Source: Hyphococcus sp. (lineage in GTDB: Bacteria > Pseudomonadota > Alphaproteobacteria > Caulobacterales > Parvularculaceae). Taken from it: a stretch of DNA of 64,000 nt. The stretch is from NCBI GenBank assembly GCA_013002535.1, contig JABDJK010000017.1, forward strand, positions 1 through 64,000, read 5' to 3'. Below the pieces are notes generated by a model, which saw only the letters and a list, made by a program, of their open reading frames with translations, did no database searches and was not told the origin of the DNA. Below are positions 1-64,000 of the stretch, one piece after another. Within the stretch, counting starts at the first letter, position 1. Each line of letters begins with the position of its first letter. The position numbers and the translations under genes were made by a program.

Positions 1-212
1 TCAAAATGCACATTCAGTTCGCCTAGAATATCGTGTGCATCCGACAAAACATCCATCAGATGTGAGATCGGCGCGCCCTGGTAGCCGCCGACATAAGATA
101 CGCCGGACTGCAAAAGTGCCTTCGTCACTGCGAGAATCCCCTCGCCGCGAAAAGTCTCGCCGGCGCCGATCCGCAAGTCCTCGACTTCTTTTGCGAATGA
201 CCGCTCCGCCAT
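1..212 (-). CDS. Indolepyruvate ferredoxin oxidoreductase-like protein, N-terminal part (runs off the window)
   Basis: The minus-strand frame opens with ATG at 212 and stays open to the window edge, giving about 70 residues with no stop. It reads MAERSFAKEVEDLR, then the motif GEGILAVTKALLQSG and then GGYQGAPISHLMDVL. That GxEGI...GGYxGxPxSxL pattern is the start of the thiamine-diphosphate pyrimidine-binding domain of indolepyruvate/2-oxoacid:ferredoxin oxidoreductases, which oxidatively decarboxylate aryl pyruvates to acyl-CoA with ferredoxin as acceptor. Only the N-terminus is visible, so the exact substrate and the subunit arrangement (alpha alone or alpha-gamma fusion) are not decided. 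The IS481 element sits about 105 bases upstream of its start and may affect its expression. Confidence 0.82.
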   Translation of the reverse strand, partial: MAERSFAKEVEDLRIGAGETFRGEGILAVTKALLQSGVSYVGGYQGAPISHLMDVLSDAHDILGELNVHF

Positions 213-318
213 TCACCCTCCCATCGGCGTCAAAGGTGCAATTCTACACCGCGTTGGCGCAAGCTGAAACGCCAGTCATACGGATTCCAGCATTTGCAAA
301 ACAAATTTATAAAATGAG

Positions 319-366
319 CGACCCGAGACATAGGTGACACATCGTACCTGACACATGGGTAACACT
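319..366. repeat. Left terminal inverted repeat of the IS481-family element
   Basis: It pairs with 1562-1609. It holds two tandem copies of one motif, GACATAGGTGACAC (about 327-340) and GACACATGGGTAACAC (about 350-365), separated by ATCGTACCT. These probably act as repeated transposase-binding sites. Confidence 0.75.
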
Positions 367-391
367 TTTTGGCTTTTGGCTGGAGGTGTTG

Positions 392-1579
392 ATGCCGTGG
401 AAGGAGTGTTCGGTGGAGCAGGAAAGAATGCGGTTCGTCGCCCGGCTTTTGGAAGGCGAGACCATGAGCGATGTCTGCCGGTCGTTCGGCATTTCGCGAA
501 AGACCGGCTACAAAATCTACAATCGTTACAAGGAGATGGGGCTGGACGGGCTGACGGACCGTTCGCGGCGGCCAGTGCGCTACGCCAATCAACTGCCGGA
601 TCAGATCGAACGGCTGATCGTTGAATGCAAGCGCGAGAAGCCGCATTGGGGCGCCCGCAAAATCAGGGAACTCCTGGTCCGGCGGCTGGCCGGCGATGTC
701 CGCATCCCCGCCAAAAGCACCGTGCATGCGGTGCTCGACCGGCACGGCCTCGTGAAACGCGCCAAGCAGCGCAGACGCCAAAAGGCCAAAGGCACGCCGC
801 TGTCGACGGGACAGGCGCCGAACGATCTGTGGTGTGTCGACTTCAAAGGCGAGTTCAAGCTCGGAGACCGGCGTTACTGTTACCCCCTGACAGTGACCGA
901 TCACGCCTCGCGAATGATCCTGGCCTGCGAAGCCCTTGAGAACGTCAAAGAGGCTGGCGCCATCCCGGTCTTCCAAAACTTGTTCCAAGAGCGCGGCCTG
1001 CCGGACGCCATTCGATCCGACAACGGCGTTCCCTTCGCCAGCCCGAATGGACTCTACGGATTATCGCGCCTTTCTGTCTGGTGGCTCAGGCTCGGGATCG
1101 CTATTGAACGCATCAAGCCGGGACATCCGCAGCAGAACGGGCGTCATGAACGCATGCATCTGACCTTGAAAAAGGAAACAGCCAAACCGGCGAAGGCAAA
1201 CATCCTACAACAACAGGCGCGCTTCGACGATTTTGTCAGTGAGTTCAACGATGAACGGCCACATGAAGCGCTCAAAATGAAAACCCCTGCCGAGGCCTAT
1301 CGCCCGTCATCAAAACAATATCGCGGCCTGCCCGACCTCGATTATCCGTTCCACGATCGAGATATCATGGTCACTTCCTGCGGCCGCCTTTGCCTGCATC
1401 GAAAGAAGATCAGCATCTCAAAGGTTCTGGCCGGTCAAAAATTGGGAATCAAAGAGGTCGATGACGGTATTTGGCTGACAAGTTTTATGGACTATGACTT
1501 AGGCTATATCGACCTGGAGCAGAAAACGTTACAAACAATCGACAACCCGTTCGGCGCGAGGTTGTCACCTATGTCTTAG
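392..1579 (+). CDS. IS481-family transposase (DDE integrase core)
   Basis: Cut-and-paste or copy-type transposase of an IS481 element. The start is ATG 392 (MPWKECS, typical of the family), preceded by GGAGG at 382-386; an in-frame GTG at 386 is less likely. The 395-residue product has an N-terminal helix-turn-helix (about residues 22-50, SDVCRSFGISRKTGYKIYNR), a central rve integrase core and a C-terminal beta domain. The catalytic triad is visible as D150 (WCVDFKG), D210 (RSDNGVPF) and E253 (QNGRHERMH). The length is normal and there is no frameshift, so the element looks capable of transposition. Confidence 0.93.
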   Translation: MPWKECSVEQERMRFVARLLEGETMSDVCRSFGISRKTGYKIYNRYKEMGLDGLTDRSRRPVRYANQLPDQIERLIVECKREKPHWGARKIRELLVRRLAGDVRIPAKSTVHAVLDRHGLVKRAKQRRRQKAKGTPLSTGQAPNDLWCVDFKGEFKLGDRRYCYPLTVTDHASRMILACEALENVKEAGAIPVFQNLFQERGLPDAIRSDNGVPFASPNGLYGLSRLSVWWLRLGIAIERIKPGHPQQNGRHERMHLTLKKETAKPAKANILQQQARFDDFVSEFNDERPHEALKMKTPAEAYRPSSKQYRGLPDLDYPFHDRDIMVTSCGRLCLHRKKISISKVLAGQKLGIKEVDDGIWLTSFMDYDLGYIDLEQKTLQTIDNPFGARLSPMS

Positions 1580-1609
1580 GTACAATCTGTTACCAATGTC
1601 TCCGGGTCG
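1562..1609. repeat. Right terminal inverted repeat of the IS481-family element
   Basis: Partner of 319-366. Read inward it again carries two tandem motif copies, GACATTGGTAACAG and GACATAGGTGACA, with TTGTACCT between them. It overlaps the last codons of the transposase and ends 13 bases from the 3' CCA of tRNA-Trp. Confidence 0.75.
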
Positions 1610-1622
1610 GACCAAAATGAAA

Positions 1623-1698
1623 TGGCAGGGGCGGAGGGACTCGAACCCACGACCCTCGGTTTTGGAGACCGATGCTCTACCAACTGAGCTACACCCCT
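1623..1698 (-). tRNA. tRNA-Trp (anticodon CCA)
   Basis: A complete 76-nt cloverleaf with encoded CCA. The acceptor stem is AGGGGTG / CGCCCCT with discriminator G. The D-arm is GCTCAGTTGGTAGAGC. The anticodon arm has stem TCGGT/ACCGA around loop CTCCAAA, giving anticodon CCA. The T-arm contains GTTCGAGTC. In many proteobacteria tRNA-Trp is followed by secE-nusG; here the IS481 element follows instead. Confidence 0.96.
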
Positions 1699-1793
1699 AG
1701 GGCCAGCCATTGCTTTAGGCCGCACGGACACAGCTATCAACCGAAAAACGACAATCTGACAACAAACACCGGATATTCGATAAAAATCGGCAA

Positions 1794-2957
1794 CTATCGC
1801 GACAGGCCGGCCCAATTAATTAACGTTTCCGCCGCCGTTTCAGCGGGCGGTGTTTCGACGGCGCCGAGCATTTGCGTCAATTTTGAAAAAGCTTGCCACT
1901 GTTCGTCGGCGACGTCCTTGTTCGTAAGAAGTTTTAGCAACGCCGGCGCGATTTTCTCGCGCGTGCAATCTTCCTGAAGGAATTCCGGAACGACCTCCTG
2001 GCCGGCTGCAATATTGATCATGGAGACATATTCGATGGTCAGAACACGCCGCGCCCAGAAGGCGCTCAACGGATCGATCCGGTAAGCGACAATCATCGGC
2101 GTATTGAATATCGCAAGCTCCGTTGTGACGGTGCCGGAGGCTGCGAGGGCGGCGTCAGCTGCGCCAAATAGTTGATAGCGCCGTGCCGCCGGCGCCACGA
2201 TCGTTCCCGCCGGCCATGTCTGAATTCGTTCCTGAACAATCGGTTCAACGCTATTTGCAGCACAAACCGCGATGCGAAGGTTAGGAACAGCGGCTACCGC
2301 ATCCATCGCTACTTTGCGGAACAGGTCCATGAGGCGTGCAATTTCCGCCGGGCGACTGCCGGGAAGAACCGCCAGTACGGGCGCATCGCCAACGGCGTAG
2401 TCTGCGCGGAACGCCGAGGATTGGTTTGCCGCAATTTTGGCGTTGTGAAATCCGCCATGCCCGACAAACTGAGCTTTAACGCCATGCGGTTCGAACCACC
2501 TTGGTTCAAAATTGAAAAGCGTCATCACACCATCGAACAATTGCCCGAGTTTTTCGGCGCGTTTTGGACGCGACGCCCAAACCTGCGGCGCGACGTATTT
2601 ATAGAGTTTTGTTTCGGGCGACGAATTTTTTAGTTTCTCGGCCGCCATTTTTGAGAATGACCAAGCGTCTATAAACACAGCACAGTCAGGCTTTTCACGC
2701 ACCGCCAGCGCCGCCAATTCCGACGAGGCGGTCATCGCCGCAGGCAACGCTCTTAATGCGCCGATCGGTCCGATGATCGAAAATCTATCGATAGAAAAAA
2801 TACTATCGAGCCCAGCCGCCTGCATCGCCGCGCCGCCGCACCCGAAAAACTTTGCATCCGGCAAACGCTCGCGTAGCGCTGTGATTAAGTCCGCGCCAAG
2901 AGCATCCGCGGATGCTTCAACGGCGCATATCATAATTCTTGGGCCTATGGCGGTCAC
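1794..2957 (-). CDS. lpxB: Lipid-A-disaccharide synthase LpxB
   Basis: LpxB condenses UDP-2,3-diacylglucosamine with lipid X to form the beta-1,6-linked lipid A disaccharide at the inner membrane. The protein (387 aa) shows the family landmarks MICAVEASAD near the N-terminus (normally GExSGD, here modified), FGCGGAAM, FIDAWSF, YVAPQVWA, VLPGSRPAEI and ASGTVTTELA, matching the two Rossmann-like halves of family GT19. I chose GTG at 2957 because it overlaps the lpxI stop as GTGA; a TTG at 2960 is also possible. It is the last gene of the lpx run. The substitution in the N-terminal GExSGD-type motif is a mild oddity. Confidence 0.95.
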   Translation of the reverse strand: MTAIGPRIMICAVEASADALGADLITALRERLPDAKFFGCGGAAMQAAGLDSIFSIDRFSIIGPIGALRALPAAMTASSELAALAVREKPDCAVFIDAWSFSKMAAEKLKNSSPETKLYKYVAPQVWASRPKRAEKLGQLFDGVMTLFNFEPRWFEPHGVKAQFVGHGGFHNAKIAANQSSAFRADYAVGDAPVLAVLPGSRPAEIARLMDLFRKVAMDAVAAVPNLRIAVCAANSVEPIVQERIQTWPAGTIVAPAARRYQLFGAADAALAASGTVTTELAIFNTPMIVAYRIDPLSAFWARRVLTIEYVSMINIAAGQEVVPEFLQEDCTREKIAPALLKLLTNKDVADEQWQAFSKLTQMLGAVETPPAETAAETLINWAGLSR

Positions 2958-3805
2958 CAATGTTTTTCGGCGTCAGCAATCTCTTCCAGCGTGAATCCGT
3001 ACACAAAGATTTCGTTGTCATTCGCACGCGCGATCATATCGTTTCGATCAATGACGAGCGCAAAACCCGCCTCAATGGCAATACCACGAAGTCCCGCCTC
3101 GGCAGTAAGGCGCACCGTTTCCGGGCCGATCGCCGGCAGGTCGACGCGGAGCTCCTGACCGGGCTTTGGCCGTTTTACGAGAACGCCGGTTGCGGTCACG
3201 GATTTATACGCGGCACAGCGCCGCAACATTTCATCGGTCCCTTCCGCCGCCTCAATTCCCAGAACGCGCCCGCCAGCGACGACAGCGCCCTGCCCGACGT
3301 CATATGAACCAATCGCTTTGACCAAAGATGCAGCTTTCTTGATGTCTTCCATGTCGGACGGTGTTGGCAAGTGCTCGCCAAGGGCGCCTGCGCCCGCGGT
3401 TAAATCTTCCAATGCTTCTTCGGCGCCAACCACTAGAAACCCTTCCGATTCCAGCATATCGACCAAAACATCCAAGATAGCGCCATCGCCTTTCGCGGCC
3501 GCAGAGAGCAGTTTCGGCAGCAAAGCTGCGCCCCGCCAATCCGGCTTCAGCAAGCGAAAATCCGGCCGCTTAACTCGTCCGACAAGGATCACTGCATCAC
3601 AATCTGCTGCTTTCAAGCTACGGACGACCTTGCCGGCTTCACTGATCGCGCAGTTATCGCCAGTGAATTTGGTGAGACCCGCATCAGCGGATCCAATTAT
3701 TCGCACAACATGAAATTCTTCGCCGCGTCCTGCACATGCCGATGCAATGCGCGCCGGCAATGCGCCGCCTCCAGCAATGATGCCAAGCTTCTTCCACCGC
3801 GGCAC
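2954..3805 (-). CDS. lpxI: UDP-2,3-diacylglucosamine diphosphatase LpxI
   Basis: LpxI hydrolyses UDP-2,3-diacylglucosamine to lipid X and UMP, and replaces LpxH in many alphaproteobacteria. The 283-residue length is typical. Visible landmarks are LGIIAGGGALPARIA at the start, VILVGRVKRPDF, GDGAILDVLVDMLESEGF, and VVAGGRVLGIEAAEGTDEM followed by VLVKRPKPGQELRVDLP, which belong to the former DUF1009 catalytic domain. The gene lies between lpxA (5-base gap) and lpxB (GTGA overlap), the usual alphaproteobacterial order, so the two are probably translationally coupled. Confidence 0.96.
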   Translation of the reverse strand: MPRWKKLGIIAGGGALPARIASACAGRGEEFHVVRIIGSADAGLTKFTGDNCAISEAGKVVRSLKAADCDAVILVGRVKRPDFRLLKPDWRGAALLPKLLSAAAKGDGAILDVLVDMLESEGFLVVGAEEALEDLTAGAGALGEHLPTPSDMEDIKKAASLVKAIGSYDVGQGAVVAGGRVLGIEAAEGTDEMLRRCAAYKSVTATGVLVKRPKPGQELRVDLPAIGPETVRLTAEAGLRGIAIEAGFALVIDRNDMIARANDNEIFVYGFTLEEIADAEKHW

Positions 3806-3810
3806 GAGAG

Positions 3811-4596
3811 TTATCGCTCCGGCAGCATCAAGGAACGACTTGCGTCCCGGTCAATAAATTTAAGAATTCGCGCGACTTCGGAACATTGCGAATATTTTTC
3901 GCGCACCCTTTCGACGCGTTCCGCCATGGTCCCGTCTACATCGAACAGTATTTTGTATGCGGCGCGCACTTTGTGAATTGTGTCCCGCGGCGTTTCACGG
4001 CGCTTCATACCAACTATATTCAAACCAGCCAGATGCGCGCGGTTACCGAATGCAGAAGCGTAAGGAATGACATCGGCCACGACCACAGCGCCGCCGCCGA
4101 CAAAGGCATAATCGCCGATGCGCGTGAATTGGTGAATTGCGCAAACGCCGCCCAAAAACGCGTGGTCGCCAATCTCGACGTGTCCTCCAACGGTCGCATT
4201 ATTTGCAAGGATTACGCCGTTGCCGACTTGACAATCATGAGCGATGTTTGAACCGACCATGAAAAACCCGCCATCGCCAACCTTTGTGACACCGCCGCCG
4301 CCAGTAGTGCCCCGGTTCATCGAGACATATTCTCGAACAATAGTGTCGGCGCCGACAATCAGCTTAGTGTTTTCACCGGTGAAGCGCTGGTGCTGGGGCC
4401 CCTGCCCCAACGTAGCGTATGGAAAAATCTCAGTGCGCTCACCGATAGTTGTGTCGCCTTCAAGAACGACATGCGATTTGAGCGTTACGCCGGCTCCAAG
4501 CTTTACCCCATCTCCAACAAAGCAATAGGGACCAATGGAAACATCATCAGCAAGCTCGGCCCCCTCCTCAATTATCGCTGTCGGATGAATTTTCAT
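3811..4596 (-). CDS. lpxA: Acyl-ACP--UDP-N-acetylglucosamine O-acyltransferase LpxA
   Basis: LpxA carries out the first step of lipid A synthesis, transfer of a 3-hydroxyacyl chain from ACP to the 3-OH of UDP-GlcNAc. The protein (261 aa) begins MKIHPTAIIEEGAELADD and is built from left-handed beta-helix hexapeptide repeats, followed by an alpha-helical C-terminus. The catalytic histidine lies in the segment NIAHDCQVGNGVILANN. FGNRAHLAGLNIVGMKRR is the conserved LpxA end of the helix. I prefer ATG 4596; TTG at 4608 would add four residues (MLQR) and sits closer to an AGGCGA site, so the start is not fully settled. Confidence 0.95.
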   Translation of the reverse strand: MKIHPTAIIEEGAELADDVSIGPYCFVGDGVKLGAGVTLKSHVVLEGDTTIGERTEIFPYATLGQGPQHQRFTGENTKLIVGADTIVREYVSMNRGTTGGGGVTKVGDGGFFMVGSNIAHDCQVGNGVILANNATVGGHVEIGDHAFLGGVCAIHQFTRIGDYAFVGGGAVVVADVIPYASAFGNRAHLAGLNIVGMKRRETPRDTIHKVRAAYKILFDVDGTMAERVERVREKYSQCSEVARILKFIDRDASRSLMLPER

Positions 4597-4614
4597 GCGT
4601 TGAAGCAATTTCGC

Positions 4615-5079
4615 CTATTGTGCATCTGCGAGCATTGCGGAGTATTCCGCTTCGGCGACCTTTTTGCCGTCGACTTCTGCAACCCCGGCAAATCGCCAGA
4701 CCGGCATACGCCGCTGAACCGTTCGCACCGCAATTCTCAATTGATCCCCCGGCACTACCGGCCGGCGAAACTTTGCTTTTTCAACCCCCATAAAAAGAAT
4801 GATCTTTCCGTCTACGTTCAATTCCTCAGTATAGGCAGTAAATGCCGCAGCCGCCTGGGCCATCGCCTCAATCATGAAAACGCCAGGCCAGATCGGTTTT
4901 TCGGGAAAATGACCCTGAAAAACAGGGTCAGAATAGGAAATGTTTTTGATCCCGACCGCACTGTCGCCCGGTTTAATTTCGACGAGCCGATCAATCAGCA
5001 AAATTGGATAGCGATGCGGCAGGAGCAGCATCAGCTCTTCAAGGTTAAGGGTCGATTTTCCGGGTTCGATTTTTGTCAT
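4615..5079 (-). CDS. fabZ: 3-hydroxyacyl-[acyl-carrier-protein] dehydratase FabZ
   Basis: FabZ dehydrates (3R)-hydroxyacyl-ACP in fatty-acid elongation and competes with LpxA/LpxD for the same precursor, hence its conserved place between them. This is a single hot-dog-fold protein of 154 aa. The active-site histidine is in GHFPEKPIWPG and the glutamate in FMIEAMAQAAA. LLPHRYPILLIDR marks the conserved N-terminal helix. It starts 5 bases after lpxD ends. Confidence 0.97.
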   Translation of the reverse strand: MTKIEPGKSTLNLEELMLLLPHRYPILLIDRLVEIKPGDSAVGIKNISYSDPVFQGHFPEKPIWPGVFMIEAMAQAAAAFTAYTEELNVDGKIILFMGVEKAKFRRPVVPGDQLRIAVRTVQRRMPVWRFAGVAEVDGKKVAEAEYSAMLADAQ

Positions 5080-5084
5080 GCAAG

Positions 5085-6086
5085 TTACCGCTTCTTCGCC
5101 AGTTTCGTCAGCGCTGCGGTTTCGCGCAGCCAGTCCTTAATGGGCCGCGCCGGTGCGCCGCCCCAACGTTCTCCTGCCGGCACGTCCCGCATTAATCCTG
5201 CGCGCGCCGCAATTTGGGCTTTTTCTCCCACTCGCAAATGATCAGCGAGCCCAACTTGCCCGCCCAACATCGCGCCGTCTTCGATTATACAACTGCCTGA
5301 TACACCGGATTGCGCGGCAATGACACAATTCGCACCGATTTGCACGTTGTGGCCGATTTGGACGAGATTGTCGATCTTTGAACAATTTCCGATGGTTGTG
5401 TCGCTGAGTGCGCCTCGATCAATGGTCGTATTGGCCCCAATCTCAACGTCTTCACCGATGATGACGCGGCCTAATTGCGGCACTCGGACAAGCCCATTCG
5501 GTCCCGGCACGAAACCAAATCCTGCTTGCCCGATGCGGACGCCGGCAAAAATTGACGTTCGAGCACCAATAATCGCATGAGTGACAGAGACGTTGTCAGC
5601 GATTTGAACATCGTCGCCGACGACGACGCCGCGGCCGATATATGAATTTGCGCCAATGACTGCACTATTGCCGATTTCAGCGGACGCCGCGACAAATGCG
5701 GTGGAATGGATATCAGCGCCGTTCAGCTTTGCATGTTCTGTTTCCGGTTCTTTTTCCTCGAGTGAAAAATGAAGCTTTTCCGTAACCATCGCAAATGCAA
5801 GTTTCGGCGATGATACGGCAATGACGGTCCCCTTTGCTTCATCGAACTCGGCGCGAAGTTTTTCCGTGGTTAGACAAAGTCCGAAATCTCGTTGACTAAG
5901 TTTTTCCAGGCTATCGCGCGAAGAACAAAGAATGACGGCGTCTGACAAATCCTCGTCGGTTACGGTTGCAGCACGTGATATGGCGTATGCTGCGCTGTTT
6001 GTCGGCGATGCCGCCGCGCCTAGCAACGCTGCAATTTCAGCGACGCTAAGCGTCTCGTATGTCCCAAAAAATCGTTCGTCTGGCAT
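5085..6086 (-). CDS. lpxD: UDP-3-O-acylglucosamine N-acyltransferase LpxD
   Basis: LpxD adds the second hydroxyacyl chain, to the 2-amino group, in lipid A synthesis. The 333-residue protein has an N-terminal uridine-binding domain (about residues 1-100), then a left-handed beta-helix of hexapeptide repeats (for example IGANSYIGRGVVVGDDV), with the catalytic histidine in NLVQIGHNVQIGANC, and a short C-terminal helix ending RETAALTKLAKKR. A strong hairpin lies just upstream, between this gene and skp. Confidence 0.96.
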   Translation of the reverse strand: MPDERFFGTYETLSVAEIAALLGAAASPTNSAAYAISRAATVTDEDLSDAVILCSSRDSLEKLSQRDFGLCLTTEKLRAEFDEAKGTVIAVSSPKLAFAMVTEKLHFSLEEKEPETEHAKLNGADIHSTAFVAASAEIGNSAVIGANSYIGRGVVVGDDVQIADNVSVTHAIIGARTSIFAGVRIGQAGFGFVPGPNGLVRVPQLGRVIIGEDVEIGANTTIDRGALSDTTIGNCSKIDNLVQIGHNVQIGANCVIAAQSGVSGSCIIEDGAMLGGQVGLADHLRVGEKAQIAARAGLMRDVPAGERWGGAPARPIKDWLRETAALTKLAKKR

Positions 6087-6118
6087 GACGAATTTTATCC
6101 CTGCTTCGGTGAAACGCT

Positions 6119-6151
6119 AAACGGCCGGCGATTTAATCGCCGGCCGTTTTT
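6119..6151 (-). terminator. Long perfect hairpin between skp/ompH and lpxD
   Basis: AAACGGCCGGCGATT (6119-6133) is followed almost at once by its exact reverse complement (6135-6149). The GC-rich stem forms with a loop of a few bases. The minus-strand transcript leaves the stem into only about three U residues, so it may attenuate rather than stop the bamA-skp message before lpxD. Read on the plus strand it ends in five T residues, but no plus gene leads into it. Confidence 0.6.
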
Positions 6152-6183
6152 ATCGTTAAAATCGTCAGAACGCGAGTAAGCTG

Positions 6184-6819
6184 TTACTTTTTCTGCGCAG
6201 CTGCTTGTTCGGCCTGCGCTTCCTTCAGTTGCTTTTCGATTTCTGAAAGCGATATTTTTTGAACCTCAACATCTTTCATTTTCTTGTCTAGCTCAGCGAG
6301 TACTTCTTGCGTAATGTCTGCATCCGGCGACGCATACATAACGGCGGCTCGATCAAGCAGAACCGTAGCGCCGCGCTTATCGACTATGTCTTTCAGGATT
6401 GGCTGCGACTCGATAAGAATCTTGGTTTGTGCGTTTTGAACGGCCATTTGAAACGCTTGCTCCATGATTTGCACCCGCTGCGGCAAACCATATTGCTGGC
6501 GCACCGCCAGTTCTTTCTCTGTGGACGCACGAACTTCGTCAGACATCAACGACGCGTTCTTTTGATATTTTTCAATATCGTCCTGTAGTTTCTTCGCTTC
6601 TGCTTCCAGTTCCTTAGAAACGGAATCGCGAACTTTTTCTGCCTGGTCAGGAATCGTCTTGCCGGCTTTGGACTGCGCCACTAGAATATCGCGGCTGACG
6701 ACTAAGATCACCGGTGGCTTTTGCGCACCCTGCGCTATGGCGCCATTTAGCGACGCTCCGACAACACCAACGACCGTTAAGGCCACAATGCCCGCGACCG
6801 CTAAAAATCTATTTCTCAT
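6184..6819 (-). CDS. skp: Periplasmic chaperone Skp/OmpH family
   Basis: A Skp-type chaperone that holds unfolded outer-membrane proteins on their way to BamA. The product has 211 aa. It has a signal peptide with core FLAVAGIVALTVVGVVGASL and likely cleavage after NGAIAQG. Next comes a beta strand with ILVVSRDILVAQS, then a long charged coiled-coil (about residues 60-110, ELEAEAKKLQDDIEKYQ) and a C-terminal helix rich in K/E/A/Q. It lies directly downstream of bamA (17-base gap), the standard arrangement. Confidence 0.92.
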   Translation of the reverse strand: MRNRFLAVAGIVALTVVGVVGASLNGAIAQGAQKPPVILVVSRDILVAQSKAGKTIPDQAEKVRDSVSKELEAEAKKLQDDIEKYQKNASLMSDEVRASTEKELAVRQQYGLPQRVQIMEQAFQMAVQNAQTKILIESQPILKDIVDKRGATVLLDRAAVMYASPDADITQEVLAELDKKMKDVEVQKISLSEIEKQLKEAQAEQAAAQKK

Positions 6820-6836
6820 TTTACACCTCTACTCGT

Positions 6837-9497
6837 TTAAAAGCTCGTCCCAGCACTAAATCGAAATCCTTCGGTCTGATCGAATTCCTCCTTACGAAGT
6901 ACTTTCGCAAAATCGAATCGAACCGGTCCAAACGGCGAATCCCAACTGACGGACACACCGGCTGTCGCCCGTAGCGCAAGATTATCAAACACAGGCGCCG
7001 TTTCAGCGATACCGTCGCCGTCCAGATCAAGGAAGAACGCAGGGTTCGAATTGATCACTTTGGAGCTGTCGTCCAAGAGACCGACCGTTCCAAAATCCGT
7101 AAACAATGCTGCGCGAATGCCATATTCATCCGGCAAAGGCAATGGCAGCAAAATTTCCGCCGACCCGATCGCATAAGCCTTACCGCCTAACGCCTGACCA
7201 ACAAAATTACCATCTCGGTCTATCACCGGCATGTTGCCTCGAGACGGATCAGTTGGATCTATTGGCGTTCCGCTACTCAAAAATCGTGGGCCAACGCCAG
7301 CAACTTCAAATCCCCGGAAAGTTGCCGCTCCCTCAAAGAACCGGTCAGAAAGCCGAACATCATCACCGCCATAGCCCTCTATATAGCCAGCGCGCCCCTT
7401 AAGGGCGCCGACAAAGCCGCCGAACAGGTGCTTATAATAAGCTCCCTGGAGCGTTCCTTGATAATAGTTCACGTCGCCGCCAATCCCGGCGAATGAGACG
7501 CCCCCCTGAATACGCCAGCCGCGCGTCGGTTTGAACGGATCATCGCGCGTATCAAACGAAAGACTAGCGCCCAAAAGAGACGTCAGAAATTTACCACGCG
7601 AAGCGCAGGTCGGCGAAACAGACTGAATGACGAAATCGCACAATTGCGCAACTACGCTCGTTGCCTGCAGACCAGCGCCGTCAAGGACCGGATTACCCAA
7701 AAAGTCTACTGCCGGTCCCGTCGTAATTGGCATCGCACCCGGGATGAGGATCGATGTCGGATCAGCGCCGTTTGCAACTGTCTGACTAGACTGAGATTCA
7801 ATTCGAACATTATCGCGCGTCAAAAGATAATTGAGGCCGCCGCGGCCATATTCAGAGACTTGAAAACCGGCATTAAGGCCAAAACCCACTCGATTACGAA
7901 CAAAACCCGATTCAATAAAGTTCGTGCGCTGATTGAACAAAGATCCGCCAGCGGCGAGGTTTCGATCAAGGAAATATGGTTGCGTGAAACGCAAATCGAC
8001 AAGGCGCGTCCGCGAACTTGCTTGGACACGGAAGCGTAAGAATTGCCCCCGACCCATAAGGTTGCGCTGCTCAATCGAAGCATCAACAATAAAGTTTTCA
8101 GTGGACGACACACCAACGCCGACGCTGAATGATCCTGTCGATTGCTCCTGAACCGATACGTCCAGCTCCGTGCGGTCGGGCGCCGAACCTGGTTTTTCTT
8201 CAATTTCGACTTCTTTAAAGAAACCAAGCGCACGCAAGCGGGCTTTGGATCGATCAACCAAAACGCGATTGAACGGATCGCCTTCCGCGATACGAAGCTC
8301 ACGCCGAATTACCTTATCAAGCGTGGCCGTATTGCCCTTGATGTTAACGCGTTCAACATAAACGCGCGGCCCCTCGTTCACCTGGAACGTTAAATCAATC
8401 GTGTTTGTGTCTGGATGACGATTGAGGCGCGGATTAACATCCACGAATGCATATCCAGTCGTGCCGGTGGCGAAAGTTAGAGACTCTGTCGCTTTCTCGA
8501 TCTTTTCGGCGTCATAAATATCGCCTGTTTTGATCGGAACAAACCGCTCAAGCACTTCGCTATCGAGCTTTGCGAGCGTGGTTTTCACCTCAACTTCGCC
8601 AACCGTATATTGCGGGCCTTCATCGACGGAAAACGTAATGAAGAAATCTTTCCTGTCGGGCGTCAGCTCAGCAACAGCTGAAACGACTGCAAAATCAGCA
8701 TATCCATGGCGTCCATAATGCTGGCGGAGGAGTTCGCGCTCATATTCGAGGCGATCGGGATCATAGTTGGCGTTCGATGAAAAGAACCGCCACCAGCGGC
8801 TTTCCTTGGTCAGTATTTCACCGCGTAATTCATTATCGGTAAAAACGGTGTTTCCGACAAAGTTGACTTTAGCGATGCCGGTTTTTGGCCCTTCGTCGAC
8901 TTCAAAGATCACATCGATGCGATTTTGCTCGAGCGGTTTGACCTTCGGCGTTACTGTTGCCGCAAAACGCCCCTTGGCGCGATACATCTCAATGATGCGC
9001 TGAACATCAGCTTGCACTTTAGATCGCGTGTATACAGTGCGCGGCGCCAGTTGAATTTCTTCTACAATCTTTTCTTCTTTGACGCGCTTGTTGCCTTCAA
9101 AAATAACACGATTGACGATTGGGTTTTCCGTAACATCAATGATCAATGTTCCTTCCGGCGTCATCTCAAGCTTAACGTCAGAAAAGAGGCCAGTGTTGAA
9201 AAGCGTCTTTAGCGAAAGGTCTAGATATTCCTGCTCGGCCGGCATGCCTGCCTGAATAGGTAAATACGATCCTACTGTTTCCGGCTCGATGCGTTGATTG
9301 CCGCGAATAGCGATATTTTGAATGATTGGCGCGGGTTCGTTGGCGAACAATCTCTCGATCGGATTATCCGAAGACGCTGATGCAACTTGTTCCACAGGCG
9401 ACGTCTGCGCGCTCGCACTCGTCATTAGGGCGGCCAACGCCGATAAGGAAAAAGCAAACGCAACTCTCGCGCTGGCCAACGCTTTGATCAAACTCAT
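6837..9497 (-). CDS. bamA: Outer membrane protein assembly factor BamA
   Basis: The essential Omp85 insertase that folds beta-barrels into the outer membrane. The product has 886 aa. A signal peptide (AFSLSALAALMTSASAQ) is followed by five POTRA domains (about residues 55-430) and a 16-strand barrel. The RGF motif of loop 6 appears as ATFRGFEVAG, and the protein ends GFRFSAGTSF with a terminal aromatic residue as expected for an outer-membrane barrel. It is longer than the E. coli protein (about 810) because of extended loops around residues 575-640. It follows rseP by 9 bases. Confidence 0.97.
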   Translation of the reverse strand: MSLIKALASARVAFAFSLSALAALMTSASAQTSPVEQVASASSDNPIERLFANEPAPIIQNIAIRGNQRIEPETVGSYLPIQAGMPAEQEYLDLSLKTLFNTGLFSDVKLEMTPEGTLIIDVTENPIVNRVIFEGNKRVKEEKIVEEIQLAPRTVYTRSKVQADVQRIIEMYRAKGRFAATVTPKVKPLEQNRIDVIFEVDEGPKTGIAKVNFVGNTVFTDNELRGEILTKESRWWRFFSSNANYDPDRLEYERELLRQHYGRHGYADFAVVSAVAELTPDRKDFFITFSVDEGPQYTVGEVEVKTTLAKLDSEVLERFVPIKTGDIYDAEKIEKATESLTFATGTTGYAFVDVNPRLNRHPDTNTIDLTFQVNEGPRVYVERVNIKGNTATLDKVIRRELRIAEGDPFNRVLVDRSKARLRALGFFKEVEIEEKPGSAPDRTELDVSVQEQSTGSFSVGVGVSSTENFIVDASIEQRNLMGRGQFLRFRVQASSRTRLVDLRFTQPYFLDRNLAAGGSLFNQRTNFIESGFVRNRVGFGLNAGFQVSEYGRGGLNYLLTRDNVRIESQSSQTVANGADPTSILIPGAMPITTGPAVDFLGNPVLDGAGLQATSVVAQLCDFVIQSVSPTCASRGKFLTSLLGASLSFDTRDDPFKPTRGWRIQGGVSFAGIGGDVNYYQGTLQGAYYKHLFGGFVGALKGRAGYIEGYGGDDVRLSDRFFEGAATFRGFEVAGVGPRFLSSGTPIDPTDPSRGNMPVIDRDGNFVGQALGGKAYAIGSAEILLPLPLPDEYGIRAALFTDFGTVGLLDDSSKVINSNPAFFLDLDGDGIAETAPVFDNLALRATAGVSVSWDSPFGPVRFDFAKVLRKEEFDQTEGFRFSAGTSF

Positions 9498-9506
9498 GCT
9501 GACGCC

Positions 9507-10781
9507 CTAACTAAGTGAATGCAGTAGATTGTTGATGTCGTTCCAAGTCACAAAAATCATGAGCGACGCCAGCAAGACGATGCCCACCCGAAATCCAATC
9601 GCCTGCGCCCGCACACCAAGCGGTTTTCCGGCAATCGCTTCGTAGCCGTAATACAATAGATGTCCACCGTCGAGAACCGGCACAGGCAAAAGATTCAGGA
9701 ACCCAATCGACACAGATACAACCGCTGCTAGAGAAATGAAGTCGACCAAACTCACTTTTAGCTTGGTCCAAAAGCTCGGAGGCTCTGAATAGGCCGAATC
9801 GTCGAAGCCCGACATGACAGATTGTCCAGCAAATTGGGCCATTTTTATGGGCCCGGAGAGTTGTTCGGCATTTTCCTTACCGGTGATGATTTTGCCGAGA
9901 TATTTGATCGTCATGGATAGGACGCGGTTGACCTCGACGACGCCTTCTCGCATTGCAGCAAAAAACCCATATTTCTTGAATTCAACCGCATTGCCATCAG
10001 GTGCAATACCAAGGAGCCAGCGCTCAATCGGATTGCCATAGCGATCTGTGTCTTCGACACGGCGCGGCGTAACCGGTATGGTCAGTTGATTGCCGCCGCG
10101 TTCAATTTCGAAAACCATCTCTTCACCGCCGCCTAAAAGAACGCGGTCATAGAGTTGATTAAACTGCGAAATTTCACGTCCGTTCACAGACAACAACAAG
10201 TCGCCTGGCTCAAAACCTGCCTCGTATGCGGCGCTGTCTTCCGATACAGCGCCGATCACAGGCTCCAGGATTGAACGACCAAACCCCATAAAGAGGCCCG
10301 TGAAAATCGCGATCGCCAAAATAAAGTTGGCGAACGGACCAGCGGCGACTATCGCTGCGCGAGCCCATAACGGTTTGAAATGGAAACAGACTTTGCGATC
10401 TTCCGCACTCATGGTTTGCGCGATTTCGTCTTCCTGACCGGGCCGCGGAAACTGTGTTGTCACCGGCTTCGCGTCGTCTTGTGCTTCGTCAGTAACTTCG
10501 GGCGATGCTTGCGACGCGGGATTCAAATCACCGAAAAACTTTACATAGCCGCCGAGCGGCCAGGGTGCGAGGCGCCATTCGGTGCCCTTTTTGTCCACCC
10601 ATTTTAAAAACGGTTTGCCGAAGCCAATTGAAAACACCTCAACGCGAACGCCCAACAGGCGCGCAACAGAAAAATGGCCGTATTCATGAATGAAGACGAT
10701 GACCATCAACAAGATCGCGAATGCGATCAGCGTAATCGGTAGTACCAAAATCGACGCGGCAGAGATCCCTGCAACCTCCAT
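9507..10781 (-). CDS. rseP: Site-2 intramembrane zinc metalloprotease RseP
   Basis: RseP cleaves anti-sigma factors and signal-peptide remnants within the inner membrane. The metal site HExxH is seen as FIHEYGHFSVA (H32, E33, H36) in the first membrane segment. The second motif is NLLPVPVLDGGHLLYY near the C-terminus. One PDZ domain lies between them (SAAYEAGFEPGDLLLSVNGREI). An acidic insert (about residues 80-120) separates the first segment from the second. I used ATG 10781; TTG 10790 is closer to the AGGGG site and is an alternative. The gene sits between dxr and bamA, as in most proteobacteria. Confidence 0.95.
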   Translation of the reverse strand: MEVAGISAASILVLPITLIAFAILLMVIVFIHEYGHFSVARLLGVRVEVFSIGFGKPFLKWVDKKGTEWRLAPWPLGGYVKFFGDLNPASQASPEVTDEAQDDAKPVTTQFPRPGQEDEIAQTMSAEDRKVCFHFKPLWARAAIVAAGPFANFILAIAIFTGLFMGFGRSILEPVIGAVSEDSAAYEAGFEPGDLLLSVNGREISQFNQLYDRVLLGGGEEMVFEIERGGNQLTIPVTPRRVEDTDRYGNPIERWLLGIAPDGNAVEFKKYGFFAAMREGVVEVNRVLSMTIKYLGKIITGKENAEQLSGPIKMAQFAGQSVMSGFDDSAYSEPPSFWTKLKVSLVDFISLAAVVSVSIGFLNLLPVPVLDGGHLLYYGYEAIAGKPLGVRAQAIGFRVGIVLLASLMIFVTWNDINNLLHSLS

Positions 10782-10799
10782 AGACAACAAACGCCCCTA

Positions 10800-11993
10800 T
10801 TACGCCGCCGCTTTTGCGGCAACTATCTCTTCAGCCCATTTGCGCGCCCGCCCGTCGACTTCTATCACATCGTCGAGGTTTGAAAGCGCGCCTGGGCCGC
10901 TGTCGCGTCCCGTCTGCTCCATTACCTGCTCGGTAATTGCGGCAATATCAAGAAATTTGACACGCCCCTCGAGGAATGCTGCGACACTGATTTCGTTTGC
11001 AGCATTCAAAGCCGCTGGAATTGGCCCCCCAGCAGATACCGCCTGACGCGCTAGCCGAAGCGCCGGAAAACGTTCCAGATCAGGGGCTTCGAAGGTTAAC
11101 TTAGATGCCTTTGCGAAGTCCAGCTTCTCGCTTGGGCTGGGCATGCGGTCTGGCCAGGCAAGGGTCGAAGCAATTGGCGTGCGCATATCCGGCGTTCCCA
11201 ATTGGGCGAGGACTGAGCCGTCCACATATTCAACCATAGAGTGAATCACCGACTGAGGATGCACCAGAATTTCAATCTGCTCATGACTGACGGGGAAGAT
11301 GTGATCGGCTTCGATCAGCTCAAGCCCCTTATTCATCATTGTTGCGGAATCGACCGAAATCTTGGCGCCCATATCCCAATTCGGATGCGCAACTGCTTCG
11401 GCCGGTGTCTTCACCGCCATCTCTTCTTTTGTAGCCATTCTGAACGGGCCGCCTGACGCTGTAAGAATCAGACGCGAGATTCGATTCGGTCGGTCAAAAT
11501 CGAAGACCTGAAAAATCGCATTGTGTTCGCTGTCGACCGGCAAAAGATTCCCGCCGGCGTCTTTGATGGTTTTCATCAACAATTCGCCAGCGCATACGAG
11601 ACACTCTTTATTGGCTAACGCGATATCTGCTCCACGCGCCGCTGCTTTCAACGTTGGGCGCAAACCAGCAGCCCCGACAATCGCCGCCATCACCCATTCA
11701 GCATCACGAGAGGCAGCCTCCTCAATCGCCGATGGGCCGGCGCCGATTTCGACATCAAGACCTGAGACCGCAGCGCGCAAATCGTCGAGTTTCGTTTCAT
11801 CGGCAACAGCTACGAATTTCGGGCGGAATTTTCGCGCCTGTTCGGCGAGCCCTTGTACATTACGATTAGCTGTCAGCGCTTCAATTTCAACTTCAGATTC
11901 GCCACGAGCCGCGGCGAAATCCAGCAAGCTGAGCGTCGATTCACCGACCGACCCGGTGGATCCGAGAATTGTAATTTTTCTTGGCTTTTTCAT
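10800..11993 (-). CDS. dxr: 1-deoxy-D-xylulose-5-phosphate reductoisomerase Dxr (IspC)
   Basis: Dxr converts DXP to 2-C-methyl-D-erythritol 4-phosphate with NADPH in the non-mevalonate isoprenoid pathway; UppS downstream in metabolism uses its products. The 397-residue protein starts MKKPRKITILGSTGSVG (NADPH-binding loop). It contains ANKECLVCAGEL, LPVDSEHNAIFQ with the metal-binding D/E residues, and ILTASGGPFR. ATG 11993 is preceded by GAGAGAG; a longer ORF start (12017) lies outside the family alignment. Confidence 0.96.
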   Translation of the reverse strand: MKKPRKITILGSTGSVGESTLSLLDFAAARGESEVEIEALTANRNVQGLAEQARKFRPKFVAVADETKLDDLRAAVSGLDVEIGAGPSAIEEAASRDAEWVMAAIVGAAGLRPTLKAAARGADIALANKECLVCAGELLMKTIKDAGGNLLPVDSEHNAIFQVFDFDRPNRISRLILTASGGPFRMATKEEMAVKTPAEAVAHPNWDMGAKISVDSATMMNKGLELIEADHIFPVSHEQIEILVHPQSVIHSMVEYVDGSVLAQLGTPDMRTPIASTLAWPDRMPSPSEKLDFAKASKLTFEAPDLERFPALRLARQAVSAGGPIPAALNAANEISVAAFLEGRVKFLDIAAITEQVMEQTGRDSGPGALSNLDDVIEVDGRARKWAEEIVAAKAAA

Positions 11994-12056
11994 CACTCTC
12001 TCAGCGGCGCGCCGCAAGATCCCCTGACCCAGTTACCCCAATCACGATTAGGGCAT

Positions 12057-12890
12057 TTATAACAACATATAGACGAAATAAACGCCCGTCATGGCAATCG
12101 TCGCAAAAATCATCCCGTCGAGCCGATCGAGAACGCCGCCGTGACCGGGAATAAAGCTTGAAATGTCTTTGACCCCGAAATTTCGTTTGATTCGCGATTC
12201 GGCAAGATCTCCGAGCACCGAGGACGCGCCAAGACCGCTTCCCAGGAGTGCGCCGGCGAGCGCCATTTCCGAACCAAAGAAAAAGGGCGCCGCGAGCGCC
12301 CCGGCAAGAATGCCGCCGCAAACACCGCCGCCGATCCCGGCCCATGTTTTCGATGGCGACAAGGCATGCGAGATAATCGGGCCGCCAATCAGCTTGCCAA
12401 AAATGAAAGCGCCAATATCGGCTGCCCAAACAATGAGAAACAAAAGGAATGTGAACGAACGGCCCTGTTCGGCGTCCAGCCGCAGCCAGACGAGCGCAAG
12501 CGAGGGAACGATTATATAAAGCGAAGTTGCCAATACCCATTGGCGCGCATCCGATGACTTGGGAACTGTCAGCCAGGCGAGTGCGCCGCCGGTGACGGCA
12601 ATTGCAAATGCTAAAAGAAATTTACCTGACGAAGCCGCGAACATTGCGGCCGCGGCGCCCCCCGCCAATACATAAAACGCCGGTGAAAATTCTTTCCTTT
12701 CGACCATGCGGGTCCATTCGAACACCATAACAACGCACAAAAATGCGACTAGTGCCGTAAATCCGCGCTCGCCAAAATGGATAGCGCTAACGACAATTGG
12801 TATGAGGATGATTGACGAAATGACCCGCAAGGCAAGCGAGCGGAGTTTCTGCGCGCCGTTGTTTACGCTCTCGTGCTCAACGCCATTCAT
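12057..12890 (-). CDS. cdsA: Phosphatidate cytidylyltransferase CdsA
   Basis: CdsA makes CDP-diacylglycerol from phosphatidate and CTP, the branch point for all phospholipids. This is a 277-aa integral membrane protein with about eight hydrophobic segments. The family signature is present at the C-terminal end as SPSKTWAGIGGGVCGG...LGDLAESRIKRNFGVKDIS...PGHGGVLDRLDGMIF, including the metal-binding aspartates in DLAESRIKR and DRLD. It starts 5 bases after uppS ends. Confidence 0.96.
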   Translation of the reverse strand: MNGVEHESVNNGAQKLRSLALRVISSIILIPIVVSAIHFGERGFTALVAFLCVVMVFEWTRMVERKEFSPAFYVLAGGAAAAMFAASSGKFLLAFAIAVTGGALAWLTVPKSSDARQWVLATSLYIIVPSLALVWLRLDAEQGRSFTFLLFLIVWAADIGAFIFGKLIGGPIISHALSPSKTWAGIGGGVCGGILAGALAAPFFFGSEMALAGALLGSGLGASSVLGDLAESRIKRNFGVKDISSFIPGHGGVLDRLDGMIFATIAMTGVYFVYMLL

Positions 12891-12895
12891 GCGAG

Positions 12896-13651
12896 TTACG
12901 GCGCGACAGCTTCAACGCCGCCATACCGGCGTTCGCGCTGATGAAACTCATCTATTGCGGCTCGAAAAACATCAAGATTGAAGTCCGGCCATAGCACGTC
13001 GAGGAACACATATTCCGCGTACGCCGCCTGCCAGATCAAATAGTTTGATATCCGGCGTTCGCCGCTGGTGCGAATCACAAGGTCTGGATCAGGAACGTCT
13101 GCGGTGTCCAGAAATTTTGCGAACGCAGCTTCGGTTAGATGTTTTTCCTTCAACTCACCGGATTTTATGGCTTTGGCTGCTTTCTTTGCTGCGCGAACAA
13201 TTTCGTCTCGACCGCCATAATTAAATGCAATTTGCAGGGTGAAGCGGTGGTTATGTTTCGTTTCCCGCTCAGCTTTTTGAACCAGCGATTTTATATCCGG
13301 CGTCAGGTTTTCGCGGTCGCCGATAATTCGGACACGCACCCCCTCCTCACTCAATTTCGGCAAGTCTCCGCCGATAAACTCTTTGAGAAGCCCCATCAGA
13401 TCGCGAACTTCGCCGGCGGGGCGGCGCCAGTTTTCCGTCGAGAAAGAATATAGTGTGAGATAAGACAGGTTTAGATCACGCGCCGCTTCAACCGCCCTTC
13501 GAGCCGCTTCGACGCCTTCACGGTGTCCTGCCGTTCGCGGTAACCCGCGCGCTTTCGCCCAGCGGCCATTTCCATCCATAATAATCGCAACATGTCGTGG
13601 ACCGGGCGGATCGCCCGCCGGCGCATCGTCAATATGCGGTGAAGGCTGCAT
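12896..13651 (-). CDS. uppS: Undecaprenyl diphosphate synthase UppS
   Basis: This cis-prenyltransferase makes the C55 lipid carrier for peptidoglycan and O-antigen. The protein (251 aa) shows [17 protein letters not shown] with the catalytic aspartate, [36 protein letters not shown], and [19 protein letters not shown] followed by E/F residues, the five conserved regions of the family. It lies between frr and cdsA. Confidence 0.97.
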
Positions 13652-13668
13652 CGTTCGGTATTGCCCCG

Positions 13669-14223
13669 TTAGACCTGCATGATTTCTGCTTCTTTTGCCG
13701 CAAATGCTTCGTCCACAGCTTTGACCATTTCATCGGTCAATTTCTGGACGTCCTCGGACATTTTTTTCTGGTCGTCTTCACCGATGCCATCGGCCTTCTT
13801 GATCGCTTCCATGCCATCGCGCCGGACGTTGCGAATCGCCACTTTGGTTTCTTCGGCGTATTTTGAGGCGACTTTTGCGAGTTCACCGCGGCGTTCTTCA
13901 GTGAGCGGCGGTATCGGAATACGAACGCTTTGACCGTCAACGACTGGATTGATACCGAGACCGGAATCACGGAGCGCTTTTTCAACGGCGCCAACCAGAC
14001 CTTTGTCCCAGACTTGAATGGTAATCATTCGCGGCTCGGGAATTGAAATTGTTCCGACTTGCGTCATCGGCAATTTTGAACCGTAAGCGTCAACGTCAAC
14101 CGGTTCGACTAGACTTGCGCTGGCGCGGCCCGTGCGCAGTCCGCCGAACTCAGTCTTCAAGGCGGCGATGGCGCCATCCATGCGCCGCCGCAAATCTTTC
14201 AAATCAATGCCGTCGTTGCTCAT
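13669..14223 (-). CDS. frr: Ribosome-recycling factor Frr
   Basis: Frr splits post-termination ribosomes together with EF-G. The length of 184 aa is typical. It contains [46 protein letters not shown] and [18 protein letters not shown]. The three-helix-bundle residues and the central beta/alpha domain are complete. It lies in the conserved run rpsB-tsf-pyrH-frr. Confidence 0.97.
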
Positions 14224-14279
14224 TTGTTATTCTCCATCAACAGCTAATTGGCTGACATTAAGGCGAAATCCTGATGACC

Positions 14280-15029
14280 CTAGGGCTGATCCGAAATAAT
14301 CGTCGATGGCCCTGTGCCTGTTAAGGCGCCAACGACGCCGCCGGACTGGCCGATCGGAAACACGACTATCGGGATATTGCTTTCGCGCGTCAGAGAGATG
14401 GCGGCTTGATCCATCACTTTCAAGTCCCGCATCAAAACCTCATGATAGGTCAATTTTTCAAAACGCTCGGCATTCGGATCTTTTTTCGGATCAGCGGAAT
14501 AAACGCCGTCCACTTGCGTTCCTTTTAGAAGGGCGTCACAGCCCATCTCCGCAGCGCGCAATGCTGCTGCGGTATCTGTCGTGAAGAACGGATTGCCAGT
14601 TCCCGCGGCGAAAATCACAATCCGATCTTTTTCTAAATGCCGGATGGCGCGACGGCGAATGTAAGGCTCGCAGATCGCGGTCATTTCAATTGCAGACAAG
14701 ACGCGCGTATAAAGCCCGATCTGTTCCAGTGCATTTTGCACCGCGAGCGCGTTCATCACCGTCGCGAGCATACCCATATAATCAGCGCTGGCGCGTTCCA
14801 TGCCCCGCGCCCCAGGCGACACACCGCGGAAGATGTTTCCGCCGCCGATTACGAGTGAGACCTGAACGCCTAGCTCTTTGGCATCTTTTATTTCCTGTGC
14901 GATGCGAGAAACTGTATCATTATCGATACCGTACTGGGCGGGCCCCATCAGCGCCTCGCCGGAGACCTTCAATAGAACTCGCTTGAATTTTGCTGCGTTG
15001 GCCGCGCCCGCGTTCGCTGCGTTGGTCAT
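14280..15029 (-). CDS. pyrH: UMP kinase PyrH
   Basis: PyrH phosphorylates UMP to UDP in pyrimidine synthesis. The amino-acid-kinase fold is shown by [45 protein letters not shown], and [24 protein letters not shown] followed by [13 protein letters not shown]. The product has 249 aa with a short extra N-terminal Ala/Asn-rich tail. A rho-independent terminator separates it from tsf, so it may have its own promoter. Confidence 0.97.
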
Positions 15030-15101
15030 CTCATTCGCCCTCTAGTCGAGTCACGCCGCAGATTAGGCGTTCCATCTGAAAAGGAAACCGCCAATTACAA
15101 G

Positions 15102-15139
15102 AAAACCGCCGCCCGGCAGGTTAATTCCGGACGGCGGCT
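15102..15139 (-). terminator. Rho-independent terminator after tsf
   Basis: On the minus strand the stem is CCGCCGTCCGG (15137-15127) pairing with CCGGGCGGCGG (15116-15106), with one G-U pair and a loop of about ten bases. It is followed by TTTTCTT. It would end the rpsB-tsf message before pyrH. Confidence 0.8.
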
Positions 15140-15190
15140 CAATGGGTTATCGCTCAAGCGCGCCGCCGGAACGGTACGCTTAATGCGAGA

Positions 15191-16099
15191 CTATTCTTCG
15201 TCGTCCGACTGCTCGACGCCTTCGCCGAGTTCCAGCCGCGCAAATCCGGCGAATTCAACCGGTGCGCCGACGTCGCCAGCAGCGTTCTCAATGACTTTGC
15301 CAACTTTGGTTTCGCCATCGATGACGAAGATCTGCTCAAGAAGAACTGATTCTTCGTAGAACTTGCGCATGCGGCCCTCAACCATCTTGTCGATGATATT
15401 TTCCGGCTTTCCGGATTCGCGTGCTTGCTCCGCGAGGACTTCCTTTTCGCGCTCAACCACCGACTGGTCGAGTTCAGCGACTGTAGCAGACAGTGGCCGC
15501 GCAGCCGCGACGTGCATGGCAATCTTCTTGCCGAGGTCGGCAAGCTTGGCTTTGTCTCCGGAAGATTTAAGCCCGACGATGACGCCAATCTTTCCAGCCC
15601 CGTCTGTGACCGGCGTATGTATGTAAGACGCGACAACGCCTTCGCCGACTGTAATGCCTTCTGCACGGCGAAGCGCCATGTTTTCACCGATCTTGCCAAC
15701 CATCTCAGCAATATGTTCGTCGACGGTTTTGCCGGCGCCCGGGAATGTTTCGCCGCGCAGCTTTTCAAGATCGCCGCCAACGCCGACTGCCGACGCGGCA
15801 ACCTTCGCTACCATGTCCTGGAAGATTTCGTTGCGGGCGACGAAGTCCGTTTCAGAATTTACCTCAACGAGGACGCCTGTTGATCCATTGCCGGATGGCT
15901 CAACCGCAACCGCTACCAAACCTTGCGCTGCGGTACGGCCAGCTTTTTTCGCCGCCTTGGCGAGACCTTTAGTGCGCAGCCAATCAACCGCCGCTTCCAT
16001 GTCGCCGTTTGTTTCGTTTAGCGCTGACTTGCAATCCATCATGCCCGCGCCTGTTTTGTCACGTAATTCTTTCACCTGTGCGGCGCTAATTCCTGCCAT
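15191..16099 (-). CDS. tsf: Translation elongation factor Ts
   Basis: Guanine-nucleotide exchange factor for EF-Tu. The start is ATG 16099 with an AGGAA site; the longer upstream reading is not part of the family. The 302-residue protein begins MAGISAAQVKELRDKTGAGMMDCKSAL, the conserved N-terminal module, followed by EVNSETDFVARNEIF and KIGVIVGLKSSGDKAKL. It is rich in acidic residues at the C-terminus (SDDEE). It lies downstream of rpsB, the universal order. Confidence 0.97.
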   Translation of the reverse strand: MAGISAAQVKELRDKTGAGMMDCKSALNETNGDMEAAVDWLRTKGLAKAAKKAGRTAAQGLVAVAVEPSGNGSTGVLVEVNSETDFVARNEIFQDMVAKVAASAVGVGGDLEKLRGETFPGAGKTVDEHIAEMVGKIGENMALRRAEGITVGEGVVASYIHTPVTDGAGKIGVIVGLKSSGDKAKLADLGKKIAMHVAAARPLSATVAELDQSVVEREKEVLAEQARESGKPENIIDKMVEGRMRKFYEESVLLEQIFVIDGETKVGKVIENAAGDVGAPVEFAGFARLELGEGVEQSDDEE

Positions 16100-16234
16100 G
16101 TCGGTGTTCCTTTCCTTCATTAGCTCCTGCGCGCACGACCGCATTGTCGCGAACGCTCTATTCAATCAAAAATTTGAAAACCCGCCCGGCTTGCATCGGA
16201 CGCAAACCGGACTGAATTCTTAGGCTGGCGTCGC

Positions 16235-17068
16235 TTAGCTAGCCGGCGCCGCTTCTTCCGGCTTGGCGTCTGCTGCTGGCTTTTCTTCCGCAACAGGCGT
16301 TTCCGCGGCAGGTTCTTGCGCGAGGGCTGGTTCAGCCGGCGCTTCTTCCGCGGCGCCGATATCAACGCCAAGAGCCGCCTGGCTTTCGCCGAGACCATCA
16401 ATCACCGCATCTGCAATCAAGTTGCAATAGAGCGAAATCGCGCGGGACGCATCGTCATTACCCGGAATGATATAATCGATATTGTCCGGACTGCAGTTTG
16501 TGTCCACGACTGCGATGACCGGAATGCCGAGCTTTTTGGCTTCCTGAATGGCAATCGCCTCTTTCTTTACATCGATGACGACCATCAAGTTTGGCAAGCC
16601 GCCCATGTCGCGAATACCGCCAAGGGATGCTTCAAGCTTGTCACGCTCTCGCGTTAAGTCGAGCGTTTCTTTCTTGGTGAAACCGGCGCCTTCATTGCCG
16701 AGATTTTCTTCAAGATCTTTTAGCTTGCGGATCGAATTGGAAATTGTTTCCCAATTCGTCAGCGTTCCGCCAAGCCAGCGCACGTTCATGTAATACTGCG
16801 CGCAACGCCGCGCCGCCTCTGCGACAGGGGTCTGCGCCTGACGTTTGGTGCCGACAAACAGAACGCGGCCGCCGCCCGCAACAACGTCGCGGATCTTGAC
16901 CAGCGCCTGATGCATGAGAGGAACCGTCTGCGACAGGTCGATAATGTGAATCCCATTGCGGTCGCCAAAGATGTAAGATTTCATCTTCGGGTCCCAGCGG
17001 TGGGTTTGGTGTCCGAAATGCACGCCAGCTTCCAGAAGCTGGCGCATAGAAAATTCTGGCAGCGCCAT
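16235..17068 (-). CDS. rpsB: 30S ribosomal protein S2
   Basis: S2 binds the head of the small ribosomal subunit. It begins [21 protein letters not shown] and contains [21 protein letters not shown] and [19 protein letters not shown]. The 277-residue length exceeds the usual 240-255 because of an Ala/Glu/Pro-rich tail (about residues 235-277), which is common in alphaproteobacteria and probably disordered. The AAGGAG Shine-Dalgarno is well placed. A sigma-70-type promoter lies about 110 bases upstream. Confidence 0.97.
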
Positions 17069-17174
17069 CTGCGATATCTCCTTCAGTTATGCCGCCGCGA
17101 ACCTGAGAAAACCTGTTGGACATAAATCTGCCCGGACGGTCACTGAGGATAGGCCCGCGTGAGTGATGGCAGCG

Positions 17175-17203
17175 CATATACGCTGGGATTGGGGAATTCG
17201 CAA
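17175..17203 (-). promoter_or_regulatory. Probable sigma-70-type promoter of rpsB-tsf
   Basis: On the minus strand TTGCGA (17203-17198) and TATATG (17180-17175) are separated by exactly 17 bases. The start point would lie about 100 bases upstream of the rpsB ATG, leaving a leader long enough for the autoregulation known for S2 in other bacteria (inference). Confidence 0.6.
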
Positions 17204-17601
17204 GCGCAGCAAAAATGGCAAAAATATTTTTCTCAATGGGCCGCTATGCGAAACGTAATTCCGGCACAGTTTCAGCACGTTAAGGCATTCTTTTTCAAAA
17301 TGTCAGCTCAAATCGCCTCCTTAGGGATATTCGGCGCAGACGGCCGTAGAACGATTTTGATTGCGTCAAGCGGAATAATCTTTCTGGTGCAGTCATTCTC
17401 AAGCGTGATCCGAATATCGTCGGCAGGACTTGAAAACGGTTTCCCTTCCTCTCCGGCAGTCTACTTGATACGAGAAATGGCTCGTTTTTGCGCCGATAAC
17501 CGGTTTATTGCTAATCGACCTCATACCATGGCATAAAAATCTCTGAGTAGGCTCGTTTGAGAAACGAATTTTTCGGCAAACCGGAAGATGTGCGGGGGCT
17601 A
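17204..17601. other. Gene-poor stretch with a possible decayed small minus-strand gene
   Basis: No convincing intact gene lies here; a 125-codon plus-strand ORF (17159-17536) has no family features and overlaps the rpsB promoter. On the minus strand, ATG 17524 opens MRSISNKPVIGAKTSHFSY. After what looks like one frameshift near 17440, a second frame continues as PADDIRITLENDCTRKIIPL and then IKIVLRPSAP to a stop at 17308. The joined product would be about 70 residues. It could be a broken small gene or chance. I do not recognise it. Confidence 0.3.
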
Positions 17602-18525
17602 ATGTCTACCATTATCCGTTCCTTGTGGCGGGCGTCCGATGCCGCTTATCCAGAGGCATCATGGAGAGCGAACGTCCAGCGCATAAAACTGCTGATAGCT
17701 GGTCTTCATCATTGGCAACCCGTTCAAGACGTTATTACAGCCGAAAAAGGAACGCCCCTTAATCGATTGTGCAACGAGCGTCCCGAAACGCTAGGGCTTT
17801 TAGTGTGGCCATACTTAAATGCGTCATGGGCGGCTAAGACACGCCTGTCGAAAATCATCGAACATTCAAGAGTTATTACGTCCCTCGGCCTTCCGGTTGA
17901 CTTCTCTGTCGATCAACACGTCGAACTTGCGACTTTGGACGATGTTTACCAGGACGGCTATTTGATGCTCGATCAACCTTTGTGGTTCATGCGCGAGGGC
18001 CTTTTGACGATCAATCTGATGGTCAAAGAACTGCGTGCGTTCTCTATTTCTTTTTCATTTTCTTATGACGATAATGGAAACCCTTGTGCAATTATCGGCG
18101 GAATCCAGGGCCGCAATACTGACGATATTTTATCTGTGTACCGGACATTGACCAAGAGCCTCTATGGTATGCGGCCGAGAGATTTCCTTTTGGAAACTCT
18201 CAAAATAATGCTTCGCGCATTCAATATTCATCGCCTTTTCGCAGTCACCGACGCGGCCAGGCATCACCGGCATTCATATTTCAACGGATCAACTAACGGT
18301 CTGGTTCCAGACTATAACAAAATTTGGGATGACCGTGGCGGCGCCCAACTGAATGCCGATTTTTTTGAACTTGATTTGTCGCCGCAACGACGGGATTTTG
18401 CTTCGATTAAACCCAATAAGCGCAGTTTATATCGAAAACGCTTTCAATATCTGGATCTTTTGGAAACACGCATTAAAGACGGTTTAGAAAATAGTTGCCC
18501 TGTTGAAACAAGAAACTTCGATTAG
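17602..18525 (+). CDS. DUF535 (VirK/YbjX family) protein
   Basis: Member of the VirK/YbjX (DUF535) family, whose biochemical activity is unknown; some relatives affect membrane stress or virulence in enterobacteria. The 307-residue protein shows the family core FSISFSFSYDD...AIIGGIQGRNTDDILSVYRTLTKSLYGMRPRDFLL, then IMLRAFNIHRLFAVTDAARH and a C-terminal YRKRFQYLDLLE region. ATG 17602 has a GGGGG site; an in-frame TTG at 17557 would add 15 residues. Its bases are visibly richer in A and T than its neighbours, which suggests horizontal gain. It converges on dnaE. Confidence 0.85.
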   Translation: MSTIIRSLWRASDAAYPEASWRANVQRIKLLIAGLHHWQPVQDVITAEKGTPLNRLCNERPETLGLLVWPYLNASWAAKTRLSKIIEHSRVITSLGLPVDFSVDQHVELATLDDVYQDGYLMLDQPLWFMREGLLTINLMVKELRAFSISFSFSYDDNGNPCAIIGGIQGRNTDDILSVYRTLTKSLYGMRPRDFLLETLKIMLRAFNIHRLFAVTDAARHHRHSYFNGSTNGLVPDYNKIWDDRGGAQLNADFFELDLSPQRRDFASIKPNKRSLYRKRFQYLDLLETRIKDGLENSCPVETRNFD

Positions 18526-18585
18526 CCAAATCGTACAGCAGATTTTAAACCTTGAGCGCGAAACCTTATCGTTTCATCCATTTCG

Positions 18586-21500
18586 CTAAATCAACTCCAC
18601 GTCCGCGACCCCCGGGACGCCTTTCATGGCGCCGCGCATGGCGGGGGTGCAGGCGGCGGGCTCTGCCAGCGTAATCTCAATATCGCGCGCGTCGTCGGCG
18701 AGATGCATGGAAATGATAACTTTGCCGCGTTCCTGATCATTCGCTGGTTTCACCGCTGCAAGGCGCCGCTTGATCGCTGCGAGAGCGCTTTCAGAGGTCA
18801 CCGCTATACGCAATTGCGACGAGGTCGACGCCGCGGCAATGTCTAGGGAGCGCATCCCTTCGCACGTCAGGCGAACATCGCCGTCGCGGTCTTCGGCGAC
18901 CGCGGCGACGAGCACCAGTTTTCCGGATTCAAGAAGATCGCGCGACACCTCCAGCGTTTCGGAAAACGCTGTGATTTCATAATCACCGGTGGCGTCGGAA
19001 AGCTCGATCCAGGCGAACGGTTTGCCGGCTTTTGAGCGCCTCATGCGAATAGTGCGGATAACGCCCGCCATTTGAAACGCCTCGCGCCCGCCTTTCGCGC
19101 GCTCGATCGCTTCTTGACAGGTAACTACATTCAGGCGCCGCAGTTCGCGCTCATAATCATCGAGCGGGTGGCCCGAGAAATAAAAGCCCAGCGCCACGCG
19201 TTCCTCGTCCAGGATTTCCTGCGCCATGCGCTCTTCAACCACAGGAAGTTTAGGCTTCTCAAGATTGGGCGCGCCGTCAAGAGCAAAGAGCCCGCCTTGA
19301 TCGGAGCTTTTTTCCTCCTGCACCTGCGCCGAATAGCGGATGAGAAGTTCAGCCGCCGCGATCGCCTGCGCCCGCGAGGCGCACATGCCATCAAAGGCGC
19401 CAGCTTTCGCAAGATATTCAATTGACCGTTTACCAACGGCTTTCAAATCGACACGTTCCGCGAAGTCAATTAAATCTGTGAACGGACCACCCTCTTCGCG
19501 CCCGTTGATGATCCCTGCCATTGCGGCATCGCCGACATTTTTGACCGCTGACAACGCATAAACGATTGCGCCGTCTTTCACTGAAAAGTCCGACAAGGAA
19601 TGGTTTACATGGGGCGGCAGCACTTCGACTTCGCTGCGACGCGCTTCTTTCAGGAAAATCGCAAGCTTGTCGGTATTGGTGCGGTCAAGCGACATGGACG
19701 CCGCCAGAAATTCCGGGGCATGGTTCGCTTTCAGCCACGCTGTTTGATAGGCAATATAGGCATAGGCGGCGGCATGGGATTTGTTGAAGCCGTAGCCGGC
19801 GAATTTTTGGACGAGATCGAAAATCGCAGACGCCTTGGCTTTCGGGACATCGTTCTTCGCGGCGCCGTCGACGAAACGGACGCGTTGCTTGTCCATCTCC
19901 TCTTTTTTCTTTTTGCCCATAGCGCGGCGCAACAGGTCAGCCTCGCCAAGGGAATAGCCGGACAGGATCTGCGCAATCTGCATCACCTGTTCCTGATAGA
20001 TGATGACGCCGTATGTCTCCTTCAGAACGTCTTCCAGCATCGGATGGAGATAATCCGGCTTTTGAATGCCTTGTTTGCGCTCAATATACGTCGGGATATT
20101 CTCCATCGGGCCTGGCCGGTAGAGCGAGACAAGGGCGATGATGTCTTCCAGCGTGTCCGGTTTCATCGAACGAAGCGTTGAGCGCATGCCAGCGCTCTCC
20201 AGTTGGAAGACGCCAGTCGCCGCGCCCTCGCCCAGCATTTCGAAGGGCGCGCGATCGTCGAGTGGGATCTTTTCGATATCGACTTCGATGCCGCGCTGTT
20301 TCAAATAGCCGACGGCGCGCGCGATCACTGTGAGTGTTTTGAGGCCCAGGAAGTCAAATTTTACGAGGCCCGCTGGCTCCACCCATTTCATGTTGAACTG
20401 CGTCGCCGGCATATCAGAGCGCGGATCACGATAGAGCGGCACTAATTCTTGTAAGGGGCGATCGCCAATGACAACGCCCGCCGCGTGTGTCGAAGCGTGC
20501 CGATAGAGCCCTTCAAGCCGGAGCGCCTTTTCGATGAGCGCGGCAACCGCTGGATCAGATTTTCGTTCTTCTTGGAGGCGCGGCTCACTTTGCAACGCTT
20601 CGCCAAGAGTTACCGGGTTCGCCGGATTGTTCGGCACCAACTTACAGATGCGATCTACATGGCCGAATGACATGTTCAGGACACGGCCAACATCGCGCAA
20701 CACCGCCCGCGCCTGAAGCTTTCCGAAGGTGATGATCTGCGCGACCCGGTCGCGGCCGTATTTTTCCTGGACGTAGCGGATAACTTCGTCGCGGCGATCC
20801 TGACAGAAGTCGATATCGAAGTCGGGCATGGAGACCCGTTCAGGGTTAAGGAATCGCTCGAAGAGGAGCCCGAACCGTAATGGATCAAGATCGGTTATGG
20901 TCAACGCCCAGGCGACCAGCGACCCTGCGCCGGATCCCCGGCCCGGCCCCACCGGAATGCCTTGGGCCTTTGTCCATTTGATGAAATCAGCAACGATCAG
21001 GAAGTAGCCCGGAAATCCCATGGAATTGATGATGTCGAGTTCGCGTTTAAGGCGCGCCCAATAGTCGGCCTCGTCTGTCGCCGGTTCGTTTTCTTTGAGA
21101 CGCATCTTCAGGCCTTCGCGGGCCTGTCGCTCAAGTTCCATCGCCTCGTTCTTCTCAACGTCTGCGTCATCACCGCCAATCTCAACAAAACGCGGCAAGA
21201 TAGGATCGTGAAATCGCGGCCGGAAAGCGCAACGCTGCGCTATCTCGACAGTATTCTCGGTTGCCTCTGGCAGGTCGGCGAAAAGTGCGCGCATCTCCGC
21301 GCCAGTCTTGAAATAATGATCCGCGGTCACCCGGCGGCGATCATCCTGGTGAACGTAGGCGCTCTCGGCGATACACATCAGCGCATCGTGCGCCTCATAA
21401 TCGTCCGGGGTCGGAAAGAATGGCTCGTTTGTCGCTACGAGCGGCAGCTCCAACTTGTATGCAAGGGAAATTAACTCCGCTTCGCGCGATACGACTTTTC

Positions 21501-22041
21501 GTTCTTCATGGCGCCCGATCTCAACATAAAGCCGGTTAGGGAAAATCAGCGACAGGGTTTGCAGCGCTTTTTCAGCCTCAGCCGGGCGACCCGCGCGTAA
21601 AAGGCGATCAATCGGTCCGTCAAAACCACCCGTAAGGCAGATGATGCCCTCGCCGGCCTCGCCAAGCCGCATCAGGTTCGAACAAGGGCCCTCCTCGGAA
21701 ACGGAATCCAGGAGCGCATCACTCGTGATCTTCAGAAGGTTTTTGTACCCCTTCTCCGACTGCGCCAGCAGCACCAGCGATGGCGGACGCTCACCGCGCG
21801 AAAGTGGTAATAAGAAATCATCCGCGGAAAAAGTCTGCTGGATCCCGATAATCGGTTGAATCCCGACACCGGCAAGCGTTTCGGATATTTCAAGCGCGCC
21901 AAAGAGATTGTTGGTGTCGGTGACGGCGACTGCGGGCATCTTTGTTTCGATACAAAGATCGCGCAGTCGCGACACCGGAATCGCCCCTTCGGAGAGCGAA
22001 TAAGCAGAATGAAGATGGAGGTGAATAAATCCGGCGGACAA
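18586..22041 (-). CDS. dnaE: DNA polymerase III alpha subunit DnaE
   Basis: The replicative polymerase catalytic subunit (DnaE1 type). The 1151-residue chain starts with the PHP domain (FIHLHLHSAYSLSEGA). Next come the polymerase palm with GPGRGSGAGSLVAW and the catalytic aspartates in PDFDIDFCQDRRDEV (about residues 400-412), the fingers with HASTHAAGVVI, and GYGFNKSHAAAYAYIAYQTAWLK. A helix-hairpin-helix region and an OB fold (about residues 990-1060) follow. The reading frame must start at TTG 22041, since an in-frame stop lies just upstream; the AAGG site is weak. The PHP histidines look largely conserved. Confidence 0.96.
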   Translation of the reverse strand: MSAGFIHLHLHSAYSLSEGAIPVSRLRDLCIETKMPAVAVTDTNNLFGALEISETLAGVGIQPIIGIQQTFSADDFLLPLSRGERPPSLVLLAQSEKGYKNLLKITSDALLDSVSEEGPCSNLMRLGEAGEGIICLTGGFDGPIDRLLRAGRPAEAEKALQTLSLIFPNRLYVEIGRHEERKVVSREAELISLAYKLELPLVATNEPFFPTPDDYEAHDALMCIAESAYVHQDDRRRVTADHYFKTGAEMRALFADLPEATENTVEIAQRCAFRPRFHDPILPRFVEIGGDDADVEKNEAMELERQAREGLKMRLKENEPATDEADYWARLKRELDIINSMGFPGYFLIVADFIKWTKAQGIPVGPGRGSGAGSLVAWALTITDLDPLRFGLLFERFLNPERVSMPDFDIDFCQDRRDEVIRYVQEKYGRDRVAQIITFGKLQARAVLRDVGRVLNMSFGHVDRICKLVPNNPANPVTLGEALQSEPRLQEERKSDPAVAALIEKALRLEGLYRHASTHAAGVVIGDRPLQELVPLYRDPRSDMPATQFNMKWVEPAGLVKFDFLGLKTLTVIARAVGYLKQRGIEVDIEKIPLDDRAPFEMLGEGAATGVFQLESAGMRSTLRSMKPDTLEDIIALVSLYRPGPMENIPTYIERKQGIQKPDYLHPMLEDVLKETYGVIIYQEQVMQIAQILSGYSLGEADLLRRAMGKKKKEEMDKQRVRFVDGAAKNDVPKAKASAIFDLVQKFAGYGFNKSHAAAYAYIAYQTAWLKANHAPEFLAASMSLDRTNTDKLAIFLKEARRSEVEVLPPHVNHSLSDFSVKDGAIVYALSAVKNVGDAAMAGIINGREEGGPFTDLIDFAERVDLKAVGKRSIEYLAKAGAFDGMCASRAQAIAAAELLIRYSAQVQEEKSSDQGGLFALDGAPNLEKPKLPVVEERMAQEILDEERVALGFYFSGHPLDDYERELRRLNVVTCQEAIERAKGGREAFQMAGVIRTIRMRRSKAGKPFAWIELSDATGDYEITAFSETLEVSRDLLESGKLVLVAAVAEDRDGDVRLTCEGMRSLDIAAASTSSQLRIAVTSESALAAIKRRLAAVKPANDQERGKVIISMHLADDARDIEITLAEPAACTPAMRGAMKGVPGVADVELI

Positions 22042-22110
22042 AGGGCCAAGACCTTATGACGTGATGACAAAACGAAGGACCGCCCACCGGGCGCCCCACG
22101 CGCCCCACAA

Positions 22111-22206
22111 TCAAGCCGCCAGCAGCACACCCCAGAATTGAACGGCGCCAATTACCATCATGAGTACGCCGAGTCCGACGACATCGCGCAAGGTTTCGTT
22201 TTCCAT
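22111..22206 (-). CDS. Tiny SOS-type membrane protein, SidA-like (31 aa)
   Basis: A 31-residue ORF too short for normal gene finders. It has an excellent Shine-Dalgarno (CGAGGAAGCT just before ATG 22206). The peptide begins MENETLRDVVGLGVLMMV and continues with IGAVQFWGVLLAA, so it is a short polar N-terminus plus one transmembrane helix. The promoter has ideal 17-base spacing and two LexA boxes. Known: Caulobacter SidA is a 29-aa LexA-controlled inner-membrane peptide that blocks division through FtsW/FtsN. Inferred: this is the equivalent checkpoint peptide, from size, topology, LexA control and position upstream of dnaE. No alignment could be run. Confidence 0.72.
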   Translation of the reverse strand: MENETLRDVVGLGVLMMVIGAVQFWGVLLAA

Positions 22207-22222
22207 AGCTTCCTCGTTTGTT

Positions 22223-22237
22223 GTTCGTCTTTTGTTC
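22223..22237 (-). promoter_or_regulatory. LexA (SOS) box 1, GTTC-N7-GTTC
   Basis: Plus-strand GTTCGTCTTTTGTTC is a perfect match to the alphaproteobacterial LexA operator GTTC-N7-GTTC. It covers the last bases of the -10 and the transcription start region of the SidA-like gene. Confidence 0.88.
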
Positions 22238-22264
22238 TATATTCTCTTTTTGTTCTTTTGTCTA
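22236..22264 (-). promoter_or_regulatory. Sigma-70-type promoter of the SidA-like gene
   Basis: Read on the minus strand: -35 TAGACA (22264-22259), spacer of 17 bases, -10 TATAGA (22241-22236). Both LexA boxes overlap it, one between the -35 and -10 and one over the downstream edge of the -10. It may also serve dnaE, 165 bases further on. Confidence 0.75.
22241..22255 (-). promoter_or_regulatory. LexA box 2, ATTC-N7-GTTC
   Basis: Plus-strand ATTCTCTTTTTGTTC differs from the consensus in one base. It lies in the promoter spacer, 18 bases in phase from box 1. Two operators suggest tight repression. Confidence 0.65.
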
Positions 22265-22347
22265 GTGAACTTTTGGAGCCGATTATGTTTAAATTTCAGA
22301 TGTTTACGAGCGACGCGTTTGGGTGTCGCTGAAAACGTGTCGTCAGT

Positions 22348-22929
22348 TTACAGTTTTTTGCCAAATTCATTTCGGTGAACGCGACCTTTGATGCCAGCGT
22401 AGAATTTTTTGATCTCTTCGAGGTCGCGATCATAATTACCGGTGGTAATCATCAATGGCCCAATGCCGCCGACTTTCCGTGAGTAATCGAGAAAGCCGAG
22501 AGCAATCGGCACGCCGGCGCCGTGAGCAATGTGGTAGAAGCCGGTCTTCCAGTATCGCACTTTTGCACGCGTCCCTTCCGGTGGTATGGCGATTGAGAGA
22601 TTTTCAGCGCTTTCATAGACCGCAACCATTTGTTCAACGACATTATTGGATTTACGCCGGTCCACGGGAATGCCGCCGCACAGACGCATAAACCAACCCC
22701 AGGGCGGATTGAACAATGTGTGTTTGCCAAGCCAGTGAATACGCACGTTGAACACCATGGCGCACCCTAGCATCCAAACAAAATCCCAATTGCTGGTGTG
22801 GGGCGCTGCGATGACGACAAACTTGCCTTTGCGGGGCAACGCGCCCTCAACGCGCCACCCGGCGAGATAAAATACGCCAATGCAAAGGAGCCTGATCGGC
22901 TCAAACAAAATACGGAAAATCTTGTTCAT
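22348..22929 (-). CDS. Lysophospholipid acyltransferase family protein
   Basis: PlsC-like acyltransferase of 193 aa with an N-terminal hydrophobic anchor (PIRLLCIGVFYLAGW). The catalytic motif HX4D is in APHTSNWDFVWM (H44-D49). Motif GGIPVDRRKSNNVV (block II type) and PPEGTRAKVRYWKTGFY (block III, PEGTR) follow. It is shorter than classic PlsC (about 240 aa) and resembles the small glycerol-acyltransferase subfamily used for phospholipid or lipid remodelling. The true acceptor is not known. Confidence 0.85.
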   Translation of the reverse strand: MNKIFRILFEPIRLLCIGVFYLAGWRVEGALPRKGKFVVIAAPHTSNWDFVWMLGCAMVFNVRIHWLGKHTLFNPPWGWFMRLCGGIPVDRRKSNNVVEQMVAVYESAENLSIAIPPEGTRAKVRYWKTGFYHIAHGAGVPIALGFLDYSRKVGGIGPLMITTGNYDRDLEEIKKFYAGIKGRVHRNEFGKKL

Positions 22930-22972
22930 GAAACGGATCGGGCCTTTCCAGCGCGTCAGGAAAAACCGCTGA

Positions 22973-23056
22973 TCACGTATAGGCCGCGACGAGGACGATG
23001 CCGATTAACAAAACAAGCACGAAAAATCCAAACATGAGATAGTGACGGTCGTTCAT
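22973..23056 (-). CDS. Possible 27-aa single-span membrane peptide
   Basis: Short ORF starting at ATG 23056: MNDRHYLMFGFF followed by VLVLLIGIVLVAAYT, a polar head and one membrane span. Only a weak AAGG lies upstream, about ten bases off. It sits in the gap between the DUF1304 gene and the acyltransferase, same strand. It could be a real small membrane protein or a chance ORF; coding is plausible because the hydrophobic run is uninterrupted. Confidence 0.42.
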   Translation of the reverse strand: MNDRHYLMFGFFVLVLLIGIVLVAAYT

Positions 23057-23130
23057 TGGTATTTTGGCCTTGTATTACCGGCGTAGAATCATTTTTGACG
23101 AAAGACCTTATCCGAGATTTCGCCGAAGCG

Positions 23131-23499
23131 CTAATTCAGGGTTTTCGGGCGCGCAAGGAAGGTCAAAACCAACGCGATCAGCGCCGGCAGGGCTTGGGTG
23201 AATAATATAGTCGGCTTGGCGGTCGCTGCGCCGAAAACGCCAGCGATGATAACGCACAGGAGAAAGAATGTGACGACGTCGCGCCGGCTGGTGACCAGCC
23301 CCCAGGTCAGCCCCGCAGCGAGGAAGCCATTATAAAGCCCTTGATTGGCAGCAAGAGTTTTGGTGATTGCAGATTCTTCCGCCGTCATGGAAAATATGTT
23401 GCGGCCAATCTCATGGTCCCAGAAAAACATCTCGAGCGCCATAAACCCGAAATGCGAAAGCGCAACAAAGGCGACGGCAATCGTGGCGATCAGTTTCAT
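23131..23499 (-). CDS. DUF1304 membrane protein
   Basis: A 122-aa four-span inner-membrane protein of the DUF1304 family, function unknown. The features are an N-terminal segment with HFGFMALEMFFWDHEIGRNIF, then AANQGLYNGFLAAGLTWGLV (the conserved NQGLYNGFLA motif), a cytosolic RRDVV turn and two more spans (FFLLCVIIAGVFGAATA and ALPALIALVLTFLA). No enzyme residues are obvious. It stands alone downstream of thrC. Confidence 0.88.
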   Translation of the reverse strand: MKLIATIAVAFVALSHFGFMALEMFFWDHEIGRNIFSMTAEESAITKTLAANQGLYNGFLAAGLTWGLVTSRRDVVTFFLLCVIIAGVFGAATAKPTILFTQALPALIALVLTFLARPKTLN

Positions 23500-23547
23500 G
23501 GGATCTCTCCTAAAACCACAGAGGAATTACATCAACAACTGGGTGAA

Positions 23548-24759
23548 TCAAAATTGCGAATAATCCACCGTCTTCGTCCGGTCCACCGCTTTCGTTACTG
23601 ACGGCATTGAATATTTCAGGCCCGTCGCGCAATTGAACAGCACCACCCGCGCGTCGTTGGATATCTTGCCGTCCGCCAAAGATTGTTCGTAGGCGGCATA
23701 TGTTGCAGCGCCTTCCGGACAAAGGAGCAGCCCTTCCTCCCACGCGATGCGGTCGCGCGCGTCGAAGATTTTGCCTTCGTCGACCGCAACACAAAATCCG
23801 TCCGACTCATTGACCGCGCGGATAATTAGAAAATCGCCGACCGCAACAGGCACACGAATGCCCGCCGCAGCGGTCCAAGCGCCTTCCCAGAGCGGTGCGT
23901 GTTCCTCGCCCTGCTCCCACGCTTTTACGATGGGCGCACAGCCGGTCGCTTGAACAGCAATCATTTTGGGGCGCTTCGATCCGATCCAGCCAATTTTTTC
24001 GAGCTCATCGAACGCTTTCCACATGCCGATTAGGCCGGTGCCTCCGCCGGTCGGATAAAAAATTGCATCCGGCAATTCCCAGCCCATCTGTTCGGCGAGT
24101 TCGAGGCCCATCGTCTTTTTGCCCTCGATGCGATAGGGCTCCTTCAAGGTTGAGACGTCGAACCAGCCGGCTTTTTCTTTGCCCTCAGCGACGATCTTGC
24201 CGCAATCATTGATAAGTCCGTTGACGCGATAGACGTCGCCGCCCTGCAGCGCGATCTCCTCAACATTCACCGCAGGCGTATCATCAGGACAGAAGATCGT
24301 TGTCTTAATGCCTGCGGCGGAAGCATACGCGGCCATAGCCGCGCCGGCGTTGCCGTTTGTTGGCATAGCAAGATGATCGAGCCCGAACTCCTTCGCCATG
24401 GAGACCGCAAGGGCGAGCCCCCGCGCCTTGAACGATCCCGTCGGCAATCGGCCCTCGTCCTTGACGATGATTTCACCGGAGACGCCCAGCGATTTCTTTG
24501 TATGGGGCATCCGGATCAAAGGCGTGACGACTTCACCCAGCGAAACGCGATTGCCTGCATTCGTCACCGGTAGAAATTCGCGGTAGCGCCAGAAACCTTC
24601 TGTGCGCGCGGCAAGCTCGTCTTTGGTGATGCTGTTCGCTAGCGACTCCAGATCGTAGCGGACCAGCAATGGTTTGCCGGTCTCCGACAGTCCATGGACT
24701 TTGCCGGCCTCATACCGCTCGCCAGTGTAGGAACATTCTAGATGAGTGACATGAGTCAT
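23548..24759 (-). CDS. thrC: Threonine synthase
   Basis: PLP enzyme converting O-phosphohomoserine to threonine. The 403-residue protein is of the plant/archaeal-like class. The N-terminal CSYTGERYEAGKVHGLSETG is followed by TPLIRMPHTKK, the PLP lysine in PTGSFKARGLALAVS (about K112), PTNGNAGAAMAAYA, and the phosphate loop PTGGGTGLIGMWKAF. It overlaps the upstream TPR gene as ATGA, so the two are likely cotranscribed. Confidence 0.9.
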   Translation of the reverse strand: MTHVTHLECSYTGERYEAGKVHGLSETGKPLLVRYDLESLANSITKDELAARTEGFWRYREFLPVTNAGNRVSLGEVVTPLIRMPHTKKSLGVSGEIIVKDEGRLPTGSFKARGLALAVSMAKEFGLDHLAMPTNGNAGAAMAAYASAAGIKTTIFCPDDTPAVNVEEIALQGGDVYRVNGLINDCGKIVAEGKEKAGWFDVSTLKEPYRIEGKKTMGLELAEQMGWELPDAIFYPTGGGTGLIGMWKAFDELEKIGWIGSKRPKMIAVQATGCAPIVKAWEQGEEHAPLWEGAWTAAAGIRVPVAVGDFLIIRAVNESDGFCVAVDEGKIFDARDRIAWEEGLLLCPEGAATYAAYEQSLADGKISNDARVVLFNCATGLKYSMPSVTKAVDRTKTVDYSQF

Positions 24760-25307
24760 TTGTTTTCCCGGTTCAGTTTCACCTGCGCTAACGTGAAATC
24801 CGGGTTGAATTCAAGCGCTTTCTTGTAAGCCTTGCGCGCGTCGTCCGTTTCATCACGCGCATCGTGCACTAGACCGATATTATACCAGGCAGCCCATGGT
24901 TCCGATACGTTTAGGTCGAGAGCGCGATGGTAATCGCTGAGGGCATCATCAAGTCTTCCACCCATGAACCATGAATTGCCGCGATTGAGATACGCCTCGC
25001 CGATCCCGTCATTGATATCGAGCGCCGAATTAAAATCGGCGATGGCTTCGTTTAGATCGCCATTGCGGTTCAATATGATGCCGCGATTGATCAGCGTTTT
25101 TGCTTCGTCTATGCGCGTCAAATCCCTACGCTTTAATGCCGTGTCGCAGGGATTCGTATCGCTCGAATATTTATTGGCGGAATTGATGTAACACTGTCGC
25201 GCGTCTGTCGCACCAATCGTCGTTACTGACATTTGCGCGGAAGCTGGCAAAGCAAAGAACGCGATTACGCAAGCCAACTTCGCAATTTTATAAATTTTTG
25301 ACTGCAC
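24756..25307 (-). CDS. Exported TPR-repeat protein
   Basis: A small periplasmic TPR scaffold of about 183 aa. The N-terminal signal peptide is KLACVIAFFALPASAQ. A cysteine-containing linker (DARQCYINSANKYSSDTNPCD) precedes about three tandem TPR units: INRGIILNRNGDLNEAIADFN, YLNRGNSWFMGGRLDDALSDY and WYNIGLVHDARDETDDARKAY. GTG 25307 is favoured by an upstream GAGG; GTG 25319 is the longer choice. The partner is unknown; the ATGA overlap with thrC probably reflects transcription rather than shared function. Confidence 0.82.
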   Translation of the reverse strand: MQSKIYKIAKLACVIAFFALPASAQMSVTTIGATDARQCYINSANKYSSDTNPCDTALKRRDLTRIDEAKTLINRGIILNRNGDLNEAIADFNSALDINDGIGEAYLNRGNSWFMGGRLDDALSDYHRALDLNVSEPWAAWYNIGLVHDARDETDDARKAYKKALEFNPDFTLAQVKLNRENK

Positions 25308-25351
25308 GATCGACCGCACCTCAGCAATTCAATAAACATCTATATCACCGA

Positions 25352-25375
25352 TCATTCCCGCGAAAGCGGGAATGA
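25352..25375. repeat. Palindromic intergenic repeat (CATTCCCGC-GAAA-GCGGGAATG)
   Basis: A perfect 10-base inverted repeat around GAAA, followed by ACCGGG. This palindrome is widespread between genes in many proteobacterial genomes (REP-like). It lies between the divergent TPR and hydroxybutyrate dehydrogenase genes. Confidence 0.6.
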
Positions 25376-25460
25376 CCGGGCCTTGGTTTATCTACCGGCC
25401 ATTGTGTTTGTGCGGCGCAGCAAATACAACCGCCGTCAATCCAACCGAAAGGAACGAAAC

Positions 25461-26240
25461 ATGCCCGCCCTTAGCGCCGTCATCACCGGTTCAACCTCTG
25501 GTATTGGTCTTGGCATCGCCGAAGCGTTCGCCAAGGAAAACTGGAACGTGATGTTAAACGGGTTTGGCGACGCCGACGAGGTCGAAGCGGAGCGGAAACG
25601 CCTCGAAGAAATTGCCGGCGGCGACGTCCGTTATAATGGCGCTGACATGACCAAGCCCGCCGAAATTCGCATGCTCATGAAGGAAGCTGAGGATGCGTTC
25701 GGACAGATCGATGTGCTCGTCAATAACGCAGGCATTCAGCATGTGGCGTCGATTGAAGAATTTCCGGAGGGAAAACTCGACGCGATTATCGCAATCAATC
25801 TCGTTTCCGCTTTTCACACGACGAAAGCCGTGATGGCAGCGATGAAGTCGCGCGGCTTCGGACGCATCATCAATGTTGCATCTGCTCATGGCCTTGTCGC
25901 GTCACCGTTCAAATCGGCTTATGTGGCGGCCAAACACGGTATTGTCGGCTTCACCAAAACCATTGCGCTGGAAGGCGCGGAACATGGCGTCACGTGCAAT
26001 GCGATATGTCCCGGATATGTAAAAACGCCGCTGGTTGAAAACCAGATCGCCGACACCGCGAAAGCGCGCGGCATCAGCGAGGAAGATGTCGTCAAAAAGG
26101 TGATGCTAGAAGCGCAACCGACAAAAGAATTCGTCACTGTCAAACAAATTGGCGCGCTCGCCGTTTTCCTGTGCTCGGAAAACGCTGCACAGATCACTGG
26201 CGCCGCGCACCAGATCGATGGCGGCTGGGTCGCGAAATGA
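25461..26240 (+). CDS. 3-hydroxybutyrate dehydrogenase (SDR family)
   Basis: NAD-dependent oxidation of (R)-3-hydroxybutyrate to acetoacetate, a step in polyhydroxybutyrate or ketone-body use. The 259-residue short-chain dehydrogenase has the cofactor motif TGSTSGIGLGIA, NNAGIQH, and the catalytic Ser/Tyr/Lys seen as NVASAHG...SAYVAAKHG. The substrate-specific segment is CPGYVKTPLVENQI with QPTKEFVTVKQIGAL, typical of BdhA. ATG 25461 has a good AAAGGAAC site. The next gene is a patatin-like lipase, a common partner. Confidence 0.93.
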   Translation: MPALSAVITGSTSGIGLGIAEAFAKENWNVMLNGFGDADEVEAERKRLEEIAGGDVRYNGADMTKPAEIRMLMKEAEDAFGQIDVLVNNAGIQHVASIEEFPEGKLDAIIAINLVSAFHTTKAVMAAMKSRGFGRIINVASAHGLVASPFKSAYVAAKHGIVGFTKTIALEGAEHGVTCNAICPGYVKTPLVENQIADTAKARGISEEDVVKKVMLEAQPTKEFVTVKQIGALAVFLCSENAAQITGAAHQIDGGWVAK

Positions 26241-26274
26241 CGAAAACGTTTTCGCCCTTCGTGACACAAATTCC

Positions 26275-26340
26275 TTCATCCTGAGGGGCCCGCAGCGCCG
26301 TCATAAAGGACAAGAGAGATTTTGTTCCTCAGGGTGAAGA
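26275..26340. repeat. Imperfect palindromic repeat between bdh and patatin genes
   Basis: TTCATCCTGAGG near 26276 is mirrored by CCTCAGGGTGAAG near 26325, one mismatch, with about 35 bases between. This resembles the dispersed CCTCATCCTGAGG family common in alphaproteobacterial intergenic DNA. It may fold as a long stem in the transcript. Confidence 0.45.
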
Positions 26341-26356
26341 CCGAGGAGTGCGGATA

Positions 26357-27391
26357 ATGAAAAAAAAATCGCCAAGAAAGATTAATCTCGCCTTTCAGGG
26401 CGGCGGTTCGCATGGCGCGGTCACCTGGGGCGTTGCCGATCGCCTGCTCGAAGACGGCCATCTTCAAATTGACGCCATTTCTGGCACCAGCGCCGGCGCC
26501 GTTAACGCAGCTGCTGTCGCTTACGGTTTGCACATAGGCGGATGTGACGGCGCGAAGGAATCGCTCGATCAGCTCTGGCGCACCATCAGCGAAAAGGGAA
26601 AAATATTCAGCCCTGTGCGTGGCAATCCGTTTGCTTCGCTATTTGGTGGCGAAGATTATATGAATGCAGTCACCTATCAAATGTTTGACGCCATGACGCG
26701 AACATTTTCGCCCTATCAGCTGAACCCCCTTGGTTTTAATCCTCTGCGGGAAGTTTTGGAAGAATGCATCGATTTTGAAAGTTTACGCCATTGCGATGTA
26801 ACGAAGCTCTTTTTGTCGGCAACCAACGTAAAAAGCGGAAAAGTCCATGTGTTCGAAACCGGGGAAGTCTCCGCCGATGTCGTTCTGGCCTCGGCATGCC
26901 TCCCATTTTTGTTTCAGGCAATCGAGATCGACGGCGAGCACTATTGGGACGGCGGTTATATGGGTAACCCTGTCCTTTTTCCGTTTTTCTATGAGGCTGA
27001 GAGCCAAGATATTGTTATTGTTCACGTCAATCCGATTGAGCGTGATGAAGTTCCGAAAACGTCGTCGGAAATCATGAACCGCGTTAACGAGATCAGCTTC
27101 AATTCATCGCTGATGCGCGAATTGCGCGCCGTCAATTTCGTGCACAGGCTGCTTGACGATGGCTGGCTAAAAGATGAATACCGCGACCGCCTGCGCGATA
27201 TTCGCATTCACTCCATTCGCTCCGATAATGCGCTCGTCGATTACACGATCTCCAGCAAATTTCGGACAGACTGGACGTTCCTCACCGAGCTCCGCGACAA
27301 AGGCCGAGCGATCGCGGACGAATGGCTCGGCGGGAATTTCCATTCGATTGGAAAAAAATCATCGGTCGATTTAAAAGAAATGTTTGACTAG
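26357..27391 (+). CDS. Patatin-like phospholipase
   Basis: Serine lipid acyl hydrolase with a Ser-Asp dyad. The 344-aa protein shows the oxyanion glycines AFQGGGSHGAVTWG, the nucleophile elbow SGTSAGAVNAAAV (GxSxG) and the catalytic aspartate in WDGGYMGNPVLFPF (DGG). The GAGGAG site favours ATG 26357. The adjacent 3-hydroxybutyrate dehydrogenase hints at a role with storage polymer or membrane lipid turnover (inference). Its end overlaps the receptor gene on the other strand by four bases. Confidence 0.92.
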   Translation: MKKKSPRKINLAFQGGGSHGAVTWGVADRLLEDGHLQIDAISGTSAGAVNAAAVAYGLHIGGCDGAKESLDQLWRTISEKGKIFSPVRGNPFASLFGGEDYMNAVTYQMFDAMTRTFSPYQLNPLGFNPLREVLEECIDFESLRHCDVTKLFLSATNVKSGKVHVFETGEVSADVVLASACLPFLFQAIEIDGEHYWDGGYMGNPVLFPFFYEAESQDIVIVHVNPIERDEVPKTSSEIMNRVNEISFNSSLMRELRAVNFVHRLLDDGWLKDEYRDRLRDIRIHSIRSDNALVDYTISSKFRTDWTFLTELRDKGRAIADEWLGGNFHSIGKKSSVDLKEMFD

Positions 27392-29472
27392 AACGCCCCT
27401 CGAAAGGTCAGTTTCACATTTCGGCCCGGCAATGGCGCGACATCCTTCAGAAATGAAGTATGCAACCTCGCCTCCTCATTGGTGACATTGTCAGCGCGCA
27501 ATTGCACAGACAACCCATGGTCTTCGCCGCCGGGGCGCCAGGTCGCCGCGAGATTTACCAATGTATATCCGTCGGTCGGCAATTCGTCGGCTGCAACGCG
27601 GGATTGCTCCGCCGCTATTTCTACCTCGCCGCGAATATCAAAATGCGATGACGTCGCTTCCAGGCCGAGAATGGTGCGCAAGGGCGGGATACGCGGAATA
27701 TCGCCGCCGCCGCCTTTGAAATTCGCGCGAACAAAATCGACCTGTGCGTCAGCGGCAACATCAAAAGACGCAATTGAAAAGAGGTCCGCATCGGCCTCGG
27801 CTTCAAATCCCTTGAAAACTGCATCGCGCGCCAGAAATTCGAACACCGGCAACTCATCTTCTTCTTCGCCATTTGGAATAAGCGCAATGAAATCGTTATA
27901 ATCAGCATAGAAGCCGTTCAACGTGAGCTCTAATGGGCCCGCCTCGCCGTGGAGCGTTGCTTCAATTCCTAGAGCCGTTTCCTTGCCGAGTGTTGGGTCG
28001 CCAATTTCGAATGCATTGGTCGCAAGATGCGGTCCATTGGAGAACAATTCCTCCGGCGCCGGCGCGCGTTCAGTTCGCAAAACGTTCAACCCAAGAAATA
28101 GGTTTTCGTTTGGCTCATAACCAACACCGCCGGAGACGCTGAACGCATCAAAGTCACGCGAAAGGCTCACCGTTCTCGCTTCGGTCGAAGTATGCTCATA
28201 ACGGCCGGCAAGTTGAAAGTGGAACGGTCCTGTTTCGTATTCACGCACGGTGAAGACGCCAAACTGGTCCGTGATATTCGGCGGCGTGAAGGCTTCATCG
28301 CCAATCGCTTCAAAATCGCGATGTTTGAACTGAAAACCAGAGGCGCCGCGAAAATCGCCGAATTCCTTTTCGATAAGTTCAATGCGGCCCTCATAGCCTT
28401 CATTCTTGAAGGTCGTGCCAATTTCAGCGCCCTCCAATTCGCGGTGAATATAGTCGGCGTACCCAAACCGAACTTTCACCGTTTCGAAAATCATGAACGG
28501 CTTGTTGATTTCGCCCATGAGATCGAGCCGCTCCTGCTCCAAGTCGATGCGAACAGTCTCTTCTTCCTCTTCGCCCTCTTCTTCTTCTCCTTCCTCTTCC
28601 TCATGATGGTGACCACCGCCCGGAACGCCATAATTTGATCTGACGATTTTGCCTGAAATACCGAAGAAGCCATCTTCGAAGACAAGCGATCCGCCGAGCG
28701 ATCCGCCTTTTGTTTCGAAATCAGAATTTTCAACAATTCCGAACGTTTCTTCTTCCTCATCATGCTCTTCGCTTTCTTCTTCCTCCAACGCGCGAAGCGC
28801 CGCGGACTCAGCGAAGCCTGGAATATTGTAATCATCGGTAGAACGATAAAATCCGTCGGCGTGCAGCACGAAATTTGCGTTGCCAACTTTTCCGAAATCA
28901 GCGTCAAAGCCGCCTGCGGCCTCAACCGAGTCGTCGACCGATCCGATGCTGGTGCGAAGCGCGCCGTCAACGCCGCCTTCGGGAACATTGTCGGGTATGC
29001 GTCCGTCAAAGACATTGACGACGCCGCCCGCGGCAGAGCTGCCGTAATAAAGCGTCGCCGCGCCGCGTACGATTTCAATACGTTCCGCTGTCGCCGGCTC
29101 AACGGCAACCGCGTGATCGTCACTGACCGCAGACGCGTCAATCGAGCCTATCCCCGCATCAAGAACGCTGATGCGATCGCCCGAAAGCCCGCGTATCACA
29201 GGACGGCTCGCAGCCGGTCCAAAGAAGGTAGCGGAGATTCCGGGCTCGCGACGCAACAATTGACCGAGTGACGCCTCGCCCATGGTCGCCAGCTCCTCTT
29301 CGGTGAGAACAGACGCGGCGATAATTGATTCATGCTCGGGGTGCGCGATGGGCGAACTCGTTACGATGATTTCGTCATCGGCGTGTTTATGATCTTCATC
29401 CTGCGCGTTGGCAGATAGCGGGGCGAGAACCGCAAGACTTGCAGCGCTCAGCAATAAATTTCTGGTGTTCAC
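27388..29472 (-). CDS. ZnuD-like TonB-dependent outer-membrane receptor (probable zinc/metal uptake)
   Basis: Active outer-membrane metal importer. The protein has about 694 aa. The signal peptide is NLLLSAASLAVLAPLSANAQ. The TonB-box/plug region includes DEIIVTSSPI, LRREPGISATFFGPAASRPVIRG (plug) and YYGSSAAGGVVNVFDGRIP. Then comes a 22-strand barrel ending NVKLTFRGAF. Two extracellular loops are strongly acidic and histidine-bearing: EEEESEEHDEEEE (about residues 230-245) and a GGGHHH segment followed by a long Glu-run (about residues 285-305). This fits a metal sponge as in ZnuD. GTG 29472 starts directly at the signal peptide; ATG 29505 is possible. Confidence 0.88.
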   Translation of the reverse strand: MNTRNLLLSAASLAVLAPLSANAQDEDHKHADDEIIVTSSPIAHPEHESIIAASVLTEEELATMGEASLGQLLRREPGISATFFGPAASRPVIRGLSGDRISVLDAGIGSIDASAVSDDHAVAVEPATAERIEIVRGAATLYYGSSAAGGVVNVFDGRIPDNVPEGGVDGALRTSIGSVDDSVEAAGGFDADFGKVGNANFVLHADGFYRSTDDYNIPGFAESAALRALEEEESEEHDEEEETFGIVENSDFETKGGSLGGSLVFEDGFFGISGKIVRSNYGVPGGGHHHEEEEGEEEEGEEEEETVRIDLEQERLDLMGEINKPFMIFETVKVRFGYADYIHRELEGAEIGTTFKNEGYEGRIELIEKEFGDFRGASGFQFKHRDFEAIGDEAFTPPNITDQFGVFTVREYETGPFHFQLAGRYEHTSTEARTVSLSRDFDAFSVSGGVGYEPNENLFLGLNVLRTERAPAPEELFSNGPHLATNAFEIGDPTLGKETALGIEATLHGEAGPLELTLNGFYADYNDFIALIPNGEEEDELPVFEFLARDAVFKGFEAEADADLFSIASFDVAADAQVDFVRANFKGGGGDIPRIPPLRTILGLEATSSHFDIRGEVEIAAEQSRVAADELPTDGYTLVNLAATWRPGGEDHGLSVQLRADNVTNEEARLHTSFLKDVAPLPGRNVKLTFRGAF

Positions 29473-29552
29473 GTTTCCATTCCTTGACCGGTTGACGCGG
29501 CGCATTCAAAGAACGCTGCCGGACAAATTCGAATTTCAAGATTAATTTCGAA

Positions 29553-29879
29553 TTACCGGAAAGGAGGAGCGCGTGAGCGATAGCTCGCGACAGCCAAAGG
29601 AGCGGCGCTGGATGATTCAATTGTAGTTACGTCGGATGAAACAGAAGGCGAGATGCATTGGTAATCGCCGCCAGCCAAGGCATCGTCATCGTCGAGGCCG
29701 ACAACGCCAGCAAATACACAAGCATACCCGTCATGACGGTGTTCTGCATCGCCGTATTTCGCAGTGTGCGCGAGCGCGGCTGACTGCGCAGCGACGAATA
29801 AGACGCCGCCAAGCAGCGCCGCCCATAGCATTGGACCGGCCGATCTTATCGCCATTAATCGTTTCATAATTGCGGCCAT
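29553..29879 (-). CDS. Small exported DUF2946-like protein beside the metal receptor
   Basis: A 108-aa product with a signal peptide or anchor (PMLWAALLGGVLFVAAQSAALA), a histidine-bearing stretch (HTAKYGDAEHRH), two spaced cysteines (YACVFAG and DYQCISP) and a C-terminal YRSRAPPF. The layout resembles DUF2946-type proteins found next to metal-responsive TonB receptors. It is upstream of the receptor on the same strand, with an 80-base gap. Possible starts are 29879 or 29867 (MKRLMAIRS). Its role in metal handling is inferred from context. Confidence 0.65.
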   Translation of the reverse strand: MAAIMKRLMAIRSAGPMLWAALLGGVLFVAAQSAALAHTAKYGDAEHRHDGYACVFAGVVGLDDDDALAGGDYQCISPSVSSDVTTIESSSAAPLAVASYRSRAPPFR

Positions 29880-29883
29880 ACAC

Positions 29884-29917
29884 TGTGATTATGTCACAAT
29901 TTTGGCAGTCCTGTCCA
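29884..29917 (-). promoter_or_regulatory. Promoter with palindromic operator upstream of the metal-receptor cassette
   Basis: On the minus strand: -35 TGGACA (29917-29912), an 18-base spacer and -10 CATAAT (29893-29888). A 15-base palindrome TGTGATTATGTCACA (29884-29898) lies exactly over the -10. The message would start only a few bases before ATG 29879, so it may be leaderless. A metal-sensing repressor such as Zur or Fur would be the natural ligand, but the palindrome is not a clear match to either. Confidence 0.5.
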
Positions 29918-29940
29918 GCAGAGTGCGCTGAGTTTTGTGA

Positions 29941-29992
29941 AATGCGCCGCTGTTAAGGCGCACTCGTCGGTCATCCTGAATTTAATTCAGGA
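29941..29992. repeat. Two short palindromes in the yacG/receptor gap
   Basis: ATGCGCC-gctgttaa-GGCGCAC (about 29941-29963) and TCCTGAATTTAATTCAGGA (about 29973-29992) are inverted repeats. The second belongs to the common TCATCCTGAATTTAATTCAGG type of dispersed repeat. I see no gene between 29880 and 30084. Confidence 0.45.
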
Positions 29993-30084
29993 ACGAACAA
30001 AAATCGTATGGCGCACTGTGTGAGCTATTTGGGTGTTCGATCCCAACTTTGGTCGGCGTGATCAGATGAGATATTCCCAGCGGC

Positions 30085-30288
30085 TCAACCATTCCCCTCA
30101 TCCAACTCAACGCCCTCGCTGTCGTCTTCCGCGGCCGGCACCGTATAGCCTGCAGTCAACCAGCGATTGAGATCGACGTCGGCGCAACGTTTAGAGCAAA
30201 ACGGTTTGTAATCATCCGCACTCGTCTTTTTACAGACCGGGCATGCGTTTTTCTTGGCATGTGAGTTATCGTTGCTGATCGATGGCAA
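30085..30288 (-). CDS. yacG: DNA gyrase inhibitor YacG
   Basis: A small zinc-ribbon protein (67 aa) that binds GyrB and blocks DNA binding in E. coli. The four zinc cysteines are C16, C19, C31 and C35 (ACPVCKKT...PFCSKRCADVDLNRWL). DLNRWLTAGYTVP is the conserved core, followed by an acidic tail. It overlaps the end of the RNase E/G gene by 23 bases, so the two are coupled. Confidence 0.94.
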   Translation of the reverse strand: MPSISNDNSHAKKNACPVCKKTSADDYKPFCSKRCADVDLNRWLTAGYTVPAAEDDSEGVELDEGNG

Positions 30289-31414
30289 AGTCCCGCTCCG
30301 TTAGTTTGTCGTTTTTCGCAAAGGATAGCCGCGCGCCGTATCGCTCAACTATTCTATCACGCCACTGCGCATTTTTTGCAAAGTGCGCGAAAAGACCTTC
30401 GCCCGCTGAAATCTCAACATTTGCAGTTGGCGATGCGCGTAAGGCAGATTCCATTCGGGAAATTGCTGTTTTCGCTTGCCAGTCTAACGTGAATTGCCGC
30501 GCGCCGAAGGGATCACCCGGCACGCGCTCCGTTGCCCGCTCTAACAGTGATGCCTCAATTCGCGGACGAATAAACGTAAACAGTCCCGACTTTGTCCAGT
30601 GCGCCTTTTGAATCTCTGGCGCATGCTTTTTCAAGATGCTCGTCAACTCGTTACGTACGCTCTCTGGCGCCGGCAAAAAGTCGACGGCGATCTGCCCACC
30701 GATATTTCGTAGCGCCAAAGCCTGACCGATAGCCCGCGCCGCCGCCAAGTTAATGCGTTTATTAAGCGCGGCATCGGACGGCCCGCCCGCTTGGCGCACA
30801 TCCACGTCGATCGCAGTCAACGCTTCCGCCTCGTCAATAACCACGCCGCCGCCGCCGCCGGGCAGCAAAATTTCCCGGTTTGACGCCTCTTCCAAAGCGG
30901 CTTCCGCACCAAACTTCTCAAAAAGGTTCTGATTGTCGTGAATGATTTCAACATTTAATTGCTGGCGGATTTCTGTAGCCGCGGCGCCTTGGTCAACAAT
31001 GATCTCATTGACTGCGCCTTCAAAAAATTCACAGACTTCTCTATAAACGTTTACAGCTTCGAACGGACCGATGTCCGTCGGCGCATCCTCGATCAATTTC
31101 ACAAGTGCGCCTTTCTCACCGACGGCGGCCCGTTTGATTTCTACTGCGATAGGTTTCCCCTCATGCAATTCGCCCGTGGATTGAGACAAATTTAAAAACG
31201 CCGGCTTTGTACTTCCAACATCGATAAACGCCGCCTTCAGTGCTTTATCAATTTTCGTAACCCGCCCGCCGAACTTTTGACCAACACATGGCGTGGCCAG
31301 CTGTTCATCACCAACTGCGGGGCCAAACCAAAACCTACGCACCTCATCTTTGATAATGATCGCTGCGCGGGTCATCGCCGCGCCGAATTCGACGATGCCA
31401 GTTTTCTCTGTCAC
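30266..31414 (-). CDS. Ribonuclease E/G family protein
   Basis: Endoribonuclease of the RNase G/E type, short form (382 aa). The N-terminal half has FGGRVTKIDKALKAAFIDVGSTKPAFLNL (S1-like fold). The catalytic aspartates are in LTAIDVDVRQ and GGQIAVDFLP. The Zn-link cysteines and the C-terminal scaffold domain of RNase E are absent. The start is GTG 31414, overlapping the maf stop as GTGA; a longer ORF start is within maf. Together maf, this gene and yacG form a tight run. The family is known to process 16S rRNA or mRNA; the exact role of the short form is unknown. Confidence 0.88.
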   Translation of the reverse strand: MTEKTGIVEFGAAMTRAAIIIKDEVRRFWFGPAVGDEQLATPCVGQKFGGRVTKIDKALKAAFIDVGSTKPAFLNLSQSTGELHEGKPIAVEIKRAAVGEKGALVKLIEDAPTDIGPFEAVNVYREVCEFFEGAVNEIIVDQGAAATEIRQQLNVEIIHDNQNLFEKFGAEAALEEASNREILLPGGGGGVVIDEAEALTAIDVDVRQAGGPSDAALNKRINLAAARAIGQALALRNIGGQIAVDFLPAPESVRNELTSILKKHAPEIQKAHWTKSGLFTFIRPRIEASLLERATERVPGDPFGARQFTLDWQAKTAISRMESALRASPTANVEISAGEGLFAHFAKNAQWRDRIVERYGARLSFAKNDKLTERDFAIDQQR

Positions 31415-31989
31415 TTTATAACGCCGGCGCCGCGCAATAAATTCGCCGTTTCGTAAAGCGGCAAACCAACGACGTTGGAGTAAGAACCGGTGAGCGAAAC
31501 GATGTGTTTTTCGAACAACCCCTGGATGGCGTAGCCTCCCGCCTTGCCGTTCCATTCGCCGCACTCGATATATTCATCCATGGCATACTTATCGAGCCGG
31601 CGCACTTTGACCCGCGTTTCAACGATGCGTGCAGCTGTAGCGCCATTACTCCCGATCAAGGCGACGCCAGTGAGGACACGATGGGCGCACCCACTCATCA
31701 ACATCAGGCACGCGCGCGCGGATTGCTCATCGTCTGTTTTCGGCAAAATGCGCCGCCCGCAGGCGACAGTCGTATCCGCGGCGAGAATGATCGAGCCTTC
31801 GTGCTTTGCTGCGATGGCTGCGGCTTTCTCCTGCGAAATGCGCCCAACATAGTCGCGCGGAATTTCACCGCGCATTGGCGTTTCATCGAGATCTGCTGGA
31901 ATGATTTTGGCCGGCTTAACGCCGATCTGCGCGAGAAGGGCGCGGCGGCGCGGACTGGCGCTGGCGAGGATGAACGGCGCGCCAGACAT
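31411..31989 (-). CDS. maf: Maf family nucleotide pyrophosphatase
   Basis: Hydrolyses non-canonical or canonical NTPs, a house-cleaning function also linked to division arrest. The 192-residue protein shows FILASASPRRRALLAQIG at the N-terminus, DETPMRGEIPRDYVGRISQEKAAA, AADTTVACG and the C-terminal GGYAIQGLFEKHIVSLTGSYSNVVGLPL. It follows infA by 10 bases and couples to the RNase gene. Confidence 0.95.
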   Translation of the reverse strand: MSGAPFILASASPRRRALLAQIGVKPAKIIPADLDETPMRGEIPRDYVGRISQEKAAAIAAKHEGSIILAADTTVACGRRILPKTDDEQSARACLMLMSGCAHRVLTGVALIGSNGATAARIVETRVKVRRLDKYAMDEYIECGEWNGKAGGYAIQGLFEKHIVSLTGSYSNVVGLPLYETANLLRGAGVIK

Positions 31990-31999
31990 TAATGGCGAA

Positions 32000-32218
32000 T
32001 TACTTAAAGCGGTAAGTGATACGACCTTTGGTAAGGTCGTACGGTGTCATTTCGACAAGCACCTTGTCACCGGCCAGAACACGGATGCGGTTCTTACGCA
32101 TCTTGCCTGCGGTGTGCGCAATAATTTCGTGGTCGTTTTCAAGCTTCACGCGGAATGTTGCGTTGGGCAACAATTCCTCAACGGTGCCTTCAAACTCAAG
32201 TAATTCTTCTTTCGCCAT
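32000..32218 (-). CDS. infA: Translation initiation factor IF-1
   Basis: The 72-aa OB-fold protein that blocks the ribosomal A site during initiation. It begins [19 protein letters not shown] and contains [26 protein letters not shown] followed by [17 protein letters not shown]. Nearly every residue fits the family. It lies between the LMW phosphatase and maf, the normal alphaproteobacterial order. Confidence 0.98.
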
Positions 32219-32302
32219 TCGCTCCTCAATTTCAACGCAGGTTGGGATACACCCGCGAAGCGGCTGTTTGCGGCGGGAACATGGTGGCGTACGCGGATAA
32301 AA

Positions 32303-32728
32303 TCAAGGCTTTTCATGGAATTCGGGAAATCTATCCGCAAGCCGGTTTGCAAGCTCATTCCTGACATTGCGATAGCTTTCGAGAATAGCATCACGGCCGC
32401 CACGTTCTTCAGACGGATTTTCGATGTCCCAGAATTCAATACCGTCGTGGGGCAGGAATTTGCGCGCCTCAATCGCGGCTTCCGGCGTCAGCGCAATGAC
32501 CGTGTCAAACTTCGATATATCAATTGAAGACAGTTCCTTTGGTTCATGCAAATCCATAGAAACGCCAAGCTCTTTCATGACAATTTCGACAAACGGATCG
32601 AGCCCGCCCTCATAAATGCCGGCTGAGTCGGTTGCGAATTCGCCGTTCCCATTCAGGCGCAGGAGCGCCGCTGCCATGGGCGAGCGCACAGAATTCATAT
32701 TGCATAGAAACAGTATCGATTTCTTCAT
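32303..32728 (-). CDS. Low-molecular-weight protein-tyrosine phosphatase family protein
   Basis: A 141-aa LMW phosphatase fold. The P-loop CX5R is CNMNSVR (C9-R15), followed by SPMAAALLR. The general-acid region is DIENPSEERGG (about residue 101). It could act on phosphotyrosine or, as relatives do, on arsenate; the P-loop does not decide this. It starts 6 bases after UPF0262 ends and precedes infA. Confidence 0.87.
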   Translation of the reverse strand: MKKSILFLCNMNSVRSPMAAALLRLNGNGEFATDSAGIYEGGLDPFVEIVMKELGVSMDLHEPKELSSIDISKFDTVIALTPEAAIEARKFLPHDGIEFWDIENPSEERGGRDAILESYRNVRNELANRLADRFPEFHEKP

Positions 32729-32733
32729 GGCGC

Positions 32734-33222
32734 CTAACGCATGTGAAAGCTGCAGATCAGGGTGAAAAGTCTTCGCGCAGTATTCTGGTCAAGTTCAATT
32801 TTGTCGGTGAGGCGCTCCTGGAGAATTTCCGAGCCTTCATTATGCATCGCCCGGCGCGCCATATCCATGGTTTCGATTTGCGCCGGCGCCGCGTTCCTGA
32901 TCGCCTCATAGTAACTTTCGCAAAGCATAAAATAGTCTTTGATGATCTTGCGGAATGGCGTCATTGAAAGATGAACCTGCCCTAATTGTTCACCGCCTTC
33001 TCGTTTCACATCAAACACGAGGCGTCGTTCTACGTTCGATAAGGCGAGTTCAAACGGCCCATCGCCGGCGCCATTGGGGCAGAAATAATTCTCGTCGAGC
33101 AGGTCGTAGATAGCGACTTTCCGTTCGTGCTCTATATCAGCGGTTGCTGGCGCAAGAGAGCGCTCATCAAGATCTATCTTGATGATGCGGTTCCTGTTCT
33201 CGCTTTCAGCGTCGTCGCCCAT
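32734..33222 (-). CDS. UPF0262 family protein
   Basis: A 162-aa conserved alphaproteobacterial protein of unknown function. It begins MGDDAESENRNRIIKIDLDE, then HERKVAIYDLLDENYF, LALSNVERRLVFDV and SMTPFRKIIKDYFMLCESYYEAIR. No signal or membrane segment. It is usually found between hisD and the LMW phosphatase; hisD is absent here. Confidence 0.92.
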   Translation of the reverse strand: MGDDAESENRNRIIKIDLDERSLAPATADIEHERKVAIYDLLDENYFCPNGAGDGPFELALSNVERRLVFDVKREGGEQLGQVHLSMTPFRKIIKDYFMLCESYYEAIRNAAPAQIETMDMARRAMHNEGSEILQERLTDKIELDQNTARRLFTLICSFHMR

Positions 33223-33360
33223 CGAATTCCTTTCGCCCGACTAACATGCGAGCGAACATTAAAGCGCGGTTATGAATCGGCTGCATAACCCTTAGCCGTT
33301 CACGAATCACGCAATATCATCGTTTGTCCATTCCGCATATTCGCCGCAGGGGTCGTATCC

Positions 33361-34305
33361 ATGAGTTATAAAACAACATCCGCGCTCGCACTGAGCGGCG
33401 CTTTGGCAGTTTGTCCCGCGCTGGCTGCAGACGACGCCGCGATCCCCGACGTCGTTCAGGCGCTCCTCGATTCCGTACACGAGACTGGCGATGTGGAAGA
33501 CATCGGCGCCGTCACCCGCGCGGTCGTGGAGGTCTTTCCCGACTACGCCGACGCCATCAATGCGCAGTCGGAACGAAGGATCGCTGGACTGGCCCCGCTG
33601 AAGGAAATTGACGCCGACGCCGCCCCGGCGGAACCATCGGATAAAGCCGGCCTCCTCGCCGTCAGCCCGTGGGACGGGAAAATACAAGCCGGCGCATCAT
33701 TCGCATCAGGCAACTCAGATAATCTCGCCGTAGGGCTGGCGTTGGACGCAGCGCGCACCGCCGGTGCTTTCACGCACAATGTGAAGGCGTTCATCGACAT
33801 CGCGGAATCTAACGACGTTACGAATCAAAAGCGGTGGGGCGGCGAATACCAACTCGATTACGCCTTTAGCGACCGGACCTACGCATATACTCGCTTTTCT
33901 TATGAAGAGGACGAGTTCTCCGGCTTTGACTATCGCCTGTTTGGCGGCGTCGGACTCGGTCATTTCCTTTACAAATCTGAATCGCTCACCTGGAAGATCG
34001 AGGGCGGCCCCGGCTATCGCTATTCACCGATCGACCTGACGCGCGAAATCGAAGAACAGTTCGCATTCTACGCGGCGAGCGAAACCGATTGGGTGATCCG
34101 CGAAGGCGTCGCGTTCAGCCAGGATTTCTACGTGACCTGGACTTCGCCGACGACGACTTTCCAGTCGGTCTCGGCGCTGACAACATCGCTGACCGAAGCG
34201 ATCTCAACGGCCTTGACGCTGGAATACCGGTATGAGACCGATCCGCCCGACGGCCGTGTTAATTCAGACACTGTCGCGCGCGCTTCGGTGGTCTATGGGT
34301 TCTAA
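33361..34305 (+). CDS. DUF481 outer-membrane beta-barrel protein
   Basis: A 314-aa YdiY/DUF481 family protein with a signal peptide (TTSALALSGALAVCPALAA). An alpha-helical, acidic, Ala-rich periplasmic segment (about residues 25-95) precedes a barrel with repeated aromatic beta strands, for example QAGASFASGNSDNLAVGLALD and TYAYTRFSYEEDEFSGFDYR, ending in ASVVYGF with a terminal Phe. Function unknown. It starts a plus-strand run with trhO and gst that interrupts the minus-strand murA region. Confidence 0.88.
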   Translation: MSYKTTSALALSGALAVCPALAADDAAIPDVVQALLDSVHETGDVEDIGAVTRAVVEVFPDYADAINAQSERRIAGLAPLKEIDADAAPAEPSDKAGLLAVSPWDGKIQAGASFASGNSDNLAVGLALDAARTAGAFTHNVKAFIDIAESNDVTNQKRWGGEYQLDYAFSDRTYAYTRFSYEEDEFSGFDYRLFGGVGLGHFLYKSESLTWKIEGGPGYRYSPIDLTREIEEQFAFYAASETDWVIREGVAFSQDFYVTWTSPTTTFQSVSALTTSLTEAISTALTLEYRYETDPPDGRVNSDTVARASVVYGF

Positions 34306-34349
34306 GCCTGGTTGAGGATCGACGCCCGCTGTCGTATGACCCGCGCGTT

Positions 34350-35375
34350 ATGACCCAGTATATCGTCGCCGCTTTTTATCAGTTCACGTCGCTGCCCGAT
34401 TTTACCGATCGGCAAGCGAACTTGTTGGCTGTTGCAGAAAAATCCGCTGTCTTCGGCACCATTCTTTTGGCTCATGAGGGCGTCAACGGAACCATCGCTG
34501 GCCCGCGCGAGGGCGTCGATAGCGTGTTGGATCACATCAAAACATTTCCAGGATGCCAAAATCTCACCTGGAAAGAATCCATCAGCGATGACAATCCGTT
34601 TCACCGAATCAAAGTGCGTCTCAAAAAAGAAATCGTCACCATGGGCATCACGGATATCGACCCGGCGAAGAGTTTTGAACGTTATGTCGAGCCTGCCGAC
34701 TGGAACGAAGTGATCAGCGATCCGGAAACCCTCGTTATCGACACGCGCAACGACTACGAAGTCTCTATCGGCACCTTTGAAGGCGCGCTGAATCCTTCAA
34801 CAACATCGTTTCGTGAATTTCCGCAGTGGTTTCGAAAATTCCGCGAAAAAAATGAGATAAAGAAAGTCGCGATGTTTTGCACTGGCGGCATTCGCTGTGA
34901 GAAATCGACGGCGTTCCTGCGCTCGCAAGGCATTGATAATGTCGTCCATTTGAAGGGCGGCATCCTGAAATATCTGGAAGAAGTGCCGAAGGAAAAAAGC
35001 CTCTGGTCAGGCGAATGTTTCGTCTTCGACCAACGGGTATCCGTTAATCACGATTTGCAACCCGGCTCATACGATTTGTGTCACGCCTGCCGCCGTCCGA
35101 TAACCGGAGACGACAAGCAGTCAGAATTTTACGCGCCCGGCATTTCCTGCGCCAACTGCTACTATGAACATGATGAAAAAACGCGCGCGCGATTTGCGGA
35201 ACGGCAAAAGCAGATTGCGCTGGCGAAAGTGCGCGGCGAGAAGCATCTGGGCGCAAAACAGAAACCCTTGGAATCTGGCGAATTTTCGGAAGAAGACAGG
35301 AAACCAGGCTCGGTAAATCGACCAAAGTGGAAGTTCGACGGAGGCCCCGATTTTTGGCGGAGCGAGGGGAAATGA
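34350..35375 (+). CDS. trhO: tRNA uridine-34 5-hydroxylase TrhO (rhodanese-like)
   Basis: O2-dependent hydroxylation of U34 in tRNA, first step toward 5-carboxymethoxyuridine-type modifications. The 341-residue YceA-family protein has the N-terminal LAHEGVNGTIAG segment, a rhodanese domain with the active loop FCTGGIRCEKSTAFL, and a C-terminal cysteine-rich region (DLCHACRRPI and GISCANCYYE). It overlaps the following glutathione transferase as ATGA. Confidence 0.93.
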   Translation: MTQYIVAAFYQFTSLPDFTDRQANLLAVAEKSAVFGTILLAHEGVNGTIAGPREGVDSVLDHIKTFPGCQNLTWKESISDDNPFHRIKVRLKKEIVTMGITDIDPAKSFERYVEPADWNEVISDPETLVIDTRNDYEVSIGTFEGALNPSTTSFREFPQWFRKFREKNEIKKVAMFCTGGIRCEKSTAFLRSQGIDNVVHLKGGILKYLEEVPKEKSLWSGECFVFDQRVSVNHDLQPGSYDLCHACRRPITGDDKQSEFYAPGISCANCYYEHDEKTRARFAERQKQIALAKVRGEKHLGAKQKPLESGEFSEEDRKPGSVNRPKWKFDGGPDFWRSEGK

Positions 35376-36055
35376 CGGATGCGCCCATCCTCTATTCCTT
35401 CCGGCGCTGCCCGTTCGCCATGCGCGCGAGGATGGCGATTGCGGTTAGCAAAACGCCAGTGCGTTTGCGCGAGATCATTCTGCGGGACAAGCCGGACACG
35501 ATGATCGAAGCCTCGCCAAAGGGCACCGTGCCTGTTTTAGTGACAGAGGATGGCGTCATCGACGAAAGCCTCGAAGTTATGGACTGGGCGCTGGCGCAGA
35601 ACGATCCGGAAAACTGGCTCGCGGGCAAGGATGACGCCCTCATTGCCGAATGCGACGGCGACTTCAAACATCACCTTGACCGCTACAAATATTCAACGCG
35701 TTATGAAGGCGCCGACCGCGACGAACACCGCGAAGCCGGTATGGCATTTTTGCGCAAGCTCGATGAACGATTATCCGGAAAGAAATTCCTCTGCGGCGAT
35801 GCGCCCACCTACGCCGACATCGCCATCTTTCCGTTCGTGCGGCAATTCCGCATCGCCGACCCGGACTGGCTCGACGCTGCCAAAATCCCGAACATTCAGA
35901 AATGGCTGTCGACGTTGATGGATTGTGAGCTCTTCAAATCGATCATGAAAAAATACCCGCTCTGGAAAGAGGCAGGCGAAGAGTTTGAGTTTCCGGAGCG
36001 AGATGCGAGATGGGGTGTCTCCCGAGGATTTAATCGTGGAGCCCATCAGGAATGA
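35372..36055 (+). CDS. Glutathione S-transferase family protein
   Basis: A thioredoxin-like N-terminal domain (YSFRRCPFAMRARMAI, residues about 7-22, then KGTVPVLV and IDESLEVMDWAL) and an all-helical C-terminal domain (about residues 80-215) with PTYADIAIFPFVRQF. CPFA gives a Cys at the catalytic place, as in Omega/Xi-like GSTs. The 227-aa product starts at ATG 35372, coupled to trhO by ATGA. Substrate unknown. Confidence 0.9.
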   Translation: MTDAPILYSFRRCPFAMRARMAIAVSKTPVRLREIILRDKPDTMIEASPKGTVPVLVTEDGVIDESLEVMDWALAQNDPENWLAGKDDALIAECDGDFKHHLDRYKYSTRYEGADRDEHREAGMAFLRKLDERLSGKKFLCGDAPTYADIAIFPFVRQFRIADPDWLDAAKIPNIQKWLSTLMDCELFKSIMKKYPLWKEAGEEFEFPERDARWGVSRGFNRGAHQE

Positions 36056-36087
36056 TAACCATTAGGAATGATGGCGTCGAAGATGGG

Positions 36088-36118
36088 TCCCACCGTCAAG
36101 CCGTGGGAAAGCATTTTT
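36088..36118 (+). terminator. Possible terminator after gst
   Basis: Stem TCCCAC (36088-36093) with GTGGGA (36103-36108), loop of nine bases, followed by AAGCATTTTTAA. Weak stem but at the right place between two converging genes. Confidence 0.4.
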
Positions 36119-36126
36119 AAAGCCGG

Positions 36127-36579
36127 CTAATCTCCGTGCTTTGGCTTCGCCCGTGTCCGCCACGGAGACGACATATCAGTCAAATACGCGTTGACGCTTT
36201 CGACTGTCAGGCGAATGGCGCCGCCGCCGGCGAAATCCAGAACGATGGTGTCGCTCGCACCCTCGCCCGCTTCAAAGCCGATGGAAAGCAACTCGACAAC
36301 AGCGTCTTTCGCGTCGGTACGCAGATATTGAAACTGTGCATTTTTAACATCATCGAAATGAACGCCGGTGCGCACTCTCGCGAATGGCCCAACTCGGCGG
36401 TCGGCCGCACATTCCCAAACGAAGCGATTACCCACGAATGCAAATCGCCTCGTTTCTGGCAGATACGCCATGTCGCCCATTTTGATGACAGCATCTTGCG
36501 TGCAGGCGGAAAGGATTTGCAAATCCTCTGCATCGCCCGCCATCAGCTTCAATGGCTTGTAGTCATTCAGTGAAACCAC
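36127..36579 (-). CDS. DUF2948 family protein
   Basis: A 150-aa conserved alphaproteobacterial protein, function unknown. It reads LKLMAGDAEDLQILSACTQDAVIKMGDMAYLPETRRFAFVGNRF and then VRTGVHFDDVKNAQFQYLRTD with FAGGGAIRLTVE. No signal or membrane segment. Its place downstream of murA (14-base gap) is conserved. Confidence 0.93.
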   Translation of the reverse strand: MVSLNDYKPLKLMAGDAEDLQILSACTQDAVIKMGDMAYLPETRRFAFVGNRFVWECAADRRVGPFARVRTGVHFDDVKNAQFQYLRTDAKDAVVELLSIGFEAGEGASDTIVLDFAGGGAIRLTVESVNAYLTDMSSPWRTRAKPKHGD

Positions 36580-36592
36580 CGCTCAAACGCCC

Positions 36593-37852
36593 CTATCCGC
36601 CTACGCGCTCAATCAACGCGCCGCAGTTTGAAAGTTTTTCTTCAAGCCGTTCGAAGCCGCGATCGAGATGATAAACGCGGTTAATCATGCTTTGGCCTTC
36701 GGCGGCAAGCGCCGCAATGATGAGCGACATGGAGGCCCGAAGATCTGTCGCCATCACCGGTGCGCCCCTTAGACGCTCTACGCCGCGCACCGTCGCCGTC
36801 TGACCATTAACGGAAATGTTAGCGCCCATGCGCGAAAGTTCGGGCGCATGCATGAAACGGTTTTCAAAAATAGTTTCCTTGATCGTGGAGACGCCATCGG
36901 CCGTCGCCATCAGCGCCATGAATTGCGCTTGTAGATCCGTTGGAAATCCGGGAAATGGCTGCGTGATAATGCCGACTGCGTTTAACCGGTTTTGCGTTTT
37001 GCGCACGCGCAAGCCTTTGTCTGTGTCTTCAATTTCGAGACCCGTTTCGATTAACACCGGCAATGCCGCGCCGAGCAAATCGGACTTTGCGCCCGTCAAC
37101 GTCAACTCGCCGCCCGTGGCGCCGACAGCCATCGCGTAGGCGCCGGTCTCAATCCGGTCAGGCAATACTTCGTGGTCGGCGCCGGACAGTTTATCGACAC
37201 CTGTGATCGTGATCTTTGAATGACCGGCGCCGGAAACCTTCGCGCCCATTTTGTTGAGGCAATCCGCGAGATCAACAATCTCCGGTTCACGCGCCGCATT
37301 GTTGATGATCGTTTCGCCGTCAGCAAGGACGCCCGCCAGCATGACGTGCTCGGTGGCCCCAACCGATACGAACGGAAAGGAAATCCCGGCGCCTTTCAAT
37401 CCATTTGGAGCCGACGCAATTACGTAGCCCTCATCGAGTTCGATTTCGGCGCCCATGGCGATTAGGGCTTTCAGATGCAGATCGACCGGCCGGGCCCCAA
37501 TGGCGCAACCCCCTGGCAGCGAAACCTTCGCCTGACGTTCGCGCGCAAGAAGCGGCCCCAAGACATTGAAACTCGCGCGCATTTTCCGGACGAGATCATA
37601 GGGCGCCTCAGTTGATGTAATTTCTTTAGCCGACAGCGACAGCGAAGACCCGTTAAATTCATGGGCGACACCATGCTGCTCTAACAAACGTAAGAGCATA
37701 TCGACATCGGCGAGCCGCGGCACATTTGTCAACGCCAGCGTTTCCTCAGTCAGGAGCGACGCCGCCATCACTTTCAATGCAGAATTCTTCGCGCCGCTGA
37801 TCGGCGCCTCGCCAAAAAGCGGCCGGCCGCCGATGATCGCCAACCTGTCCAT
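36593..37852 (-). CDS. murA: UDP-N-acetylglucosamine 1-carboxyvinyltransferase MurA
   Basis: First committed step of peptidoglycan synthesis, transfer of enolpyruvate from PEP. The product has 419 aa. The EPSP-synthase fold carries [16 protein letters not shown] with K22/N23, the fosfomycin-target cysteine in [16 protein letters not shown] (about C115), and [15 protein letters not shown]...[15 protein letters not shown]. The start ATG directly follows the stop of the small upstream gene (TAGATG). Confidence 0.97.
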
Positions 37853-38026
37853 CTAATCTTCCTTTTTACGCCCCGCCTTACGCCGTCTTAAATTATCACG
37901 CAACGCTTGTGCGAGCCGCTCCTCGCGGTCCGCCTTCTTACTCTTTCTGCCGGGGCCTTGCGGTTTATTCGCGGCGTCTTCCGGGCCTTCTTCGGACGGC
38001 GTGTCGTTTTCATTATTCTGAGACAT
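37853..38026 (-). CDS. Small basic protein upstream of murA (57 aa)
   Basis: A 57-residue ORF below usual length limits. Acidic N-terminal half (MSQNNENDTPSEEGPEDAA) and a strongly basic helical C-terminal half (KADREERLAQALRDNLRRRKA). Its stop TAG touches the murA ATG, a clear sign of cotranslation. Similar short KxREERLAxALRxNLRRRK peptides precede murA in other alphaproteobacteria, to my recollection. Function unknown; the helix could bind RNA or DNA. Confidence 0.75.
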   Translation of the reverse strand: MSQNNENDTPSEEGPEDAANKPQGPGRKSKKADREERLAQALRDNLRRRKAGRKKED

Positions 38027-38177
38027 AGTCGGCGGACCATACGCACGGCGCCAGCACGGTCAAGACTGGCGGGAATAGGACGCCAAAGTCGAGCGATTGT
38101 TTCTCGGACCCGCTTCCCAAGAGCTTGCCGAGACGCTATACCGCCGCCTCGCGCGACGGGTACAGACCTTGATTAAC

Positions 38178-38252
38178 GCTGCCGTGGCTCAGGGGTAGAG
38201 CACCCCCTTGGTAAGGGGGAGGTCGAGAGTTCGAATCTCTCCGGCAGCACCA
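38178..38252 (+). tRNA. tRNA-Thr (anticodon GGT)
   Basis: 75-nt cloverleaf with encoded CCA. Acceptor stem GCTGCCG/CGGCAGC, D-arm GCTCAGGGGTAGAGC, anticodon stem CCCCC/GGGGG around TTGGTAA (anticodon GGT), T-arm GAGAGTTCGAATCTCTC. A HEPN-motif gene follows 42 bases downstream. Confidence 0.96.
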
Positions 38253-38294
38253 GGTCTTTAATTCAATACTAAATGAAAGGCGACACAACCGATT

Positions 38295-38840
38295 ATGGCA
38301 AGGCATCCGGACAAGAACCGCTACGCCCTCGCCGTTGGTCATGTCGCCATTGAGTGGAATTACCTGGAGCACGATCTCCAACAACTCGGCTATCATTACC
38401 TCACAGTCGATGCCGATGTTGCGGCGCATATCTTCGCCTTTATGGGCAACGTCACTAAGGTTGAGTTCATTGGATATCTGGTTGAAAAGTTTGAGACCAA
38501 TGACGCCGTAAAGCCGCATATTCACAAGTTTTTGAAAATTTATAATCGCCTGCGCGGCAACCGAAACGTAGTTGAACATGGCGTCCCGGCGATTACAGAG
38601 ACCGGCGTTTATCTCGACAAGATTATCAAGATCGACCGCCGCGGCGACGCCATGCCCTTCGCAGCATCTCAGGAAACGCTAAATCTTTTTTTGAAAGATC
38701 TGCAAAGAGCACGTGAATATGCCAAGGCAATACACGACATTCTTCAGAGCAAGCAAAAGGCTGCAAAAGCGAATGCGCTGAAAAAACCGTCACTGCCGAA
38801 GCGGCTTAATTCATTGCCGTTTCGTTCAATTGAAAATTAG
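38295..38840 (+). CDS. Uncharacterised protein with a HEPN-type RNxxxH motif
   Basis: A 181-aa cytosolic, mostly alpha-helical protein. Around residues 82-96 it carries IYNRLRGNRNVVEHG, which contains R90-N-V-V-E-H95. This fits the Rx4-6H (RN...H) signature of HEPN ribonucleases. Other features are the N-terminal helix HVAIEWNYLEHDLQQLGYHYL and a lysine-rich C-terminus (QSKQKAAKANALKK). HEPN proteins often cleave RNA in defence or stress systems; no partner gene is visible here, and its place just after tRNA-Thr suggests a later insertion. Activity is unproven. It overlaps the converging hydrolase gene by 35 bases. Confidence 0.68.
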   Translation: MARHPDKNRYALAVGHVAIEWNYLEHDLQQLGYHYLTVDADVAAHIFAFMGNVTKVEFIGYLVEKFETNDAVKPHIHKFLKIYNRLRGNRNVVEHGVPAITETGVYLDKIIKIDRRGDAMPFAASQETLNLFLKDLQRAREYAKAIHDILQSKQKAAKANALKKPSLPKRLNSLPFRSIEN

Positions 38841-39783
38841 GCGCCTCGCTCGTGGCGATCGAATTGATAATTTCAACAATGCGCGCTGTCTCGGAATGAT
38901 GTAGCGCGTGCCCGGTGTCAGGCAATAGCGTCAGGTCAGCCCCCTCCACTTCCATCGCCAACGTCTTGGAATGTATTTCCGGCGATACTGTTGTATCGCT
39001 GAGGCCTGTGACGACCGCGACCGGAATGCGTAGCTCACCGTAACGGTCTTGCTGTTTTTTGATTTCGTCTTTGAGATTACGGATGTCGCTGGCGTTCGAT
39101 TTGAAATTTCCGGGACGAAACAGCAATGCAAGACCAGATCGTTCGGCGTAATTTGCCGGCGCGGCGTCCGGCTCAAAAGTTTCATCAATGCCGTTATCGA
39201 GAACAAAGCGCCCGTATACTGGCACGATGAACCGGCGTAAAATAAACCCGATAACAGGAATGCCCGACGCTTCATTGTACCAGGCGACGCCGCCGGGCCA
39301 TTCGTGGCTGACGGCCGCTAAAACGACAAGGCCGGCGATTTCATCCTGAAATTGCAACGCGTAATTGAGTGCGACGGCGCCACCAAAACTTTGCCCCACG
39401 ATAATCGGGCGCTCAATTCCCATTGCGTGTAATGCATCGCGAATGGTTTGCGCCTGCACGTCGAGCTCGTGACCGTTTTTCGGGCGCTCAGAATAGCCAT
39501 GACCCGCGCGATCAACGATCAAAACGGTCCGGTCTTGCGCTAGCGCCTCCCCCAGCGACATATTCAAATCGAGCAGGTTTGCGCTGGCGCCATGAATCAG
39601 GACGACCGTAGGATGATTACTTTTCGCAACACCGCGTTGGAGTATATGGACCTCAACGCCGTTCGCATCGACGAGTTCGCCGATCATCGGATGGCGTTTC
39701 TCAGCCTGCCAACTGGCGCAACCGGAAACTGCGCCTAACACAATAAAGAGCAAGCTCAACCCAATTAAAAATGTCACGCGCAT
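38806..39783 (-). CDS. Lipoprotein-type alpha/beta hydrolase
   Basis: A 325-aa alpha/beta-hydrolase with a lipobox (LLFIVLGAVSGCASW), so probably anchored to a periplasmic membrane face. The oxyanion/HG region is VLIHGASANLLDLN. The nucleophile elbow is VGQSFGGAVALNY (GxSxG). The likely acid lies in VVTGLSDTTV and the histidine in LPDTGHALHH. Substrate unknown; esterase- or lipase-like. Confidence 0.87.
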   Translation of the reverse strand: MRVTFLIGLSLLFIVLGAVSGCASWQAEKRHPMIGELVDANGVEVHILQRGVAKSNHPTVVLIHGASANLLDLNMSLGEALAQDRTVLIVDRAGHGYSERPKNGHELDVQAQTIRDALHAMGIERPIIVGQSFGGAVALNYALQFQDEIAGLVVLAAVSHEWPGGVAWYNEASGIPVIGFILRRFIVPVYGRFVLDNGIDETFEPDAAPANYAERSGLALLFRPGNFKSNASDIRNLKDEIKKQQDRYGELRIPVAVVTGLSDTTVSPEIHSKTLAMEVEGADLTLLPDTGHALHHSETARIVEIINSIATSEAPNFQLNETAMN

Positions 39784-39813
39784 ACCTGGTCCTGTTTTCT
39801 AGCCGAACGACGG

Positions 39814-40542
39814 TCAGCTGCCAGAGGGCGCCGCCATGACGATGGGATGAAAATCATCGGCCTTGAGGCTCGCGCCACCAACCAACGCGCCATTGACGTT
39901 GGTAACGGCGAGAATTTCCTGAGCATTCGCAGGTTTCACCGATCCGCCATAAAGCAGGCGAATATCGTCGCGGGTCTTTGACCGAATGAAATCATGCACC
40001 TCGGCGATATCTTCTATCGTCGGCGTCAGCCCCGTGCCAATCGCCCATACAGGTTCATACGCAACAACATACGTATCAGATGTGTCCGGGATCGACCCGG
40101 CAAGTTGATTGCCGACAATTTCGAGCGCTTTGCCAGCTTTTCGTTCACCTTCGGTCTCTCCAACGCAAATGATCGGCGTCAGGCCCGCCGCCAATACCGC
40201 CGCGGCTTTGGCCTTTACGTCAGCGTCGGTTTCCCCGTGATCGGCCCGACGTTCGGAGTGGCCGACAATCACAAAGGCCGCGCCTGCGTCGGCAAACATT
40301 TCGGCCGATAAATCGCCGGTGTGAGCGCCGCTTGTGTTCGCGTGGCAATCCTGGCCGCCGAACTGGATCGCTTCATCGGAATATTCCGCCGCAAAACTCG
40401 CGACGAGCGTCGCGGGTGGGCAGATCAAAACGTCACGATCGTCGGGCGCAGAACCGTCAAACTTCGCAATTAGCGATTCGATTTCGGATTTAGCGGCAGC
40501 GAGCCCGTTCATCTTCCAATTGCCGGCGATTAACGATTTCAT
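39814..40542 (-). CDS. tpiA: Triose-phosphate isomerase
   Basis: Interconverts dihydroxyacetone phosphate and glyceraldehyde 3-phosphate. The 242-aa TIM barrel shows GNWKMNG with K10, VIVGHSERR with the electrophilic His, [11 protein letters not shown] with the catalytic Glu, and [11 protein letters not shown]. It is divergent from ppiD, the common alphaproteobacterial arrangement. Confidence 0.97.
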
Positions 40543-40729
40543 GATTCGCGCTCCTCGATTGACCTTTAGCGGGCGTAAAAGATGCGTCGCGCCCTGTCCA
40601 GACCGGCCCCTATCGCATTTCGCGCTGGCATCGGCCCAGTCCGCAAATTCCGGCCTTGCCGGGCGCAGGGACGATGACTAGGTTACGCCCGATTTTCCAA
40701 TACCAGCCACCGATCAGGAAGGCCGCCCA

Positions 40730-42625
40730 ATGCTGTCAAAAGTGCGTAATTCTCTATCCGGCATCACTGCCTGGATATTTGTGATTCTTCTGATTGCCGC
40801 CTTTTCACTCTTTGGCGTGCCGCAATTATCTCAATTCGCCGGGCAGAATGCGCTCTCCGTTGGCGGCCAAAACTATTCCGCGCAGTATATTCAAAGTGAG
40901 TTCTCCCGCGCCATTGAACGCCAGCGCGCAGAAAGCGGCGGCAGTTTCACCCGCGAGGACGCGGTAGCAAACGGCCTTCACGATCAAGTTGTTTCGTCGA
41001 TTGCGACCGGCGCAGCTTTGGATCTTTACGCTGAGAAAATGCGCCTCGTCCTGCCACGCGAAATGATTAGCGGATTCCTGCGCGAAAGCGAAAACTTTCA
41101 AAACCCTGCAACGGGTCGATTTGACGAGACCGTGCTTCGCTCGATCCTGCAGCGCTACAATATTTCCGTCGAAGAATTCGAGCGCCGCATTGCCGCAGAT
41201 TTGACGCGCGAACAGTTGGTGAATGCGCTCGCCACCCGTGGCCCGGCGCCGCGCGCATTCGCTGACGCAACGTTGAAGCGCGAAATCGAACAACGGCGCA
41301 TCGCCTATTTAACGATCACTGATGAAATGGCGGGCAAACCTGCCGAGGCGACGCCAGATGATTTGCAGGCTTACTACGATGCCAATCCCGCGGCCTATAC
41401 AGCGCCGGAATATCGCACATTTGAATTGCTTGTCTTGCGTGCGGAAGATTTCCGTGAGGGTCTCGAAACGCCGGAAGAGGAACTGCGCAAACTTTATGAA
41501 ATCAATAAAGCGCGCATCTACGACAAACCGGAACGCCGCACGATCTATCAGTTGACCTATGACACAGAGGCCGAAGCGCAAGCCGCAGTATCCGCATTGC
41601 GCCAGGGCAAGCCGTTTGAAAACGTCGCAACCGAACGCGGCCTCAGCCTTGAGACGGCGACTTTCACCGAAGCCACCCGAAACGATATTCTTGATACAGC
41701 TGTCGGCGACGCAGCGTTCTCAGAAGACCTTCAAATCGGCGACACCACTGACCCTGTAAAGAGTGTTTTCGGCTGGACGATTGTTCAGTTGGCTGGGATT
41801 ACGCCGCCGGAAACAAGAACCTTTGAGGAAGTTCGCGAAGAGCTTGAATCCACATTCCTGGAACAGGATACGCGCCGGCGCCTTCTCGCCGCGATTGATG
41901 AAATCGAGGACACCCGAGATTCCGGCGCTGGTCTTGCCGACGCCGCGGATGCCGCCGAACTGACCGTCGAAACCGTGGGTCCGATAGACCGTTATGCCTT
42001 CGCACCTGGCGGCGCTATCGTCGATGATTTCCCGGCAGAAGTCTTGAGCGAAGTTTTCGAGCTGGAAGAAGGTGAAGAAACAGAAGCCATCCGCCTCGCC
42101 GACGAAAGCGGCTACTACTTCGTCGCTTTGCAGGAAATTAAGCCGCCAGCACTGATGCCTTATGAAGACGTCCGTGACGAAGTTGTTGCAGCTTGGCGCA
42201 AGCAGGAGCGCCAAGAACGCATTTCCGCGACGGTTCAAACCATACGCGACGCCATCGCAAGAGGTCAGACACTGGAAGAAGCCGCCGCGCAGTTCGATCG
42301 AACGCCGATAGAAGAAGTCATTGATCGCCGCTTTGAGAATGAGACGATTTCGCGCGCCATGAATGAGAAGATCTTCTTCGCGCAACTGAATGAAAATGTC
42401 AGCGGCCCAGTTGCGCTCGGCAACGCCCATGTAATTGCGGAGATACGCGAAATTAATTTCACCCAATATGCGCAAATTTTCCCGCAGCTTGGCGCATATG
42501 AACAATATCTCGGCTTTCAGCTCGACCAGGAGCTCGTTGAGGCGACCATCGACGCGATCCAGGATGATTTCGGCGTCAAAGTAAACCAGGCGCAACTTGA
42601 TCAAGTCTTTGGCGAAAATTTGTGA
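40730..42625 (+). CDS. ppiD: Membrane-anchored periplasmic peptidyl-prolyl isomerase PpiD/SurA-like
   Basis: A folding factor at the inner membrane for secreted and outer-membrane proteins. The 631-residue protein has one N-terminal span (ITAWIFVILLIAAFSLFG), then a SurA_N-type chaperone region (about residues 40-230) and a parvulin-like segment (about residues 240-370, with ERRTIYQLTYDTEAEAQAAV...FSEDLQIGDTTDPVKSVFGWTIVQLAGI). GGAAGG precedes ATG 40730. It overlaps trpE as GTGA, typical in this class of genomes. The parvulin core looks divergent, so isomerase activity is not certain. Confidence 0.88.
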   Translation: MLSKVRNSLSGITAWIFVILLIAAFSLFGVPQLSQFAGQNALSVGGQNYSAQYIQSEFSRAIERQRAESGGSFTREDAVANGLHDQVVSSIATGAALDLYAEKMRLVLPREMISGFLRESENFQNPATGRFDETVLRSILQRYNISVEEFERRIAADLTREQLVNALATRGPAPRAFADATLKREIEQRRIAYLTITDEMAGKPAEATPDDLQAYYDANPAAYTAPEYRTFELLVLRAEDFREGLETPEEELRKLYEINKARIYDKPERRTIYQLTYDTEAEAQAAVSALRQGKPFENVATERGLSLETATFTEATRNDILDTAVGDAAFSEDLQIGDTTDPVKSVFGWTIVQLAGITPPETRTFEEVREELESTFLEQDTRRRLLAAIDEIEDTRDSGAGLADAADAAELTVETVGPIDRYAFAPGGAIVDDFPAEVLSEVFELEEGEETEAIRLADESGYYFVALQEIKPPALMPYEDVRDEVVAAWRKQERQERISATVQTIRDAIARGQTLEEAAAQFDRTPIEEVIDRRFENETISRAMNEKIFFAQLNENVSGPVALGNAHVIAEIREINFTQYAQIFPQLGAYEQYLGFQLDQELVEATIDAIQDDFGVKVNQAQLDQVFGENL

Positions 42626-44112
42626 CGCTAAGCCTCGACTATTCTGACTTTGAACAAACCTATTTGTGCGGCGAGACGCAACTCGTTTCAAAACGACTGG
42701 TTGGCGATCTCGAAACGCCGGTATCGGCTTTTTTGAAGCTTGCCGACGGGCGCAAGAACGCATTTTTGCTGGAATCCGTCGAAGGCGGCGAGCAACTGGG
42801 TCGCTTTTCGATTATTGGGCGCGATCCTGATCTCCTATGGCGAGCCAATGCAGGCGTTTCTTCCATTAATCGCAACGCGCTGAAATCGCCCGACGGTTTT
42901 GCGGCGGAAGACGGCGCCCCTCTTCACAATTTGAAGCGGCTGTTGGACGAGTCGCGCATTAAATTGCCCGCCGACCTGCCCCCGATGGCGGCTGGTGTAT
43001 TCGGATATCTCGGCTACGACATGGTGCGCCAAATGGAACGCCTTGGTCCGCGCCCGGCGGGCGGCTTAGATACACCGGACGCGGTTTTTATCCGGCCAAC
43101 GCTGATCGCCGTTTTTGACAACGTCCGTCAGGAAATCAGTTTGTTTACGCCAGTGCGCACCCGGCAAGATGTTTGTGCTATTGACGCCTACGCCGCCGCT
43201 CAAGAGACTTTGGATACCGCCGTCGCTGATTTGACAGTCGGGCTTGGAGCGGATGCCACACATTCCGCTACACTCAATCTAACGAAGACGCCCACACCAC
43301 ATTCCAACACGCCTCGCGCAGATTACAAAAAAATGGTTGAGCGCGCTAAAGATTACATTGGCGCCGGAGACATTTTTCAGGTCGTATTGAGCCAGCGGTT
43401 CTCAACGCCTTTCACGGCGTCGCCTTTTGAACTTTACCGTTCGTTGCGCCGGTCGAATCCGTCGCCTTTCATGTTCTTTTTGAATTTCGACGGTTTCTCT
43501 GTCGTTGGTTCCAGTCCCGAAATACTCGTTCGCGTCCGGGACAATGAAGTCACTATTCGTCCAATTGCCGGAACGCGACCGCGCGGCGCAAATGCGGAAG
43601 AAGATGCAGCACTTGAAGACGATTTGCTGAATGACGAGAAAGAGCGCGCAGAACATTTGATGTTATTGGATCTTGGCCGCAATGACGTCGGGCGTTCGGC
43701 AAAGATCGGCACCGTGCGCGTTACCGAAAGTTTCGAAATCGAGCGCTACAGTCACGTCATGCATATCGTTTCCAATGTCGTTGGCCGCTTAAGAGAAGAT
43801 GTCGATCCGGTTGACGCTGTCGCCGCCGGATTTCCCGCCGGTACTGTTTCCGGTGCGCCGAAAATTCGAGCCATGGAAATCATTGACGACCTCGAGCCGG
43901 AACGACGCGGGATTTATGGCGGCGCCATCGGTTACTTTTCCGCAAACGGCAATGTCGATACCTGCATCGCGCTCCGCACGGGCGTCATCAAAGACGGCGG
44001 CCTCCATGTGCAGGCTGGCGCCGGGATCGTCGCCGATAGTGACCCCGCCAAGGAACATGCCGAATGCGTGAATAAGGCCGCGGCGCTGTTCGCGGCAGCG
44101 GCTTCGGTTTAA
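42622..44112 (+). CDS. trpE: Anthranilate synthase component I
   Basis: Makes anthranilate from chorismate using ammonia supplied by TrpG; first step to tryptophan. The 496-aa chorismate-binding fold has VGSSPEILVRV, RPIAGTRPRGA, LLDLGRNDVGRSAKIG and GIYGGAIGYFSANGNVDTCIALRT. A feedback-binding LLES motif is seen as LLESVEGGE. The start is GTG 42622 overlapping the ppiD stop, so the two are cotranslated. The other trp genes lie 5 kb away. Confidence 0.96.
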   Translation: MTLSLDYSDFEQTYLCGETQLVSKRLVGDLETPVSAFLKLADGRKNAFLLESVEGGEQLGRFSIIGRDPDLLWRANAGVSSINRNALKSPDGFAAEDGAPLHNLKRLLDESRIKLPADLPPMAAGVFGYLGYDMVRQMERLGPRPAGGLDTPDAVFIRPTLIAVFDNVRQEISLFTPVRTRQDVCAIDAYAAAQETLDTAVADLTVGLGADATHSATLNLTKTPTPHSNTPRADYKKMVERAKDYIGAGDIFQVVLSQRFSTPFTASPFELYRSLRRSNPSPFMFFLNFDGFSVVGSSPEILVRVRDNEVTIRPIAGTRPRGANAEEDAALEDDLLNDEKERAEHLMLLDLGRNDVGRSAKIGTVRVTESFEIERYSHVMHIVSNVVGRLREDVDPVDAVAAGFPAGTVSGAPKIRAMEIIDDLEPERRGIYGGAIGYFSANGNVDTCIALRTGVIKDGGLHVQAGAGIVADSDPAKEHAECVNKAAALFAAAASV

Positions 44113-44251
44113 CCCATCTAACAATCGACGAACCGCCCTCGCCTTGCGGTAAGTTCAGGTATTTTACGCCGGATTTCAGTTATGTACTGGCTGCAAGCGA
44201 TTCGCTCTATTCGTCGAAACGTTTGCGAAATATTTAAGGAGGGGATATCCC

Positions 44252-46105
44252 ATGAAACGCACGTTAAAATCACTTCTCGCCGCTGGCGGCGCCATCACAC
44301 TTGTCACCGCATCGCCGGTTTTCGCACAAGAGCCAGCCGATCCAAATGCTGAGATGCAGGCGCAAAGCGAAGATCAGCGCTTGTCAGCATTTTTTGAAGA
44401 GATTTTTCAGCGCGAATTGGCGGAATCGCCGATCTTCCAGGCGCAGCTCGGCATGAAGGGCGACCGCTACGGCGAGTGGGATGATTTCTCCGATGAGAAA
44501 GCTGTGTTCGACCACGAGCAAACCAAAGGCGATCTCGAGCGCCTGCGCGCCGAGTTCAATTACGACGATTTGTCGGAGCAATCGAAAGTCAGCTATCGGA
44601 TTTTTGAATTCCTGCAAGGGCGCGCCATCGACGATCATCAATATCGGTTTCACGGATACGCCTTTTCAACCATGAATAATCCGATCACGTTTCCGGTGAC
44701 ATTTTTGCAGAACATTCATCGTGTTGATGATGTATCTGACGCGGAAGCCTATATTTCACGCATCAACAATTTGGATGTCGCCGGCGAGCAACTAATCGAC
44801 GGCATCAATGACGCCGCCGAACGCGGCATCGTGCCAACTTCGTTCTCGTTCGATCCGGTGACAACCGATGCGAAGGCATTGTTGAAAGGGGCGCCATTCG
44901 ACGATAGCGGCGAAGATAGCGCCATCCTTGCTGATTTCCGCGGTAAAGTGGACGCGCTGGATATCTCCGACGACGAAAAAGCGCGCCTCATCGGCCAAGC
45001 CGAAGCGGCGTTATCGGGCGCCTTCAAGACGACCGTTGATAATTTTGTCGCTCGCGTCGAAGAGCTGCGTGACGAAAGCCACGGACCGAACGGCGTCTGG
45101 GCGTTGCCGGGCGGCGAAGATTATTACGAAAACCGTATCCGTTTCTGGACGACGGAAAGAGGCCTCACCGCAAAAGAAATTCATAAAATTGGCCTGAAAG
45201 ATGTGAAACGAATTCGCGGCGAAATGAAAGACATCATTAAGCAGGTCGGTTTCGATGGTTCCCTGAAAGAGTTCTTCGAATTCGTTCGTACTGATCCATC
45301 AAACTTCTTCCCTGATACCGAGGAAGGCAAGCAAGCCTATCTCGATCAGTCGAAAGCCTATATCGATGCGATTTACGAAGACGTCGATCAATATTTCAAC
45401 GTCTTGCCAAAAGCGCCACTGGAGGTGCGCGCTGTTGAGGAATGGCGAGAAGAAACGGCGCCGATCGCGTTTTATAATCGTCCAACGCCAGACGGATCCC
45501 GCCCGGGCATCTACTATACCAACCTCAAAAACATGAATGAAAAGCAGAAGCATGAAATGGAAACCGTCGCCTATCACGAGGGCGCGCCCGGTCACCATTT
45601 TCAACTTGCCATTCAACAGGAACTGACTGGCGTTCCGACGTTCCAGAAATTCGCATTCTTCGGCGCCTATTCCGAAGGCTGGGGTCTATACGCCGAGCGC
45701 CTAGCGAAAGAGCAAGGAAAGTTCACCGATCCGATGCAAGATTTTGGACGCCTTCATAACGAAATCTGGCGCGCCATTCGCCTCGTCGTCGATACCGGTA
45801 TTCATTCCAAAAAATGGACCCGTGAGAAAGCGATCCAGTATATGATCGATAATAGCCCAACGACGCCCGAAGACGCGGCGAAAGAAATCGAGCGATATAT
45901 CGATCTACCGGGCCAGGCGCTTTCCTACAAAGTCGGCATGATAAAGATCCTCGAACTGCGCGGCCGCGCGGAGGAGGAGCTTGGCGACGATTATGACATT
46001 CGTGACTTCCACGATGTCGTTTTGAAGAATGGCGCCGTCGCGCTGCCGATTCTCGAAGAGCTTGTTGACGCCTATATCGCAGCCAAGAAAGCCGAAGCGG
46101 CGTAA
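44252..46105 (+). CDS. DUF885 family exported putative metallopeptidase
   Basis: A 617-aa periplasmic protein of the DUF885 family, thought to be zinc carboxypeptidase-like. The signal peptide is SLLAAGGAITLVTASPVFAQ. The metal motif is YHEGAPGHHFQLA (HExxxGHH, about residues 447-453). GGEDYYENRIRFWTTERGLT and SYKVGMIKILELRGRAEEELG are conserved. A GGAGGGG site precedes ATG 44252. A terminator follows. Peptidase activity is inferred from the family. Confidence 0.88.
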   Translation: MKRTLKSLLAAGGAITLVTASPVFAQEPADPNAEMQAQSEDQRLSAFFEEIFQRELAESPIFQAQLGMKGDRYGEWDDFSDEKAVFDHEQTKGDLERLRAEFNYDDLSEQSKVSYRIFEFLQGRAIDDHQYRFHGYAFSTMNNPITFPVTFLQNIHRVDDVSDAEAYISRINNLDVAGEQLIDGINDAAERGIVPTSFSFDPVTTDAKALLKGAPFDDSGEDSAILADFRGKVDALDISDDEKARLIGQAEAALSGAFKTTVDNFVARVEELRDESHGPNGVWALPGGEDYYENRIRFWTTERGLTAKEIHKIGLKDVKRIRGEMKDIIKQVGFDGSLKEFFEFVRTDPSNFFPDTEEGKQAYLDQSKAYIDAIYEDVDQYFNVLPKAPLEVRAVEEWREETAPIAFYNRPTPDGSRPGIYYTNLKNMNEKQKHEMETVAYHEGAPGHHFQLAIQQELTGVPTFQKFAFFGAYSEGWGLYAERLAKEQGKFTDPMQDFGRLHNEIWRAIRLVVDTGIHSKKWTREKAIQYMIDNSPTTPEDAAKEIERYIDLPGQALSYKVGMIKILELRGRAEEELGDDYDIRDFHDVVLKNGAVALPILEELVDAYIAAKKAEAA

Positions 46106-46128
46106 CTACTCCAAAACTTCATTTTATG

Positions 46129-46159
46129 CGGCGCAGCGTTCATTTGCTGCGCCGTTTTT
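46129..46159 (+). terminator. Rho-independent terminator after the DUF885 gene
   Basis: Perfect 9-base stem CGGCGCAGC (46129-46137) / GCTGCGCCG (46146-46154), an 8-base loop, then TTTTT. It ends the DUF885 message before ggt. Confidence 0.85.
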
Positions 46160-46225
46160 CATTTGATTTGCATCAACGACACTGATCGACCAATCTGCAC
46201 GAAATTTCGCCGGAGGGAATCAGCC

Positions 46226-48001
46226 ATGTTGAAAAAACTAATCGCCACTGCACTTTATTGCGCAGCGCCTTTTGCAATGAGCGCGTCAGCGCAAACAGAA
46301 GATACAAGCATTGGCCCCGGTGCGCGCCCAGTCGGCGCAGACTGGTCGCGCAGTCCTGTATTCGGTGCAAACGGCATGGCGGCAACGGCGCACCCGCTCG
46401 CCAGTCAAATTGCAATCGATATTCTCAAGCAAGGCGGCAATGCCGTTGACGCAGCGATTGCCGCGAACGCGACCCTTGGCCTGATGGAGCCCACCGGCAA
46501 CGGTATCGGCGGCGATCTCTTTGCCATCATCTGGGATCCAAAATCTGAAAACCTCTACGGACTGAATGCATCAGGACGCGCGCCCGCTGGCCGAACGCTC
46601 GCCGACATGAAAGAAAAACTCACGGCGCTTGAGGTCACCGACGGCTCCATTCCCCTCGGCGGGTCCTTGCCAGTCACTGTGCCCGGCGCAGTTGACGGCT
46701 GGTTTGAGATGCATGATCGCTTTGGCAAGCTTTCTATGAAAAAGGTGCTGGCGCCCGCAATAGGATATGCGGCAAATGGATTCCCGGTTTCGCCCGTGAT
46801 CGCCTATTACTGGGGCTTCAACTTCAAACGCTTTGGCGAAAACCTGAAATACATCGAAGAATTCGAGAACGCTCAATCGACCTACCTCATCGACGGCGAA
46901 GCGCCGGAGGCCGGCGAAATATTCAAAAACCCCGACCTCGCGAGAACCTACAAAAAAATCGCTTCAAAGGGCCGTAAGGCATTCTATAAAGGAGAGATAG
47001 CGGAAACCATCGACGCCTATATGGATCGTATCGGCGGTGATCTTCAGTATGAAGACCTTGTCGCCCACGAAAGCGTGTGGACGGACCCGGGTTGCGTTTC
47101 CTATAAAGGCCATGAGCTTTGTGAGTTGCCGCCCAACACCCAGGGCTACGCCGCGCTGCAAATGCTGAACATTTTGAAGAACGTAGATTTGTCTCAATGG
47201 GAGCGCGGATCTGCTGAAGTCATGCACTACATTACCGAAGCCAAACGCCTTGCCTTCGAAGATGTTGCGAAATTCTACGCCGATCCAGAATTCGCCGAGG
47301 CGCCCCTCGACTGGCTCTTGTCCGAAGAATATGGCGCTGAAAGATTTGCGCTTATCAACGCTGAAAAAGCAATGACGGACGTCGAACCGGGCGATCCCGC
47401 TGTTGAGGGTGATGGCGACACAACCTACCTCACGGTCGCCGACAAAGACGGGATGATGGTCTCGCTCATTCAGTCGAACTATGCCGGCATGGGGTCCGGT
47501 CTTGTGCCCGACGGTCTTGGATTCATGCTTCAGAACCGCGGCGCGCTATTCGCGTTGGAAGAAGGCCACGCGAATGTCTACGAACCTGGCAAGCGCCCTT
47601 TCCACACAATCATTCCGGCCTTCGTCATGAAAGACGGCGCACCCTTTATAAGCTTTGGCCTCATGGGCGGATCAATGCAGCCGCAGGGCCATGTGCAAGT
47701 GCTGGTCAACATTGTCGATTACGGCATGAACCTGCAGGAAGCCGGCGACGCAACACGCCTCAACCATGGCGGCGGTCGCTCGCCGACAGCGGTCAACGCC
47801 GATCCCGTTGGCAGGTTGATGATTGAACCCGGAATATCGGCGGAAAGCGTAGAGAAATTACGCGCTATGGGTCACAATGTGGTTATTGAGGAAACCGGTG
47901 TTCCCTTCGGCGGCTATCAGGCGATCCGTCGCGACCCGGAAACCGGAGTCTATGAAGGCGCAACGGAAATGCGAAAAGATGGAACGGTGGCGGCGTATTG
48001 A
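46226..48001 (+). CDS. ggt: Gamma-glutamyltransferase
   Basis: An N-terminal-nucleophile enzyme that hydrolyses or transfers the gamma-glutamyl group of glutathione in the periplasm. The 591-residue precursor has a signal peptide (ATALYCAAPFAMSASA). The large subunit contains GGNAVDAAIAANATLGLMEPTGNGIGGDLF. The autocleavage site and nucleophile is Thr399 (GDGDTTYLTVADKDG; the family has TTH), followed by GSGLVPDGLGFMLQNRG and FGLMGGSMQPQGHVQ. GGAGGG precedes ATG 46226. The TTY in place of TTH is a small variation. Confidence 0.93.
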   Translation: MLKKLIATALYCAAPFAMSASAQTEDTSIGPGARPVGADWSRSPVFGANGMAATAHPLASQIAIDILKQGGNAVDAAIAANATLGLMEPTGNGIGGDLFAIIWDPKSENLYGLNASGRAPAGRTLADMKEKLTALEVTDGSIPLGGSLPVTVPGAVDGWFEMHDRFGKLSMKKVLAPAIGYAANGFPVSPVIAYYWGFNFKRFGENLKYIEEFENAQSTYLIDGEAPEAGEIFKNPDLARTYKKIASKGRKAFYKGEIAETIDAYMDRIGGDLQYEDLVAHESVWTDPGCVSYKGHELCELPPNTQGYAALQMLNILKNVDLSQWERGSAEVMHYITEAKRLAFEDVAKFYADPEFAEAPLDWLLSEEYGAERFALINAEKAMTDVEPGDPAVEGDGDTTYLTVADKDGMMVSLIQSNYAGMGSGLVPDGLGFMLQNRGALFALEEGHANVYEPGKRPFHTIIPAFVMKDGAPFISFGLMGGSMQPQGHVQVLVNIVDYGMNLQEAGDATRLNHGGGRSPTAVNADPVGRLMIEPGISAESVEKLRAMGHNVVIEETGVPFGGYQAIRRDPETGVYEGATEMRKDGTVAAY

Positions 48002-48056
48002 GCTCATGGACCTCGTCGCAGGAACGCTCGAATAGTGCTTTTATCTTCAAAATTGT

Positions 48057-48081
48057 CATCACCGGGCTTGTCTCGGTGATG
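48057..48081. terminator. Hairpin in the gap between converging ggt and deacetylase genes
   Basis: CATCACCG (48057-48064) and CGGTGATG (48074-48081) form an 8-base stem with a nine-base loop. It lacks a T-run on either strand, so it is a weak terminator or a dispersed repeat. I see no gene between 48002 and 48206. Confidence 0.35.
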
Positions 48082-48206
48082 CAAAAATTTAGAGAACGAC
48101 GCGCTGGATTGCCGATACAAGTCCGGCAATGGCACTGACGTTATCAATTCGACCTCCATAACAAGTGATCTTGAGCGTAATTCGATGTTTTGACTGTCGC
48201 GGAAAC

Positions 48207-49226
48207 CTACCCGCGCAATCTCGGCGCCGCAGTCGCGACCAATGGTTCCGGCTTGTTGAGTTCCAACAGCGCTGAAACTGGCGCCAACTCAAATCCGCGC
48301 GCTGGGGCGGAGACCAGCCACGGACCGACAACATCAAGGGTTTCCTTGCGCGGATGGCAAATCGCGACCACGTACCCTGTTTCTCGCGCAATCCTCTCCG
48401 CAAGAGCCAGTTGCTCGCGAATAGCGTTTTTATCTTTCGGGTCGGCGTCGAGAAAGACATCGCGTGAGAAGACTTCAGCGTCAGCGGCGGCGCCAGCCGC
48501 GCGCGCGACCGAATGCGGCGTCGTGACGGAATCGAGAAAGAACAACCCTTCCGATTGCAAATGCGCGAGAACCGTTGTCATCGCGGCGCGGTCCGCGGTC
48601 AACGCTGAGCCCATATGATTATTAACACCGACAAAATATTCGATGCGCGACAGGTTCCAGTCTAGCGCGGTGACGAATTCAACCCCGGTCATATCGCTGC
48701 GCAGTGCGTTCGGTCCGGGATCTGCGTCGCCGACCGGCTCCATCGGCAAATGCAACATGACATCATCGCCGCGCTCACTGGCGATGCGAGCAAGCTCATC
48801 GACATTGTCCGCATAGGGCAGAAACGACAATGTTAACGGGCCCGGCAGATGTGTGATGATTTCAAACGTTCGCCGATCAAGACCGATATCGTCGAAAATG
48901 ATGATGATTTTTGGGGCCGGTCGCGGCTCGGCCGTGAACAGCGGCGCCGGCAATCGCTCCAGAGAATTGCCTGAAAGTAAGCGATTGACGATCTGCGCGC
49001 GCTCTTCAAACCGCTCATCGAACGGCGCCTCTCGCAAGGTCAATGTTGCAAGGTGGTTTCTCTCAGCCCGCGCCGCAGAACCTATCTCCGGCACATAAGT
49101 GAAAAAGGCGCCGATTACAATTGCTGCAATGCTGATGGCAAATGACGCAACGATGCCTGCGTTACCCGCTCGCATCACCGCGCGCTGACGTCTCGCCCCG
49201 CGTTTATGCCGGCCCCATCTTATCAC
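48207..49226 (-). CDS. Divergent polysaccharide deacetylase family protein (YibQ-like)
   Basis: A 339-aa protein with one N-terminal span (AGIVASFAISIAAIVIGAFFTYV) and a periplasmic divergent polysaccharide-deacetylase (DUF610) domain. Motifs: IIIIFDDIGLDRRTFEI, LTLSFLPYADN, DVMLHLPMEP, VNNHMGSALTADRAAM, FFLDSVTTPHSVA and AICHPRKETLDVV. The family often lies near envelope protease genes (EnvC/CtpA), which are not seen here. GTG 49226 is the longest start; ATG 49175 would also keep the span. Confidence 0.88.
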   Translation of the reverse strand: MIRWGRHKRGARRQRAVMRAGNAGIVASFAISIAAIVIGAFFTYVPEIGSAARAERNHLATLTLREAPFDERFEERAQIVNRLLSGNSLERLPAPLFTAEPRPAPKIIIIFDDIGLDRRTFEIITHLPGPLTLSFLPYADNVDELARIASERGDDVMLHLPMEPVGDADPGPNALRSDMTGVEFVTALDWNLSRIEYFVGVNNHMGSALTADRAAMTTVLAHLQSEGLFFLDSVTTPHSVARAAGAAADAEVFSRDVFLDADPKDKNAIREQLALAERIARETGYVVAICHPRKETLDVVGPWLVSAPARGFELAPVSALLELNKPEPLVATAAPRLRG

Positions 49227-49326
49227 TTGCCGTGTATTCGTTCCATTGCCAGTCCACCTTGTCGCAACCTATTCGCGCGGCTAAACCGTCTAATTTTCTA
49301 GTATCGCTGATTCTTGGTATTTCCCC

Positions 49327-49902
49327 ATGATTCTAATGATCGACAATTATGACAGCTTCACACACAACCTCGTCCATTTGATCGGCGGATTGGGTGAGGA
49401 GGTTGTCATCCAGCGAAATGACGCCATTACGCCGACCGCAGCAGTTAACAGCGACGCAAAAGCGTTCATAATCTCGCCCGGACCGGGGGCGCCAAAGGAT
49501 GCCGGCATATGCCTTGATCTGATTCGCGCTGCGGCAGACGCAGGCAAACCGGTATTTGGCGTCTGTCTGGGGATGCAAGCCGTCGCTGAAGCGTTTGGCG
49601 CATCGATCATCCGCGCCGAAAAGCTTATGCACGGGAAAATCTGCGACGTTGTTCATGAAGGAGATGAATATTTCACCGGCCTCCCCTCGCCGTTTACCGC
49701 AACGCGATATCACTCGCTGGCGGTCAATGAGAAAAGCATGCCCGCAGAACTTGATATTCTTGCCCGCGCCGAAGACGATCACGAGATTATGGCAATCAAG
49801 CACAAGACTTTTCCCATCGGCGGCGTTCAGTTTCACCCGGAAAGTATCGCATCGGACCATGGCGCCGCGATCGTACGGAATTTCCTGATGGCGATCGCAT
49901 AG
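49327..49902 (+). CDS. trpG: Anthranilate synthase component II (glutamine amidotransferase)
   Basis: Releases ammonia from glutamine for TrpE. The class I amidotransferase fold (191 aa) has ILMIDNYDSFTHNLVH, SPGPGAPKDAG, the nucleophile FGVCLGMQAVAEAFG, and GVQFHPESIASDHG with the catalytic His/Glu. It overlaps trpD by one base. Confidence 0.96.
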   Translation: MILMIDNYDSFTHNLVHLIGGLGEEVVIQRNDAITPTAAVNSDAKAFIISPGPGAPKDAGICLDLIRAAADAGKPVFGVCLGMQAVAEAFGASIIRAEKLMHGKICDVVHEGDEYFTGLPSPFTATRYHSLAVNEKSMPAELDILARAEDDHEIMAIKHKTFPIGGVQFHPESIASDHGAAIVRNFLMAIA

Positions 49903-50921
49903 TGTCCGAATTCAAACACAACCTTGCGAAAGTCATGTCTGGACGAACACTGACGCCAGACGAAATGGAAAGCGCCATGGCGGCGCTGTTGTCTGGCGAT
50001 GTTACCGATATTGAAATCGCCGGGTTCTTGTCAGCGCTGCGCGCCCGCGGCGAAACCGTTGAAGAGATCGCCGCCGCTGCTAAAGCCATGCGCAAGATGG
50101 CGCTAACGGTCGATGCTCCCGACAATGTCATTGATACGTGCGGTACGGGCGGCGACGGCGCCGGTACATTTAATATTTCCACCGCCGCAGCAATCATTGT
50201 CGCTGGCTGCGGCGTGCCGGTTGCGAAGCACGGCAACAAGTCTGCGTCATCAAAATCAGGCTCTGCAGAGGTGTTGGCGGAACTCGGCGTCAAACTTGAC
50301 ATAGAGCCGGCGCTTATCTCGCTTTGCATCAAAGAAGCAAATGTCGGTTTCATGTTTGCAGCGCTTCATCACAAGGCCGTCGGCAACGTCGCCAATGTGC
50401 GCAAAACGCTGGGTGTGCGGACAATTTTCAATGTCCTTGGGCCCTTATGTAATCCTGCTGGCGCCAAGCGCCAGGTAATGGGCGTCTTTGCCCGTGATCT
50501 CGTCAGGCCTGTCGCCGAAGTTATGCCAGAACTCGGTGTAGAGGCCGCATGGGTCGTCCATGGCGACGACGGCCTTGACGAATTGACGACGACCGGCGCC
50601 ACCCACGTAGCGGCGTTGAAAAACGGCACAGTGACGGAGTTTGAAGTTACGCCTGAAGACGCCGGGCTGGCGCGCGCCAACGCGAATGACTTGAAAGGCG
50701 GCGACCCGACGGAAAACGCTAACGCCATCCGCGAATTGCTGTCCGGCAATCGATCCGCCTATCGCGATATATCGGTTTTGAACGCCGCCGCCGCCCTTGT
50801 AGTAGCAGACTTCGCACCTGATTTGAAAACTGCAGCACGAAAAGCCGAAGCAGCGATTGATACTGGCGCTGCGGGACGAGCCCTTGGCGATCTCATTGCA
50901 ATTTCGACAGGCGCTAAATGA
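49902..50921 (+). CDS. trpD: Anthranilate phosphoribosyltransferase
   Basis: Attaches phosphoribose to anthranilate. The 339-residue protein shows the PRPP loop [60 protein letters not shown] and [14 protein letters not shown]. The start is GTG, overlapping the trpG stop by one base; its stop overlaps trpC as ATGA. Confidence 0.96.
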
Positions 50922-51718
50922 CAATTCTCGATGATATTATTGCTTACAAAAAAGACGAAGTCGCAATGGCGAAGGCGAACGCTCCGTTAAGCGCTATTGA
51001 AGCGCTGGCGAGAGAATACAAACCGCGCGGATTTAAGCCTGCGCTGGAGCGAAAAGGCGCAGACGGATACGCGCTTATTGCTGAAATCAAAAAGGCGAGT
51101 CCGTCAAAAGGACTGATCCGCAAAGATTTTAATCCGATTGAACATGCAAAAGCATATCAGGCTGGCGGCGCTGCGTGTCTTTCAATTTTGACGGATGGAC
51201 CGAGCTTTCAAGGCTCGCCGGATTTTCTGCGCGCGGTCCGCAAAGAAGTTTCACTGCCGATCTTGCGCAAGGATTTCACGATTGATCCCTATCAGATTGC
51301 GGAGGCGCGCGCCTGGGGCGCCGATTGCATCTTGTTAATCATGGCGTGCCTTAGCGATTTACAAGCCGCTGAGTTGAATGACGCGGCGCGTGGACTGGAA
51401 TTGGATGTGCTTGTCGAGGTCCATGACGAGAAAGAAATGGTGCGGGGGAACGAGCTCGGCGCCTCGCTCATTGGCGTTAACAATCGCGACCTCAATACCT
51501 TCGTCACAGAAATCGCCACGACTGCGCGCCTCGCCGCATTAGCGCCGGCGAATGCGCTTCTCGTGTCTGAAAGCGGAATTAATGATCACGACGATATTGT
51601 TACGCTGGCGAAGAACGGCGCGAAAGCATTTCTCGTCGGTGAAAGCCTGATGCGCCAGAACGATATCGAGAAAGCAACACGCACGCTCATCGAAAGCCCG
51701 AGACACGAAATCTGCTAA
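50918..51718 (+). CDS. trpC: Indole-3-glycerol phosphate synthase
   Basis: Ring closure to indole-3-glycerol phosphate. A single (beta/alpha)8 domain of 266 aa, not fused to TrpF. Motifs: [64 protein letters not shown] and LVSESGI. It closes trpGDC; plsC begins 10 bases later. Confidence 0.97.
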
Positions 51719-51728
51719 AATAATCCCC

Positions 51729-52478
51729 ATGCGCCTCGCCATTCAATATCTTCGCTCGATCATCTTCTTTCTAATTTTCTATGGCTGGCTTGCTATCTTC
51801 GGCATATTGTTTGCGCCTTTTGCCTTGTTCTCTCGCCGGCTCGCTTATTGGGCGGTTCACGCGTTTAACAATCAGGCCCGATGTTTGTTAAAGATAATTT
51901 GCGGCGTAAGGACAGAAGTACGAGGGCAAATTCCTACGGGCAACGTCTTAGTCGCCTCAAAACATCAGTCATTCCTGGACGCCGTAATTCTTGCAAGTGT
52001 TTTGCCCAATGTTTCTTACATCATCAAACGCGCGATCAACTGGATTCCGGTGCTTGGGTTTTATGCCCGGCAAGTAGGATCAACGGCAGTGACCCGCGGC
52101 GCAGGATCAAAAGCTGTCCGTGAGCTGATTGAAGGCGCCGACGCCAATGCAGTCGACACACAACAACTTGTCATTTATCCGCAAGGAACCCGCCTCTCAC
52201 CCGGCGCGAAGTCGCCGTACAAAATCGGCGCTTATTTCCTCTATGAAAAGCTGGGGAACCCTTGCATTCCCGCCGCGACAAATGTCGGGCTTTTCTGGCC
52301 GCGCAAAGGTATCTTGCGAAAGCCGGGAATTGCGGTCGTCGAGTTTCTGGAGCCTATTCCGCCGGGCCTCGACCGGGACACATTTATGGCGGAACTGGAA
52401 TTCGCTATTGAGACGGCGTCAGACCGGCTCCTTTCAGAATCGAGTACACGTTATGAGAATTTCGCGGTTTTCCCCTAA
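51729..52478 (+). CDS. 1-acyl-sn-glycerol-3-phosphate acyltransferase
   Basis: PlsC-type enzyme making phosphatidate from lysophosphatidate. The 249-aa protein has an N-terminal span (IIFFLIFYGWLAIFGILFAPFALF), the catalytic HX4D in SKHQSFLDAVIL, then AINWIPVLGFYARQVGSTAV (substrate-binding block) and IYPQGTRLSPGAKSPYKIGAYFLY (PxGTR). It occupies the place where moaC/moeA often lie between trpC and lexA in related genomes (recollection). Confidence 0.9.
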   Translation: MRLAIQYLRSIIFFLIFYGWLAIFGILFAPFALFSRRLAYWAVHAFNNQARCLLKIICGVRTEVRGQIPTGNVLVASKHQSFLDAVILASVLPNVSYIIKRAINWIPVLGFYARQVGSTAVTRGAGSKAVRELIEGADANAVDTQQLVIYPQGTRLSPGAKSPYKIGAYFLYEKLGNPCIPAATNVGLFWPRKGILRKPGIAVVEFLEPIPPGLDRDTFMAELEFAIETASDRLLSESSTRYENFAVFP

Positions 52479-52492
52479 ATCCCCGGCCCCGC

Positions 52493-52521
52493 TTGACGCC
52501 CAATAGGAACAATCATAGAAC
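52493..52521 (+). promoter_or_regulatory. lexA promoter with overlapping LexA box
   Basis: -35 TTGACG (52493-52498), 17-base spacer, -10 TAGAAC (52516-52521). The LexA box GAACAATCATAGAAC (52507-52521), i.e. GTTC-N7-GTTC on the other strand, covers the spacer and the whole -10, as expected for autorepression. Confidence 0.87.
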
Positions 52522-52524
52522 ATC

Positions 52525-52539
52525 GTTGTTGTTTTGTTC
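52525..52539 (+). promoter_or_regulatory. Second, degenerate LexA box upstream of lexA
   Basis: GTTGTTGTTTTGTTC matches GTTC-N7-GTTC in all but one half-site base. It lies just past the -10, near the expected start of transcription. Confidence 0.5.
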
Positions 52540-52608
52540 TTTTCGAGTTGGGTGAAAAGACAAGACCTGAAATTGGCCGCGCCCGCAACTTGGGCGTTAG
52601 GAGGCGAA

Positions 52609-53325
52609 ATGCTCACCAAGAAGCAGCACGAGTTGCTCGTATTCATCAATGACCGGATCGCTCAGACCGGCGTGTCGCCGTCATTTGACGAGATGAAGGA
52701 CGCCCTTGGCCTGCGCTCTAAATCCGGGATCCACCGGCTGATCACAGCTCTAGAAGAACGAAAGTTCATCCGCCGGCTTCCGAACCGCGCCCGCGCACTG
52801 GAGGTTCTTCGTATTCCCGATGACCTCGCATCGGCTGAACCGAAAGCGAAACCGGCGAACTTCTCACCGTCGGTTGTCGATGGCGGATTCTCCCGCCGAC
52901 GCGGCGCCTCCCCGCGAAAACAGCCTGCCGCCCGCGCCGGCGTTTCGGATTTGCCGGTGCTTGGCCGTATTGCGGCCGGTACGCCGATTGAAGCGATCCA
53001 GCATGAAGTTGACCGGGTCTCCGCGCCCGATACGCTGATCGGCTCCGGCGAACATTATATTCTCGAGGTACAAGGGGAATCGATGATCGACGCCGGTATT
53101 CATGACGGTGATTATGCGATCATCAAACAATGCGACGACGCTGGTTCAGGCGACATTGTCGTCGCACTCGTTGACGACGAAGAAGCAACGCTAAAACGCC
53201 TGCGCAAGAAGGGCGCTTCGGTCGCGCTTGAAGCCGCCAATCCGGAGTTTGAGACCCGCATATACGGCCCAGACCGCGTCGCCGTGCAAGGCAAGCTCGT
53301 TGGCCTGATGCGGCGCTATCACTAG
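52609..53325 (+). CDS. lexA: SOS repressor LexA
   Basis: Represses DNA-damage genes until RecA-stimulated self-cleavage. The 238-residue protein has an N-terminal winged helix ([17 protein letters not shown]...[20 protein letters not shown]), a longer than usual linker (about residues 75-115), the Ala-Gly cleavage site ([10 protein letters not shown]), the catalytic Ser in [14 protein letters not shown] and Lys in [20 protein letters not shown] before ATG 52609 fixes the start. Confidence 0.97.
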
Positions 53326-53334
53326 GCGGATTTT

Positions 53335-54540
53335 CTAGTCACCCTTCCGCGGGCGCTTGCCTCGGTTCTCGCTGACGGATGTTATTGCCGCATCACCGTT
53401 TTCAAAAACAAAAGCGTGGGCGCCTCGCCGCCAGATTGAACGCCGATCTATCAGCGTTGCACCGCAGGCGCGCCAATCCCGCGATGACATTGGATGAAGA
53501 GCGATAACCAGATCAGCACGCGCGCAGTCCTCGGCGAGGAATTCCGGCTTTTCAATTACGGCGACTACGCCGCCATGCATTTCTACGGTGCAGCTCGGCT
53601 GCGCCCGCCATCCATGTCAAAATCTAGAGCGGAATATTCGCGCCAAACCATCGCGGAAAAACGATCACGCCGCGTTGTATACATGTAATGCTAATCATCG
53701 ACGAAGATGCCTGCGTTCAATCCCGCCGCGGCGACAAAAACATTCAGCGACGGCGCAAACTGTGCAGCAAAAAATGCAGCTGGAATCAACCGCCCTCGCC
53801 CGGCGGCGCCCCAATGATGCGATGAAACAGATCGCCGCGCATCGTTTCAATTTGCGCGGCTATTTTCTCACGCCGCGTCGGCGTCGCAGCCGTCAATATT
53901 TCCGGCGGTGTTGCCGCGAACTCAACTGCGCCGATTTTCTTGAAGTAAAGCTTTCTTCCGAAATCAAGCCCGACGCGCAAATTGATATGATCGCCCGGCG
54001 CAACATCGGTAGGCTCCCCTCGCCACGATATGTGCGCACGGGGCGTCGCATCGGCTGGCAAACGATCAATAGCGAATAGCTCGACGACAAACCGATTGCC
54101 GTAATCACGCTCTTCAATAGACAATATTTTCCGCTTACAGAGCGAATACAAAGTTCCGAATCTAAAATTGGCGCCGCAATGCGAGCAGTGCGCAAATCTG
54201 CACCCGAAAAACCGATGGCAAAGAGAAGTATGCCGGTCGCGGCAATCAAAATATTCCCAGGCGCAAACCTGTGCGGCAATAATACCAATACAAGCGACGC
54301 CAACTAACAGAAAGCGCCTGTTGCTTGAAGCGGTTCTGTTTTCTGCCCGAAATAAACCGCAGCGCCGGCGCCAATTGCTACCGGCGTCCAGACACCAACG
54401 CCGGCGAAATCGCGCGCTACCCACGCGCCCAAAATTTTGCGCGCCAGAAATTCACCGCGGCGCGCCCAGCGCCGCTTACGCCCAATATCTATGTCGGGAT
54501 CGCCAAATTCTTCTGTCGGATGGATTGTCACAGGAAGCAT
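53335..54540 (-). pseudogene. comEC: Decayed comEC (DNA-uptake channel) remnant
   Basis: Pieces of a ComEC/Rec2 protein lie in several frames on the minus strand. The N-terminal part opens at ATG 54540 (MLPVTIHPTEEF...RRGEFLARKILGAWV), shifts after QATGAF near 54305, continues as SLVLVLLPHRFAPGNILIAA in another frame (54300-54150), and shifts again into ILSIEERDYGNRFVVELFAI (about 54120-53786), typical of the DUF4131 domain, where it stops. The C-terminal fragment (53580-53335, AEDCARADLVIALHP...LIDRRSIWRRGAHAF) belongs to the end of the metallo-hydrolase domain. An intact gene would need about 2.1 kb; the membrane channel core is missing. Its position between lexA and gltX is the ancestral one. 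Confidence 0.82.
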
Positions 54541-54627
54541 AGGCGCCGCTTGCTAGAGTGTGCTAACAACGCCGCACGGAACGAACATTCCTCTCATGTC
54601 ACCGCATATGGAGCCGATCTGCAAGTC

Positions 54628-56049
54628 ATGCCGAACGTGAATTTAGATGCTCGCCCAGTCGTCACGCGTTTTGCCCCCTCGCCGACGGGATATCTCCACA
54701 TTGGCGGCGCGCGCACAGCGCTCTTTAACTGGCTTTATGCGCGCGGTCGCGGCGGTAAATTCTTGCTGCGAATTGAGGATACTGACCGCGAGCGCCACTC
54801 GGAAAATGCTGTCGCCGCAATTCTCGAGGGCTTGAAGTGGCTAGGCGTCGATTGGGATGATGACCCGGTATCACAATTTTCCCGCCGTGATCGCCACACT
54901 GAAATTGCACAAGAACTTCTCGCGGCAGGAAAGGCCTATAAGTGTTTTCTGACACCGGAAGAACTCAATGCGGCGCGCGATCAGGCAAAAACTGAAAAGC
55001 GTCGCTTTGAGAGTCCGTGGCGCGAGTGTCATGAATCCGATCACCCCGAAGGGACGCCATTTGCCATTCGCTTTAAGGCGCCGCGTGACGGCGAAACCAT
55101 CGTCGAAGACGCCGTTCAGGGAATTGTCGTCTTCCCCAACAGCGCACTCGACGATTTGATTATTCTAAGGAATGACGGCGGCCCAACCTATAACCTCGCG
55201 GTCGTTATTGATGATCACGACATGGGCGTGACGCATGTTATTCGCGGCGACGATCATTTAAACAACGCTGCGCGTCAGGCGCAAATCTATAAAGCGCTCG
55301 AATGGCCGACGCCGGTCTTTGCCCATGTGCCGCTTATTCACGGACCTGACGGCAAAAAGCTTTCAAAGCGACATGGCGCTCTCGGCGTCGAAGCTTACCG
55401 CGATATGGGATATCTCGCAGACGGTATCGCAAACTATCTTATCCGGCTTGGCTGGTCCCATGGCGATGATGAAATCATCCCTCGTGATAAAGCTGTTGAA
55501 TGGTTTGATATTGACGCTGTCAACAAGGCGCCGTCGCGCCTCGACCCAGACAAGCTGAACCACATCAATGCGCACTATATGGCAGCCCTTCCGGACGAGG
55601 AATTCATCGACAAAGCGCTGCCGTTTGTCGAGGAGATGCCGGACGATCCAGACGGATCAGTGAAGGATCGATTGCGCCGTGCAGCGCCATTTCTGAAAAG
55701 CCGATGCGATAATCTGGTCGAGATCAACAAGCAAGCTGCATTCATTCTGTTGCAACGACCCTTCGCGATTGAGGGCAAAGCCGGCAAACCCTTGCGCAAG
55801 GAGGGGGCGATGGAAATTCTGAAGGGGGCGGTTGCGGTTATCGAAGACGAGGCCTTGTGGACATCGCCGGAAACCCTCGAAAACGCGATAAAATCCTTCG
55901 TGGAAGCCCGTGAAATTGGTTTTGGACAGGTTGGCGCCCCCATGCGCGCTGCGCTCACGGCAGGCCATCCCTCGCCTTCGCTAGGAGAAGTGCTATACAG
56001 CCTCGGGCGCGCGCAATCCCTTGCCAGAATTGGCGATCAGCTGGACTGA
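54628..56049 (+). CDS. gltX: Glutamate--tRNA ligase
   Basis: Charges tRNA-Glu. The 473-aa class I synthetase has FAPSPTGYLHIGGARTALFNW (HIGH-type motif as HIGG), LRIEDTDRERH, GDDHLNNAARQ and DGKKLSKRHGALGV (KMSKS-type). The start at ATG 54628 (MPNVNLDARPVVTRFAP) fits the family; upstream in-frame codons overlap the comEC remnant and are not coding. Confidence 0.95.
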   Translation: MPNVNLDARPVVTRFAPSPTGYLHIGGARTALFNWLYARGRGGKFLLRIEDTDRERHSENAVAAILEGLKWLGVDWDDDPVSQFSRRDRHTEIAQELLAAGKAYKCFLTPEELNAARDQAKTEKRRFESPWRECHESDHPEGTPFAIRFKAPRDGETIVEDAVQGIVVFPNSALDDLIILRNDGGPTYNLAVVIDDHDMGVTHVIRGDDHLNNAARQAQIYKALEWPTPVFAHVPLIHGPDGKKLSKRHGALGVEAYRDMGYLADGIANYLIRLGWSHGDDEIIPRDKAVEWFDIDAVNKAPSRLDPDKLNHINAHYMAALPDEEFIDKALPFVEEMPDDPDGSVKDRLRRAAPFLKSRCDNLVEINKQAAFILLQRPFAIEGKAGKPLRKEGAMEILKGAVAVIEDEALWTSPETLENAIKSFVEAREIGFGQVGAPMRAALTAGHPSPSLGEVLYSLGRAQSLARIGDQLD

Positions 56050-56132
56050 CATCCGCGCTGGAAATGCCGGCGAAAGCCAGTATTATGTGCAGTGCAACAT
56101 AAAATGACGCATCGCAATCAGAAGGCGCAAAA

Positions 56133-57458
56133 ATGAAAAGCGAAATGAAAGAAGCCGGGACGATCACCGTCAATTTGGACGGCGAGACCCACGATTTTCC
56201 GCTTTATAAGGGAACCGACGGCCCGGCCGTTTTTGATATCCGCAGCCTTTATAAGCAAACCGGCGCCTTCACTTTCGATCCTGGCTTCACATCAACCGCG
56301 AGTTGCGAATCCAAAATCACCTATATCGACGGTGAAAAAGGCGTCTTGCTCTATCGCGGCTATCCAATCGATCAGCTCGCGGAACAATCTGATTTCCTGG
56401 AAGTCGCATATTTGCTCCTGAACGGTGAGTTGCCGGATCGCGGCGAGCGTGAACGCTTTGATACATCAATTACGCGCCATACGATGGTGCATGAACAGCT
56501 AAAGAATTTTTATTCCGGCTTCCGTCGCGACGCTCACCCCATGGCGATTATGGTTGGCGTTGTTGGCGCGCTGTCTGCGTTCTACCACGACTCAACTGAC
56601 ATCAATGACCCAAAGCAGCGCCTCGTCGCAATCCATCGCATGATTGCAAAGATGCCGACCATTGCAGCGATGGCGTATAAATATTCAATCGGTCAGGCGT
56701 TTATCTTCCCGCGCAATGATCTTGATTACACATCAAACTTCATGCGCATGTGCTTCAAGGTGAAAGCAGAAGACTATGAAGTAAACAAGGTTCTGTCGGA
56801 CGCGCTCGACAAAATCTTTATCCTTCATATGGACCACGAACAAAACGCCTCGACCTCGACCGTGCGCCTTGCGGGTTCATCGGGCGCCAATCCATTTGCC
56901 TGTATCGCCGCTGGCATTGCCTCTCTTTGGGGCCCCGCCCATGGCGGCGCCAATGAGGCAGCGCTCAACATGCTCGAAGAAATTGGGACCATGGATCGCA
57001 TCCCGGAATACATCAAACGCGCGAAGGACAAATCAGATCCTTTCCGCCTGATGGGCTTTGGTCACCGCGTTTACAAAAACTACGACCCACGCGCGACCGT
57101 CATGCGCAAGGCTTGCCACGAGGTTCTCGACGCTCTTGGCGTTCGCGAGGAGCCGCTCTTGCAGGTCGCCATGGAACTTGAACGAATTGCGCTGGAAGAC
57201 GAGTATTTCGTTGATAAGAAACTCTATCCAAATATCGATTTCTATTCTGGCATCACCTTGCGCGCCCTCGGTTTCCCAACGGATATGTTTACGGTGCTGT
57301 TTGCCCTCGCCCGCACCGTCGGCTGGATCGCGCAATGGTCAGAAATGATTGAAGATCCCGGCCAGAAAATCGGAAGGCCGCGCCAGATTTACACCGGCCC
57401 TGCCTTGCGTGATTACATGCCGCTACACAAGCGCCGGCTGGAACCAACCGACGTCTAG
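56133..57458 (+). CDS. gltA: Citrate synthase
   Basis: Condenses acetyl-CoA and oxaloacetate, entry step of the TCA cycle. The 441-aa type II (hexameric) enzyme shows [85 protein letters not shown] with the catalytic His, and [16 protein letters not shown] with the catalytic Asp. It follows gltX in the ancestral order. Confidence 0.96.
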
Positions 57459-58432
57459 TCGCTCTCGTCCTCATCGGCGCCGAATACTTTATCGCCGACA
57501 TATACGTCGCCGCTGCCGTAATGGACGACGCGGCCCGAGACCGAACGCATGCGCACCTCGCTGGAACCGTAAAGCCGCAGTTCCGGTTGATTTACGTTGC
57601 CGCCGAAATAGACCCCGCCGGAACCGTCGATCGTTGCTTTTAATTTATCGGCGCGGCCAGCTTTAATTGCGAGACCGCCGGAACCGGCGATCCGTGCGGT
57701 AACAGGGCCGTCGACACGCGTTGAGCGCACAATGCCCGAGCCCGCGATCGACACATCGAGCATGCCATCAATATCACCAAGGAGAACATCGCCAGGCCCG
57801 GCAACATCTATGTCTGCCATGGCGGCGTTCCCAACCCTTAGATCGGCGTCACCTGACACGTCGACTTCAAGCCCGGCGGCAACGTTTCCGATTACGAGGC
57901 GACTGCCGTCAACAATACCGATGGTCGCTTGCTCAACATCGCTTGTTTGTCCGTATACATAACAGGCGTCGAGCGAAAGCGCGCCGTTTAGTTTTTCCAT
58001 ATCAAGGCGAATGCGCGCATCCAGAAATTCAACATCGCCGCCAACGGGCATCGAAACAACGATCGTCGGATATTCTTCAAAGAAAGCCTCGTCGACGGGC
58101 TCGCCCGTCGTGATTTTTCTGCCGCGGCGAGCATGGAATTCACGCGTGATGCGCTGATCGCAACAATCGCGCGTCTCGTCATCGCGCCATTTTTCGCCCG
58201 TAACCATGACGACGCCGTTGACTTCCGCCAGTTCAACGCTTGAGAATTTGTCGCCCTGGCGGATTTCGACATCGATCTCGTCGCCCGTCGTTGTAACGAT
58301 CTCCACCGAGCCGGTAATGTCCCGAAATGAGATTTGATCAGTCTGAAATGTCGCCGCCGAAGCTGCAGCCGCCAACATAACCGCTGCAGATGCCGCTGCC
58401 GTCGCCAAGAAAGTACCTGTTGCCCGGACCAT
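57455..58432 (-). CDS. Exported DUF2807 (putative auto-transporter adhesin head) protein
   Basis: A 325-aa periplasmic or surface protein with a signal peptide ([19 protein letters not shown]). The rest is a repetitive beta-strand domain (DUF2807) with units such as [57 protein letters not shown] and [12 protein letters not shown], each carrying the G/SGSG-D turn of the family, and an acidic tail (GADEDESD). The N-terminal region has a CC pair (TRDCCDQ). Function unknown. Its end overlaps gltA by four bases. Confidence 0.82.
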
Positions 58433-58589
58433 AATTCACCGCCTTTGAGCATTTTGCCGCGATATTAACCTAGACGCGCGGCGTTCCCCAATTTTGTTCG
58501 CTTTAAATAGAGCAAATACCGGGCCGAATTTGGGCTCCACGATACCAGCCGTATTTCCAAGTCTGCCAAGCCCGCTTATACAGCGGCTC

Positions 58590-59804
58590 ATGTGGGATAA
58601 ACTCTGGTTTAACGGGAGAATTGCGACCGCCGACCCGGCAGTCGCAGCGCCCTACGGAATGATCACCGACGGCGCAGTCGGCGTCAAAGATGGCGTCGTC
58701 GTTTGGGTCGGCAAAACCAAAGACATCGCAGCCGATATTGGCGACGCGGCCGAAGATGTCATCAATCTGGATGGCAGCCTAATGACACCCGGATTGATCG
58801 ATTGCCATACGCATCTCGTTTATAACGGCGATCGAGCCACAGAATTTGAAGCGCGCCTTCAGGGCAAATCCTACGAAGAAATCGCACGCGCCGGCGGCGG
58901 CATCATTTCCACAGTTAACGCCACGCGGACCGCCAGCGAAGACGAATTGGAAGAGCAATCCCTGCACCGGCTAAAAGCGCTCATGAACGAGGGCGTCACT
59001 CGCGTTGAGATCAAGTCAGGTTACGGTCTCGATACCGATAATGAAATCAAGATTCTTCGTGTGGCGAAACGCTTGGGCGCTAAAAACGCTGTTTCTGTTT
59101 CAAAAACATTTCTCGGCGCCCACGCATTGCCGCCGGAATTCGCCGGTGACGCCGACGGCTATATCGACCATGTCTGCGAAGAAATGCTGCCCGCCGCCCA
59201 TGCGGCTGGCCTTGTCGATGCCGTCGACGGATTTTGCGAGGGGATCGGCTTTTCACGCGCGCAAATCGAGCGCGTCTTCAAGACAGCAAAGTCGCTGGGA
59301 TTGCCGGTAAAGCTTCATGCTGAACAGCTCTCAGACCTTGGAGGATCTGGTCTCGCCGCAGAATATACCGCATTGTCTGCTGATCATCTCGAGTATTTGA
59401 ACGACAACGATATTCATGCAATGGCGACGGCGGGCACAATCGCGGTCCTGTTGCCGGGCGCGTTTTACTTCCTACGCGAAACGAAATTGCCGCCGGTCGA
59501 TGGTTTGCGCGCGGCAAAAGTGCCTGTCGCAATAGCGACCGACTGTAATCCAGGCACCTCGCCGCTCTCGTCGATCCTGATGGCCATGAACATGGCGTCA
59601 TCGCTGTTTCGACTTACACCGGAAGAATCGTTTTTGGGCGTGACGCGCAATGCAGCAAAAGCGCTTGGGATAAACGACGAAGGCGTCATTAAACCGGGCG
59701 CGATCGCAAGTCTCGCCATTTGGGACGTTGATCATCCAGCGCGGCTGACTTACGCCATGGGCGACAATCGTTTGCGCGCGCGCATATTCAAAGGACAGGA
59801 ATGA
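58590..59804 (+). CDS. hutI: Imidazolonepropionase
   Basis: Third step of histidine degradation, hydrolysis of 4-imidazolone-5-propionate. The 404-aa amidohydrolase has metal ligands in [24 protein letters not shown], then [30 protein letters not shown], and [16 protein letters not shown] 58590 ([11 protein letters not shown]) fits the family; the longer frame start at 58494 does not. The palindrome CCGCT-TATAC-AGCGG (58572-58586) just before the start codon could be a regulator site. First gene of hutIHU. Confidence 0.94.
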
Positions 59805-61321
59805 CGATCAAACTTACACCGGGCAGCGTTGACCTCAACACTCTGGAAAACATCTACCGCGACGGCGACGCTGCGTCGCTTGATCCGTCCTGCCATGGCG
59901 GCATTCGCGCGTCGTCGGCGACGCTGACAAAAGCCGCTAAAGGCGATGAGCCGGTCTACGGCGTCAACACCGGTTTTGGTAAACTCGCGAATACTCGCAT
60001 CGCCGCCGCCGATGTTGAAGCGCTGCAGCGCAATCTTATCCTTTCCCATAGCGCCGGCGTTGGCGACCCGTTTGATGAGGCGACGACGCGTCTCATTATG
60101 GCGTTAAAGCTAATTTCCCTCGGTCGCGGCGCATCCGGCGTCCGTATGGAGATCATTTCGCAAATTGAGGCAATGTTGGAAAAAGGCGTAACGCCGGTCA
60201 TCCCATCACAGGGTTCCGTCGGCGCTTCAGGCGACTTGGCGCCGCTCGCTCACATGGCGGCAGCAATGATCGGCGAAGGCGAGGCGGTATATTCCGGCGA
60301 ACGCATGCCGGCGAAGAACGCGCTTGTTGCCGCCGGGCTCGAGCCTATCACACTTGGCGCGAAGGAAGGTCTTGGTCTTATAAACGGTACGCAAGTTTCC
60401 ACGGCGCTGGCGCTTACCGGATTGTTCGACGCCTGGCGCGCAGCTCGATCAGCGCTCATCACCGGCGCCCTTTCCACTGATGCGGCTATGGGATCAGCCG
60501 CGCCGTTCCGCGCTGAAATTCACGAAGTGCGCGGCCATCAGGGCCAAATCGACGCCGCTTCGTATTTACGCGAGATCATGACTGGATCGGAAATCCGCGA
60601 CAGCCACCGCGACAATGATGAGCGCGTCCAGGACCCTTATTGCATCCGTTGCCAACCGCAGGTTATGGGCGCTTGCATCGATCTATTGCGGCAGGCAGCG
60701 CGCACCCTTGAAATCGAAGCGAACGCGGCCACCGATAACCCTCTTGTTTTGAGCGACGGCTCGATTGTTTCCGGCGGCAATTTCCACGCGGAACCCGTTG
60801 CCTTCGCCGCTGATCAAATTGCACTTGCAATTGCAGAAATCGGATCAATCGCCCAACGACGTATAGCACTGATGGTCGACCCGACATTGTCCTACGGCCT
60901 CCCCTGTTTCCTGACGCCCGACCCTGGCGTCAACTCCGGGTTCATGATCGCCGAAGTTACGTCTGCGGCTCTAATGAGCGAGAACAAACAACGCGCGAAC
61001 CCCTGCTCGACGGATTCAACGCCCACTTCATGCAATCAGGAAGACCACGTTTCCATGGCGTGCCACGGCGCGCGGCGGCTCGGCTTTATGAATGAGAATT
61101 TGTTCAAGATCATCGGCATTGAATTGCTCACCGCCGCGCAAGGCGCCGAAATGCGCGCGCCGCTAAAAACCAGCCCAGCGCTGCACGACGTCATCACTAA
61201 ACTGCGCCAACAAGTTCCGGCCTTGAAAGAAGATCGATTCATGGCGAATGACTTGGCGAAAGCTGGAGAGATGGTTGCGAACAACGAAATTTCCACCAAA
61301 ACAAAGCTATACCTGTCATGA
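59801..61321 (+). CDS. hutH: Histidine ammonia-lyase
   Basis: First step of histidine degradation, yielding urocanate. The 506-aa protein has the self-made MIO cofactor site Ala-Ser-Gly in [14 protein letters not shown] (about residues 141-150), [12 protein letters not shown], and [15 protein letters not shown] with [13 protein letters not shown]. It overlaps hutI as ATGA and hutU as ATGA. Confidence 0.97.
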
Positions 61322-62988
61322 TCAATCCACGCCACAACACCCGCACCGTTCGCGCGCCACATGGGAACAAGATCACAGCAAAGCACTGGACGACAGAAGC
61401 GCCGATGCGGATGTTGATGAACAATCTTGATCCGGATGTCGCCGAAAGCCCACACGACTTGGTCGTCTATGGCGGCATTGGCCGCGCCGCTCGGACCTGG
61501 AAAGATTTTGACAATATCGTCGCGGCGCTAAAAACTTTGAATGAAGATGAAACGCTGTGCGTCCAATCGGGCAAACCTGTTGGCATTTTCAAAACCCACA
61601 AAAATTCGCCGCGCGTCTTGATAGCCAACTCCAACCTCGTACCGCATTGGGCGACGTGGGACCACTTTAATGAGCTCGATCGCGCGGGGCTTATGATGTA
61701 CGGCCAGATGACGGCCGGATCATGGATATACATCGGCTCACAAGGCATCGTTCAGGGCACCTATGAGACTTTTAAAGAGGCGGGACGCCAGCATTTTGGC
61801 GGCGACCTCTCTGGTAAATGGATTTTGACAGCTGGTCTCGGCGGCATGGGCGGCGCGCAACCGCTTGCCGCGGTGCTGGCCGGAGCATCCTGTCTTGCTG
61901 TTGAGTGTAACGAAGACTCGATCGACTTCCGCCTGCGCACGAAATATGTCGATGAAAAAGCGACTTCCCTAGATGAAGCGCTTGAAATGATCGAGCGCTG
62001 GACCAAGGTCGGCGAGGCAAAGTCAGTCGGATTGCTCGGCAACGCCGCCGACATATTTCCTGAGCTGGTCAAGCGTGGCGTAAAACCAGACATCGTTACT
62101 GACCAGACTTCAGCCCATGACGTCGTCAACGGCTACCTGCCGCAGGGCTGGACCGTCGCCGAATGGAAAGACAAACGCGAATCGGCCCCAAAAGAAGTCG
62201 AAGCCGCCGCGCGTGCGTCAATCAAAGTGCATGTTCAGGCCATGCTCGATTTCTGGAACGCCGGCGTTCCGACGCTCGATTACGGCAACAACATTCGCCA
62301 GGTCGCAAAAGAAGAAGGCCTCGATAACGCGTTTGATTTTCCGGGGTTCGTGCCGGCCTATGTGCGACCGCTATTTTGTCGCGGCATCGGCCCGTTTCGC
62401 TGGGCGGCGCTCTCCGGGGATCCGGAAGACATCTACAAGACCGACGCGAAAGTGAAAGAATTGATCCCCGATGATCCGCACCTGCACAAATGGCTCAACA
62501 TGGCGCGCGAGCGCATCGCTTTTCAGGGATTGCCGGCGCGCATCTGCTGGGTCGGTCTCGGGCAACGCCATCGCCTTGGTCTCGCCTTCAATGAAATGGT
62601 GAAGTCGGGCGAGCTTTCCGCGCCCGTCGTCATCGGCCGCGATCATCTGGATTCAGGCTCTGTCGCATCCCCCAACCGCGAAACGGAAGCCATGAAAGAC
62701 GGCTCCGACGCCGTCTCCGACTGGCCGCTCCTCAATGCGCTCCTCAATACTGCATCCGGCGCCACATGGGTTTCGCTCCATCATGGCGGCGGCGTCGGCA
62801 TGGGCTTTTCCCAACATTCCGGCATGGTCATCTGCGCCGACGGTACTGACGACGCGGCGCGCCGCATTGAGCGTGTTCTTTGGAATGATCCGGCGACAGG
62901 CGTCATGCGCCACGCGGACGCCGGCTATGACATCGCCATTGATTGCGCCCGCGAGCAAGGTCTAAACCTCCCCGGGATCACCGACTAA
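61318..62988 (+). CDS. hutU: Urocanate hydratase
   Basis: Adds water to urocanate to give imidazolonepropionate, using NAD as a tight cofactor. The 556-aa protein shows [68 protein letters not shown] (NAD loop), [18 protein letters not shown], and [19 protein letters not shown] with the urocanase cysteine. It is followed by the hydrolase with a TAATG overlap. Confidence 0.97.
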
Positions 62989-63785
62989 TGCCGGAACTCT
63001 CCGTAAACGGTGTAAATCTTTATTATCAAGATGACGGCAACGGACCGCCGCTTTTGCTGATTGCCGGGCTCACCAGCGACGGCGCTAGCTGGGCGCCGAT
63101 CATCTCGAAGCTGACGGAAAAATACCGCGTCATTTCCCCGGACAATCGCGGCTGCGGACGAACCCTTCCGCCGCCGGACGAGGTGACCATTGACGGCATG
63201 GCCGATGATGCAGCTGCCCTCCTTGAGCACCTCAAAGTTTCGAAAGCCAACGTCTTTGGCCACTCAATGGGCGGTGTTGTATCGATGACACTGGCCGCGA
63301 AATATCCGGATCGCATTAACCGCCTTGCACTGATGGCATCCGGACCAAAGGCAAATGCTCGCACTCGGTCGGTTATCGATAATTTACTCGCCCTGCGCGA
63401 AGCCGGCGCGCCGGATATTGAATGGTATCGTGAATGGTTTCACTGGCTTTTTCATTCGTCATTCTTTGAAAACAAAAGCGCTGTCGACGCGTCGATCGCG
63501 CTCGCCGCCAATTATGCGCGGCGTCAGTCGGCCGGGAATATGCGCGCGCAAGTGGAGGCAATGCGTGACTATGATGCGGCGGAGCATATTGCGAAAATTA
63601 ATGCGCCAACGCTCATCCTCGGCGGCGACGCAGATCTCCTCTATCCGCCGGAAGAATTTGAGGCGGCTTATGCCGATTTGCGCGATAAGCGATTCCTGAC
63701 CATTGCGCAAACCGCGCATTCGCTTCATTGGGACCGACCGGAGGCGACCGTCAACGCACTCAACGATTTTTTTGGCGTTATCTAA
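62988..63785 (+). CDS. Alpha/beta hydrolase at the end of the hut operon
   Basis: A 265-aa alpha/beta-fold hydrolase without a signal peptide. LLIAGLTSDGASWAPI holds the oxyanion turn. The nucleophile is in FGHSMGGVVSMTLA. The acid is likely in ILGGDADLLYP and the histidine in QTAHSLHWDRP. ATG 62988 overlaps the hutU stop by one base, so it is in the same transcript. A lactonase- or ester-hydrolase-like role is possible, but nothing in the sequence ties it to histidine breakdown. Confidence 0.88.
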   Translation: MPELSVNGVNLYYQDDGNGPPLLLIAGLTSDGASWAPIISKLTEKYRVISPDNRGCGRTLPPPDEVTIDGMADDAAALLEHLKVSKANVFGHSMGGVVSMTLAAKYPDRINRLALMASGPKANARTRSVIDNLLALREAGAPDIEWYREWFHWLFHSSFFENKSAVDASIALAANYARRQSAGNMRAQVEAMRDYDAAEHIAKINAPTLILGGDADLLYPPEEFEAAYADLRDKRFLTIAQTAHSLHWDRPEATVNALNDFFGVI

Positions 63786-63850
63786 ACAGCGGCCCGCGTC
63801 ATCGTAATTTCAGGCGAAAAACGACTTAACTCGCTGAATTTAAAACAGAT

Positions 63851-63883
63851 TTGAAATTCCACGCCAAATCCCCTATATAGGGG
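63851..63883 (+). promoter_or_regulatory. Promoter with symmetric -10 at the right window edge
   Basis: -35 TTGAAA (63851-63856), exactly 17 bases, -10 TATATA (63874-63879). The -10 lies inside a perfect 14-base palindrome CCCCTATATAGGGG (63870-63883), a possible operator. A 38-codon ORF (ATG 63884 to a TGA ending at 64000, MRTATHSVRREKRM...) starts immediately after the palindrome, where the transcript itself should begin; I do not call it a gene. The true gene probably lies beyond the window. Confidence 0.65.
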
Positions 63884-64000
63884 ATGCGAACCGCTACGCA
63901 CAGCGTACGCCGAGAAAAACGGATGTCTATCACAGACCCGCGCTGTGCAATTCGGGGCATGTTCTGGCGACGAGAAAAATGGCGCTATAGGGCGGGCTGA

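Follow-up and report, generated by a model that had tools for sequence, protein, structure and literature searches.

A candidate SidA-type SOS division inhibitor encoded directly before dnaE in a Parvularculaceae bacterium

The gene before dnaE and its surroundings

The window, that is, the whole stretch of 64,000 nucleotides analysed here, belongs to a 3.44 Mb draft genome of Hyphococcus sp. and contains on its minus strand a 31-aa ORF situated directly before dnaE, with the start signals and LexA boxes collected in Table 1. A sequence-only reading had described at this place a small ORF with a strong Shine-Dalgarno upstream of dnaE, together with a promoter of spacing 17 covered by two LexA boxes, and every one of these elements was recovered at the same positions, the TTG start of dnaE lying 69 nt beyond the ORF stop codon on the same strand. 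Both promoter hexamers are read from the sequence, the TAGACA/TATAGA pair being absent from the output of a sigma-70 scan of the window. According to hydropathy, the peptide of ~30 aa combines a polar head with one membrane-type helix, and insertion in the membrane would be expected. Its only Pfam match is VUPS, below threshold (18.7 bits vs a cutoff of 27).

Table 1. Coordinates, strand and basis of the features discussed (positions of the window).
Feature	Position	Strand	Basis or remark
dnaE, replicative DNA polymerase III alpha, PHP domain	18586-22041	minus	NF004226; TTG start
31-aa single-helix ORF, candidate SidA-type	22111-22206	minus	ATG start; peptide MENETLRDVVGLGVLMMVIGAVQFWGVLLAA; conserved in genus, pN/pS 0.28
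Shine-Dalgarno GAGGAA	22210-22215	minus	read from sequence; upstream stretches of relatives also inspected
LexA box GAACAAAAGACGAAC	22223-22237	minus	overlaps -10 and expected transcription start; motif scan and conservation
Second, degenerate LexA box GAACAAAAAGAGAAT	22241-22255	minus	within -35/-10 spacer; GAAT half-site in 23/23 loci with upstream DNA
-10 TATAGA	22236-22241	minus	read from sequence
-35 TAGACA	22259-22264	minus	read from sequence; spacer to -10 of 17
LexA box upstream of lexA, GAACAATCATAGAAC	52507-52521	plus	motif scan
lexA	52609-53325	plus	TIGR00498, 173.5 bits for the scanned stretch 52606-53325 (longer by one codon)

A comparison of the dnaE product with NF004226 gives 1446 bits against 1002 and the model for the error-prone DnaE stays below its cutoff, which indicates the replicative type. 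Between the peptide ORF and dnaE, the window scan lists no terminator-like site, and five or more T in a row are present in only one of 22 gaps before dnaE in the genus. An RNA element in this gap was considered and rejected because the fold of the window's intergenic RNA is no better than that of shuffles (z of -0.01). Since neither a terminator-like site nor an unusual RNA fold appears between the two genes, transcriptional read-through into dnaE would be plausible.

The proximity of both genes, with the ORF stop 41-128 nt before a conserved F-(V/I)-H motif located a few codons into dnaE (22 genus loci), also fits a leader peptide or upstream ORF regulating the translation or transcription of dnaE. 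However, the peptide sequence itself is conserved, as its low pN/pS indicates, the intergenic RNA folds like its shuffles, and in the genome G002 (a 40-contig draft with a contamination of 2%) an intact gene with intact boxes occupies a contig other than that of dnaE, all of which makes such a leader very improbable. In G002, the peptide gene is found near ORFs that resemble, by eye, an acetyltransferase and a kdsD-type isomerase, and no box is present within 900 nt before dnaE. Because this copy lies away from dnaE, the link between peptide and polymerase would not be obligatory, unless the draft is misassembled, and the peptide gene with its boxes looks like an autonomous unit.

LexA boxes and conservation in the genus

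The LexA motif of Caulobacter is described as GTTCN7GTTC and also as (T/A)TGTTC(N6)TGTTC (PMC12700426, PMC13384398), and about 97% of the SOS promoters in that organism are reported to carry a single LexA box (PMC12700426), against which the double box observed here is unusual. The count of GTTCN7GTTC in the window is not significant (3 found vs 2.4 expected), and the pattern is equally unenriched in the whole genome, with 91 sites vs 88 control matches. One of the three window sites corresponds to the peptide promoter and another is placed 87 nt before the start codon of lexA; the 64-kb window therefore holds both the candidate SidA-type gene and a lexA under its own LexA box. In the genome, ORFs with UvrA, UvrB-type, IMS (Y-family polymerase) and MmcB domains carry this box right at their first possible start or no more than 40 nt from it. 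On the basis that it precedes lexA and these repair-domain ORFs, the GAAC/GTTC-type box is the LexA box of this genome.

From the 91 genome sites, 30 loci and 20 regions, the latter chosen mostly for AT-rich cores, were inspected. Among 20 ORFs scanned near box sites, 11 have a Pfam match and 4 of these are DNA repair proteins, the remaining matches being DUF455, MraZ, radical SAM, glyoxalase, histidine kinase, Fic and EamA. Given that just 4 of the 20 are of the repair type and that 37 of 56 site lines fall within ORFs exceeding 150 codons in one frame or another (several loci overlap), many of the sites are probably due to chance. No exact box precedes recA, for which a one-mismatch copy is found 109 nt before the start of the model match. 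Also, an MraZ-domain ORF is preceded, at a distance of ~150 nt, by GTTCCATTTCTGTTC (G000:C83 of the window genome), although this could be chance.

Because the box pattern by itself is unenriched, conservation was used as evidence instead, and it is conservation, not motif count, that raises the promoter site above chance. A search of 149 genomes, the window's own included, recovered the 31-aa peptide, with E below 1e-8, from 23 of the 27 genus relatives as well as from the window genome; three of the four negative relatives are assemblies without the dnaE start, and in the other one the contig ends inside dnaE. Every one of the 23 genus loci for which upstream DNA is available, the window among them, keeps the 33-bp double box, GAAC-N7-GAAT-N3-GAAC-N7-GAAC, always 16-39 nt before the ATG (a 24th locus starts at a contig end and was left out of the box count). 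The 24 coding sequences give a pN/pS of 0.28 in the frame of the ORF compared with 0.90 and 2.83 in the shifted frames, with variabilities of 0.117, 0.046 and 0.237 for the three codon positions. The peptide consensus, MENExLRDVVGLGVLxxVIGAAQxWGALLGA, was derived from 19 sequences, of which three belong to other genera of the family. A search with the peptide alignment returned 25 named loci, with titles such as Marinicaulis sp., Parvularcula sp., Parvularculaceae bacterium and Alphaproteobacteria bacterium, Marinicaulis being placed by NCBI under Hyphococcus, Parvularculaceae, Parvularculales.

Given that the frame, the peptide and the low pN/pS are conserved across the genus, the 31-aa ORF is a real conserved gene. 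Loss of the ORF or of its boxes in close relatives, which had been set beforehand as the observation that would speak against the proposal, was looked for, and both turned out to be conserved. The lack of enrichment of GTTCN7GTTC in window and genome is what a chance ORF beside a chance motif would predict. Nonetheless, this explanation has to face the joint conservation of frame, peptide and double box and also the behaviour of a fixed detector (box, Shine-Dalgarno and a 22-45-aa ORF with hydrophobic core, upstream of dnaE), passed by 0 of 4360 shuffled regions, so that its probability is practically negligible. The position and conservation of the boxes suggest LexA control of the peptide gene.

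The SidA locus and the range of the layout

The protein that motivates the comparison is SidA, CCNA_02004 in the Caulobacter strain NA1000 (PMC10769358). The NCBIfam model for SidA, NF033228, gives no match with the window peptide at E<=1, its curated cutoff of 35 bits not being reached, and no match in the window genome at E<=0.1. Over the 149 genomes (own included), it exceeds the cutoff in 12, all of family f3, which would correspond to Caulobacteraceae, and a comparison of coordinates places the 12 matches directly upstream of dnaE on the same strand. Nine further f3 genomes show a match below cutoff in the same place before dnaE, and an f3 peptide read upstream of dnaE reaches 72.4 bits. 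Fourteen named control genomes were also searched, four of which give any match, Caulobacter vibrioides among them, and one exceeds the cutoff, presumably that of C. vibrioides. Since the matches over cutoff are also directly upstream of dnaE, the window peptide occupies the SidA locus, and the window ORF presents the traits of a SidA-type locus, namely a position directly before dnaE on the same strand and LexA boxes at the promoter.

The sequence itself is less telling. The alignment with SidA that the sequence-only reading proposed failed in direct form (hhalign of the window-family profile against SidA, null at 1%) and was obtained, weakly, through family f5, whose profile matches SidA with 95.8% (E of 7e-9) and is bridged to the window family with 33% (E of 4.5e-4). 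In column permutations with the Arg/Asp anchor held fixed, 65 of 20000 were as good as the observed match of the window family to the combined profile and 223 of 20000 for its match to f5. For the window family vs SidA alone the figure is 8554 of 20000, and it is 1860 of 20000 for the single window peptide vs the combined profile. A permutation with all columns free (1 of 20000) was set aside as inflated, given the prior registration of the sequences on the anchor, and the fair comparison is the one with the anchor fixed. Sequence homology to SidA would thus be indirect and modest. With a clear match only between f5 and SidA, the case for orthology rests on locus, regulation and architecture, to which sequence adds modest support, and one small helix might conceivably have been substituted for another at this site.

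The detector was applied to all fetched regions that extend 150 nt or more upstream; it is strict and may choose an internal start. It was passed by 22 of 23 genus loci, the exception being G027, which a contig end truncates, and by 26 of 31 among the other family members (f1; 26/32 if G002, the genus member with its copy elsewhere, is counted), 18 of 21 in f5, 10 of 22 in f3, 9 of 22 in f4 and 0 of 22 in f2. Outside the order, 17 of 24 passed in the order of G177 and 3 of 52 in other orders, one of them doubtful (G151). By eye, which is a less strict count as it admits some peptides for which no box was found (G045, for example), peptides sharing this register are seen in 31/31 of the rest of the family, 21/21 of f5, 22/22 of f3, 12/22 of f4 and at least 21/24 in the order of G177. 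Three family members without a dnaE start (G034, G035 and G043) were left out of the counts. By eye, therefore, no assessable genome of the window's family, f3 or f5 lacks the peptide (that of G002 lies away from dnaE), which is also seen in part of f4 and most of the second order. ORFs with a LexA box and one helix precede dnaE in four of the five sampled families of the order (one of them partly) and in a second order.

In family f2, GAACAN6GAACA is found at 57 sites in four genomes vs 12 control matches, and this box type seems to persist while the peptide is absent before dnaE. A search for small SOS-box ORFs elsewhere in f2, covering 30 of the 57 box sites in the four genomes, gave none that passed. 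As a motif match only, a lolD-like motif pair is present within ~900 nt upstream of dnaE in 22/22 of f2, 16/21 of f5, 18/22 of f4, 4/22 of f3, 2/29 of other f1, 0/21 of the genus, 6/22 of the order of G177 and 31/51 of other orders. The pN/pS in the wider groups is 0.39 for the order of G177, 0.42 for f3, 0.66 and 0.73 for f5, 0.76 for f1 outside the genus and 0.00 over six f4 genomes, values obtained with nearly saturated synonymous sites except in f4 and carrying little information for f5 and f1.

Several individual loci deserve mention. The sequence MAQLQDAAAFAAILAFTLMAWGWGAVIG before dnaE is identical in six f4 genomes of genus g12 (pN of 0.000, pS of 0.43). In the second alphaproteobacterial order, a LexA box and a conserved peptide with the core IIKSGFECAAFAGALGMMVFWADIV are located upstream of dnaE. 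G150, outside the order, encodes MTNFLKDFLALSSVVGVLWAVTVWSAIVGSALT under a LexA box before dnaE, SidA-like by eye and with no NCBIfam match at E<=1. Finally, in G092 and G115 a GAAC-N7-GAAT box precedes the dnaE match by ~70 and 80 nt, no peptide being visible in the interval, and dnaE itself might be LexA-controlled in these genomes.

A tentative reading of this distribution, which we regard as possible and rather less probable than its opposite, is that the module of LexA box, one-helix peptide and dnaE is an old alphaproteobacterial SOS checkpoint, present in at least two orders, kept beside the polymerase, lost in some families and co-inducing dnaE. If true, polymerase supply and division arrest would rise together, and the checkpoint would not be a Caulobacter speciality.

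Proposed function and comparison with known systems

SidA is described as a 29-aa inner-membrane protein acting on FtsW, in a model where FtsW/FtsI/FtsN are held inactive, and the change of Caulobacter FtsW A31 to Lys is reported to suppress it (PMC4211646); deletion of lexA is reported to filament Caulobacter through sidA (PMC12700426). We propose, with a probability of about 0.8, that the 31-aa peptide is the divergent SidA-type SOS division inhibitor of this Parvularculaceae bacterium. The suggestion of a local checkpoint of this type thus gains support from the conserved ORF and boxes and from the shared SidA place before dnaE, even with no match to NF033228. In undamaged cells, LexA on both boxes would block the access of RNA polymerase to the promoter, as their position and conservation suggest. 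Upon DNA damage, RecA would trigger the self-cleavage of LexA, opening the promoter, and the short leader with its strong Shine-Dalgarno would be translated into the peptide. By analogy with SidA, this would bind FtsW in the inner membrane and keep FtsW/FtsI/FtsN inactive, delaying septation, and transcription may continue into dnaE.

The window genome encodes an FtsW-family protein, scoring below the model's cutoff, whose residue equivalent to A31 of Caulobacter appears to be Ile (by a deduced numbering), being uninformative either way. The alignment block of this residue contained two empty rows each for f2 and f4 and two f1 rows in wrong frames, and these rows were left out.

TisB is a single-helix SOS peptide of E. 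coli, and loci of the TisB/DinQ type carry antisense RNAs. A LexA-controlled membrane peptide with another job, for example a disturbance of the membrane that slows growth as in these cases and not a binding to the divisome, would agree with the indirect sequence link between the window peptide and SidA, and a second single-helix SOS peptide, DinQ, is described in E. coli (PMC3567139). On the other hand, the place of SidA before dnaE is shared with syntenic ORFs across the order, which leaves this alternative unlikely, and inhibition of FtsW by a SidA-type peptide is the preferred reading.

Searches of the open-licence literature yielded no report that places SidA relatives in this family or describes the link with dnaE. 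Small size and fast divergence characterise the SOS division inhibitors, the curated model for SidA being over cutoff in one family only, and a locus anchored on dnaE offers a simple rule for finding them. This rule makes testable the co-evolution of FtsW and its inhibitor, what, if anything, took the place of the peptide in f2, and why an SOS promoter stays before the replicative polymerase.

Compared with the SidA of Caulobacter crescentus, the window peptide shares a length of ~30 aa, one hydrophobic helix, LexA-type boxes and the position directly before dnaE, whereas it differs in lacking a match to NF033228, in its acidic MENE head and in its tryptophan, located 17 residues after the conserved acid vs 12 in SidA. 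YneA from Bacillus and SosA from Staphylococcus differ from the window peptide in architecture and are not known to have a syntenic relation with it. Both are likewise SOS-induced division inhibitors, and for YneA, described as a membrane protein (PMC9578287), an interaction with FtsW is reported. DidA from Caulobacter is also described as a small single-helix division inhibitor induced by damage; however, it has 71 aa, is activated by DriD and not by LexA cleavage, and binds FtsN (PMC4211646).
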